From Candidatus Harrisonbacteria bacterium (GTDB lineage Bacteria; Patescibacteriota; Minisyncoccia; UBA6257; WO2-44-18), in NCBI GenBank assembly GCA_016182295.1, contig JACOXP010000011.1, forward strand, positions 1 to 35,050: 35,050 nt of DNA, read 5' to 3'. Numbering within the stretch: the first letter of the stretch is position 1; the number at the start of each line of letters is the position of its first letter. The notes below the pieces were generated by a model, which was given only the letters and a program-made list of their open reading frames with translations, was not told where the DNA came from and ran no database searches. Shown piece after piece: positions 1 to 35,050 of this stretch. The translations under genes were made by a program, and so were the position numbers.

Positions 1-209
1 TTACAGTACTTGCAAATGCACTCGCCAAGTAAAACATCTGGTGCGCGAGCGTCTCAATAAGGGGCGCTCCTTTTTATTTTTATCCCCCATGACATCTCTA
101 CTTTTTCAATAACCAACCGCAGGGGTTTTCCTTATTTTAAGCCGTTTTTCTTGCTACGAGCCTGCCGAATTGGTCAAAATATTGAAAATGCCATGGGGGA
201 GCAAAAAAC

Positions 210-239
210 TTGACAAATACCATGCTTCCATGCTATACT
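210..239 (+). promoter_or_regulatory. sigma70-like promoter (TTGACA-N18-TATACT) upstream of the 286..522 ORF
   Basis: TTGACA at 210-215 and TATACT at 234-239, followed by AAAGGAGG and ATG. Confidence 0.6.
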
Positions 240-285
240 GCAATAAGTTTCGCGGTTCAGCCAACCTTTTGAAAGGAGGTTCGAG

Positions 286-522
286 ATGAAATGCCGTTAC
301 TGTAGTCAAGCAGGTGGCCACTATCAGTTGTGCCCGAAGCCTGGAACGCCAGAGATGGAGATGTGGGAGCGCGGATACCGAGACGGCGCTCGGGACAAGA
401 GCAACTCTCCTTGGGCATTCAATCTCCTCTACACCATGGGGTATCGTGAAGGCAATCTTGCCTTTACGATGGAACTCGGGACCAGGCACGAGAAGCGCAG
501 GCAGATGGGGTTGCCTGTCTAA
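286..522 (+). CDS. small hypothetical protein (78 aa)
   Basis: ORF with strong SD (AAAGGAGGTTCGAG-ATG), good upstream promoter, downstream hairpin. Confidence 0.55.
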   Translation: MKCRYCSQAGGHYQLCPKPGTPEMEMWERGYRDGARDKSNSPWAFNLLYTMGYREGNLAFTMELGTRHEKRRQMGLPV

Positions 523-530
523 TCGCCAAG

Positions 531-566
531 CCCGCTAGTAGCTATTAAGCGAACGCGGGTTTTCTT
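531..566 (+). terminator. possible intrinsic terminator
   Basis: CCCGC...GCGGG followed by TTTTCTTT; long loop. Confidence 0.4.
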
Positions 567-673
567 TGTCAAAACCTATCCCTACGCCCCATGACAACGC
601 TACTTTTTATTGACTAACCCACGCGACTTTGCTAATTTGTTATAAGTTCACCCACTCCAACAGGAGACAGAGG

Positions 674-910
674 ATGGCAAAATCTGTATCACGACTCAGG
701 AAGGGACAGATTGTTTGGATTGCGGTGCATGGAGCAGGCGTCACATCTTACGAAGAATACGTGGTAGATTCGGTAAGCAATGGCCGAGTACGAGTGCCTG
801 ATTTAAGCGGCCCTTTTGATGCCAAAACCGGAAAGTACCTTGGTGAAACATTTCCCGGATTTTCCCTTGAGCTCCTACTGGAAAAACCAAAGGGGTTCAA
901 AAAACATTGA
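674..910 (+). CDS. small hypothetical protein (MAKSVSRLRKGQIVW...), start downstream of ORF-track start
   Basis: ORF with SD-like CAGGAGACAGAGG before ATG at 674; immediate downstream terminator. Confidence 0.55.
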   Translation: MAKSVSRLRKGQIVWIAVHGAGVTSYEEYVVDSVSNGRVRVPDLSGPFDAKTGKYLGETFPGFSLELLLEKPKGFKKH

Positions 911-915
911 TCGCT

Positions 916-939
916 AAGGACGCACATGCGTCCTTTTTT
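916..939 (+). terminator. intrinsic terminator
   Basis: AAGGACGCA-CA-TGCGTCCTT + TTTT. Confidence 0.75.
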
Positions 940-962
940 GTTTCTCACGTTCCATGGCAACG

Positions 963-1190
963 TTACTGCTTATTGCCACGCAGATCACCCAAATACTGGA
1001 ATCGCGGCACTCTTGTACCATCAATTTCTATTTCTTCAGAAAACATTTTTGCCGGACGCGCCCACAAATCAAAATCACCATATAATGCTCGATAAATCAC
1101 CAATTCTTCCAGCGTTTCGCTGTGTCGCGCAATACCAATAACTTCATATTCTTTACCTTTGTAATGTCTGTATTTTCCTAGTTTTAACAT
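963..1190 (-). CDS. DUF1653 family protein
   Basis: GKYRHYKGKEYEVIGIARHSETLEELVIYRALYG matches the DUF1653 pattern. Confidence 0.85.
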   Translation of the reverse strand: MLKLGKYRHYKGKEYEVIGIARHSETLEELVIYRALYGDFDLWARPAKMFSEEIEIDGTRVPRFQYLGDLRGNKQ

Positions 1191-1210
1191 GTTATTTCCT
1201 ATGACATCTC

Positions 1211-2803
1211 TTACATTTTTTCTAGCTTGGAAATACCAAGAGTGTCAAAAACTTTTTCTAAAATTTGGCGAGCGGCCAGAACCAACGCCAATTTTCCCTC
1301 ATCAATACTGCCTTTTTCGTCTATGACGCGCTCCTTTTCATAAAAATTATGAAACGCCCGCGCGATTTCCGAGGCATATCGAGTCAGCCGATGGACTTGG
1401 TAATCTTCGGCCGTCTGCCTAACAACATCCGGCCACTTCACCAACTCCCGAAGCAGCGCCAATTCACTCGCGCTTTCTAACTTCTTGATACTTGACGCTT
1501 GATGCTTGATACTCTTTATTTTCGCCTTTTCCAAAATACTTCCGCACCTCACATAAGCGTATTGAACGTAATAAACCGGATTTTTCTGTGATTTTTCTTT
1601 TGCCAAAGCCAGATCGAAATCCATGTGAGTGTCGGGGGAATGCATCAAAAAGAAAAACCGGACGGCGTCCTTTCCGACTTCCCCAACCAAGTCATCCAAG
1701 GTTATGAATTCGCCGGCGCGTTTCGACATTTTCACCTCTTTCCCGCCTTCAATCAGACGCACTAATTGGGTGATGATGATTTTCAATTTTTCCGGGTCAA
1801 TACCCAATGCTTTAACGCCGGATTTTAACCGCGCTACGTAGCCATGATGGTCCGCGCCCCAAATATCAATTGCCAGACCGGATTCTCGTTTAACAAATTT
1901 GTCGTAATGATACGCAAGATCGGTAAGAAAATAGGTCGGCTGGCCGTCGGATTTCACCAGCACCCGATCTTTTTCATCGGCTATATCAGAGGTTTTGAGC
2001 CACACCGCTCCTTCTTTTTTCTCAAGCATTCCTTTTTTTTCCAAAAGATCCAGAATTTTTTTAACCTCACCGCCTTTGCGAAGCTTCTCGTATTCCGAAA
2101 ACCAGATATCAAATTCAATGCCGACAATTTTTGTAGATTTTTGAATTTCTTTCAACAAAATACTGGCCGCTTCCCGCCCGGCCTCTTCGGCATTTTTGGA
2201 TTTTATTTTTTTCGCCAAATCTTTAACATATCCCCCTTGATAGTGAGGAATGGCCCCCCCGCCTTCGCCAAGGCTTCGGCGGGCAAGCAAGACACTTTCT
2301 CCAAGAAGCTTCACCTGATTGCCGGCATCATTTATATAATATTCCCGAGTTACTTTATTGCCGGCAAGCTCTAAGACATTCGCCAAAACATCGCCCAAAA
2401 ATCCTCCGCGACCGTTGGCCATAGTAAGTGGACCTGTTGGGTTAGCGGAAATAAATTCCAGGTTTATTTTCCTTGCCCGCCAAAGCTTCAGCAAAGAATG
2501 GGGTTTTTTCGATTTCAACACCCCGTCAAGCTCCTTTATCAGCGCTTCTTTGGAAATCCAAAAATTAATAAATTTACCTTTGGCTTCGACTTTGTCGAAT
2601 AAATTCTGCTTGTCCGCCGAAGCTTTGGCGAAGGCGGAAGCTTGTCGAAGGATTTCATTTGCCAGTTTCTGGGGGTCGCCGCCAACCGAAAAGGCGACAT
2701 TTGTCGAATAATGCCCGAACTCCGGCTTTTCCGAAGCCGTCACTAAAAATCTTACACCGTCGCCAACGACTTTTTTTATTATTTCTTCAATTTTACTTAT
2801 CAT
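1211..2803 (-). CDS. argS: arginyl-tRNA synthetase
   Basis: INLEFISANPTGPLTMANGRGG, YYINDAGNQ, MSKRAGEFITLDDL, C-terminal anticodon-binding domain. Confidence 0.95.
   Translation of the reverse strand: MISKIEEIIKKVVGDGVRFLVTASEKPEFGHYSTNVAFSVGGDPQKLANEILRQASAFAKASADKQNLFDKVEAKGKFINFWISKEALIKELDGVLKSKKPHSLLKLWRARKINLEFISANPTGPLTMANGRGGFLGDVLANVLELAGNKVTREYYINDAGNQVKLLGESVLLARRSLGEGGGAIPHYQGGYVKDLAKKIKSKNAEEAGREAASILLKEIQKSTKIVGIEFDIWFSEYEKLRKGGEVKKILDLLEKKGMLEKKEGAVWLKTSDIADEKDRVLVKSDGQPTYFLTDLAYHYDKFVKRESGLAIDIWGADHHGYVARLKSGVKALGIDPEKLKIIITQLVRLIEGGKEVKMSKRAGEFITLDDLVGEVGKDAVRFFFLMHSPDTHMDFDLALAKEKSQKNPVYYVQYAYVRCGSILEKAKIKSIKHQASSIKKLESASELALLRELVKWPDVVRQTAEDYQVHRLTRYASEIARAFHNFYEKERVIDEKGSIDEGKLALVLAARQILEKVFDTLGISKLEKM
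2261..2290 (+). repeat. short palindromic repeat inside argS, orientation 1 (encodes LLARRSLGEGG)
   Basis: GCCTTCGCCAAGGCTTCGGCGGGCAAGCAA; 27/30 identical to the reverse complement of 2606..2635. Confidence 0.75.
2606..2635 (-). repeat. short palindromic repeat inside argS, orientation 2 (encodes AFAKASADKQ)
   Basis: Reverse complement GCCTTCGCCAAAGCTTCGGCGGACAAGCAG. Confidence 0.75.
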
Positions 2804-2856
2804 TCCCTGTCCTTACTCTACTACAATTATTTCCATGACCCAAAAGGCCAGATACG

Positions 2857-2966
2857 ATAATTCTAAATTTTGAAAATAAAAATGCCTCGCAGGATTACTC
2901 CTGCGAGGCACATGAATTGTGTCCAACCGTCCAACGGTCTAGGACTCGCACACGACGAGAAAACGA
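2857..2966 (-). repeat. 110-bp 3' module, copy 1 (tail codons + 3' UTR + terminator)
   Basis: About 106/110 identical to 23190..23299 by direct comparison. Confidence 0.9.
2872..2910 (-). terminator. intrinsic terminator
   Basis: Minus strand TGCCTCGCAG-GAGTAATC-CTGCGAGGCA followed by TTTTTATTTT. Confidence 0.85.
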
Positions 2967-2977
2967 TCGCCCTCACC

Positions 2978-3211
2978 CTACTCAAACCCGTCCCAATCGA
3001 GGCTCAAGTACCGCCCGCCGCCTGGGGCGGTGACGGCTTTGTGGCCGCAAACCCGCCGGAACTCTTCACGGTTCACTCCCTGCAGATTTGCGCAAAGCAA
3101 ATCCGACAACAGACCGGACTCCAGCAGGTCCTGCAACTGTTTAGCAGGCGTCTGCTTTTGCAGGATCAGGTTCAGCACCTGATTCCCTTGTGCCAAGGTT
3201 GCGTCTTTCAT
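2978..3211 (-). CDS. small hypothetical protein sharing a C-terminal tail with 23272..23865; in-frame TAG precedes the conserved tail
   Basis: SD (AAGGGAG) before ATG; ends SLDWDGFE*, then same-frame GEGDRFLVVCES* to 2939. Confidence 0.6.
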   Translation of the reverse strand: MKDATLAQGNQVLNLILQKQTPAKQLQDLLESGLLSDLLCANLQGVNREEFRRVCGHKAVTAPGGGRYLSLDWDGFE

Positions 3212-3372
3212 CGCAACTCCCTTCTTTAAAAGTGCTTACCGCGAACTCTCGCGATCAGACCCTTAAGAAACCTTAAGTTGCCCAAAGATTAACATATTCA
3301 ATAAAATTAATCAACCTCGCCTCTAGTAAGTTCAACAAGTAAGCGCGCCTCTATCCACTCTCTTCAGCAGCG

Positions 3373-3406
3373 CTATCCTATCGGATAGTACTATCCGATA
3401 GGATAG
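3373..3406. promoter_or_regulatory. 34-bp perfect palindrome made of two 16-bp operator-like half units
   Basis: CTATCCTATCGGATAG-TA-CTATCCGATAGGATAG. Confidence 0.7.
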
Positions 3407-3414
3407 CAGGTTTG

Positions 3415-3906
3415 TTAATTTCTGCCCTTGCCTGTTCCACCTCTCCGATACTTTTTCGGCAACGTTGGGTTGTATTTCAAAAAATTCCAACGCGGGCCGC
3501 TGATCTGCGGAGGGTTTTCTAAAATAAAGGCTAGGTGGTCAAGCCATTCCGAAAAAATTGATTCGGATTTCTGATTTTTCACCTCGGAATGAAGGATTTT
3601 TGTTTTCCGATCACGATTCAGCGCGTAACGGCTTTTATATTCTTGATTGGCTAAAATAGTTTTCTTAACGGTGCTTATCGTCACAGGCGATATCCATAAT
3701 TTCTCGCCTATTGATTTATACGAATGGCCCTTTTTAACAAGCGAAAGTGCGGCCAATCTCCGCGCGACGCTTTCTCTTTCTTGGTCAGTCAATAGAGCGT
3801 TGAATAAACCGCCAAGCTCCCGAGTGGATTTTGCCTTAGAAAATTCTTCCAGTATTTTTTCCCAAATTATGTCTTTTAATCCTTTTGAAGTTCTAATTGG
3901 TTTCAT
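3415..3906 (-). CDS. YerC/YecD-type TrpR-like transcriptional regulator
   Basis: LLTDQERESVARRLAALSLVKKGHSYKSIGEKLWISPVTISTVKK TrpR-family HTH. Confidence 0.8.
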   Translation of the reverse strand: MKPIRTSKGLKDIIWEKILEEFSKAKSTRELGGLFNALLTDQERESVARRLAALSLVKKGHSYKSIGEKLWISPVTISTVKKTILANQEYKSRYALNRDRKTKILHSEVKNQKSESIFSEWLDHLAFILENPPQISGPRWNFLKYNPTLPKKYRRGGTGKGRN

Positions 3907-3919
3907 AATTATTTTTCCA

Positions 3920-3935
3920 CTATCCGATAGGATAG
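3920..3935. promoter_or_regulatory. operator-like site upstream of the TrpR-like gene
   Basis: CTATCCGATAGGATAG, same 16-mer as at 3391..3406. Confidence 0.7.
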
Positions 3936-3971
3936 TATCCTAAATAAAAACAATGTGGTTTGCAAGCGGCA

Positions 3972-3987
3972 CTATCCTATAGGATAG
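3972..3987. promoter_or_regulatory. operator-like palindrome
   Basis: CTATCCTATAGGATAG perfect palindrome. Confidence 0.7.
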
Positions 3988-4055
3988 TGCCGCGGAGTAA
4001 TGTAATGGGGTAACGGGGTGAGGAGGGGTGAGGAAAAGCGAGAAGAGATGGATTA

Positions 4056-4739
4056 CTAATCTCTTAAAAACTCTCGGCCCCAGCCGCAGTATTCACATTC
4101 GCCGTGGGTTTTTGGCATCGGGCCTTTGATGACTTCTACCGCTTCTCGCAAAACTCTGACCGCTTCATTTGGGTCAATGGTCACTCTTTTCGGCACCACT
4201 TCAAATTTCACCATCCCGTTTTCAGACACCACGCTTGGGAAATAATATATAAGGTAAGCGTAATTGTCGGGCTTCATGTTATTTTCTCTAAGCAAAAGTC
4301 CGTAGCAGTTGAGTTGATTCTGATAAAAACTTTCGCCGCCTTCCTTCGGAGGAAAACCCCGAGTTTTATAGTCCAATGGAATAAAGAGTTTTTTGGAATT
4401 TATTCCGAGGTCGTCCAAAGCGCCGCTCAAAGTGGCGCCGCTTTCCGGATCGCTCCAAGTAAGTCCGGTGCGCCAATTGCGCCATTTATTTAAAAGCTCG
4501 ATATCGGCAAAAAGCTCCGCGTCAATTTTTCCATCCACTTCCGGCGGCATTTTCCCAACTTCGCGGTATTTATCGAAATAATCTTTAATGACCAAATCCA
4601 TTCCGCCCGGCAAAGAAGGGAAAATCCCCCGCGGCCGGTGGATGTTTTCTTTTTGATCAAGCCAAAAGCATTTCGGACATTCTAAGAAAACATTAAGCGC
4701 CGAGGGTGAGAGCCGGATTTTGCCGTCTTTAGAAACCAT
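4056..4739 (-). CDS. PD-(D/E)XK (Cas4/RecB-like) nuclease with putative Fe-S cysteines
   Basis: LSPSALNVFLECPKCFWL, GALDDLG...IPLDYKTRG, NQLNCYGLLL, CEYCGWG. Confidence 0.75.
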   Translation of the reverse strand: MVSKDGKIRLSPSALNVFLECPKCFWLDQKENIHRPRGIFPSLPGGMDLVIKDYFDKYREVGKMPPEVDGKIDAELFADIELLNKWRNWRTGLTWSDPESGATLSGALDDLGINSKKLFIPLDYKTRGFPPKEGGESFYQNQLNCYGLLLRENNMKPDNYAYLIYYFPSVVSENGMVKFEVVPKRVTIDPNEAVRVLREAVEVIKGPMPKTHGECEYCGWGREFLRD

Positions 4740-4765
4740 TTGTCTTATTGTACTATAATAGTTCT

Positions 4766-5209
4766 ATGAACGCATTAGCGGAAAATAGAAAAGCTTTCTT
4801 CAATTACGATATTATTGAGACCCTCGAAGCGGGCATTGAACTCAAGGGCTTTGAAGTAAAAGCGGTAAAAGCCGGCAAGGCGAGCATCGTCGGCGCTTTT
4901 GCGACTATGAAAGGCGGGGAAATTTTTTTAACCAATGCCGATATCCCGCCCTATCAGCCCAACAACACTCCCTCCGGTTATGAGCCGACCCGCCCGCGCC
5001 GGTTGCTTCTAAAAAAATCGGAAGTTAGCTACCTAACAGGAAAGCTCCAGGCCGAAAGGTTGACATTGGTGCCAATAAAGTTGTATACTAAGGGCGGTCG
5101 GGTGAAAGTAGCGCTCGCCTTGGCCCGCGGAAAACGGAAATATGAAAAGCGGGAAAAGATCAAAAAGCGCGAGACCGAGAAAGCCATCCGACGGACGTTA
5201 AAAAAATAA
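4766..5209 (+). CDS. smpB: SsrA-binding protein SmpB
   Basis: NRKAFFNYDIIETLEAGIELKGFEVKAVK; start taken as ATG at 4766, 6 nt after TATAAT. Confidence 0.93.
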   Translation: MNALAENRKAFFNYDIIETLEAGIELKGFEVKAVKAGKASIVGAFATMKGGEIFLTNADIPPYQPNNTPSGYEPTRPRRLLLKKSEVSYLTGKLQAERLTLVPIKLYTKGGRVKVALALARGKRKYEKREKIKKRETEKAIRRTLKK

Positions 5210-5218
5210 AATATTTTA

Positions 5219-5522
5219 GGGAGTGATCGGCTTCGACAAAAGAAATTTCTGATATGTTGCAGGTCGAGCTGGTCCGGCGCTCGTTAAACTCTGGACCAAA
5301 CATTTAATTGCTAACCAAAAATTAGCTCTTGCCTACGCTTAATTGACGCGGGCCATCGGCGGTTTCATTCCTCATGAGACCATCACCGGTGTTATACTCG
5401 AGGATCGTGTTTGAACAGTTCGCTTCGTACTAGTCAAACACTAAAGCCAACGAAGCAACCTTAAACTTGTCGATGACATATTGGAAATCTTTTGGATGTG
5501 GGTTCGATTCCCACCACTTCCA
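5219..5522 (+). ncRNA. ssrA: transfer-messenger RNA
   Basis: GGGAGTG...CACTTCC acceptor pairing, GGTTCGATTCC T-arm, internal tag ORF GCT AAC CAA AAA TTA GCT CTT GCC TAC GCT TAA; adjacent to smpB. Confidence 0.92.
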
Positions 5523-5527
5523 CAAAT

Positions 5528-5554
5528 AAAAATGACCCCTGGGGGTCATTTTTG
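5528..5554. terminator. bidirectional-looking terminator
   Basis: AATGACCCC-T-GGGGGTCATTTTT. Confidence 0.75.
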
Positions 5555-6178
5555 GTTTTCGTTTTTTTCTTTTTCCTTATTTCTCTGGTCGGTAATTTTA
5601 TCGGCAAGCGTCTTGGCAAGATCACGACCGAGCTCATTGAGGGCCTTTGTCCGCTTCTCCCGACTGATCAAAACATCCAAACCGGCAGAGGCTTCCTTAG
5701 TGAAGTAGAAAAGGAGTTTATTTTTGTAATAAAGTTCAACTTTGATGTAAATAGTGAGCGTAAGGTTGGCGGAATAAGCGCCGCGCAATTTGATATGCAT
5801 CGACTCGTCTTCGAGCTCTGCGGTTTTTGATTGCTTTGCCTTGTCCCGTTCTATGTACGGCTTTGGGTGGTTTTTGCAGGTTACCAATTCCAATCCTTGT
5901 TCTGTCAGTTTTGGTTCCACTTCTTGACGGACCCGTTCAAGGTTCTTGTCGAATTTCTTCCGAAGTTTTTCCATGATTTCTTCGCTCTCGGGCAATAATT
6001 CTTTAAATTCCTTGTCTTTGTACAATTCAAAACACTCAATGCAAATTTTATTGTTGTCGGGCGGTATTTGATTCACTTCCACCAGTTGACCGCTTCGAAT
6101 CGCGAACCCGCAACACACCGTGGCGGTAAGAGCGCTGACGCAAATAACAATGATCATTGCCACGCGGAATTTCCGCAT
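5546..6178 (-). CDS. hypothetical secreted/membrane-anchored protein
   Basis: N-terminal hydrophobic segment MRKFRVAMIIVICVSALTATVCCGF; AGGAGG SD. Confidence 0.6.
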   Translation of the reverse strand: MRKFRVAMIIVICVSALTATVCCGFAIRSGQLVEVNQIPPDNNKICIECFELYKDKEFKELLPESEEIMEKLRKKFDKNLERVRQEVEPKLTEQGLELVTCKNHPKPYIERDKAKQSKTAELEDESMHIKLRGAYSANLTLTIYIKVELYYKNKLLFYFTKEASAGLDVLISREKRTKALNELGRDLAKTLADKITDQRNKEKEKNENQK

Positions 6179-6236
6179 ACAACCTCCTTCAAGGAACTTT
6201 TCGAATTATAGCGCTTTTGTGGATTAGTACCTACTT

Positions 6237-6265
6237 TTGACTTGCTGAAGCCTATTTGTTATAGT
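6237..6265 (+). promoter_or_regulatory. promoter for infC (TTGACT-N17-TATAGT)
   Basis: -35 at 6237-6242, -10 at 6260-6265. Confidence 0.6.
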
Positions 6266-6272
6266 TTCTACT

Positions 6273-6776
6273 ATCCAAAATCCCAAAATAAACAACCAAA
6301 TAACGTCTTCAGAATTGATAGTGATCGACGAAACGGGCGCGGGTCTGGGAAAAATGACCAAAGAAAAAGCTCTGACTTTAGCGAAAGAAAAAGGGCTTGA
6401 TCTTATTGAAATCGTTCCTTCCGCCAAGCCGCCAGTCGCGCGCATTATGAGTTTTGATAAGTTCCGCTATCATCAGGAAAAAAAGCTCAAAAAGCAGCGC
6501 GTCCAGCAAAAGACACAGGAAATGAAGCAGGTGCAAATCAGCGTTAAAGAAGCCAAGCACGATCTTGAAATGAAAGCCGGCCGCGTCAACAAGTTTCTTG
6601 AAGAAGGTCATCCGGTGGAAATTATGATGGTCTTGCGGGGCAGGGAAAAAGCCAACAGGGGCTTCGCTCATGAGAAATTGGATACTTTCGTCAAACTGAT
6701 CAATCCCGAACACAAGGTGATCATGCAGCCGAGATCGGGAGGACGAGGAATAATAATGCACGTCGCTAAAAAATAA
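6273..6776 (+). CDS. infC: translation initiation factor IF-3, probably non-AUG start upstream of ORF-track start
   Basis: Upstream in-frame IQNPKINNQITSSELIVIDETGAGLG completes the IF3 N-terminus; no ATG available. Confidence 0.88.
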   Translation: MQNPKINNQITSSELIVIDETGAGLGKMTKEKALTLAKEKGLDLIEIVPSAKPPVARIMSFDKFRYHQEKKLKKQRVQQKTQEMKQVQISVKEAKHDLEMKAGRVNKFLEEGHPVEIMMVLRGREKANRGFAHEKLDTFVKLINPEHKVIMQPRSGGRGIIMHVAKK

Positions 6777-6797
6777 TTAGACAAGTTCACTACAACA

Positions 6798-6980
6798 ATG
6801 GTTAAAAATAGTATTTCCAGCAGAATAAAAGTTACTAAAACGGGAAAGTTAATGCGCAGAAAAATGGGGCAGGGTCATTTTCGCGCCAAAAAAAGCGGCA
6901 CCGTCCTTAATCGCAACAGCGGGAAACTGGAACTGCACGCAAGCGATAAAAAGGTCCTCATCAAGAAATACGGACTGTAA
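6798..6980 (+). CDS. rpmI: 50S ribosomal protein L35
   Basis: SSRIKVTKTGKLMRRKMGQGHFRAKKS; infC-rpmI-rplT synteny. Confidence 0.92.
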   Translation: MVKNSISSRIKVTKTGKLMRRKMGQGHFRAKKSGTVLNRNSGKLELHASDKKVLIKKYGL

Positions 6981-7327
6981 TGCCAAGAGTTAAACGAGGA
7001 AAAATCGCGACTAAAAAAAGAGCTAAAATCCTTCGTTACACGAAAGGTTTTCGCTGGGGCCGCAAATCAAAAGAGCGGGCCGCCAAGGAAGCGCTTCTGC
7101 ACGCTTGGTCTCACGCTTTTCGCGGCCGCAAACAGCGCAAACGCGATTTTCGAGCGCTTTGGAACGTCAAAATCAATGCTGCCAGCCGCCTTTCCGGAAT
7201 AAAATACAGCAAACTTATTAATCTATTGAAAATGGCCAATATCAAATTGGACCGCAAAATTCTCGCGGATTTGGCTCAAAACGAACCGAAGGTTTTTGAA
7301 AAAGTAGTTGCTTCAGTTAAAAAATAG
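6980..7327 (+). CDS. rplT: 50S ribosomal protein L20
   Basis: MPRVKRGKIATKKRAKILRYTKGFRWGRKSKERAAKEALLHAWSHAFRGRKQRKRDFR. Confidence 0.96.
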   Translation: MPRVKRGKIATKKRAKILRYTKGFRWGRKSKERAAKEALLHAWSHAFRGRKQRKRDFRALWNVKINAASRLSGIKYSKLINLLKMANIKLDRKILADLAQNEPKVFEKVVASVKK

Positions 7328-7333
7328 CCGAGC

Positions 7334-7807
7334 CTAAATTACGGGTTCTTGATGGGAAATGCCGTGCTTTCCGGAATGCGTGGAGCCCTTTTTCAGGAAA
7401 TTGTAGGCCGTATCCAGGATATGGACATTTTCTTGATATTTGGATAAAAGCTTTCTCGCTTCGGAATAAGTAAACCAGCCGTATCCCTCATGTTCGTCGG
7501 AAACCGTAATGTTGGGCTGACGGGTTTCCGCTAGAAATAAAATAACCACTTTAAAAATCTGATCCTTTCCGCGGCGAAAACTAAAGCGTTCGTAAGCCCG
7601 AAAATTTCTTAATTGTCGAAGCTCGCTCGCTTTAAGGCCGGTTTCTTCCTTGGCCTCCCTAAAAGCGCTTTGCCAGCTCCGCTCGCCTGATTCCATTTTG
7701 CCCTTGGCGAAATTCCAATAACTCCGTCCGTGATATAAGAGCAAAAATTTTATCCCTTCGCGGGTGCGGCGGAAGATGATGATCCCCGCCGAAATAATTT
7801 TACGCAC
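7334..7807 (-). CDS. NUDIX hydrolase
   Basis: GKMESGERSWQSAFREAKEETGL Nudix box. Confidence 0.9.
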   Translation of the reverse strand: MRKIISAGIIIFRRTREGIKFLLLYHGRSYWNFAKGKMESGERSWQSAFREAKEETGLKASELRQLRNFRAYERFSFRRGKDQIFKVVILFLAETRQPNITVSDEHEGYGWFTYSEARKLLSKYQENVHILDTAYNFLKKGSTHSGKHGISHQEPVI

Positions 7808-7814
7808 TCCCTTA

Positions 7815-8417
7815 TTATAAGGGATTTCGCGATTTTTTTCTATGACGAATAAAGAACCAGACGCCGACTCCCAAAATTAAAGCTACCAGCAAAATCCATT
7901 GATAACCTCTGACAAACTCCGCTACTGCCGGCCATTGTTTGCCGAGAAAATGCCCCAAGGTGACATAACCGCCAGTCCAAATCATCGCTGAGAAAACCGC
8001 TATTGGCACAAAAACCCGATAAGGAAGGTTTAAAATACCGGCGGCGACGGAAACATAGCCGCGAAGATAGGGAGTCATTCGGCCGATAAAAATCCCCAGC
8101 TTATCGTGTTTGATTAACCTTGCCTTAATTATCTCCAGTTTTTTGTTAACAAATTCCCATTTTTTAATACGTTCCATAATAAAATGTTCGAAAAAATAGA
8201 ATACTGAGAAAAGACAGGTTGTTCCGATAACGTCCGCTAAAACGGTTACAAGAAACACTATCCAGAAATTAAGATCTCCGATTTCGGTCAACGCTCCCGC
8301 AAAAATCAAAACCAACTCGTTGGGCAGAGGGACGCCAAGTTCCTGCAAAAAAACAAGTAGAAAAATTGCTAAATAGCCGTATTCATTTACAAAACCAAGT
8401 AATCCGCCGTCTGGCAT
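7815..8417 (-). CDS. DedA family membrane protein
   Basis: FLQELGVPLPNELVLIFAGAL, GRMTPYLRGYVSVAAGI. Confidence 0.85.
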   Translation of the reverse strand: MPDGGLLGFVNEYGYLAIFLLVFLQELGVPLPNELVLIFAGALTEIGDLNFWIVFLVTVLADVIGTTCLFSVFYFFEHFIMERIKKWEFVNKKLEIIKARLIKHDKLGIFIGRMTPYLRGYVSVAAGILNLPYRVFVPIAVFSAMIWTGGYVTLGHFLGKQWPAVAEFVRGYQWILLVALILGVGVWFFIRHRKKSRNPL

Positions 8418-8418
8418 A

Positions 8419-10143
8419 TTATTTCAAAAATTTTAACATTTTTTCGATCGGCCAGGCGTTAATTATATCATTTTTTTGCGCCCAACCGCGACGCGCTTGG
8501 GCTATTCCAAATTCCAGAAATTCGAATTGGCTGGCCGAGTGCGCATCGGAATCAATAGTCATCTTAACGCCCAAATCAACGCATTTTTTTATGTACTCAT
8601 CTTTCAAATCCAGCCGATCCGGAGACGCGTCTATCTCCAAAACTGTTCCGGTTTTTTTGGCCGTTTTTATAACTTCATCCATATCAACGTCGTAAGCTTC
8701 GCGCTTGTGAATTAGACGGCCCGTCGGATGAAAAATAATATCCACGTGGGGATTCGCCATCGCCTTCTTTATTCTCTCCGTCTGATCTTTCCGGGAAAGG
8801 TTAAAAAGTGAATGGACGGATCCGCCGACAATGTCCAGTTTCTTTAAAATTTCATCCGGTAAATCCATGCCGCCGTCCTTCAAAATGTCGCATTCGGTGC
8901 TTTTCAGGATTCGGAATTTGCCGCCAAATTTTTTATTCAGCGAATCTATCTCGGCCATTTGTTTCAAAATTCTTTTTTCGTCAAGCCCGCCGGTCATAGC
9001 CAAACGTTTGGTGTGATCGGTAACGGCGATGTATTCAAGACCGCGCTCCATTGCCGCTTTGGCCATTTTCTCGATGGAATCAGCGCCATCGGTCCAGTTG
9101 GTTTGCGTCTGTAAATCGCCTTTGAGGTCTCCATAGCCGATAATTTTCGGCAGCGCTTTTTTTTTCGCCGCGGCTATTTCTCCGGTCATTTCCCTCATCT
9201 CCGGCTCCACATAGTCCAGGCCAAGCGCTTTGTAAATTTCTTCTTCGCTCTTCCCAGCAATATTCTTTTTTCCTTTATAGAGCCCGTACTCGTTTAACTT
9301 ATAGCCCTTAGAAATGGCGATCTTGCGAAGCTCGATATTGTGATCTTTAGAACCGGTAAAATAAGCCAGCGCCGATCCGTAAGATTCTTTGGACACCACT
9401 CTCACGTCAATATCCATCCCGTTTTTTAAAGTAACGGACGACCGGGTTTCCCCTTTGGCGAGCACCCTGCCGACTTCCGGCATCGAAACAAAATAATCCA
9501 TAACAACTGCCGGTTTATTAGATATTACTAAAATATCGGCATCCCCCACCGTTTCCTTCCAGCGCCGCACCGAACCGGCCACTTGAGCGGCCTCTACGCC
9601 CTTTAGTCCGCGCAGACGCTTTTCCACATCTCTGATAACTGGCAAAACGAATCCCAAAACGAACCGTCCTCCGGATTTTTTGACGAACTCCAATCCTTTT
9701 AAAATATTTTCCTCGGTTTTTTCACCGAACCCTTCGAGTTTGGCAATCTTTCCGGCTTTAGCTGATTTTTCCAAATCGGAAAGATTTTTCACGCCAAGTT
9801 TTTTGTATAAAACTTTTATCTTGCGCGGTCCCAGCCCTTCAACTCTGGTCAAGCTAGCCAGATCAACGGGGGTCTTTTTTTTGAGATCCTGGTGATATTT
9901 GCATTTTCCGGTTTTTAAAAGCTCTTCTATTTTTTCAGCGATGGAGACTCCCACGCCCGGAATATCTTCAACACTTTTCAGTCCTCCTTTTTTATAAATA
10001 TCGGCGACTTCTTCTTGGAGACCTTCTATCGTCTGGGCAACTTTTTCATACGCGCGGGGTTTAAATTGAACCCCCTGCATATCCAGATACTCGCCTATTT
10101 CGTAAAGGATTTCGGCAATCTCATCATTACTTAAGCGGCGCAT
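8419..10143 (-). CDS. polX: DNA polymerase/3'-5' exonuclease PolX (Pol X + PHP)
   Basis: HhH motifs, AGSVRRWKETVGDADILV, PHP part AVTDHTKRLAMTGGLD, DSDAHS. Confidence 0.93.
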   Translation of the reverse strand: MRRLSNDEIAEILYEIGEYLDMQGVQFKPRAYEKVAQTIEGLQEEVADIYKKGGLKSVEDIPGVGVSIAEKIEELLKTGKCKYHQDLKKKTPVDLASLTRVEGLGPRKIKVLYKKLGVKNLSDLEKSAKAGKIAKLEGFGEKTEENILKGLEFVKKSGGRFVLGFVLPVIRDVEKRLRGLKGVEAAQVAGSVRRWKETVGDADILVISNKPAVVMDYFVSMPEVGRVLAKGETRSSVTLKNGMDIDVRVVSKESYGSALAYFTGSKDHNIELRKIAISKGYKLNEYGLYKGKKNIAGKSEEEIYKALGLDYVEPEMREMTGEIAAAKKKALPKIIGYGDLKGDLQTQTNWTDGADSIEKMAKAAMERGLEYIAVTDHTKRLAMTGGLDEKRILKQMAEIDSLNKKFGGKFRILKSTECDILKDGGMDLPDEILKKLDIVGGSVHSLFNLSRKDQTERIKKAMANPHVDIIFHPTGRLIHKREAYDVDMDEVIKTAKKTGTVLEIDASPDRLDLKDEYIKKCVDLGVKMTIDSDAHSASQFEFLEFGIAQARRGWAQKNDIINAWPIEKMLKFLK

Positions 10144-10783
10144 GATCTTTGATATAAATTTCCTGCGGCTGATTGGTTTTTTGCTTCGGGAAAATTATAT
10201 CGGGCACCGCGAAAATTAAAGCGGCCGCCGCGAAACAAAAGAACGCTGCTAGAAAAAACACCGCGCTGAATCCAACCCAGCTGGCAAGCGCGCCTCCGGC
10301 CAAACCGGTGATTCCCGAAGCAATGCCGACCGTGGTGCTGTTTAGAGACCAATCAAGCGATTCGTGTTTCTTATCCAAGTGACGGGAAAACATTCCGGTC
10401 CAGGAAGGCACGTATAATCCAAAAGCTATCGCGTGAACTACCTCAACGGCATAAAGCTGCCAAACTTCTTTAATTTGAGAAAAAAGCAAAGCGGTGACGC
10501 CGGCTAATACTAAACCACCGACCAAAACGTAAAAATCATCTCTTTCGCCGTCGGTCTTATCTAAAAAATTGGCTATTGGTATTTGAATAAGGGATTTGAC
10601 TATCCAATAGATTGCGGCGGAAATGCCAAGAGTTACAACTGTGGCGCCAACAACTTGATTAATAACGAAAACGGCAAAAATCGGCAAAATGAATCCCCAA
10701 CCTCCTATAAAAAGCAGATCGGAAAGTACGAAAAATTTAACAAATCTGCTGACGGTAACGTGTATGTCAATTTCGAATTTCAT
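10127..10783 (-). CDS. half-length MFS-like transporter
   Basis: about six hydrophobic segments, 218 aa. Confidence 0.6.
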   Translation of the reverse strand: MKFEIDIHVTVSRFVKFFVLSDLLFIGGWGFILPIFAVFVINQVVGATVVTLGISAAIYWIVKSLIQIPIANFLDKTDGERDDFYVLVGGLVLAGVTALLFSQIKEVWQLYAVEVVHAIAFGLYVPSWTGMFSRHLDKKHESLDWSLNSTTVGIASGITGLAGGALASWVGFSAVFFLAAFFCFAAAALIFAVPDIIFPKQKTNQPQEIYIKDHAPLK

Positions 10784-10791
10784 CGTTATTT

Positions 10792-13275
10792 CTATTTTTT
10801 ATTAAATACGAATTTTCCTCCTTTTAATGATACTACCAAATTGCTGCCGCGCACCACTTCTCCTTTGAGCACTTTTTCGGCAAGAACACTTCGTAATTTG
10901 TCGGAAATCACGCCGCGAAGCGGACGGGCGCCAAAAACCGGATCATATCCCAATATTGAGATTTCTTTCACGACCTTCTCGTCGAATTCCAGGTCAACGC
11001 CCTGGCCTTCCCGCAAATTGGCCGCCAGGTCGGAAAGCTGGATTTTGGCGATTTTGGCGATATGTTCTGGCAGAAGAGAACGAAAAACAATAATTCCAGA
11101 AAACCGGTTTAAAAGCTCTGGTTTGAAATAGGTCGTCAGCTTCTTTTTAAGATCTTCGGAGATTGTTCGCATTTCTTTCCCGCTTTCAATTTCGGATTTT
11201 ACAAATTCCGAATGGGCGTTGCTGGTGGAAATGATAATGGTATTGGTAAAATCCACCGTCTTTCCCAAACTGTCGGTCATTCTACCGTCGTCAAAAACCT
11301 GCAGAAAAAGATTTAAAATATCCGGGTGCGCTTTCTCGAATTCGTCGAGTAGAATCAAGCTGTAGGGCTTTTCTTTAATCGCGTCCGTTACATTGTCCAA
11401 AAGTCGGTTTACCGTTGATTTATCCTGATATTCCGACATATCGAAACGAACCATCGCTTCGGAAGAGCCGAACTGAATTCTGGCGAGAATTTTAGAAAGT
11501 TCGGTTTTACCGACGCCGGTTGGGCCGACAAAAAGGAAACTGGCGATCGGCCCGCCTTTTCGCCCAAGACCGCTTCGATATTCTCTCAACGATCGGGCAA
11601 CTGCTTTAACCGCTTCTTCCTGATCAATCAGCCGCCGATGGATTTCGTCTTCAAGATTCAAAAGTTTCTCGGCCTCGTCTTTTCCGGCGCGATGGATCGG
11701 CACGTTAATTTTTTTCTCCGCGACCGCTATCAGATCTTCGGCATTAAGCACTTTGTCGCCCTTGCCACGAACATCGGCCAAAGTTTCCTTTAACAAATCT
11801 TCGGCGCTGGCCGGCAAAAGTTTCTGATGAAAGTATTTTTTAGCGAGCGTTACCGCTTGTTTGATAGCGGCAAAGCTGATAATCGTTTTGTATTCCTTCT
11901 CCAAAAGCAAACTGCTGTAAACCAAAAATCTGATAGCTTCCGCTTCGCTGATTTCCTCAACGCGTATTACTTCAAAAGCGCTGACAAAATCGCTATTGGT
12001 TTCTATTTGTTGCTTGAATTCCCGCGGATAAGTCGATCCAATCACGGAAAAAGCGCCGCCCTTAATCGCCGGAATGAAAGCATCGGCCGCGCTTAACCGC
12101 TGGGGGCCGGAGGTCTTTAGCAGATTATGAATATCGGGGATGTAAAGCACAATGTTGCCGGCGGAAACTATTTCGTCAATGACTTTTTTGACGCGCTCTT
12201 GGATTTCCGCTTCTGACGCTCCGGCAATCAAACTGCTGATTTCCAGTTTCACCAAACGCTTGTCAAAAAGCGGCTGGGGCACTCTGTCTTTGACAATCTC
12301 AAAAGCCAAATGGGCGACCAGCGTTGATTTCCCCGATCCCGGCTCGCCAACCAAAAGCGCGTTCGGCCGGCCCGGCCTCGAAAGAACATCGACTAAACGA
12401 TCGTATTCGTTCGCGTGGCCGATTAGAAACCCGACTATTTCCAAACGAGCGAGATCGGTAATATCTTCGGCGAAACGGTCCAGAAACGGCGTCGGGCGAG
12501 CCGTCCAGGAACGGTTCATCACCCGATGGCGCAATTTATACGGCCGTCCAACCAGTCCCACCAAACTCGCCGGCATTTTTTTCAATTTCCAGAAAAGTGA
12601 GCGGTAGCGGCTGAAAATTAGCGCATGCTCGAGGTCTTCATCGTCTATTTCCAAGAGATCAAAAATTCGGGAAATTTTTTCTCCCCCCACGACGCTCAAC
12701 GCGGAAAACAAATCTTTTGGCTCGATTTGATTGCTTCCGAATTTATAAGATTTTAAAAACGCGGTTTTAATTAAATCTTCCGCTTGTTTCAGAATATCGG
12801 CGCGGGAAGCTTTTTGGCTTTCGCCGCCCTTCAAAGCATTGTCAATTTGATCAATCAATTCTTCCGGCTTGGCGTCCATTCTTAAAAGACCCTCTCGAAT
12901 ATCTTTTCGTCCGGCGAGACGACGCGCCGCGTAAAGGAAAAATTTTTCTCCGTCCAGCATTGCCCTGTCAAACGCCCATTCCACTACTCCGAAACTTGAC
13001 GGGGGAAGATAATAAGCGGCATTAATCGCGCCTTTCGGCAAATTCGCCAAAGAACGTTCCGCGCGGCCCCAATGAAAAAACCGATCGATTAAAAAAATAA
13101 TTATTAGAATTCCGGCGGCGCGAAGCAGGGACAAATCGCTCAAAACACTAATGATTGATCCGACTATGAACACGCCGTAAACGGAAAAGGAAACCAGACG
13201 GACCACAAAACGTCCCGCGATGGTCATCTTCAGCCGCGGTTCTTTAAAATAAATTTCTTGTTTTAACGCGTTCAT
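10792..13275 (-). CDS. membrane-anchored ClpC/ClpB-like AAA+ ATPase
   Basis: Two N-terminal hydrophobic segments; D1 GEPGSGKS; D2 GPTGVGKTELSK and LILLDEFEKAH; start at ATG 13275 overlapping the upstream stop (ATGA). Confidence 0.85.
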   Translation of the reverse strand: MNALKQEIYFKEPRLKMTIAGRFVVRLVSFSVYGVFIVGSIISVLSDLSLLRAAGILIIIFLIDRFFHWGRAERSLANLPKGAINAAYYLPPSSFGVVEWAFDRAMLDGEKFFLYAARRLAGRKDIREGLLRMDAKPEELIDQIDNALKGGESQKASRADILKQAEDLIKTAFLKSYKFGSNQIEPKDLFSALSVVGGEKISRIFDLLEIDDEDLEHALIFSRYRSLFWKLKKMPASLVGLVGRPYKLRHRVMNRSWTARPTPFLDRFAEDITDLARLEIVGFLIGHANEYDRLVDVLSRPGRPNALLVGEPGSGKSTLVAHLAFEIVKDRVPQPLFDKRLVKLEISSLIAGASEAEIQERVKKVIDEIVSAGNIVLYIPDIHNLLKTSGPQRLSAADAFIPAIKGGAFSVIGSTYPREFKQQIETNSDFVSAFEVIRVEEISEAEAIRFLVYSSLLLEKEYKTIISFAAIKQAVTLAKKYFHQKLLPASAEDLLKETLADVRGKGDKVLNAEDLIAVAEKKINVPIHRAGKDEAEKLLNLEDEIHRRLIDQEEAVKAVARSLREYRSGLGRKGGPIASFLFVGPTGVGKTELSKILARIQFGSSEAMVRFDMSEYQDKSTVNRLLDNVTDAIKEKPYSLILLDEFEKAHPDILNLFLQVFDDGRMTDSLGKTVDFTNTIIISTSNAHSEFVKSEIESGKEMRTISEDLKKKLTTYFKPELLNRFSGIIVFRSLLPEHIAKIAKIQLSDLAANLREGQGVDLEFDEKVVKEISILGYDPVFGARPLRGVISDKLRSVLAEKVLKGEVVRGSNLVVSLKGGKFVFNKK

Positions 13276-13619
13276 GATTGTCTTCCGAAAATTACAATTA
13301 AATAAATTGGAGCCGCGGCCCAAGCAAGATAAATCGCGGCGCCTGTTAAAACTATAAAAAGATAAATAGCGCCGCCTATCAAAATTCGGCCGGTCCGGAA
13401 AATAAATCCCAGTAAATAGCCAAGAAAATTGTAATCCTGATAAAGCGGTTTAAAGAGATTGCGAAGCGTTATTTTTAAAGCGAAGGATCGGTCAAGCCGC
13501 TCCAAAGCAGTGAGGGTTTTGTGGACAACCGCGAAAAAACCATCAACATACCAGTGCCGAATAAATTCGAAAACGCGATAAAAAAATCTGATTATAAGGT
13601 AAAATGCGGAAAACGACAT
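13272..13619 (-). CDS. small membrane protein, coupled to the Clp-like gene
   Basis: Hydrophobic C-terminal segments; ATGA overlap with the Clp-like start. Confidence 0.65.
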   Translation of the reverse strand: MSFSAFYLIIRFFYRVFEFIRHWYVDGFFAVVHKTLTALERLDRSFALKITLRNLFKPLYQDYNFLGYLLGFIFRTGRILIGGAIYLFIVLTGAAIYLAWAAAPIYLIVIFGRQS

Positions 13620-13646
13620 TACTTATTATATTAAGGGAAAGACGGC

Positions 13647-14258
13647 TCAATACCAAGAAACCTTATTTTTCTTAAATAAATTTATAAGCCTTACCATGGT
13701 TTTTCCAACATGCGATGCGTCTTCGTTTGCCCACTTGGGATGGCCCTCTTTAGCTGTAATCGACCCTCCTGGCGCCCACATAATTCCCCACGGAGGAATT
13801 AAAACTCCCATTTGCGTTAATGCTGCCACCATAGATATCGCCGCCATCTCCATTCCTCCTTCATTTTCCTTAGATGCCGCAATAAAGGCGGCTACCTTTC
13901 CTTCTAATTTGAAGTTGTCATTTTCTAAAGCGGTCAAATGATCAATGAAATCTTTCATAACACCGCTCATGTTTGCCCAATAAACTGGGGTGGCTAACAC
14001 CAGCCCATCAGCCCTAATCAGATCAGGATAAATTTTTGTTATTCCATCCTCCGGCATATTTGCCGGCACTTCTTTTTCGGGATCTTCGCTGTATAATCCT
14101 TGCTCATGAATGATGGAAAGATCATATAGATGAACTAATTGGGTTTCCGCGCCGTTCTCCCGCGCGGCTTCTAAAACTTCCATCAAAAGTTTTGCCACCA
14201 AACCATTTTTATGAGGAGAGCCATTAATACCGATTATGTGTGCTTTTTTTATTGACAT
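13647..14258 (-). CDS. flavodoxin-like NADPH-dependent FMN reductase
   Basis: GINGSPHKNGLVAKLL, DGLVLATPVYWANMSGVMKDFIDHL. Confidence 0.85.
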   Translation of the reverse strand: MSIKKAHIIGINGSPHKNGLVAKLLMEVLEAARENGAETQLVHLYDLSIIHEQGLYSEDPEKEVPANMPEDGITKIYPDLIRADGLVLATPVYWANMSGVMKDFIDHLTALENDNFKLEGKVAAFIAASKENEGGMEMAAISMVAALTQMGVLIPPWGIMWAPGGSITAKEGHPKWANEDASHVGKTMVRLINLFKKNKVSWY

Positions 14259-14286
14259 CCTTAAAATATATTACTTATAAAGTATA

Positions 14287-14904
14287 TCAAAAAAGCTTGG
14301 ATTGCGGAGCTTCCTTTTTTTGAAACGCTTCAACGGGCACCTCTCTTAAAAGCTCGTCAAATTTTTCCAATATTTTAGGTAGTTTTTTAAATTCCGCCTC
14401 GTATTCCGAAATTAGATTGGGGTTACGAAGAACCGCGGCTGGGTGATAAAAAGGGACGAAGAGGCGGCCGTTCATACGAAAAACCTTGCCGTGATCGCGG
14501 CTGATTTTGAGATTGGGATTGAAATAAGCCATGGAAAAACGGCCTAAAGTGGCGATAATTTTGGGGTTAATAATTTCTATTTGCTTTTGAAGATAGGGCT
14601 GGTAAGTCGCAATCTCTTCCGGCAAAGGATCGCGATTATTGGGCGGCCGCCGTTTTACTATATTGGTAATGTAAACATCTTCGCGCTTCCAGCCGATCTT
14701 TTCGATCATTTTATTGAGTAATTGACCACCGCGTCCGACAAACGGCCGCTTTTGGATGTCTTCTTGTTCCCCCGGTGCTTCTCCGATAAACATCACCGCG
14801 CAGTCGGGGCTTCCCTCTCCGAAAACTAAATTGGTAGAAAGCGACAAGGATTTGTCACCGGTCATCTCTGATTCTATTTTTTTTAATTCTGTTTCTTTAT
14901 TCAT
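14287..14904 (-). CDS. type-4-like uracil-DNA glycosylase
   Basis: FIGEAPGEQEDIQKRPFVGRGGQLLNKM, NIVKRRPPNNRDP, FYHPAAVLRN. Confidence 0.88.
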   Translation of the reverse strand: MNKETELKKIESEMTGDKSLSLSTNLVFGEGSPDCAVMFIGEAPGEQEDIQKRPFVGRGGQLLNKMIEKIGWKREDVYITNIVKRRPPNNRDPLPEEIATYQPYLQKQIEIINPKIIATLGRFSMAYFNPNLKISRDHGKVFRMNGRLFVPFYHPAAVLRNPNLISEYEAEFKKLPKILEKFDELLREVPVEAFQKKEAPQSKLF

Positions 14905-15449
14905 AAAACCGATTTCAAACTTTCTAAGATAATGTTGTAACTATCTGGATCGTGAAAATGACCCCAATTATTATAAGTAACGAGTGTCGCGCCCAATTCT
15001 TTGCTTATATCCACTCCTTGCTGGTAATCAATGGCTTCATCGTCGGTGGAATGTAAAACGATAAACTTTTTAGCTAATTTTTTTATTTTTTCAATATCAA
15101 CGGGATATTCAAAAAAATCCGGATAAGGCCCAATTCGATTGAGGGCGCAATTATTATTGAAAGGCGCTATTAAGAGCACTGTGTCAGCTTTTTTCTCGAA
15201 TTTATCCAAATACAATAATACCGCCCGTGTTCCCAAGCTATGCCCGATTAAAATAATCGGTTTTGAGGTTTTTCCCGCTTCTTCGTTGATAACTTTCAGC
15301 CACTCGGCGCTGTGAGGGCTTATTCCACCCGGAAGGTCGGGGATAGAATAATCCAGTCCTAATTTATTCAGTTCTTTGGAAATGTTCGGATACCAATCCC
15401 TCTTTGAAGAAGACGTATATCCATGAACAAATATAATTTTCTTGTTCAT
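14901..15449 (-). CDS. alpha/beta hydrolase (RBBP9/YdeN-like)
   Basis: FVHGYTSSS, LIGHSLGTRAVLLYL, WGHFHDPD. Confidence 0.8.
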   Translation of the reverse strand: MNKKIIFVHGYTSSSKRDWYPNISKELNKLGLDYSIPDLPGGISPHSAEWLKVINEEAGKTSKPIILIGHSLGTRAVLLYLDKFEKKADTVLLIAPFNNNCALNRIGPYPDFFEYPVDIEKIKKLAKKFIVLHSTDDEAIDYQQGVDISKELGATLVTYNNWGHFHDPDSYNIILESLKSVL

Positions 15450-15453
15450 TTTG

Positions 15454-15525
15454 TGCTCTCGGGGGGAATCGAACCTCCACCGCCTCCTTCGGAGGGAGGC
15501 ATTCTATCCATTGAACTACGAGAGC
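15454..15525 (-). tRNA. tRNA-Arg(CCG)
   Basis: GCTCTCG...CGAGAGC acceptor; anticodon arm CCTCC-CTCCGAA-GGAGG; T-loop TTCGATT. Confidence 0.92.
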
Positions 15526-16784
15526 TAGTTTTGAGCCAGAGAACTTGCCTTATTTAATCCTAAAACCAAGCCGATCGTCAACCAGAGCATTAGCCAGCCG
15601 GGCTGAAGATCCCATAAGAAATGATCGGTGAAACCGAAAATTAAAAGAGCGCCAAGCATAAACGAGGCGATACCGCCCTTGTAGGAAAACATATTGCGCG
15701 CGAGAAACAGCAGAAAAGCCGCCGCCCCGAAAATGCTTATCTCTGCCGCCATTAAAATATAGAAATTGTGTATCGGTTGCTTCTCCCACGGCTGGTTCAG
15801 GCCGTATTTTTGATACAATCCGGCTGATTCGGAGTAAAAAACCTGATTCCCTAATCCAACGCCCAAGGGATGATTTTTAATCAAGTCCCAGCCGATACGA
15901 TTGTAATCAAAACGCGCGGCGATTGCTGACTCCTCCAAAGAAAAAGTCGCTCGGGGCAGAATATAATCTTTAAACTGCCAGAAGAAAATTCCTAAAATCG
16001 CGATTAGCAAAATCAGCAAGCGCGTTGACTGAATGACGCGAATCCTGAAAAAAAGCGAATAAAAAATAAATATAATCGAGATGGCAAGCGTGATCAGCCA
16101 GGCCGATCGCGAAAAGGAAAATAGAATGCCGAGCAAAATAATAAATATCGCGGAGCCGAAAAATAAATCGCTTAAAAGGTTCCGAAAAGAAGAAAAAATT
16201 TTCCATTCTGAAGCGCGGCGAAGCCAGAAAAAATAAGCCGCCAAAAGTCCTACGATTAGAAAGCCTGCCAGAACATTGGGATGGGGCAGAGTGCCATAAG
16301 CCCGCAAAAACTTTCCGCCATCAATATCCACCTTGGCTACTCCCGCCAGAGTTGGACTCAAAGAGGACTCGCCCAGGAACGAAAGGCCGAGATCGGATTG
16401 GAGCATAAATTGTCCGACGCCGATTATCGTCTGGAAAATGGCGGCTATAACAAGGATTGCCATTATAAAACTGGGTTTGACGGCTTCAACGCTCAACGCT
16501 TTGTAAATCGCCGTCGCCGCCAAGATAGCCATCAAAAAACGAATGAATACCGCGATGTGCGCCGGGCCGTAAAAAAGCGACGCTCCGATAGCAACCACGA
16601 AAATCGCCAAGAAAATCAACCCTTTCGGCGACCTACCGACTTGGGGTATTTGCCGTTTCGTGAAAATAACGGTTATTAAAAACAGAATCAGAAAAACGTC
16701 GCTGATCCGCTGGGCCAGCGGAATGGAAAGAAGGAAACCGATTAAGGAAACTTTAAGAAAATTCGATAATAATTTCTGCCACAT
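15525..16784 (-). CDS. O-antigen ligase-like polytopic membrane protein
   Basis: Multiple TM; GTLPHPNVLAGFL, FSFSRSAWL, NHPLGVGLGNQVFY...PIHNFYILMAAEISIFG. Confidence 0.8.
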   Translation of the reverse strand: MWQKLLSNFLKVSLIGFLLSIPLAQRISDVFLILFLITVIFTKRQIPQVGRSPKGLIFLAIFVVAIGASLFYGPAHIAVFIRFLMAILAATAIYKALSVEAVKPSFIMAILVIAAIFQTIIGVGQFMLQSDLGLSFLGESSLSPTLAGVAKVDIDGGKFLRAYGTLPHPNVLAGFLIVGLLAAYFFWLRRASEWKIFSSFRNLLSDLFFGSAIFIILLGILFSFSRSAWLITLAISIIFIFYSLFFRIRVIQSTRLLILLIAILGIFFWQFKDYILPRATFSLEESAIAARFDYNRIGWDLIKNHPLGVGLGNQVFYSESAGLYQKYGLNQPWEKQPIHNFYILMAAEISIFGAAAFLLFLARNMFSYKGGIASFMLGALLIFGFTDHFLWDLQPGWLMLWLTIGLVLGLNKASSLAQN

Positions 16785-17283
16785 CGCTTGGTTCCGGCGC
16801 GAATTTCACGCGGGATTTTAATTTGCTAAAAACACTTTTTATTTTTCTCGCAAGTTTGTTGGCAAGCTCGTTTTCGGTTGTGGTGATTACCCAATTGCCG
16901 CTGACTTTTTCCACTTTGATTACCCGATCCATTGGATCGCGGTCATAAGCGCGATCGCCAAATCCGCTAACTAACTCTTCAAGTTTGGCAACGGAATTAC
17001 TCGGAAAATTTTTTATCGTGATCCGGCCTTCGTATTGATGATTTTTAATCATCTGGCAAGCCGGGCAGGGCAAGAAACGCAAATTTTTCTCTTTTTTAAA
17101 TTCAGAAATGCTGATGGTTTCGGATTTGTTTAATTTCTCCAAGCCATGATGCCAATGTTTCTTCCAATAAACTGCGCCGCAGTCGGAACAAATCAAAATT
17201 CCTTTTTTCGCGTAAAATTCCTCAACTTCACTTCGCGCTTTGGGAAGCTTAACGTCGTAGGTTTTTTTAAAAATTTTCGCCAC
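16753..17283 (-). CDS. zinc-ribbon protein, possibly NMD3/BCAM0308-like
   Basis: ICSDCGAVYWKKHWH and CPACQMIKNHQYEGRI paired CxxC. Confidence 0.45.
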   Translation of the reverse strand: MAKIFKKTYDVKLPKARSEVEEFYAKKGILICSDCGAVYWKKHWHHGLEKLNKSETISISEFKKEKNLRFLPCPACQMIKNHQYEGRITIKNFPSNSVAKLEELVSGFGDRAYDRDPMDRVIKVEKVSGNWVITTTENELANKLARKIKSVFSKLKSRVKFAPEPSDVAEIIIEFS

Positions 17284-17287
17284 GTTT

Positions 17288-18400
17288 CTAAATTAAACTG
17301 ATAATTTCGTAAATGATCGCGATTTCAAATACCAACAGCAACGGCGCCACCCAGGGTTTCTGAAGGATCGAAAACTTATTGGCTCTTAGCCACATAATAA
17401 TTAAGAAAATTCCCTCCAATCCCAAAAAAATCCCGCCGACAATGCCCACCATTGCGATAAAATTGGACAATCCCGCGAAATATAAAGCCAGAGGCGCGAA
17501 AAACACCAACCCGAACTGCAGCCAACGGGGGAAACGCAAATCAAAAGCCAAGCTTTTGTAAATATCGAAACCGATAGTTATATAAGAACTTAAGAGCGAT
17601 AAAATTCCGAGAATGCCGATCGCGATCATAATTTCGGCCGGCACAAAAACGGTTAAACCGGAAACGGCGTCTTCAGAAACCAGCGGGGAAACCGCCAGAA
17701 CGCTAACCACAAAAAGACCGTAAACAATCGCCGGTATGACTGTCCCCCAAACAATGGCTTTTCTCGCTGTGGACGGACTTAACTTCATCATTGATGGAAT
17801 GGCTACCCGACCGGAAAGGGCGAATAAAATCGCTCCGAAAGGCAAAAATACTTGGAACCAATTTGGCGCGATAGGAATACTCTCAAAAAAACGGGCGCCG
17901 GTCAGAGCCAGAATAAACACGATGATAAAAATTCCTATCATTCCAGCGGTTATTAAAAATTCCAGCCAGGCAATCTTGCGCAAACTAAGAAAAATCGCCG
18001 TTGAACCAAGAAGCCAAAAAATAATCATTTTTTCGATGCCTTCGCCAAAACCGGTAATCAAATTGGCAAAACTCTGGGCCAAAATCAGATAAATAGTCAG
18101 CACTAAAATCATTTCGACAATAGTCATTAAAATCGCCAGCCAAGACCAATTTTCTCCAAGATGAATTCTGGTATAACCAACAAAACGGTGATCGCCTTTA
18201 GTTTTGGAAACAACATCGGCGTACATGAAATAAACGGCGATGTAGACCGCGGCAGCCAGAGCTAGATAAAAAAAGCCGATTGAAAGCCCGGCGGATTTAA
18301 AAAGATATGGCAAGGAAAAAACTCCGGCGCCGATAATCGTGCCGGCCAAAATACTGGTGGAAAGAATAAAATTTTTAATCCTCATCTTCCGCGTGCTCAA
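17288..18400 (-). CDS. amino acid permease (aromatic amino acid/APC-type)
   Basis: ILAGTIIGAGVFSLPYLFKSAGL and about 10-11 hydrophobic segments. Confidence 0.8.
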   Translation of the reverse strand: MSTRKMRIKNFILSTSILAGTIIGAGVFSLPYLFKSAGLSIGFFYLALAAAVYIAVYFMYADVVSKTKGDHRFVGYTRIHLGENWSWLAILMTIVEMILVLTIYLILAQSFANLITGFGEGIEKMIIFWLLGSTAIFLSLRKIAWLEFLITAGMIGIFIIVFILALTGARFFESIPIAPNWFQVFLPFGAILFALSGRVAIPSMMKLSPSTARKAIVWGTVIPAIVYGLFVVSVLAVSPLVSEDAVSGLTVFVPAEIMIAIGILGILSLLSSYITIGFDIYKSLAFDLRFPRWLQFGLVFFAPLALYFAGLSNFIAMVGIVGGIFLGLEGIFLIIMWLRANKFSILQKPWVAPLLLVFEIAIIYEIISLI

Positions 18401-18848
18401 AAGAAGTAAATTTTCTGACCAATTTGTGTTCTATAAACCAAAGGAAGAAGAGAACGAAAACGGCTATGAAGGTTGCGAAGATGGCTATTTGGTAAAAACG
18501 GTATCCAACGGCCATACCAATGGCGGCGGTTACCCAAAGACCGGCAGCGGTGGTCAGACCGCGCAATTTTTGCTGATTGAAAATTATGATACCGGCGCCG
18601 ATGAAACCGATTCCTACCACGACTTGGGAAGCGATACGAGACGGGTCGTAAGGAGTGCCGATAAACGACGACGCGGCGATCTGCGAAAGCGTCGTAAAAA
18701 GCGCCGATCCCAGAGCCACCAGGGCGAAAGTTCGCATACCGGCTGTCTTTCTGGCCAATTCACGCTCCACGCCGATCAAAGCGCCAAGAAGCGTTGCCAA
18801 AGCCAGCTGGCCGAAAAGTTCCAAATTTTCCGGTGAGAAAAATTCCAT
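18375..18848 (-). CDS. MgtC/SapB family protein
   Basis: LLGALIGVERELARKTAGMRTFALVALGSALFT, GIGFIGAGII. Confidence 0.9.
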   Translation of the reverse strand: MEFFSPENLELFGQLALATLLGALIGVERELARKTAGMRTFALVALGSALFTTLSQIAASSFIGTPYDPSRIASQVVVGIGFIGAGIIIFNQQKLRGLTTAAGLWVTAAIGMAVGYRFYQIAIFATFIAVFVLFFLWFIEHKLVRKFTSFEHAEDED

Positions 18849-18855
18849 TTATCTT

Positions 18856-19152
18856 TTATTCCGCGTCGTAAATCTCGTCGCCCTCGCGGACCTTTTCTTT
18901 AACCTTGATACCGATTTCCTGCCCTTTTTTAGCTGAAGCAATATCCTTGTGGTCGTACTGCATCGAACTAATCGTCTGGTCAAAGTCGGTGGTGCCTCCG
19001 CAGAAACAAACTTTGGCGCCTTTTTTAACGGCTTTATTAAATTTCACAATCGCCACGCCAAGGCCGCCGTAATAATGCGTTACTTTGCCGATCGGTTTTT
19101 CTTTTTTACTCGAAACTTTACTTTTTTTAACGGTTACTTTTTTCTTAGGCAT
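18856..19152 (-). CDS. translation elongation factor-like (EF-Tu domain 2-like) small protein
   Basis: PIGKVTHYYGGLGVAIVKFNKAVKKGAKV...TTDFDQTISSMQYDHKDI. Confidence 0.75.
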   Translation of the reverse strand: MPKKKVTVKKSKVSSKKEKPIGKVTHYYGGLGVAIVKFNKAVKKGAKVCFCGGTTDFDQTISSMQYDHKDIASAKKGQEIGIKVKEKVREGDEIYDAE

Positions 19153-19717
19153 TTTTTTCTTTCTCTATTAATAATAACAATTTTTCGACCATTTTTTTAG
19201 GATTGGGTTCGTAAATAATTTTTCCAGGACCGCGCTGAGCTTTTTCGACTATCCCCTTCACTTCGTCAGCCATACCGCCGGTGCCGGTTAAAACGCCTAT
19301 CGGTTTATTGTCTTCAAAAGCAATCGTAAATTCATTAAGCGTTCCCATTCGGCCGCAGATAGTTATCACAGCGTCGGCCGATCGGGTAAGTAAGAGGTTG
19401 CGACCGGAATACTCAAAACCGGTATAGACAATAAGATCATGGTAATCTGTCGGCAATTTATAAGTTTTTACATGAGCGGCTTCGGAAGCGGCCGGCGATA
19501 AACCGATCACAATGCCCCCAGCTTCTTTCGCGCCTTTAGCCGCCCAGTAAGGGATGCCGGTGGTGGCGCCGGTTACCAAAACCATTCCCGCTTCAGCGAC
19601 CGCGCGTCCGATTTGCTCGGCTTTTTCCAGAGCATCAGCGGCGCAATGGCCTGTTTCAGCGGCGCCGGAGACGCAAATTTTATATTTAAGGTGTTTGCGC
19701 TGATTTAATCTGGCCAT
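19145..19717 (-). CDS. LOG/TIGR00725-like nucleotide-binding protein
   Basis: ICVSGAAETGHC, GMVLVTGATTGIPYWAAKGAKEAGG, CGRMGTLNEFTIAFE. Confidence 0.75.
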   Translation of the reverse strand: MARLNQRKHLKYKICVSGAAETGHCAADALEKAEQIGRAVAEAGMVLVTGATTGIPYWAAKGAKEAGGIVIGLSPAASEAAHVKTYKLPTDYHDLIVYTGFEYSGRNLLLTRSADAVITICGRMGTLNEFTIAFEDNKPIGVLTGTGGMADEVKGIVEKAQRGPGKIIYEPNPKKMVEKLLLLIEKEKNA

Positions 19718-19739
19718 AAGTCCTACAGGACTTATTTTA

Positions 19740-21107
19740 TCACAATTCCTCGGCCATGCCCTCATCGGGAACTTTGGCGTCAATTCCAAATTGATCGCTT
19801 ATTTTCTTCGCCAAAATCATCGCTTGATCTTCTTCGCCCTGCACCGTAAATACTTTTTTTAGGGTCGCTTTCATCGGTTTGATCCAGTCAAGCAATTGAG
19901 GCTGGTCCGCGTGGGCGGAAAAAGAACCAATGGCCTTTATATTACAGCGCACCGGCACATCCTCGCCGTGGATTCTCACATTGAATGGCTTGCCGGATTT
20001 CTTGCCATCCAAAATCTGGCGGCCAAGCGATCCCCTCGCTTGAAAACCAACTATTAAAAGCGTGCTCTTGGGATCGGGAAGATATCTCTTTTCATGGTGA
20101 AGAATTCGGCCGGCGGTAGACATTCCGGCTCCGGCAATAATCACTTTCGGCGACGGCACATCGTTTATCGCTTTTGATTCTTCGGTGGTCATCGTCAGTT
20201 TCAAACCGGGAAAACTGAAAATCGCGTCCCCGCCGCGCAATTGGTCTTGAGCTTCTTTATTGAAATATTTTGAATGCTTTTTATAAATTTCCGTTAGTTT
20301 AATGGCGAGGGGGCTGTCTAGAAAAATAGGGATCTTCGGTATGCGGCCGCTTTCGGCAAGATTATTGATATCAAATAAAAGATGTTGGGTCCGCTCCATC
20401 GCGAAAGCCGGAATCATTAAAGTGCCTCCGTTTTTTATTGTTTCTTCGATTAAACTTTTAATAACGCCTTCTCGTTCCTTAATCGGTTCGTGAATTCTTC
20501 CGCCGTAAGTGGATTCAACAAGACAATGAGTGGCACCCTCGGTAAGGTTTTCCCGAGCGTTGATAATTGGCGCTGGCGAGTTTCCTAAATCGCCGGAAAA
20601 AATCACTTTTTTATTTTCAGCTTCGACAACAATAAAGCTCGATCCCAAAATATGACCGGCGTCGTAAAAAGTGGCGGTGAAACTTTTACCAACTTTTATT
20701 GACTTGTGATATTCAACGCCTTCCCAGCGCGCCATTAATTCTTCAATGTCTCTCACGCCATACAACGCCGGCAACCGAAAACGCTCGGCGTCTTGAAGCA
20801 GTATATGTTCCGAATCAAGAAGCATTTCTCTGGCGAAATCACGGGTCGGCGGAGTGGAATAAACCTTGCCGACAAAGCCGTCTTTCACCAACTTCGGTAA
20901 ACGGCCGGTGTGGTCTATATGGGCATGGGTTATCAAAACCGCCGATATTTCCGCCGGATTATAAGGGAAATTTTCCCAGTTGTGTTTTTCGCAAAAATTG
21001 CTCCCCTGGTGAAGACCGCAGTCAATCAAAATTTTCTCGCCACCCGATTCCAACAGATAATTGGCGCCAGTAACCATTTTGGCCCCGCCGTGAAAAGTTA
21101 GTGTCAT
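19740..21107 (-). CDS. MBL-fold beta-CASP RNase-like metallohydrolase
   Basis: LITHAHIDHTGRLPKL, DAGHILGSSF, STYGGRIHE, IGSFSAHADQPQL. Confidence 0.92.
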   Translation of the reverse strand: MTLTFHGGAKMVTGANYLLESGGEKILIDCGLHQGSNFCEKHNWENFPYNPAEISAVLITHAHIDHTGRLPKLVKDGFVGKVYSTPPTRDFAREMLLDSEHILLQDAERFRLPALYGVRDIEELMARWEGVEYHKSIKVGKSFTATFYDAGHILGSSFIVVEAENKKVIFSGDLGNSPAPIINARENLTEGATHCLVESTYGGRIHEPIKEREGVIKSLIEETIKNGGTLMIPAFAMERTQHLLFDINNLAESGRIPKIPIFLDSPLAIKLTEIYKKHSKYFNKEAQDQLRGGDAIFSFPGLKLTMTTEESKAINDVPSPKVIIAGAGMSTAGRILHHEKRYLPDPKSTLLIVGFQARGSLGRQILDGKKSGKPFNVRIHGEDVPVRCNIKAIGSFSAHADQPQLLDWIKPMKATLKKVFTVQGEEDQAMILAKKISDQFGIDAKVPDEGMAEEL

Positions 21108-22306
21108 TTTCTAAGGATATCACGAACAACTTCCGCTTCGTTCCAGGAAATGGTCTTGCCGTGGGCTATATGAATAGAGGTTTCACTGCCCTTTCCGGTG
21201 AGAATTGCCGTATCACCCGGTTTGGCGGAATCAAGAGCCTGGCGAATTGCTTCTTTGCGATCTAAAACTTTAAAAACTTTCGGCCCCGGCAAAATTCCCG
21301 AAGCGATTTCATCTAGAATGGCGGTGGGGTTTTCGTCATAGGGATCCTCGTCGGTCAAAAAAATAAGTTTGCAATATCGTGAAGCAACCTTGCCCATCAC
21401 CGGACGCTTCCATTTATCCCTTCCTCCTCCCGCCGCTCCCAAAACACAAATTAATTTTTTACCGCTATCCCGCGGGGTGGCGGCCAGGGATTTATAAATT
21501 TGCTCGAGCGAATCCGGAGTATGAGCGTAATCTACCACCACCCGAAATGGCTCTGGTTGAATCGTTTCCATTCTACCCGGCACACCTTTGAAAAAAGCCA
21601 GCGCTTGCTTGATAACGCTCCAAGAAATCCCCTGCGATTTGGCAAAGGCAGTCGCGGCGGCGGCGTTTTCCAGATTAAAATCGCTCGAAAGCCAATCGCC
21701 GATTGATTCGCTTCCTTTGTTTAATTCGTTTTCGATAAATTTTTCGCGGCTAAAAAAAACAACTTCGCCAGAACCGCTTGCTTCGGCAAAATAGCGGGCG
21801 TTTTCGTCGGCTTCGTTTATAAAGAAAAGTTTGCGTCGATGGGTGGCAACGTATTCAAAAAAGCTCAATTTGGCGTTGCGGTATTTTTCGAAGGAGCCGT
21901 GGGATTCGATATGCTCCGGGTGAAGATTTAAAAATATCGCCGCGTCCCAATCAATAAATTTATGGCGATACTGGCCAAAACCCTGTGAGGTTGCCTCAAT
22001 AATGGCGTATTCACATTTTTTATTTACGGCTTTTCTCAAAAAACTTTGGAGCGCGAGGCGGCCCGGCATGGTATTGCCGGTCGTGTTTTTTTGATTTTCC
22101 TCGTCGATTTTAAACCGAATCGAAGACGTAAGAGCTGTTTTCTTTCCCGCTTTTTCCAAAATGGCGTTAATCAATTCCACTACCGTGGATTTTCCTTTTG
22201 TTCCCGTAATTCCAATCACAAAAATTTTCCGGGAGGGGTTTCCGTAAATAACATTACCTAAAAATGCGAGGCACCAATGATAAATACTTTTTAGAAAGGA
22301 AATCAT
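21104..22306 (-). CDS. short MurE-like UDP-N-acetylmuramyl-tripeptide synthetase
   Basis: GITGTKGKSTVVELI, NLHPEHIESHGSFEKYRNAK, VVDYAHTPDSLEQI. Confidence 0.85.
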   Translation of the reverse strand: MISFLKSIYHWCLAFLGNVIYGNPSRKIFVIGITGTKGKSTVVELINAILEKAGKKTALTSSIRFKIDEENQKNTTGNTMPGRLALQSFLRKAVNKKCEYAIIEATSQGFGQYRHKFIDWDAAIFLNLHPEHIESHGSFEKYRNAKLSFFEYVATHRRKLFFINEADENARYFAEASGSGEVVFFSREKFIENELNKGSESIGDWLSSDFNLENAAAATAFAKSQGISWSVIKQALAFFKGVPGRMETIQPEPFRVVVDYAHTPDSLEQIYKSLAATPRDSGKKLICVLGAAGGGRDKWKRPVMGKVASRYCKLIFLTDEDPYDENPTAILDEIASGILPGPKVFKVLDRKEAIRQALDSAKPGDTAILTGKGSETSIHIAHGKTISWNEAEVVRDILRK

Positions 22307-22316
22307 TATCTAAACT

Positions 22317-22381
22317 ATGCCAGGAAGTAGAAACTCGAGCAATTCCTTACGCAAACAACCCGAGTTTCTACTTTCTGGTAT
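22317..22381. repeat. long imperfect hairpin (21-bp arms, 19/21 matching, 23-nt loop)
   Basis: ATGCCAGGAAGTAGAAACTCG ... CGAGTTTCTACTTTCTGGTAT. Confidence 0.8.
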
Positions 22382-22397
22382 GACAAATGACGGTGGC

Positions 22398-22435
22398 AAT
22401 AAAAAACCCCCGGGCACATTGAAGTGCCTCGGGGG
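22398..22435 (-). terminator. intrinsic terminator
   Basis: Minus CCCCCGAGGCACTTCAATGTGCCCGGGGGTTTTTTATT. Confidence 0.85.
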
Positions 22436-22645
22436 ATGCGACTGATATTTTAGCCAAGTGACCCGTCGCCGATCACCGGCGTACCTCTGTCTTAACTCCC
22501 GTTCGAGGCCGAGGATCGCCTTCAGGTGGGAGCCCGACTGTTATTCATCCCTATAACCCGTCGGCGTTATCCATAGGGATGCCTAGCTGTTCAGTCTTGC
22601 TAAAGAGCCCGCTAGGCGGCTTTTAGCATGATGATCAATGTACAA
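22436..22645 (-). ncRNA. candidate structured ncRNA or structured 3' UTR
   Basis: Several nested hairpins (GCTAAA..TTTAGC, CATCCCTAT..ATAGGGATG inside GACTG..CAGTC, CTCCC..GGGAG, CGCCG..CGGCG) between a stop codon and a terminator. Confidence 0.5.
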
Positions 22646-23062
22646 CTACCAAGAGATTGTGATTTCGGACACAAACCGCCTTGTGTCAATTTTGCGTTTC
22701 TTTTCGTATTCTTCCCATCCTTCAATGTCATGTCTGCCAGGCAATGTTTCGCCAAGGGGCATGTCATAAATTGCGCACATCTTGAGGCCAACCTTAAAAC
22801 CTTCTTTTTCAAGCTCTTGAAAAAGAATGGTGGCAGTATCCTGAGATAATTCGCCAGCGCCTAATCGTACGGCATCAATACGGACTGTTCTTCGTCCTTC
22901 TTGGGAAGCTCTTTCCACTTCATACGAAATCTTTCTCTTAATTGGCGCGACTTCACGACTAAGTTCTTTTACTAAAGAAGCTCGTCTTTTGTTTTTCGCG
23001 TTTTCATTTTTCGCAGTAGCTTTCTTGGCTTGGTCACGAAACTTCTTGGCCTTATTCGTCAT
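22646..23062 (-). CDS. small hypothetical basic protein (138 aa)
   Basis: AGGAGG SD and consensus promoter. Confidence 0.65.
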   Translation of the reverse strand: MTNKAKKFRDQAKKATAKNENAKNKRRASLVKELSREVAPIKRKISYEVERASQEGRRTVRIDAVRLGAGELSQDTATILFQELEKEGFKVGLKMCAIYDMPLGETLPGRHDIEGWEEYEKKRKIDTRRFVSEITISW

Positions 23063-23089
23063 AAATCCTCCTAGTCAAAGAACGCCGTA

Positions 23090-23118
23090 ATTATAATACA
23101 AGCATATACCAATGTCAA
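23090..23118 (-). promoter_or_regulatory. perfect sigma70 consensus promoter TTGACA-N17-TATAAT
   Basis: Minus strand TTGACATTGGTATATGCTTGTATTATAAT. Confidence 0.88.
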
Positions 23119-23167
23119 GCTTTAGCTTTTTTAAGAGCCTCTTTCAAACGTTCCTTGAATCCTTCTA
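23113..23167 (-). repeat. duplicated ruvA 3' end (remnant copy)
   Basis: 54/55 identical to 23977..24031; encodes GFKERLKEALKKAKA*. Confidence 0.92.
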
Positions 23168-23189
23168 ATTCTGTGTCGTCATTTTTATA

Positions 23190-23299
23190 ATAATTCTAAC
23201 TTTTGAAAATAAAAATGCCTCGCAGGATTACTCCTGCGAGGCATATGAATTGTGTCCAACCGTCTAACAGTCTAGGACTCGCACACGACGAGAAAACGA
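23190..23299 (-). repeat. 110-bp 3' module, copy 2 (includes terminator)
   Basis: About 106/110 identical to 2857..2966. Confidence 0.9.
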
Positions 23300-23865
23300 C
23301 AGTCCCCATGCCAGTCAAACCCGCACCAATAGAGGCTCGAGTCCCACTCGCCGCCAACGAGCCAGGCGCAAGGAACGCCACCCCAGAAGCCAAGAAGTAC
23401 GATGGGGTACTTTCTCAGCTCACCGGGGTTGGCCGCTATGAAAGCGCGAAATTCCGGCTGGGTGGCAGGGCGTTCCCCGGCTTTCTTAAATTCGGAGATG
23501 GCGTCCTCGGAGCTAATCCAACGATTGAAATGGCGAAGCTTCATGTTGAGCTCGACCCTGTCGCCTCGCTTGTCACTCGGGAAATGCTTCTCGTTGATGT
23601 CATCGTTCTTCCGGTCATACTTCCCGGCGGAGATCATCTCTGCCCGGGATTTGGAGTAATCCACGACTACCTTGAAGAGGTTGCCGACGACTTTCTTTCC
23701 GTCCATCATCAGAGCCCCGATCTTCTTTCGAAGCTCGGGATCGGTCTCGAGGCGGCGAAGATCCTCATCGGACCCGCCTGCATCCGAAACCGCATTGGAG
23801 AGGGCCTTGAAGACCCTCGCGCACACATCGAACGCCGAAACGAACCGACTCTTTTTCTGAGCCAT
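23272..23865 (-). CDS. hypothetical protein with conserved C-terminal tail (..RFLVVCES)
   Basis: SD GGAGG before ATG; terminator downstream; shared tail with 2978..3211. Confidence 0.7.
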   Translation of the reverse strand: MAQKKSRFVSAFDVCARVFKALSNAVSDAGGSDEDLRRLETDPELRKKIGALMMDGKKVVGNLFKVVVDYSKSRAEMISAGKYDRKNDDINEKHFPSDKRGDRVELNMKLRHFNRWISSEDAISEFKKAGERPATQPEFRAFIAANPGELRKYPIVLLGFWGGVPCAWLVGGEWDSSLYWCGFDWHGDCRFLVVCES

Positions 23866-23976
23866 AACACACCTCCATTTTGGCCTGCCTTCTAGTCCGA
23901 CGAAATGCCGAACTCCAAGGCCTACCTGCTTTGATTGTCAAATTACCTGCCCATCCTAACACAAATAAACCTATTT

Positions 23977-24031
23977 TGTCAGGCTTTAGCTTTTTTAAGA
24001 GCCTCTTTCAAACGTTCCTTGAATCCTTCTA
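23977..24031 (-). repeat. ruvA 3' end, genuine copy of the duplication
   Basis: Within ruvA; 54/55 identical to 23113..23167. Confidence 0.92.
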
Positions 24032-24560
24032 TTTTTGGATCAATTCTAGAAATGGCGTTTTTGGCTTGCTGTTTGGTGTAACCGAGCGAAACCAAAGTTT
24101 CTTCAAGTTCCAAATCCGATTCCATTAAGTTGAGAGTGGTTTTGGGGGACGAACCGGAGGTCAGCTTACCCTTAAGATCAATGACTACTCGCTCGGCCGT
24201 TTTCCTCCCCACGCCTCCGGCCCTGGTCAGCAAGTCCACCTTCCCTTCATTAATAGCGACAACCAACTGATCTATTGGAGCGACATTGAGAATAGCCATC
24301 GCCGTGCGGGGCCCGATGCCGCTGACCGTGTTCAATCTTTCAAAAAGATACAGCTCTCCTTCAGTCATGAAACCATAAAGCTCAAACGGCTCGTTTTCCC
24401 TATTATAGAGCGAACAGAAAAGTTTGATATTGGAGCCGATTTGCGCTAAACTTTGGGCGGCTCGCTGGGACAACAATACCTTAAAACCGATCCCCGCCGA
24501 CTCCAAAACAATAAAACCCTCTTTTTTGCCCGCTAATTTGCCAGAAAGCGAATAAATCAT
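23979..24560 (-). CDS. ruvA: Holliday junction DNA helicase RuvA
   Basis: MIYSLSGKLAGKKEGFIVLE, VSGIGPRTAMAIL, RAGGVGRKTAERVVIDLKGKL. Confidence 0.93.
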   Translation of the reverse strand: MIYSLSGKLAGKKEGFIVLESAGIGFKVLLSQRAAQSLAQIGSNIKLFCSLYNRENEPFELYGFMTEGELYLFERLNTVSGIGPRTAMAILNVAPIDQLVVAINEGKVDLLTRAGGVGRKTAERVVIDLKGKLTSGSSPKTTLNLMESDLELEETLVSLGYTKQQAKNAISRIDPKIEGFKERLKEALKKAKA

Positions 24561-24580
24561 TACTTATTATTATACAGCAA

Positions 24581-26371
24581 ATGTTCAAACTCGTTTCTAA
24601 TTTCAAGCCAAAAGGCGATCAGCCCCAAGCCATCGAAAAGCTTGTTGAAGGAATCGAAGCCGGTCACAAAAACCAGGTTCTTTTGGGCGTTACCGGATCC
24701 GGTAAAACTTTTACGATGGCTTCGGTCATCGAAAAGATCGGCTTGCCAACTTTAATTGTTTCGCCCAACAAAACTCTTGCCGCCCAGCTTTATCAGGAGT
24801 TTAAGCAATTTTTTCCCAACAACGCCGTCCATTATTTCGTTTCTTATTATGACTACTATCAACCCGAGGCCTTTATTCCCCAAACTAATACCTACATTCA
24901 AAAAGACGCGCGCATCAACCAAGAAATTGACAAGCTGCGGCACGCGGCGATTCAAAGCGTTTTGAGCCGCAAAGATACGATTGTCATCGCTTCGGTTTCC
25001 TGCATTTACGGCATCGGCGACCCAACCGAATATCAAAAAGCTAGATTTGAATTGAAAACCGGCCAGAATATTTCACTGAAGGATTTAGAACGGACTTTGA
25101 TTTTTCTTCAATACGAACGCACCGGAAAATTTCCCCTGCTTGGCCAATTTAGGATTTTGAAAACGGCAATCGAAATTTATCTTGTTACCGGAGAATTGAT
25201 TCACTTAGAATTGGCGGGAAAGCGGATCAAGTTTATAAAAAAGGTTGATCCCAAAACAAAAGCCGCTGAAGAAATAACCTCCGTAAAAATTTTCCCGGCC
25301 AAATTTTGGGTAACGCCCCAGCAAAAATTAAAATTGGCGCTTAAAAATATTAAAGCTGAAATGGATGACCGCGTTGAAGAACTGCAATCGGCCGGAAAAT
25401 TTCTTGAAGCCGATCGTCTGGAAAAACGCACTAAATTCGACTTGGAAATGCTTGCCAAAAAAGGTTATATCAACGGCATCGAAAATTATTCCCGTCATTT
25501 GAGTTTCCGCGAGCTAGGCGAACCGCCAATGACGCTTTTGGATTATTTCCCGCGACCGTTTCTTTTGTTTATCGATGAATCGCATATCGCCATTCCCCAG
25601 CTTCAAGGAATGGAGCACGGTGATCGCCAGCGTAAACAAACCTTGGTGGAATACGGTTTCCGTTTGCCTTCGGCGTTGGATAACCGCCCGCTAAAATTCG
25701 GCGAATTCTCCGAAAGGATCGGCCAGGTGATTTGCGTTTCGGCCACTCCCGGCCTTCATGAAATAGACAACTCCAACCAAATAGTCGAACAATTGGTCCG
25801 GCCGACTGGCATTTTGGATCCGCAAATAGAAATCCGATCGGCAAAAAACCAGGTCAAAGACCTGGTGGGAGAAATTAAAAATCGGGTGGAAGCGGATGAG
25901 CGAGTTTTGGCGCTAACGCTGACTAAGCGTTCGGCTGAAGATCTTACCGAATATCTTTTGAATCAGCGGATTAAAGCGCAATATCTTCATTCGGAAATAA
26001 AAACTTTGAAACGGCCGGAAGTTTTGCAAGCGCTTCGCCGAGGGGATGTGGACGTTGTTGTCGGAATCAATTTGCTTCGCGAGGGTTTGGATTTGCCGGA
26101 GGTAAGTTTGGTGGCGATTTTAGACGCCGATCGGGAGGGGTTTTTGCGAAATTATCGCGGCCTAATTCAGATGGCCGGCCGAGCGGCGCGCTCGATCAAT
26201 GGAAAAGTAATTCTCTACGCCGACTTGCTGACCAATTCCATTAAAAAAACAATGGCGGAAACTTTGCGCCGCAGGAAAATTCAGGAAGCTTTCAACAAAA
26301 AAATCGGCGTCGTGCCGAGGGCCATTAAAAAAGAAATACTCGAGCCGATTTTGGCAAGAGGCGAGGAGTAG
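24581..26371 (+). CDS. uvrB: excinuclease ABC subunit B lacking the C-terminal UVR domain
   Basis: GVTGSGKTFTMASVI, YYDYYQPEAFIPQTNTYIQKD, GIENYSRHL, NLLREGLDLPEVSLVAILDADREGFLR. Confidence 0.94.
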   Translation: MFKLVSNFKPKGDQPQAIEKLVEGIEAGHKNQVLLGVTGSGKTFTMASVIEKIGLPTLIVSPNKTLAAQLYQEFKQFFPNNAVHYFVSYYDYYQPEAFIPQTNTYIQKDARINQEIDKLRHAAIQSVLSRKDTIVIASVSCIYGIGDPTEYQKARFELKTGQNISLKDLERTLIFLQYERTGKFPLLGQFRILKTAIEIYLVTGELIHLELAGKRIKFIKKVDPKTKAAEEITSVKIFPAKFWVTPQQKLKLALKNIKAEMDDRVEELQSAGKFLEADRLEKRTKFDLEMLAKKGYINGIENYSRHLSFRELGEPPMTLLDYFPRPFLLFIDESHIAIPQLQGMEHGDRQRKQTLVEYGFRLPSALDNRPLKFGEFSERIGQVICVSATPGLHEIDNSNQIVEQLVRPTGILDPQIEIRSAKNQVKDLVGEIKNRVEADERVLALTLTKRSAEDLTEYLLNQRIKAQYLHSEIKTLKRPEVLQALRRGDVDVVVGINLLREGLDLPEVSLVAILDADREGFLRNYRGLIQMAGRAARSINGKVILYADLLTNSIKKTMAETLRRRKIQEAFNKKIGVVPRAIKKEILEPILARGEE

Positions 26372-26377
26372 TTAGAC

Positions 26378-26632
26378 GAGCCAACTCGCCTTTTCTCGTC
26401 AGCGCTATTTCTCGCTTCGAGCATAAATCTTTCGCCTCGCTATAGACCTCGTTTCACTCGGCCGCTCGGCTCACCTCGCCCCGATGGCCATCGGGGCTCT
26501 CGTCCGCCTTTTGGGCGGACTCGGGCTTCGACTCGAAAAAGGTATCTTGAACGCTGACTCCGAAAAGGCGGGTTGGCTCAAAGCTATCGCAAGTTTCCCG
26601 ACAAGAACTCTCGGAGACGTTTCCGAGAGTTC
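26378..26632. ncRNA. candidate structured element downstream of uvrB
   Basis: Imperfect 27/28-nt inverted repeat (26378-26404 / 26552-26579) enclosing two strong hairpins, followed by an 11-bp perfect stem (26605-26632). Confidence 0.4.
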
Positions 26633-26654
26633 TACGGCCAGGAAACTACATATA

Positions 26655-26685
26655 AAAAAGCCCCCGATGCTATTAACATCGGGGG
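26655..26685 (-). terminator. intrinsic terminator
   Basis: Minus CCCCCGATGTTAATAGCATCGGGGGCTTTTTT. Confidence 0.85.
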
Positions 26686-26707
26686 TTACTACGGAGCACG
26701 GATGTCC

Positions 26708-27073
26708 CTAGTTTTCGGAGTTGGCCCTCTCTGCCCTCAACCGCTCTGCGAGCTGATCCAGCGGGTTGGGCGCGGCGATGGTTGTGATCGGTACCGAAAC
26801 GGTCTTGGGTTTCCGCGTTCGCACCAACGGCATCTGGAGCAAATGGGCCTTCGAAGCCAGCTTTTCCGCTTCCACGCGGCGAAAAATCGACATCCAGCCA
26901 TATTTCGCTGCCCACTCGGCGGCCGCGGCGCTTCCGCTCGAATGGTAGATGCGGCGGATCTTTTTCTCCGCCAACTGCTCCCCGAAGAAACGGGAATAGT
27001 TCCGTTTCTGCTTTTGCTGCTGTTTTTGTTTCCGTTGCTGCTCTTTTTTCCTGTCGTTTCCTCTTCGAGCCAC
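26708..27073 (-). CDS. small basic Q-rich hypothetical protein, probable GTG start
   Basis: AAGGAGAAAGAC-GTG then ARRGNDRKKEQQRKQKQQQKQKRNYSRFFGEQ. Confidence 0.6.
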   Translation of the reverse strand: MARRGNDRKKEQQRKQKQQQKQKRNYSRFFGEQLAEKKIRRIYHSSGSAAAAEWAAKYGWMSIFRRVEAEKLASKAHLLQMPLVRTRKPKTVSVPITTIAAPNPLDQLAERLRAERANSEN

Positions 27074-27157
27074 GTCTTTCTCCTTAAAAATTATATGGCA
27101 AAGTACTGAAACTGATGTTATTATAGACGAATCGGAATTATTTGTCAATTCTTCTAA

Positions 27158-27796
27158 ATGATTGGCGTTGCTTCTAAAAAAGACTTTCTGTTGGTATCAA
27201 TCATCGGCATCATCTTCGGCGCTTTTGCCATACCAATTCTTGAAAATATCAATCCCTCCGGATGGAGGCTTACTTTTGTCAGCGCTGCGATTCTCATCGG
27301 CGGTTTTTTTATTTTCGCCAATTTCGCCATTTTTATCGCCGGCCTTATCGGAAAAAAAATCCCATCGCTTTTTCAATTTGCCAAATACGCCGCCACTGGC
27401 GCGATGAATTCTTTCACCGATCTCGGCCTTTTCAATTGGCTAACAATGATATTTCAAATTTTCTCCGGTCCGCTGATTATCGTCATCAATACAATATCTT
27501 TTTCAATTGCCGTTACTAACTCTTATTTTTGGAATAATCTTTGGGCTTTTAAAAGAGAGGGCGGGAAATTGAGCATCGCCGAATTCGGCAAATTTTTGGG
27601 CGTGACCATAGGCGGAGTCATTCTTAATAATCTTATCGTTTATGTGGTAACGACTGTTATCGGTGCTCCCGACGAAGTTACTCCCCAGCTTTGGGAAAAT
27701 GCCGCCAAGCTTTTCGGAGTGCCAGTGGCAATTATGTGGAATTTCTTCGGGTATAAGTATTTTGTCTTTAAATTGCCTCTTGCAAAAAATCTCTAA
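27158..27796 (+). CDS. GtrA-like membrane protein
   Basis: FAKYAATGAMNSFTDLGLFNWL, SYFWNNLWAFKR, MWNFFGYKYFVF. Confidence 0.85.
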   Translation: MIGVASKKDFLLVSIIGIIFGAFAIPILENINPSGWRLTFVSAAILIGGFFIFANFAIFIAGLIGKKIPSLFQFAKYAATGAMNSFTDLGLFNWLTMIFQIFSGPLIIVINTISFSIAVTNSYFWNNLWAFKREGGKLSIAEFGKFLGVTIGGVILNNLIVYVVTTVIGAPDEVTPQLWENAAKLFGVPVAIMWNFFGYKYFVFKLPLAKNL

Positions 27797-27830
27797 ACTC
27801 TATACCCTATACCCTATACCCTAATCATTT

Positions 27831-28082
27831 ATGCCAGTAAGCAGATCAGCTAAAAAAGCGTTGAGGCAAACAGTTCGCCGCCGGGCGAAAAATTTAAGCG
27901 TTAAAAAAACGCTTTCGGAAACGGTAAAAAAGTACAAAAAATCTCCTTCAGCGGAGCTTTTGGCGGCAGTTTATCAAAAGCTTGATAAGGCCGCGAAAGT
28001 TAACGTCATTAAAAAAAATAAAGCGGCTAGGTTAAAATCGCGTCTGTCAAAGCTTCTGGGTACTCGAGTTTCCCGCTCTTAA
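27831..28082 (+). CDS. rpsT: 30S ribosomal protein S20
   Basis: MPVSRSAKKALRQTVRRRAKNLSVKKT..KAAKVNVIKKNKAARLKSRLSKLL. Confidence 0.92.
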   Translation: MPVSRSAKKALRQTVRRRAKNLSVKKTLSETVKKYKKSPSAELLAAVYQKLDKAAKVNVIKKNKAARLKSRLSKLLGTRVSRS

Positions 28083-28794
28083 TGGCCGCGTCATAGTCGG
28101 CCATTTTTGATTTGGCCGCCGGAGTTCTAGCGGAAGCGGCCAGCATGTTGAAAATCATCGCTGGTTCTTCTTTTTCAAGCAGAATGCTCAAAGCGGCAAG
28201 ATCTCTGTTGCGAGCTCGTTCAATAAGTCCAAAAAAATTATAAGGGCTTCCGGGATTATCAAAAGCTCCGCCGAGAGCCAACCTATCAAGCTCGGTAACA
28301 AGCCCCCAGCTGTTGCCCGCGTAACCGGCGGCAATAGCTCTTAAAACATTGTCGTTAAAATTCAACTTGCGGTCAGCGGCTTCTTTTTTTACAAACTCTA
28401 AAAATCCCGCCGGGGAAAGATTTTCAAAACTTTGCGCTTTAATGTCTTTTTTGGAAAGCGGTTTTATTTCTTTGGGAAGTTTTTTAACGGAAGAAATCAC
28501 CAGGGTCAACGATTTCGATTCGGCGGCCAATTCCAAAATCGGATTGATAGCCGCGGGTTCAATTTCGTTAACGTCATAAAGGATTCCGAATTTTGAACTG
28601 TCAAAAAGCGACTGGGCGGTGGAAAAATCTTTAAGTCGGGAAAATTCTTCCTCTTCCGATAAATAAAACCGCGCCACCGAAAGATCGGAATGTTTTTCCC
28701 TGTATTTCGCCAGAATTTCTTTTAACTTTTCCTGCCGCCGATAATCATCGGGGCCGTAAAGATAGATAATCATGCCTTTTGACACTTCGGGCAA
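28027..28794 (-). CDS. holA: DNA polymerase III subunit delta
   Basis: MIIYLYGPDDYRRQEKLKEIL..., convergent with rpsT. Confidence 0.85.
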   Translation of the reverse strand: MPEVSKGMIIYLYGPDDYRRQEKLKEILAKYREKHSDLSVARFYLSEEEEFSRLKDFSTAQSLFDSSKFGILYDVNEIEPAAINPILELAAESKSLTLVISSVKKLPKEIKPLSKKDIKAQSFENLSPAGFLEFVKKEAADRKLNFNDNVLRAIAAGYAGNSWGLVTELDRLALGGAFDNPGSPYNFFGLIERARNRDLAALSILLEKEEPAMIFNMLAASARTPAAKSKMADYDAAIKSGKLEYPEALTDAILT

Positions 28795-29678
28795 AAATGC
28801 GCCGACCTCCCGCCCATTTTAACACGCTTGATTTTGGTTTTGCAGCGAGCGCAAGGTTCATCTTCTCTCTGATAAACCAAACGGACATTGCCGTATTTTC
28901 CCTTCAGGCCGGCAGTGTCGCGAAAATCGCTGGTGGAGGTGCCGCGAAGTTTCAAGGCGCGAGGCAAAATTTTATGAATCGCCTGCCAAATTCCTTTTAA
29001 CTCTTTCTCGGAAAGTTTCTTTGCCGGTTTGAAGGGATGGACCTTTGCCGCCCATAAAATATCGTTGGCATAAATGTTGCCAATTCCGGCAATCACTTCT
29101 TGATCCATTAAAACTTGGTAGATTTTCCGATTATTGGACTTTATTAACTTTACAAACTGCACGAACTTTAAACTCGGGTCCAACGCGTCCGGACCGAGGT
29201 TTTTTAATTCCGGCAAATTTTCAATTTGCTCAACTGGACCGGCAATGGCTTTGGCAAATTTCCGCAAATCGGAAAGCGCCAGCATTTTTCCATTATCTAA
29301 ATATAAAATTAAATGAACGTAACTATTATAAGGATCGGAAATCGCGGCTGGCGGTTCTACCGGTTTTGCTTTTTTGCCTTCGATTTTCCATTTGCCAACA
29401 AGCATGTGCCCGGTCATTTTTTGGTGAATTAAAAGCAGTTTATCGTGGGAAAGATAGATTAAGATATTTTTACCTTTCCGGCGGGCTTTGGCAATTTTTT
29501 CGCCTTTTAAAAATTTCTCAAATTCAGCCACATGCTTATGAGCCACTTTTTTCTTGCTTTGGTCCAGCGGATCTTTAATAATTTTCGGCCAGTCGAACCA
29601 AACGCCGGTAATCCGGCGTCCTAAAACTTTCTTATTAAGGTCGTTAACGACCGTCTGGACTTCTGGAAGTTCCGGCAT
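28770..29678 (-). CDS. mutM: formamidopyrimidine-DNA glycosylase
   Basis: MPELPEVQTVVNDL, GIGNIYANDILW, C-terminal CARCKTKIKRVKMGGRSAHFCPKCQ. Confidence 0.96.
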   Translation of the reverse strand: MPELPEVQTVVNDLNKKVLGRRITGVWFDWPKIIKDPLDQSKKKVAHKHVAEFEKFLKGEKIAKARRKGKNILIYLSHDKLLLIHQKMTGHMLVGKWKIEGKKAKPVEPPAAISDPYNSYVHLILYLDNGKMLALSDLRKFAKAIAGPVEQIENLPELKNLGPDALDPSLKFVQFVKLIKSNNRKIYQVLMDQEVIAGIGNIYANDILWAAKVHPFKPAKKLSEKELKGIWQAIHKILPRALKLRGTSTSDFRDTAGLKGKYGNVRLVYQREDEPCARCKTKIKRVKMGGRSAHFCPKCQKA

Positions 29679-29684
29679 TGGACA

Positions 29685-30389
29685 TCACTTGGGCATCGGG
29701 AATAAGAGGTAAAAAGTTGTCCCTTTTCCCAATTCCGATTCTACCCAAACCTTTCCTCCGTGTTTTTTTATTATCTCTTTTACTAAATACAAACCAAGAC
29801 CGCTTCCTTTAACCTTGCCTGATTGAGGCGTTTCCACCCGATAAAACTTGTTAAAAAGTTTTTTAATTTCGTTCTTGGGTATGCCTATGCCGGTATCGGA
29901 AACAGTCGCTAAAAACTCTCCCCTTTTTTCGTTGGCTTGCACCTTAATGGACACGCGACCGCCCGGCCTGTTGTATTTAATAGCGTTGTCGATCAGGTTA
30001 AAAAAGACGATTTCAAGTTTTCGCGCATCGCCATTGATAACTGCCTGCTCGCCATCTGGCGATTCAAGAAAAAGTTGGACGTTATAAGTTTTGGCGATAA
30101 ATTCCGTGTCTTCAATAACCGTTCGGAGAAGTCCGATCAAATCCATCGTCTCCAGCTGGTAATCGAAAATCCCTGATTCCATTTTGGCAAGATTTAAAAC
30201 ATCGTCTACTAAACGAGAAAGGTGCTCGCTGGTCTTAACGCCCATTTTTACCAAATTGTCGCGCTCTTCCGGAGTCGGATTTTTTTTAAGATTTTCAAAA
30301 ACCCACCTAACGGCGGTTAATGGAGCGCGCATTTGATGGACCAGCGCGGCGATATCATCAATAGTTATTTTTTTCTTAAATCCAAACAT
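29685..30389 (-). CDS. soluble sensor histidine kinase (HisKA + HATPase)
   Basis: HQMRAPLTAVRWVFENL, NLIDNAIKYNRPGG, DTGIGIPKNEIKKLF, GSGLGLYLVKEI. Confidence 0.93.
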   Translation of the reverse strand: MFGFKKKITIDDIAALVHQMRAPLTAVRWVFENLKKNPTPEERDNLVKMGVKTSEHLSRLVDDVLNLAKMESGIFDYQLETMDLIGLLRTVIEDTEFIAKTYNVQLFLESPDGEQAVINGDARKLEIVFFNLIDNAIKYNRPGGRVSIKVQANEKRGEFLATVSDTGIGIPKNEIKKLFNKFYRVETPQSGKVKGSGLGLYLVKEIIKKHGGKVWVESELGKGTTFYLLFPMPK

Positions 30390-30399
30390 AGCTATGGTT

Positions 30400-31746
30400 T
30401 TACAATTCCGACCAATTTTTTCCGGATCCGCCCGCCACTTTTAACGGGACGGCCAATTGATAGGCGTTCTCCATTTCCGATTTTATAACCGAAATGGCTT
30501 CTTTCAGAATATCATCGGTGATTTCAAATACCAACTCGTCGTGAATCGTCAAAAGCATCCTCGCTTTTCCGGCAGGCCACTTTTTCTTTTTGAAAGCGGC
30601 GGTGATTTTAATCATGGCGATTTTAATGATATCCGCGGCCAATCCCTGAATGGGCATGTTGATCGCGACCCGTTCCGCTTCCGCTGCCAAGAAACGACGG
30701 TCGGAAAGAATATTGGGCAAAAGGCGTCGGCGGCCATTGAGATTTTCCACATAGCCGACCCGTCTCGCTTTTTGAATGGTTTTTTCCTGCCAGCGCTTGA
30801 TATCGGCAAAATCGCTGAAATATTCTTTTATAAATTCTTGCGCTTTTTCGCGCGGCAAACCGCTGGTTTTGGCAAAAGCGTCGGCGCCCATTCCGTAAAT
30901 CACGCCGAAGTTTAAAGTTTTGGCAACGTTGCGCATTTCGGGCGTGACCTTTTCCAATGCTGTATTGAAAACGTTCGCGGCCGTCATTTTATGAATATCT
31001 TCGTCGTTTTTAAAAGCGGAGGTCATTTTGGGATCGCCGGAAACCGTCGCCAAAACACGAAGCTCAATCTGGGAATAATCGAAAGCAACCAGCGAAAATC
31101 CTTTATCGGCGATAAAAGCTCGCCGAACTTTTTCGCCCCATTCTCCGATAATCGGAATGTTTTGCAGATTTGGAGTTTGCGAGCTTAATCTGCCGGTGCC
31201 AGTGCCGGTCTGCACAAAGGTTGTGTGCAGCCGATTATTTTTATCGGCAAGCTCTTGAAACGGATCTATGTAAGTGGATTTTATTTTAAACAATTCTCGA
31301 TATTTCAAAATTGGCCCAATGACTGGATGGCGGTCTTTGATCGTCGAGAGGGATTCGGCATCGGTTGAGCGAAGGCCGGTTTTGGTCTTACGGACGCCGC
31401 TATCTTCAATTTTTAAGCGATCAAAAAGCACTTCCGACAATTGTTTCGGGGAGTTTAAATTAAACTCACCGTTGGCAAGCTTGTATATTTTCTTAACTAA
31501 TTCCGAAATTTCTTTTTCCAAAGCTTTTGAAAGTTTCGCAAGATAATCCAAATCAACCTTGATGCCGATTTCTTTCATCTCTTCAAGAATCGGCGCCAGC
31601 GGCAACTCAATTTCCTCAAAAATTTTCATCAGCCCGTTTTCTTCCAGCTTCTTTTCCAAAAAATCCCAATCGGTAGACAATTCCAATTGCTTATCAGGGT
31701 CAATCAGCCACTGCGCCAATTCTATTTTTTTAGCTTTAAAATTCAT
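30400..31746 (-). CDS. polA: DNA polymerase I, polymerase domain (separate ORF)
   Basis: SSQTPNLQNIPI, DYSQIELRVLA, NFGVIYGMGADAFAKTSGL, TIHDELVFEI. Confidence 0.93.
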   Translation of the reverse strand: MNFKAKKIELAQWLIDPDKQLELSTDWDFLEKKLEENGLMKIFEEIELPLAPILEEMKEIGIKVDLDYLAKLSKALEKEISELVKKIYKLANGEFNLNSPKQLSEVLFDRLKIEDSGVRKTKTGLRSTDAESLSTIKDRHPVIGPILKYRELFKIKSTYIDPFQELADKNNRLHTTFVQTGTGTGRLSSQTPNLQNIPIIGEWGEKVRRAFIADKGFSLVAFDYSQIELRVLATVSGDPKMTSAFKNDEDIHKMTAANVFNTALEKVTPEMRNVAKTLNFGVIYGMGADAFAKTSGLPREKAQEFIKEYFSDFADIKRWQEKTIQKARRVGYVENLNGRRRLLPNILSDRRFLAAEAERVAINMPIQGLAADIIKIAMIKITAAFKKKKWPAGKARMLLTIHDELVFEITDDILKEAISVIKSEMENAYQLAVPLKVAGGSGKNWSEL

Positions 31747-32627
31747 TTCTCCAAACGTTCAACTAAACTTTTAAAACCGAGTTTTGTAAATTCCTGTTTC
31801 AGCAATTCTTTATTAAGCGGCGGGGTTTTTATTTCGCCAAGATTTTCGATTTTTACGGAAGCGTCGCGGCGCATGGTAGCGAGCCGTTTTGATAAAAGAG
31901 CGATTTTTTCTTTGTTTTCGAGTTTTTTTACAATTGATTTGTTGGTGTTGATTGCTAAATCCTCGAAAACTTTTTCCACTGTTTCATATTCTTTTAAAAG
32001 GGCACTCGCGGTTTTAGGGCCAATGCCGGCAACGCCGGGAATATTATCGGAAACGTCCCCGACAAATCCTTTGTAATCCGGGAGTTGAATTGGTTTGATC
32101 CCGTATTTTTTCTCAACCGCCGCCTCATCGTAAATAACCGTTTCGGTAACGCCGGTCTTTAAAAATTGGACAACTACTTTCTCGCCTTCAACGAGTTGAA
32201 GGTTGTCTAAGTCGCCCGACAGAATAACTACCCGCAAGTCGGGTTCGGTTTTAAATTTATCCGTGAGAGTGGCGACAATATCATCAGCTTCAAAGCCGGG
32301 AATTTCATAAGTTTTTACGCCAAACCAGCCAAAAACTTCATGAGCGATTATTATCTGCTGAACCAATTCCGACGCTGTTGGCGGCCGCTGAGCTTTGTAT
32401 TCCTTGTATTCTTCTTCACGAAAAGTTTTTTCCGGCCGGTCAAAAGCGGCGGCGATATAATCCGGACTTTGCTCGCGAATAATTTTTAAAAGCACTCCAG
32501 AAAGGCCGTAGAGGGCGTTGGTGGGTTGGCCGTTGGGAGCGGTAAATGGCGGCAAAGCGTGGAAAAAACGATGAATCAGCGAATTGGCGTCAATAAGCAA
32601 TAAAACGTTCATTTTCTTTTCTGCCAT
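31743..32627 (-). CDS. 5'-3' exonuclease (PolI N-terminal domain as separate ORF)
   Basis: LIDANSLIHRFFHALPP, GFEADDIVATL, DYKGFVGDVSDNIPGVAGIGPKTASALL. Confidence 0.93.
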   Translation of the reverse strand: MAEKKMNVLLLIDANSLIHRFFHALPPFTAPNGQPTNALYGLSGVLLKIIREQSPDYIAAAFDRPEKTFREEEYKEYKAQRPPTASELVQQIIIAHEVFGWFGVKTYEIPGFEADDIVATLTDKFKTEPDLRVVILSGDLDNLQLVEGEKVVVQFLKTGVTETVIYDEAAVEKKYGIKPIQLPDYKGFVGDVSDNIPGVAGIGPKTASALLKEYETVEKVFEDLAINTNKSIVKKLENKEKIALLSKRLATMRRDASVKIENLGEIKTPPLNKELLKQEFTKLGFKSLVERLEK

Positions 32628-33006
32628 GCCTAAAGTTTACCCAAATAGCGTCTTTCGGCAAAATTTTCCTTATTTTTTCGGCCCACTCGATAAGCAAAAT
32701 ATTTTCTGATGAATTCAAAATAGATTTAAAATTTAAAACATCTAATTCTTTCGTCGAATGAATGCGATAGACGTCAACGTGATAAAAATTTTTATATTTT
32801 CTAAATATTAAGAATGTTGGGCTGACCATTCGGCTTTTTATGCCAAGCGCTTTGGCAAACCCTTGCACGAAGGTTGTTTTTCCGGCGCCAAGCTCGCCCG
32901 TCAGAGCAATAACCCGAGCGTGTTTCTGATGCGGTTTTTCTTTAAGAATTTTTTTGGCAAGCTTAGCGGCGATTTTTTTAGTTTCTTGCGCGCTCTTGGA
33001 AATCAT
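32590..33006 (-). CDS. tsaE: tRNA threonylcarbamoyladenosine biosynthesis ATPase TsaE
   Basis: LTGELGAGKTTFVQGFAKALGI, SPTF, HVDVYRI, IEWAEKI. Confidence 0.93.
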   Translation of the reverse strand: MISKSAQETKKIAAKLAKKILKEKPHQKHARVIALTGELGAGKTTFVQGFAKALGIKSRMVSPTFLIFRKYKNFYHVDVYRIHSTKELDVLNFKSILNSSENILLIEWAEKIRKILPKDAIWVNFRHGRKENERFIAY

Positions 33007-33047
33007 GGGATTATGGTAACGTACTTTGAAAGTTGGAGGAAGTGGCA

Positions 33048-33338
33048 ATGAGCGCAGTTCTGACTTATTTTATTCCCATAGCGTTTGCTATCGTGATTTT
33101 AATATTCTTAGTTAAAAAATTCAACAAACCTCGGCCGGAAAAAGGCGAAACGGCTTCATCCGGTCCTCTTTTCACAAGTGATGCCGGACTGGAAATGATT
33201 TCCATTACATCGGCTTTATCCTCGAAAATCCGGGACCGCGCGATTCAGCACGCTCAAAAAAAAGGAATTGATTTGATCAGCAAAAGATTTATCAGAGAAA
33301 TTTATAAAGAAATCCTGGTCGAAGAATCCAGGAAGTGA
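33048..33338 (+). CDS. small single-TM hypothetical protein
   Basis: SD TTGGAGGAAGTGGCA-ATG; one hydrophobic segment then soluble helix-rich tail; terminator downstream. Confidence 0.65.
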   Translation: MSAVLTYFIPIAFAIVILIFLVKKFNKPRPEKGETASSGPLFTSDAGLEMISITSALSSKIRDRAIQHAQKKGIDLISKRFIREIYKEILVEESRK

Positions 33339-33364
33339 AAGGAGCGCCAAGCGCTCCTTTTTTA
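33338..33364. terminator. bidirectional intrinsic terminator
   Basis: AAAGGAGCGC-CAA-GCGCTCCTTTTTT. Confidence 0.85.
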
Positions 33365-34360
33365 TAACAGCGCTCCTTCGGGAATATCCATGCCTAAATG
33401 TTTATAAGCTAATTTAGTCGCCATTCTTCCCGAAGAAGTGCGCGCGATAAGTCCAAGACGCATCAAATACGGCTCATAAACTTCTTCAACGTTTCCCCGC
33501 TCGTCGTTGAGAGCGGCCGCCAAAGTGTTTAATCCAACCGGTCCGCCGTTAAATTTTTTCACGATAACTTCCAACAATCGCCGGTCGTGCGGCTCAAGAC
33601 CAAGATTATCAATTTCCAAAAGCTCCATAGTTTCTTTAGCGGCTGCCGCGTCGATTTCTTTAATGGCATTAACTTCAACATAATCACGGACGCGTTTTAA
33701 AAGACGGTTGGCGACGCGGGGCGTGAACCTGGAAGCCGCGGCTATTATTTTTACGGCCTCCGAGGTGATTTTCAGATTCAAAAGTTTGGCCGAACGTTGA
33801 ATAATCACTTCGATATCAGCCGGCTCGTAGTAATCCAGTTTAAAAGTGGCGCCAAAACGGGAGCGTAAAGGACCGGACAAAAGATCGGCGCGGGTGGTGG
33901 CGGCAATTAAAGTAAAAGGAGGTAGATCTAAAGTAAGCATACGGGCCGCCGGACCTTTTCCAACCATCAGGTGTAATTTGCGCGCTTCCATCGCCGGATA
34001 TAAAACTTCCTCAATCGTCTTATTGAGACGGTGAGCTTCATCTATAAACAAAATGTCTCCTTGCCCAAGATTCGTAAGCACCGCCGCAAGGTCAGCCATT
34101 TTCTCCAAAGCGGGACCGGAGGTTATTTTTATGTCGCCGCCAAGCTCTCTGGAGACCAAATGGGCCAAGGTGGTCTTGCCAAGACCCGCTTGACCGTAAA
34201 AAAGCAGGTGATCACAGGCCTCTTGACGCTTTTTCGCCGCTTCGAGGATAATTTTAAGATTCTGCTTGGTTTTTCCTTGGCCGATATAATCATCCCAGCC
34301 AACGGGACGAAGCAGAGAGTCAATAGTCAGGTCTTCTTTAATTTTAGGTTTTTTATCCAT
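33362..34360 (-). CDS. ruvB: Holliday junction DNA helicase RuvB
   Basis: LRPVGWDDYIGQGKTKQNL, FYGQAGLGKTTLAHLV, FIDEAHRLNKTIEEVLYPAME. Confidence 0.95.
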   Translation of the reverse strand: MDKKPKIKEDLTIDSLLRPVGWDDYIGQGKTKQNLKIILEAAKKRQEACDHLLFYGQAGLGKTTLAHLVSRELGGDIKITSGPALEKMADLAAVLTNLGQGDILFIDEAHRLNKTIEEVLYPAMEARKLHLMVGKGPAARMLTLDLPPFTLIAATTRADLLSGPLRSRFGATFKLDYYEPADIEVIIQRSAKLLNLKITSEAVKIIAAASRFTPRVANRLLKRVRDYVEVNAIKEIDAAAAKETMELLEIDNLGLEPHDRRLLEVIVKKFNGGPVGLNTLAAALNDERGNVEEVYEPYLMRLGLIARTSSGRMATKLAYKHLGMDIPEGALL

Positions 34361-34364
34361 AAAG

Positions 34365-34393
34365 TTGACAAAATTTGTTGTTTATGCTAGAAT
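34365..34393 (+). promoter_or_regulatory. promoter TTGACA-N17-TAGAAT
   Basis: Directly upstream of the structured 34398..34567 region. Confidence 0.7.
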
Positions 34394-34397
34394 TCCA

Positions 34398-34567
34398 CCA
34401 GTTCAATTCATTGATCTGCGGGCGGGAATCTTTCTTAGATACTTCGGACGGCCTGGCTCAGGCTCGGCCGCTCCTCGGGAAAATTCTAACCTTTTTTGAA
34501 TCTGATTCAAAAAAGCATCACACTTCCCTAATCTTTTGGGGATTGCCCGCAGATCAATGAACTGAAC
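34398..34567 (+). ncRNA. 6S-RNA-like structured RNA
   Basis: 23-nt terminal helix (GTTCAATTCATTGATCTGCGGGC / GCCCGCAGATCAATGAACTGAAC, 22/23), promoter starting at the helix, apical GGCTCGGCCGCTCCTCGGG resembling the 6S apical motif, 3'-side bubble hairpin. Confidence 0.55.
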
Positions 34568-34574
34568 GCCGATA

Positions 34575-34825
34575 TTACCACCGCAGAGGACCGGTCAGAT
34601 TCTCAACTTCATCAAAGGTGGTTACTCCAGACATCACTTTTAAAATTCCGTCTTGTTGCATGGTTACCATTCCTTGTTTTAACGCTTGTTTGAAAACAGC
34701 GCCTTCGCTTACCACCGGCGAAATCATTCCTTCAATCGCGTCACCCACTTCCATTAATTCGAAAATCGCGATTCGCCCCCGATAGCCGATATTGCCGCAT
34801 TTTTTACATCCTTTGGGCTTGTAAA
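34575..34825 (-). pseudogene. C-terminal fragment of PilB/GspE-type ATPase
   Basis: [34 protein letters not shown]...GILKVMSGVTTFDEVENLTGPLRW*. Confidence 0.8.
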
Positions 34826-35050
34826 TGGATGATGCACTGCAACATACTTTTGCTCTTCCTCACTCCATTCAATGAGAGGAAAATCAGTTACCCACACAAA
34901 ATTAAAATGGTTGTTGTCAATAAGGTTCAATCTTTTTGCAATCTCAATCCTTAAATAGCCAAGTGAATCATTTACAACTTTATGGCTTGGGTCAGCAACA
35001 AAAAGGAGCAAATCATCTTTCTTGGCGTTTGCTGCCTTGAGCAATTCCTT
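34807..35050 (-). pseudogene. aspS: aspartyl-tRNA synthetase internal fragment
   Basis: [31 protein letters not shown]...[32 protein letters not shown], then shifts out of frame into pilB. Confidence 0.85.

What the first reader, a model, noticed from the sequence alone, without database searches (positions are those of the whole stretch)
2857..3211. Shared 110-bp 3' module joins two otherwise different small genes 20 kb apart
2857..2966 and 23190..23299 are about 106/110 identical on the same strand. The block holds the last codons (..RFLVVCES*), a ~50-bp spacer, a strong terminator (TGCCTCGCAG..CTGCGAGGCATTTTTATTTT) and flanking AT-rich sequence. Upstream, homology fades to an alignable C-terminal region (GGGRYLSLDWDGF / GEWDSSLYWCGFDW) and then disappears. 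Both genes are SD-led and sit between housekeeping genes (argS and the yerC-like gene; murE-like and ruvA). Inference: a dispersed small-gene family with a variable N-terminus and a fixed C-terminal tail, 3' UTR and terminator, possibly moved as cassettes or diversified by 3'-anchored recombination. I know of no described system that fits.
Basis: partly seen in the sequence, partly recalled or inferred. Interest (0 to 1): 0.78.

Follow-up and report, generated by a model that had tools for sequence, protein, structure and literature searches.

The report
Orphaned targets of a mutation-making retroelement
The two look-alike gene tails are the leftover hypervariable ends of proteins that a diversity-generating retroelement (a known system that deliberately scrambles one patch of a gene) used to mutate, and in this genome no copy of the scrambling machinery is found any more, only its targets and one scrap of its enzyme.

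Summary
The shared block is real: 106/110 identical, extending to 147/166. It is the 3' end of two diversity-generating retroelement (DGR) target genes: end of the variable region (VR), the fixed RFLVV-type homing end, a short 3' UTR and a terminator hairpin. Family members occur in 22 of 101 relatives, several next to an RT with the DGR 'SQ' motif, and 16 fetched loci hold a template repeat differing from its VR at adenines, with 0-1 other changes per 80 nt. DGRs sit at the very loci of the two window genes: argS in G005, and ruvA..murE in G003 (there split over two contigs). The window genome has no RT and no template. At a third DGR site (rpe) it keeps a target whose VR differs from a related template at 7 positions, 6 of them adenines, followed by the last ~25 codons of a deleted RT. 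Gene 2 is intact with a predicted C-type lectin fold. Gene 1 is a decayed chimera with an in-frame TAG. DGRs in Patescibacteria and targets outliving their RT are both described. Unexplained side lead: 8-nt tandem repeats between VR and terminator.

The parts
2978..3211 (-). Gene 1: truncated, chimeric DGR target gene (77 aa to an in-frame TAG). First ~58 codons are those of the argS-locus DGR target; the CLec body is missing; the end is of gene-2 type
   Evidence: 84% aa identity over residues 1-58 to the G005 target that is followed by TR, RT and argS; 3' part matches gene 2
3039..3279 (-). 5' leader and first codons of gene 1, 80% DNA identity to the leader and start of the G005 argS-locus DGR target
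   Evidence: blastn L081 1462-1703
2966..3022 (-). Gene 1 variable-region segment (3' part of VR); holds the TAG at 2978-2980
   Evidence: 15 of 19 mismatches to gene 2 lie here, 14 at codon positions 1-2; aligned to relatives' TRs
2942..2965 (-). Fixed VR 3' end / presumed homing site, would read RFLVVCES (after the stop in gene 1)
   Evidence: Identical in genes 1 and 2; corresponds to RFLAVRxS at the TR/VR 3' end of relatives
2922..2937 (-). Two 8-nt tandem repeats CCGTTGGA CGGTTGGA between VR and hairpin
   Evidence: 8-nt repeat enriched downstream of VRs, not of TRs
2873..2910 (-). Terminator hairpin of gene 1 (12-bp stem, GTAA loop, T run); also in the place of the DGR target hairpin
   Evidence: compare PMC3240598
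23272..23865 (-). Gene 2: intact orphan DGR target (variable protein), 197 aa; N-terminal helices, residues 61-197 predicted C-type lectin fold
   Evidence: Homologs in 22/101 relatives, TR/VR/RT beside homologs, fold
23299..23355 (-). Gene 2 variable-region segment (3' part of VR; the VR probably starts further upstream)
23275..23298 (-). Gene 2 fixed VR 3' end / presumed homing site (RFLVVCES)
23255..23270 (-). Two 8-nt tandem repeats CTGTTAGA CGGTTGGA between VR and hairpin
23205..23244 (-). Terminator hairpin of gene 2 with T run
23113..23173 (-). Partial copy of the ruvA 3' end lying beyond gene 2; with 23977-24037 it forms a 61-bp direct repeat (95%) that brackets gene 2
23977..24037 (-). 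Genuine ruvA 3' end, second copy of the 61-bp repeat

Best explanation
Genes 1 and 2 are orphaned target (variable-protein) genes of Patescibacteria-type DGRs. In relatives, an RT copies a template repeat (TR) into cDNA with random bases opposite template adenines, and the cDNA replaces the variable region (VR) at the 3' end of a target gene, anchored at a fixed homing sequence just upstream of a hairpin. That gives a modular front, a hypervariable C-type-lectin tail and a fixed 3' end. In the window's genome the TR and RT appear deleted from three sites that still hold DGRs in relatives (argS, ruvA..murE, rpe), leaving targets frozen in their last state. Gene 2 is intact. Gene 1 is a decayed chimera that joins the front of the argS-locus target to a gene-2-type 3' end. 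Shown: homology to targets with TR/VR/RT, orthologous DGR loci, no RT or TR in the assembly, an RT tail at rpe, adenine bias at the rpe VR. Inferred: past activity on genes 1 and 2 themselves, the order of losses, the recombination that spread the 3' block, and binding by the lectin-like tail.
For: Homologs in 22/101 relatives; RT genes lie beside members in G004, G020, G055, G061, G064 and carry LGNLTSQ, the SQ motif of DGR RTs (PMC3521204); one such RT matches PDB 8ub7 at 2e-42, far ahead of group II RTs (that 8ub7 is the BPP-1 DGR RT is my own knowledge). TR/VR pairs at 16 fetched loci: 9-20 mismatches at TR adenines, 0-1 elsewhere per 80 nt. Orthologous sites in 8 family genomes (with 21, 22, 25): argS - G005 target+TR+RT, G006 and G007 target only, G000 gene 1; ruvA - G003 target+TR, with an RT on another contig that runs into murE, G005 RT tail only, G000 gene 2; rpe - G003 and G004 complete, G007 target only, G000 target + RT tail. 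G000 has no RT and no TR. C4 relic: VR vs G052 TR 6 of 7 mismatches at A, p = 6e-4, followed by pre-TR leader and RT C-terminal remnant, then rpe. Genes 1 vs 2: hypervariation stops sharply at the fixed end and falls on codon positions 1-2. Predicted C-type lectin fold, residues 61-197.
Against: No cognate TR survives for the VR of genes 1 and 2, so their adenine bias is tested only against distant TRs: TR-to-VR comparison p = 0.0017-0.15 (strongest with G064 and G004), gene 1 vs gene 2 p = 0.015-0.30. The assembly is 91% complete, so an RT could lie in the missing part. Two codons of gene 1's VR (GAG, TAG against GAC, TGG) do not follow from a canonical relatives' TR and imply either a divergent TR or later point mutation. 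Fold matches are modest (Foldseek E about 0.1 at best, best VIA Z 7.7). Identity of the 3' UTR and terminator between genes 1 and 2 needs a duplication or gene conversion that a DGR alone does not provide.
Confidence: 0.93

Rival explanations
1. The DGR is still active: an RT and TR reside in the missing ~9% of the genome or on another element and diversify genes 1, 2, C10 and C4 in trans.
For: Assembly 91% complete in 19 contigs; remote targets served in trans are known (PMC7517822); gene 2 is intact; other RT-less genomes of the family keep open targets.
Against: The three DGR sites seen in relatives are all present in the assembly and all lack an RT; one carries a deletion scar that left the RT tail. 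Gene 1 has a stop inside its VR and no CLec body. Four other family genomes (G001, G002, G006, G007; 66-96% complete) also have targets without an RT hit.
Confidence: 0.15
2. A non-DGR dispersed gene family whose copies exchange ends by ordinary homologous recombination or cassette movement.
For: Genes 1 and 2 share a 3' block, C10 and C4 share 136 bp of 5' leader and start at 94%, and a 61-bp direct repeat brackets gene 2. The C4 target is 90% identical to a gene in another family although uvrB is only 64-70% identical, so targets do move.
Against: Does not explain TRs with adenine-only differences and RTs beside homologs, at the same loci, nor the codon-position bias and sharp edge of the variation. 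Recombination is real here but sits on top of the DGR.
Confidence: 0.04
3. The 3' block is just a duplicated transcription terminator with a bit of neighbouring coding sequence, without meaning for the proteins.
For: The hairpin with T run is a textbook terminator.
Against: The frame and the RFLVV end are the conserved end of a 22-genome protein family, and the block's upper part varies at codon positions 1-2 while the lower part is fixed.
Confidence: 0.01

Closest known systems
Patescibacteria (CPR) DGRs, 'DGR clade 2' of Roux et al. 2021 (PMC8144416)
   Same: Same bacterial group by the named relatives; cellular DGRs whose targets have varied N-termini fused to a C-terminal C-type lectin region, without recognisable conserved domains
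   Different: The window's genome shows targets only; TR and RT are missing from three ancestral sites. RT clade placement by tree was not run
Treponema denticola isolates with target genes but no RT or TR (PMC4891356)
   Same: Targets interpreted as remnants of lost DGR cores, with multiple gains and losses between strains
   Different: Here the loss is read at orthologous loci across genera, with an RT tail left at one site and a chimeric, truncated target at another
Remote variable proteins of cyanobacteria, e.g. Nostoc all3226 (PMC7517822)
   Same: Dispersed CLec paralogs away from any RT, suggested removal of the diversifier after dispersal
   Different: No RT at all in the assembled genome here, and 3' UTR plus terminator shared between two loci
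Bordetella phage BPP-1 DGR target site (PMC3240598)
   Same: Fixed homing region followed by a hairpin downstream of the VR
   Different: Here the hairpin is longer (mostly 9-15 bp), lies about 30-70 nt downstream, doubles as a terminator, the window loop is GTAA rather than GRNA, and 8-nt repeats fill the spacer

Membership tests
DGR variable protein (target gene) | Homologs carry a VR paired with a TR differing mainly at TR adenines | tested here: met
   16 fetched loci, 0-1 non-adenine mismatches per 80 nt, many beside homologs of gene 2
DGR variable protein (target gene) | VR of the window genes themselves differs from a cognate TR at adenines | tested here: inconclusive
   No cognate TR found; against distant TRs p = 0.0017-0.15 for genes 1 and 2. 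The same genome's C4 target gives 6 of 7 at A
DGR variable protein (target gene) | C-terminal C-type lectin fold holding the VR | tested here: met
   Gene 2 model pLDDT 86; best-ranked rows over residues 61-197 are nearly all C-type lectins, Z up to 7.7, a modest score. Gene 1 lacks this body
DGR variable protein (target gene) | Fixed 3' homing sequence followed by an inverted repeat | tested here: met
   RFLVVCES end and 12-bp hairpin in both genes; similar hairpin after most relatives' VRs. Function as homing site not testable here
Complete, active DGR | RT gene with the SQ motif in the genome | tested here: not met
   No PF00078 hit in the own genome; only an RT C-terminal remnant at C4
Complete, active DGR | Template repeat in the genome | tested here: not met
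   No TR-like match in G000, none in the 110-bp search; assembly 91% complete
Complete, active DGR | Accessory protein Avd or equivalent | not tested
   Not searched
DGR clade 2 (Patescibacteria) | RT places in clade 2 by phylogeny | not tested
   No RT in this genome; relatives' RTs not placed in the published tree

The most novel reading that the evidence does not exclude
Patescibacterial DGR targets carry a VR-specific recognition element not described so far: an array of 8-nt repeats (YYTTGGNN) between the homing end and the terminator hairpin, absent after templates. The whole 3' block (homing end, repeat array, hairpin) would act as a portable target tag that can be grafted behind new gene fronts, which would explain why it is shared by genes 1 and 2.
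Probability: 0.25. Interest if true: 0.65.

Novelty: new member of a known kind. Interest (0 to 1): 0.37.

Why it matters
It replaces a claimed unknown system with a precise known one and documents it at nucleotide level in a lineage where DGRs have come and gone: three genomic sites, eight genera, and states from complete cassette to target only to RT scrap. Such frozen targets show which variants cells keep once the mutator is gone. The mosaic sharing of 5' and 3' ends shows how new targets may arise. The 8-nt repeat array is a concrete, testable candidate for how these DGRs mark targets and spare templates.

Tried and rejected
Plasmid tblastn with gene 2: no match. Pfam, NCBIfam: no family for the target protein. 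Genome contigs with gene 2 alone: none; with an alignment: 20 loci. Viral contigs: only 2 weak relatives, so a phage origin is not supported. Rfam on the window: only tmRNA and a tRNA, nothing at the blocks. PDB by sequence profile: no credible relative of the target. Known DGR variable-protein structures did not appear among the listed fold matches, which proves nothing. RT remnants in the window itself: none credible. An adenine test of gene 1 vs gene 2 with only distant TRs is suggestive but weak, so I do not lean on it.

Full report
OBSERVATION. The two blocks exist as described: 2857-2966 and 23190-23299 are 106/110 identical, and the match extends without gaps to 2857-3022 / 23190-23355 (147/166). 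Both genes lie on the minus strand. The terminator-like hairpin is real. One correction matters: gene 1 does not end in RFLVVCES. Its ORF stops at an in-frame TAG (2978-2980), and GEGDRFLVVCES follows in the same frame. Gene 2 is an open 197-codon gene ending in RFLVVCES.

The differences between the two copies are patterned. Reading the coding strand, 15 of 19 mismatches fall in the first 56 bp and 4 in the last 110 bp (p = 2.4e-5); of the 15, six are at codon position 1, eight at position 2 and one at position 3. A duplicated gene drifting under selection would show the opposite codon bias.

WHAT IT IS. Gene 2 has homologs in 22 of 101 related genomes, up to seven per genome. Most share the C-terminal pattern VWxxxxGxRxVPYL......RxLxLxW....W...YRFLAVRK, with fixed residues framing variable ones. 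Named relatives found in a public genome collection include Liptonbacteria, Colwellbacteria, Ryanbacteria, Jorgensenbacteria and Magasanikbacteria, i.e. Patescibacteria. In G004, G020, G055, G061 and G064 a reverse transcriptase lies 1-3 kb from a member. These RTs carry LGNLTSQ, the SQ motif that marks DGR RTs (PMC3521204), and one matches PDB 8ub7 at 2e-42 against 2e-22 for the next RT group. A scan of 20 fetched RT or target loci found near-repeats with adenine-specific differences at 16 of them: 9-20 mismatches at adenines of one copy and 0-1 elsewhere per 80 nt, with the template copy 370-580 bp downstream of the variable copy. This is the textbook DGR layout of target gene with VR, then TR, then RT.

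THE TWO LOCI. In G005 (same family) the gene upstream of argS begins MKDATLAQGNQVLNLILQKQVPAEHLQDLLESGLLSDLLC, 84% identical to the front of gene 1 (80% DNA identity including the leader), and is followed by VR, terminator, TR, RT and argS. In the window, the front of that gene runs straight into the gene-2-type 3' block and then argS; the lectin body, TR and RT are gone. In G003, ruvA is followed by a target and a TR at a contig end, and another contig starts with an RT that runs into the murE-like gene. The window has ruvA, gene 2, a small unrelated gene and the murE-like gene at this place. So each window gene sits at a site that holds a DGR in a relative (for G003 the join across two contigs is inferred).

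A THIRD SITE SHOWS THE SCAR. G000:C4 (L086) has a target gene, a terminator, 50-60 bp matching the pre-TR leader of G005, then directly the last ~25 codons of a DGR RT (SYLGLLKHGNTKKLRTEVL), then rpe and a transketolase. G003 and G004 have complete DGRs at rpe. The VR of this C4 target aligns to a TR in G052 with 7 mismatches in 78, six at template adenines (p = 6e-4). This is adenine-specific mutagenesis inside the window's own genome. Across eight family genomes and three sites the states are: complete, target only, RT tail only, target plus RT tail, or empty.

THE MACHINERY IS MISSING. No RT was found in the own genome and no TR. The assembly is 91% complete in 19 contigs, so absence is likely but not proven. 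The best reading is that genes 1 and 2 are orphaned targets. For their own VRs I lack the cognate TR; a comparison with seven distant TRs points the expected way (p = 0.0017-0.15 per TR for TR against gene 1 or 2; controls for gene 1 against gene 2 with shifted TRs are flat) but is weak. At codon 15 of the block genes 1, 2 and C10 read TAG, TGG and TTG, compatible with A in a lost template; this would also explain gene 1's stop, though a plain point mutation would too.

FOLD. AlphaFold2 with 21 sequences gives pLDDT 86 for gene 2. Residues 61-197 align with C-type lectin domains, which make up nearly all listed matches, best Z 7.7 (Foldseek itself gives E about 0.1 at best). This is the fold that DGR targets use (PMC8144416). 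The score is modest, so I treat it as agreement, not proof.

EXCHANGE OF PARTS. Genes 1 and 2 share a 3' block; C10 and C4 share 136 bp of 5' leader and start codons at 94% and nothing else. The C4 target is 90% identical to a gene of G052, in another family, although uvrB of the two genomes is only 64-70% identical, which suggests transfer. Why the 3' UTR and terminator are so alike in genes 1 and 2 is not settled; gene conversion or a duplication followed by deletion are both possible.

SIDE LEAD. Between the VR stop and the hairpin most targets carry 8-nt tandem repeats (for example CTTTGAAC TTTGGTTC TTGGAACC). Core matches: 39 in 16 spacers against 8.3 +/- 2.7 in shuffles and 2 after the paired TRs; 42 against 9.6 +/- 2.9 in 14 further spacers (largely distinct records, but some are of the same genomes); half of successive spacings are exactly 8 nt; other genes' 3' ends carry far fewer. 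The motif was chosen after looking at the data, so the size of the effect, the TR contrast and the fixed period are the better arguments. I found no description of it in the literature held (one search). It could help the machinery tell target from template.

COMPARISON AND NOVELTY. DGRs are known to be enriched in Patescibacteria, with a clade restricted to them (PMC8144416). Targets left behind after loss of RT and TR are described in Treponema denticola (PMC4891356) and suggested in Nostoc (PMC7517822). A hairpin after the VR is needed for efficient homing in BPP-1 (PMC3240598). The finding is therefore a new member of a known kind: clear, well placed, but not a new system. The statement 'it is a DGR' fails here, because RT and TR were looked for and not found; the statement 'these are DGR target genes' stands.

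Noticed in passing
2922-2937 and 23255-23270; spacers after VRs in L063-L082 and L123-L142: 8-nt tandem repeats (YYTTGGNN) between the VR stop codon and the terminator hairpin of DGR targets, nearly absent after the paired templates.
   Followed up: partly
23113-23173 and 23977-24037: 61-bp direct repeat (95%) of the ruvA 3' end bracketing gene 2; not seen in G003. Possibly a scar of insertion or of the rearrangement that removed TR and RT.
   Followed up: partly
L086 (G000:C4), 767-1584: Relic DGR at rpe: target, terminator, pre-TR leader and RT C-terminal remnant; target body 90% identical to one in G052, a different family with 64-70% identical uvrB.
   Followed up: yes
L005 (G000:C10) and L086 (G000:C4): Two other targets of this genome share 136 bp of 5' leader and first codons (94%) but differ afterwards, the mirror image of genes 1 and 2.
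   Followed up: partly
L108 (G005 ruvA), 580-696: RT C-terminal remnant downstream of ruvA in a genome that keeps an intact DGR at argS: another eroded DGR site.
   Followed up: no
3372-3407, about 3918-3940, 3966-3993: Palindromes built on ACTATCCGATAGGATAGT-like units on both sides of a TrpR/YerC-like gene (3415-3906); they look like operators of an autoregulated repressor.
   Followed up: no
286-522: Small SD-led gene with a CxxC start and a sub-threshold match to ribosome modulation factor (E 0.0037, below cut-off).
   Followed up: no
5219-5525: tmRNA gene found by Rfam.
   Followed up: no

Follow-up and report, generated by a model that had tools for sequence, protein, structure and literature searches.

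A stranded DGR target gene between two copies of the ruvA 3' end in a Patescibacteria genome

Results

The DNA inserted behind ruvA in the genome of the tiny, uncultured member of the Patescibacteria studied here contained a stranded target gene of a diversity-generating retroelement (DGR), placed between a promoter-like site and a terminator and bounded by a 55-bp direct duplication of the ruvA 3' end. This gene is likely to be a remote target whose master DGR was lost at argS, with the duplication as the scar of a one-off recombination event behind ruvA. The analysed stretch of DNA (hereafter the window) corresponded to a whole contig of 35,050 bases, in a genome of 632 kb distributed over 19 contigs and 91% complete. 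Its features are listed in Table 1.

Table 1. Features of the ruvA-murE interval and of the argS locus, in window positions.
Feature	Position	Strand	Remarks
murE	21104..22306	-	Adjoins ruvA in five related genera
orf138, 138 aa	22646..23062	-	Additional gene in the ruvA-murE interval; no relative detected
orf138 promoter	23090..23118	-	TTGACA-17-TATAAT, 12/12 consensus; starts in R1
R1, orphan copy of the ruvA 3' end	23113..23167	-	54/55; ends in TTGACA, which serves as -35 for orf138
3' module (VR end, stop, terminator)	23190..23355	-	Common to 2857-3022
Intrinsic terminator of the cassette	23215..23244	-	13-bp stem
DGR target (variable protein) gene, 197 aa	23272..23865	-	Stranded: no reverse transcriptase (RT) or template repeat (TR) found in the assembly
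Variable-repeat (VR) region	23296..23396	-	Poor in adenine (6.9%, against 24.5% elsewhere in the gene)
Cassette promoter	23953..23982	-	CTGACA-18-TAGGAT, TG before the -10; promoter-like site
R2, true ruvA 3' end	23977..24031	-	55-bp copy; end TGACA overlaps the -35 of the cassette promoter
ruvA, intact	23979..24560	-	TIGR00084, 8e-48
3' module, second copy	2857..3022	-	End of the relic DGR target
Relic of the native DGR target at argS	2983..3211	-	Middle part missing, premature TAG in VR

The ruvA-murE interval

The two copies of the repeat differed by a single base and could be followed in a longer form, D2 (23113-23173 and 23977-24037; 61 nt at 95%). Within their core, 49 nt matched exactly, and nowhere else in the 35 kb did an exact repeat of this length occur on the same strand. 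Both copies terminated in a -35 box, which belonged to the orf138 promoter in the case of R1 and to the cassette promoter in the case of R2. An Rfam search of the repeat for an RNA element returned only matches far below the gathering scores. The preliminary description had reported the duplication with the same coordinates and identity, and its reading of the 23977 copy as the real C-terminus of ruvA, which is intact by TIGR00084, and of the 23113 copy as an orphan tail was reproduced. So was its inventory of the DNA between the repeats (one promoter, one gene and the shared 3' module), in which a strong terminator was found. It had seen the cassette but missed the rest of the extra DNA, namely orf138 and the promoter at the end of R1; likewise, it had seen the gene between the repeats but missed its identity as a DGR target, which is the main result of the present analysis.

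Among the relatives, ruvA and murE were adjacent, in some cases overlapping, in five genera (G001, G002, G004, G006 and G007), which thus represent the empty site. As the two genes adjoin in these relatives, orf138 is extra DNA as well as the cassette. Extra DNA between ruvA and murE was found in three genomes, those of the window, G005 and G003. In the window it consisted of the cassette and orf138. In G003, a homologue of the window gene with its TR was located directly behind ruvA, on a contig that ends before murE, while in G005 the interval (L042:5588-6023) contained a 99-aa gene that reads as helix-turn-helix, with a 39-nt hairpin-forming repeat on either side (97%). The records L042 and L044 were matched to G005 and G003, respectively, by their identical ruvA results. 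This comparison, in which the site was empty in five genera and occupied by other cargo in two more, supported the proposal that DNA had been inserted behind ruvA. The nearest named relatives by ruvA included Candidatus Harrisonbacteria and a Parcubacteria-group genome; the relatives compared were from other genera, and the empty site is accordingly that of these genera rather than the state just before insertion.

No homologue of orf138 was found in 100 related genomes or in the viral contigs, and family searches gave sub-threshold matches only. The cassette had no match in the viral contigs either, and a viral origin of the segment was rejected on these grounds.

Identity of the gene between the repeats

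The product of the 197-aa gene had no match in Pfam, NCBIfam or PHROGs. Homologues were found in 15 of 60 relatives, and sequence comparison with these identifies it as a member of a Patescibacteria family of DGR variable proteins. The end of the G003 homologue (L044:6240-6375) had a second copy beyond the gene, 583 bp downstream; of the differences between the two, 15/16 fell on adenines of the downstream copy. Such a concentration of differences on adenines is the DGR signature and designates the pair as variable repeat (VR) and template repeat (TR). TR adenines also accounted for most VR/TR mismatches of the family genes in G004 (25/26), whose gene was the best match of the window gene, as well as in G055 (14/17) and G020 (7/10), and in these three genomes an RT was located 1.0-1.3 kb from the family gene. 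At five other DGR loci of this clade, with targets not assigned to the family of the window gene, the mismatches at TR adenines were 20/21, 17/17, 17/17, 19/23 and 16/19.

The family proteins shared a common domain with an RFLAVR-type end, conserved across the alignment, and the VR was placed at the 3' end of the gene, with a conserved terminal coding sequence. The adenine depletion of the window VR relative to the gene body (p = 3e-5) is as expected from adenine-directed mutagenesis, of which it would be an indirect sign, as no TR of this VR was found in the assembly. C-type lectin domains are a known target fold of DGRs. They made up most of the leading PDB matches to the fold model of the window gene product, although the model was weak (pLDDT 59) and the matches non-significant (best E 0.49). 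Sequence comparison of the product with solved structures gave no meaningful match.

The cassette promoter resembled those that precede family members in G001 and G003, so that the cassette would have brought its own. The two copies of the 3' module in the window (166 nt, 89% identity) were identical at 79/83 positions after the stop codon. Two targets of G004 (L025 and L032) similarly had a common 3' module including the terminator hairpin and diverged directly after it, like the two copies of the window. TTGGAC/CTGGAC-like motifs were observed within 70 nt after the stop codon in many family members (window 23215-23272; L010-L032 flanks), with 16 matches compared to 1.0 expected in shuffles, a count that is descriptive as the motif was picked by eye. 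No such motif was present behind the template repeat in L044.

Proposed recombination at the ruvA 3' end

The segment is best explained as a DGR target gene equipped with a promoter and a terminator, of the remote type that would be diversifiable by a DGR elsewhere in the genome, and its entry behind ruvA as a one-off recombination that would require no dedicated integrase. In the favoured version, the incoming DNA would have had a ruvA end and, behind it, the target gene; recombination would have taken place between this end and that of the resident ruvA, the other side being closed by a non-homologous join, to give the order ruvA end, cassette, ruvA end and resident downstream gene. The order of ruvA then target gene, as in such a donor, exists in G003. 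The 55 bp represent a short homology, which counts against this homologous route; no donor sequence for the cassette insertion was found. The identity of ruvA to its relatives showed no break along the gene that would mark donor DNA, and a mosaic ruvA was accordingly rejected as a sign of it. The ruvA ends of different genera differed far more than R1 and R2, which suggests that the insertion is recent relative to the separation of the genera. The duplication left the ruvA C-terminus and both neighbouring promoters intact, and this may perhaps be the reason for its survival.

Single crossovers that duplicate part of the target locus, and microhomologies of 3-10 bp at illegitimate joins, have been described (PMC3240628). 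The window arrangement resembles such single-crossover or homology-facilitated illegitimate recombination products in having an insert beside a duplicated homologous piece, or one non-homologous join with microhomology; unlike them, it is read from the final arrangement alone, whereas the published cases come from an experiment with introduced DNA.

Template switching or staggered-break repair offers a second route, which we consider possible though not probable: the TTGACA common to the cassette promoter and the end of ruvA would have served to copy or ligate the cassette in, with re-copying or filling-in of the 55 bp. The outcome would match that of the favoured route but need no donor ruvA. 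As the R copies end exactly at TGACA/TTGACA and the promoters of family genes natively begin TTGACAAAT, a microhomology of 5-6 nt at the join is plausible. However, the assembly contained no second cassette copy that could have served as source, and the ruvA-then-target order in G003 makes the homologous route equally possible. The two routes are not separable and, as members of one class, non-site-specific recombination, not exclusive.

The DGR relic at argS

The second copy of the 3' module in the window belonged to a relic that shared 82% identity over its first 60 aa with a G005 gene, the target of a complete DGR; target, TR and RT were all present there and the DGR adjoined argS. On the other side of the G005 DGR were two genes matching window 4056-4739 and 4748-5209, of which the second reads as smpB, and the window showed the corresponding order of argS, the relic, one more gene and then these two counterparts. 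DNA similarity to the G005 target covered 3039-3279 (80%) and, weakly, the VR end, while the middle of the target, the TR and the RT were missing from the argS locus of the window. As G005 has a complete DGR at argS and the window a relic in the same order, the ancestral or master DGR probably sat at argS, judging from this synteny, and has since decayed or been deleted there.

The 2857 copy was also considered as a template repeat and ruled out by its stop codon, its terminator shared with the cassette and its alignment to the syntenic G005 target. Its boundaries (2857..3211), at which the preliminary description had suggested looking for a duplication of a neighbouring gene like that of ruvA, showed none, the copy being the relic of the native target. 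A transposase-like gene (L104:7069-7929) adjoined the complete argS DGR of G005. Within argS of the window, a 31-nt inverted repeat of the GCCTTCGCCAAGGC-type dispersed kind was present (2259-2289 and 2607-2637, 94% complementary).

No RT domain (PF00078) was found in the window genome, and the same search returned RTs in 29 of 60 relatives. The assembly held no candidate copy of a TR for the window VR: beyond itself, the cassette DNA had only two matches, the 2857 copy and a further target gene, located on contig C10. The ruvA cassette is therefore a stranded DGR target, with neither RT nor TR detected in the 91% complete assembly and, with the master DGR most likely deleted at argS, the targets of this genome appear frozen. 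The C10 gene (L006:1762-2187; G000:C10:13264-13686) was a divergent DGR target of the window genome with 8.9% A at its 3' end, and adjoined genes that read as rpsL and rpsG.

That the DGR is still complete, with the 23272 gene as an active remote target and the RT and TR in the unassembled part of the genome, is unlikely. The missing part of the assembly leaves room for it, the VR looks heavily mutagenised, and remote targets are known (PMC8144416, PMC4891356), but only a relic remains at the syntenic argS core locus and the search detected no RT domain.

Assembly and site-specific integration

An assembly artefact, in which the common 49-55 bp led to the fusion of a ruvA-cassette and a ruvA-orf138 strain variant, is quite improbable. 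Although the assembly is fragmented and an exact repeat of 49 nt is short enough to confuse an assembler, the join between the terminator side and R1 is not a shared repeat and must therefore exist in some molecule, and one base differs between the copies.

The preliminary description had offered two readings of the duplication, an integration that regenerates the 3' end of its target gene or a scar. The first would involve site-specific integration or transposition by an enzyme acting in trans, with the 55 bp as an att core or a long target-site duplication restoring the ruvA end. The direct repeat at a gene 3' end, the cargo between its copies, the intact host gene and the different cargo that G005 and G003 carry at this site would all agree with it. 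Yet among 24 family loci searched for flanking direct repeats (ungapped, within 900 bp), only the window cassette had any longer than 14 nt; the 23 others, including the analogous locus behind ruvA in G003, had none. A search of the segment also found no integrase or recombinase, as the preliminary description had stated. Att-like and transposon readings were not supported, for lack of flanking repeats in any other family member, and we regard site-specific integration as very unlikely; the second reading fits, best as a one-off recombination scar. Least probable of all is that Patescibacteria DGR targets travel as promoter-gene-terminator cassettes, which some unrecognised process acting in trans would repeatedly place behind housekeeping genes, leaving long duplications of host-gene ends and seeding remote DGR targets.

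Discussion

The DGRs of Patescibacteria (CPR) form a recognised clade (DGR clade 2, Roux et al. 2021), the targets of which usually have no known domains (PMC8144416). The family described here resembles them in the VR at the 3' end of a domain-less target and, in relatives, in the adenine-specific TR/VR mismatches and the nearby RT. In contrast to these systems, the window target stands alone behind ruvA, with no RT or TR found. Remnant targets in genomes without RT and TR, as well as remote targets, have been described in Treponema denticola (PMC4891356), and the window gene is comparable to both, to targets that remain after the loss of RT and TR and to targets far from the core module. It differs from the T. 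denticola cases in that its contig also contains a syntenic relic of the core locus, and in the duplicated end of a neighbouring gene that bounds the target.

Each part of this arrangement is of a known kind, and their combination is clear but modest: a useful case study rather than a new system. A gene without domain annotation is now identified as a DGR variable protein, and the two loci provide a worked case of DGR decay, in which one genus has the complete element at argS, another has a relic in this position, and a remote target is stranded. The scar behind ruvA represents one way in which a housekeeping gene can acquire a remote target as its neighbour and remain undamaged, because the duplication preserves the ruvA end and both neighbouring promoters.
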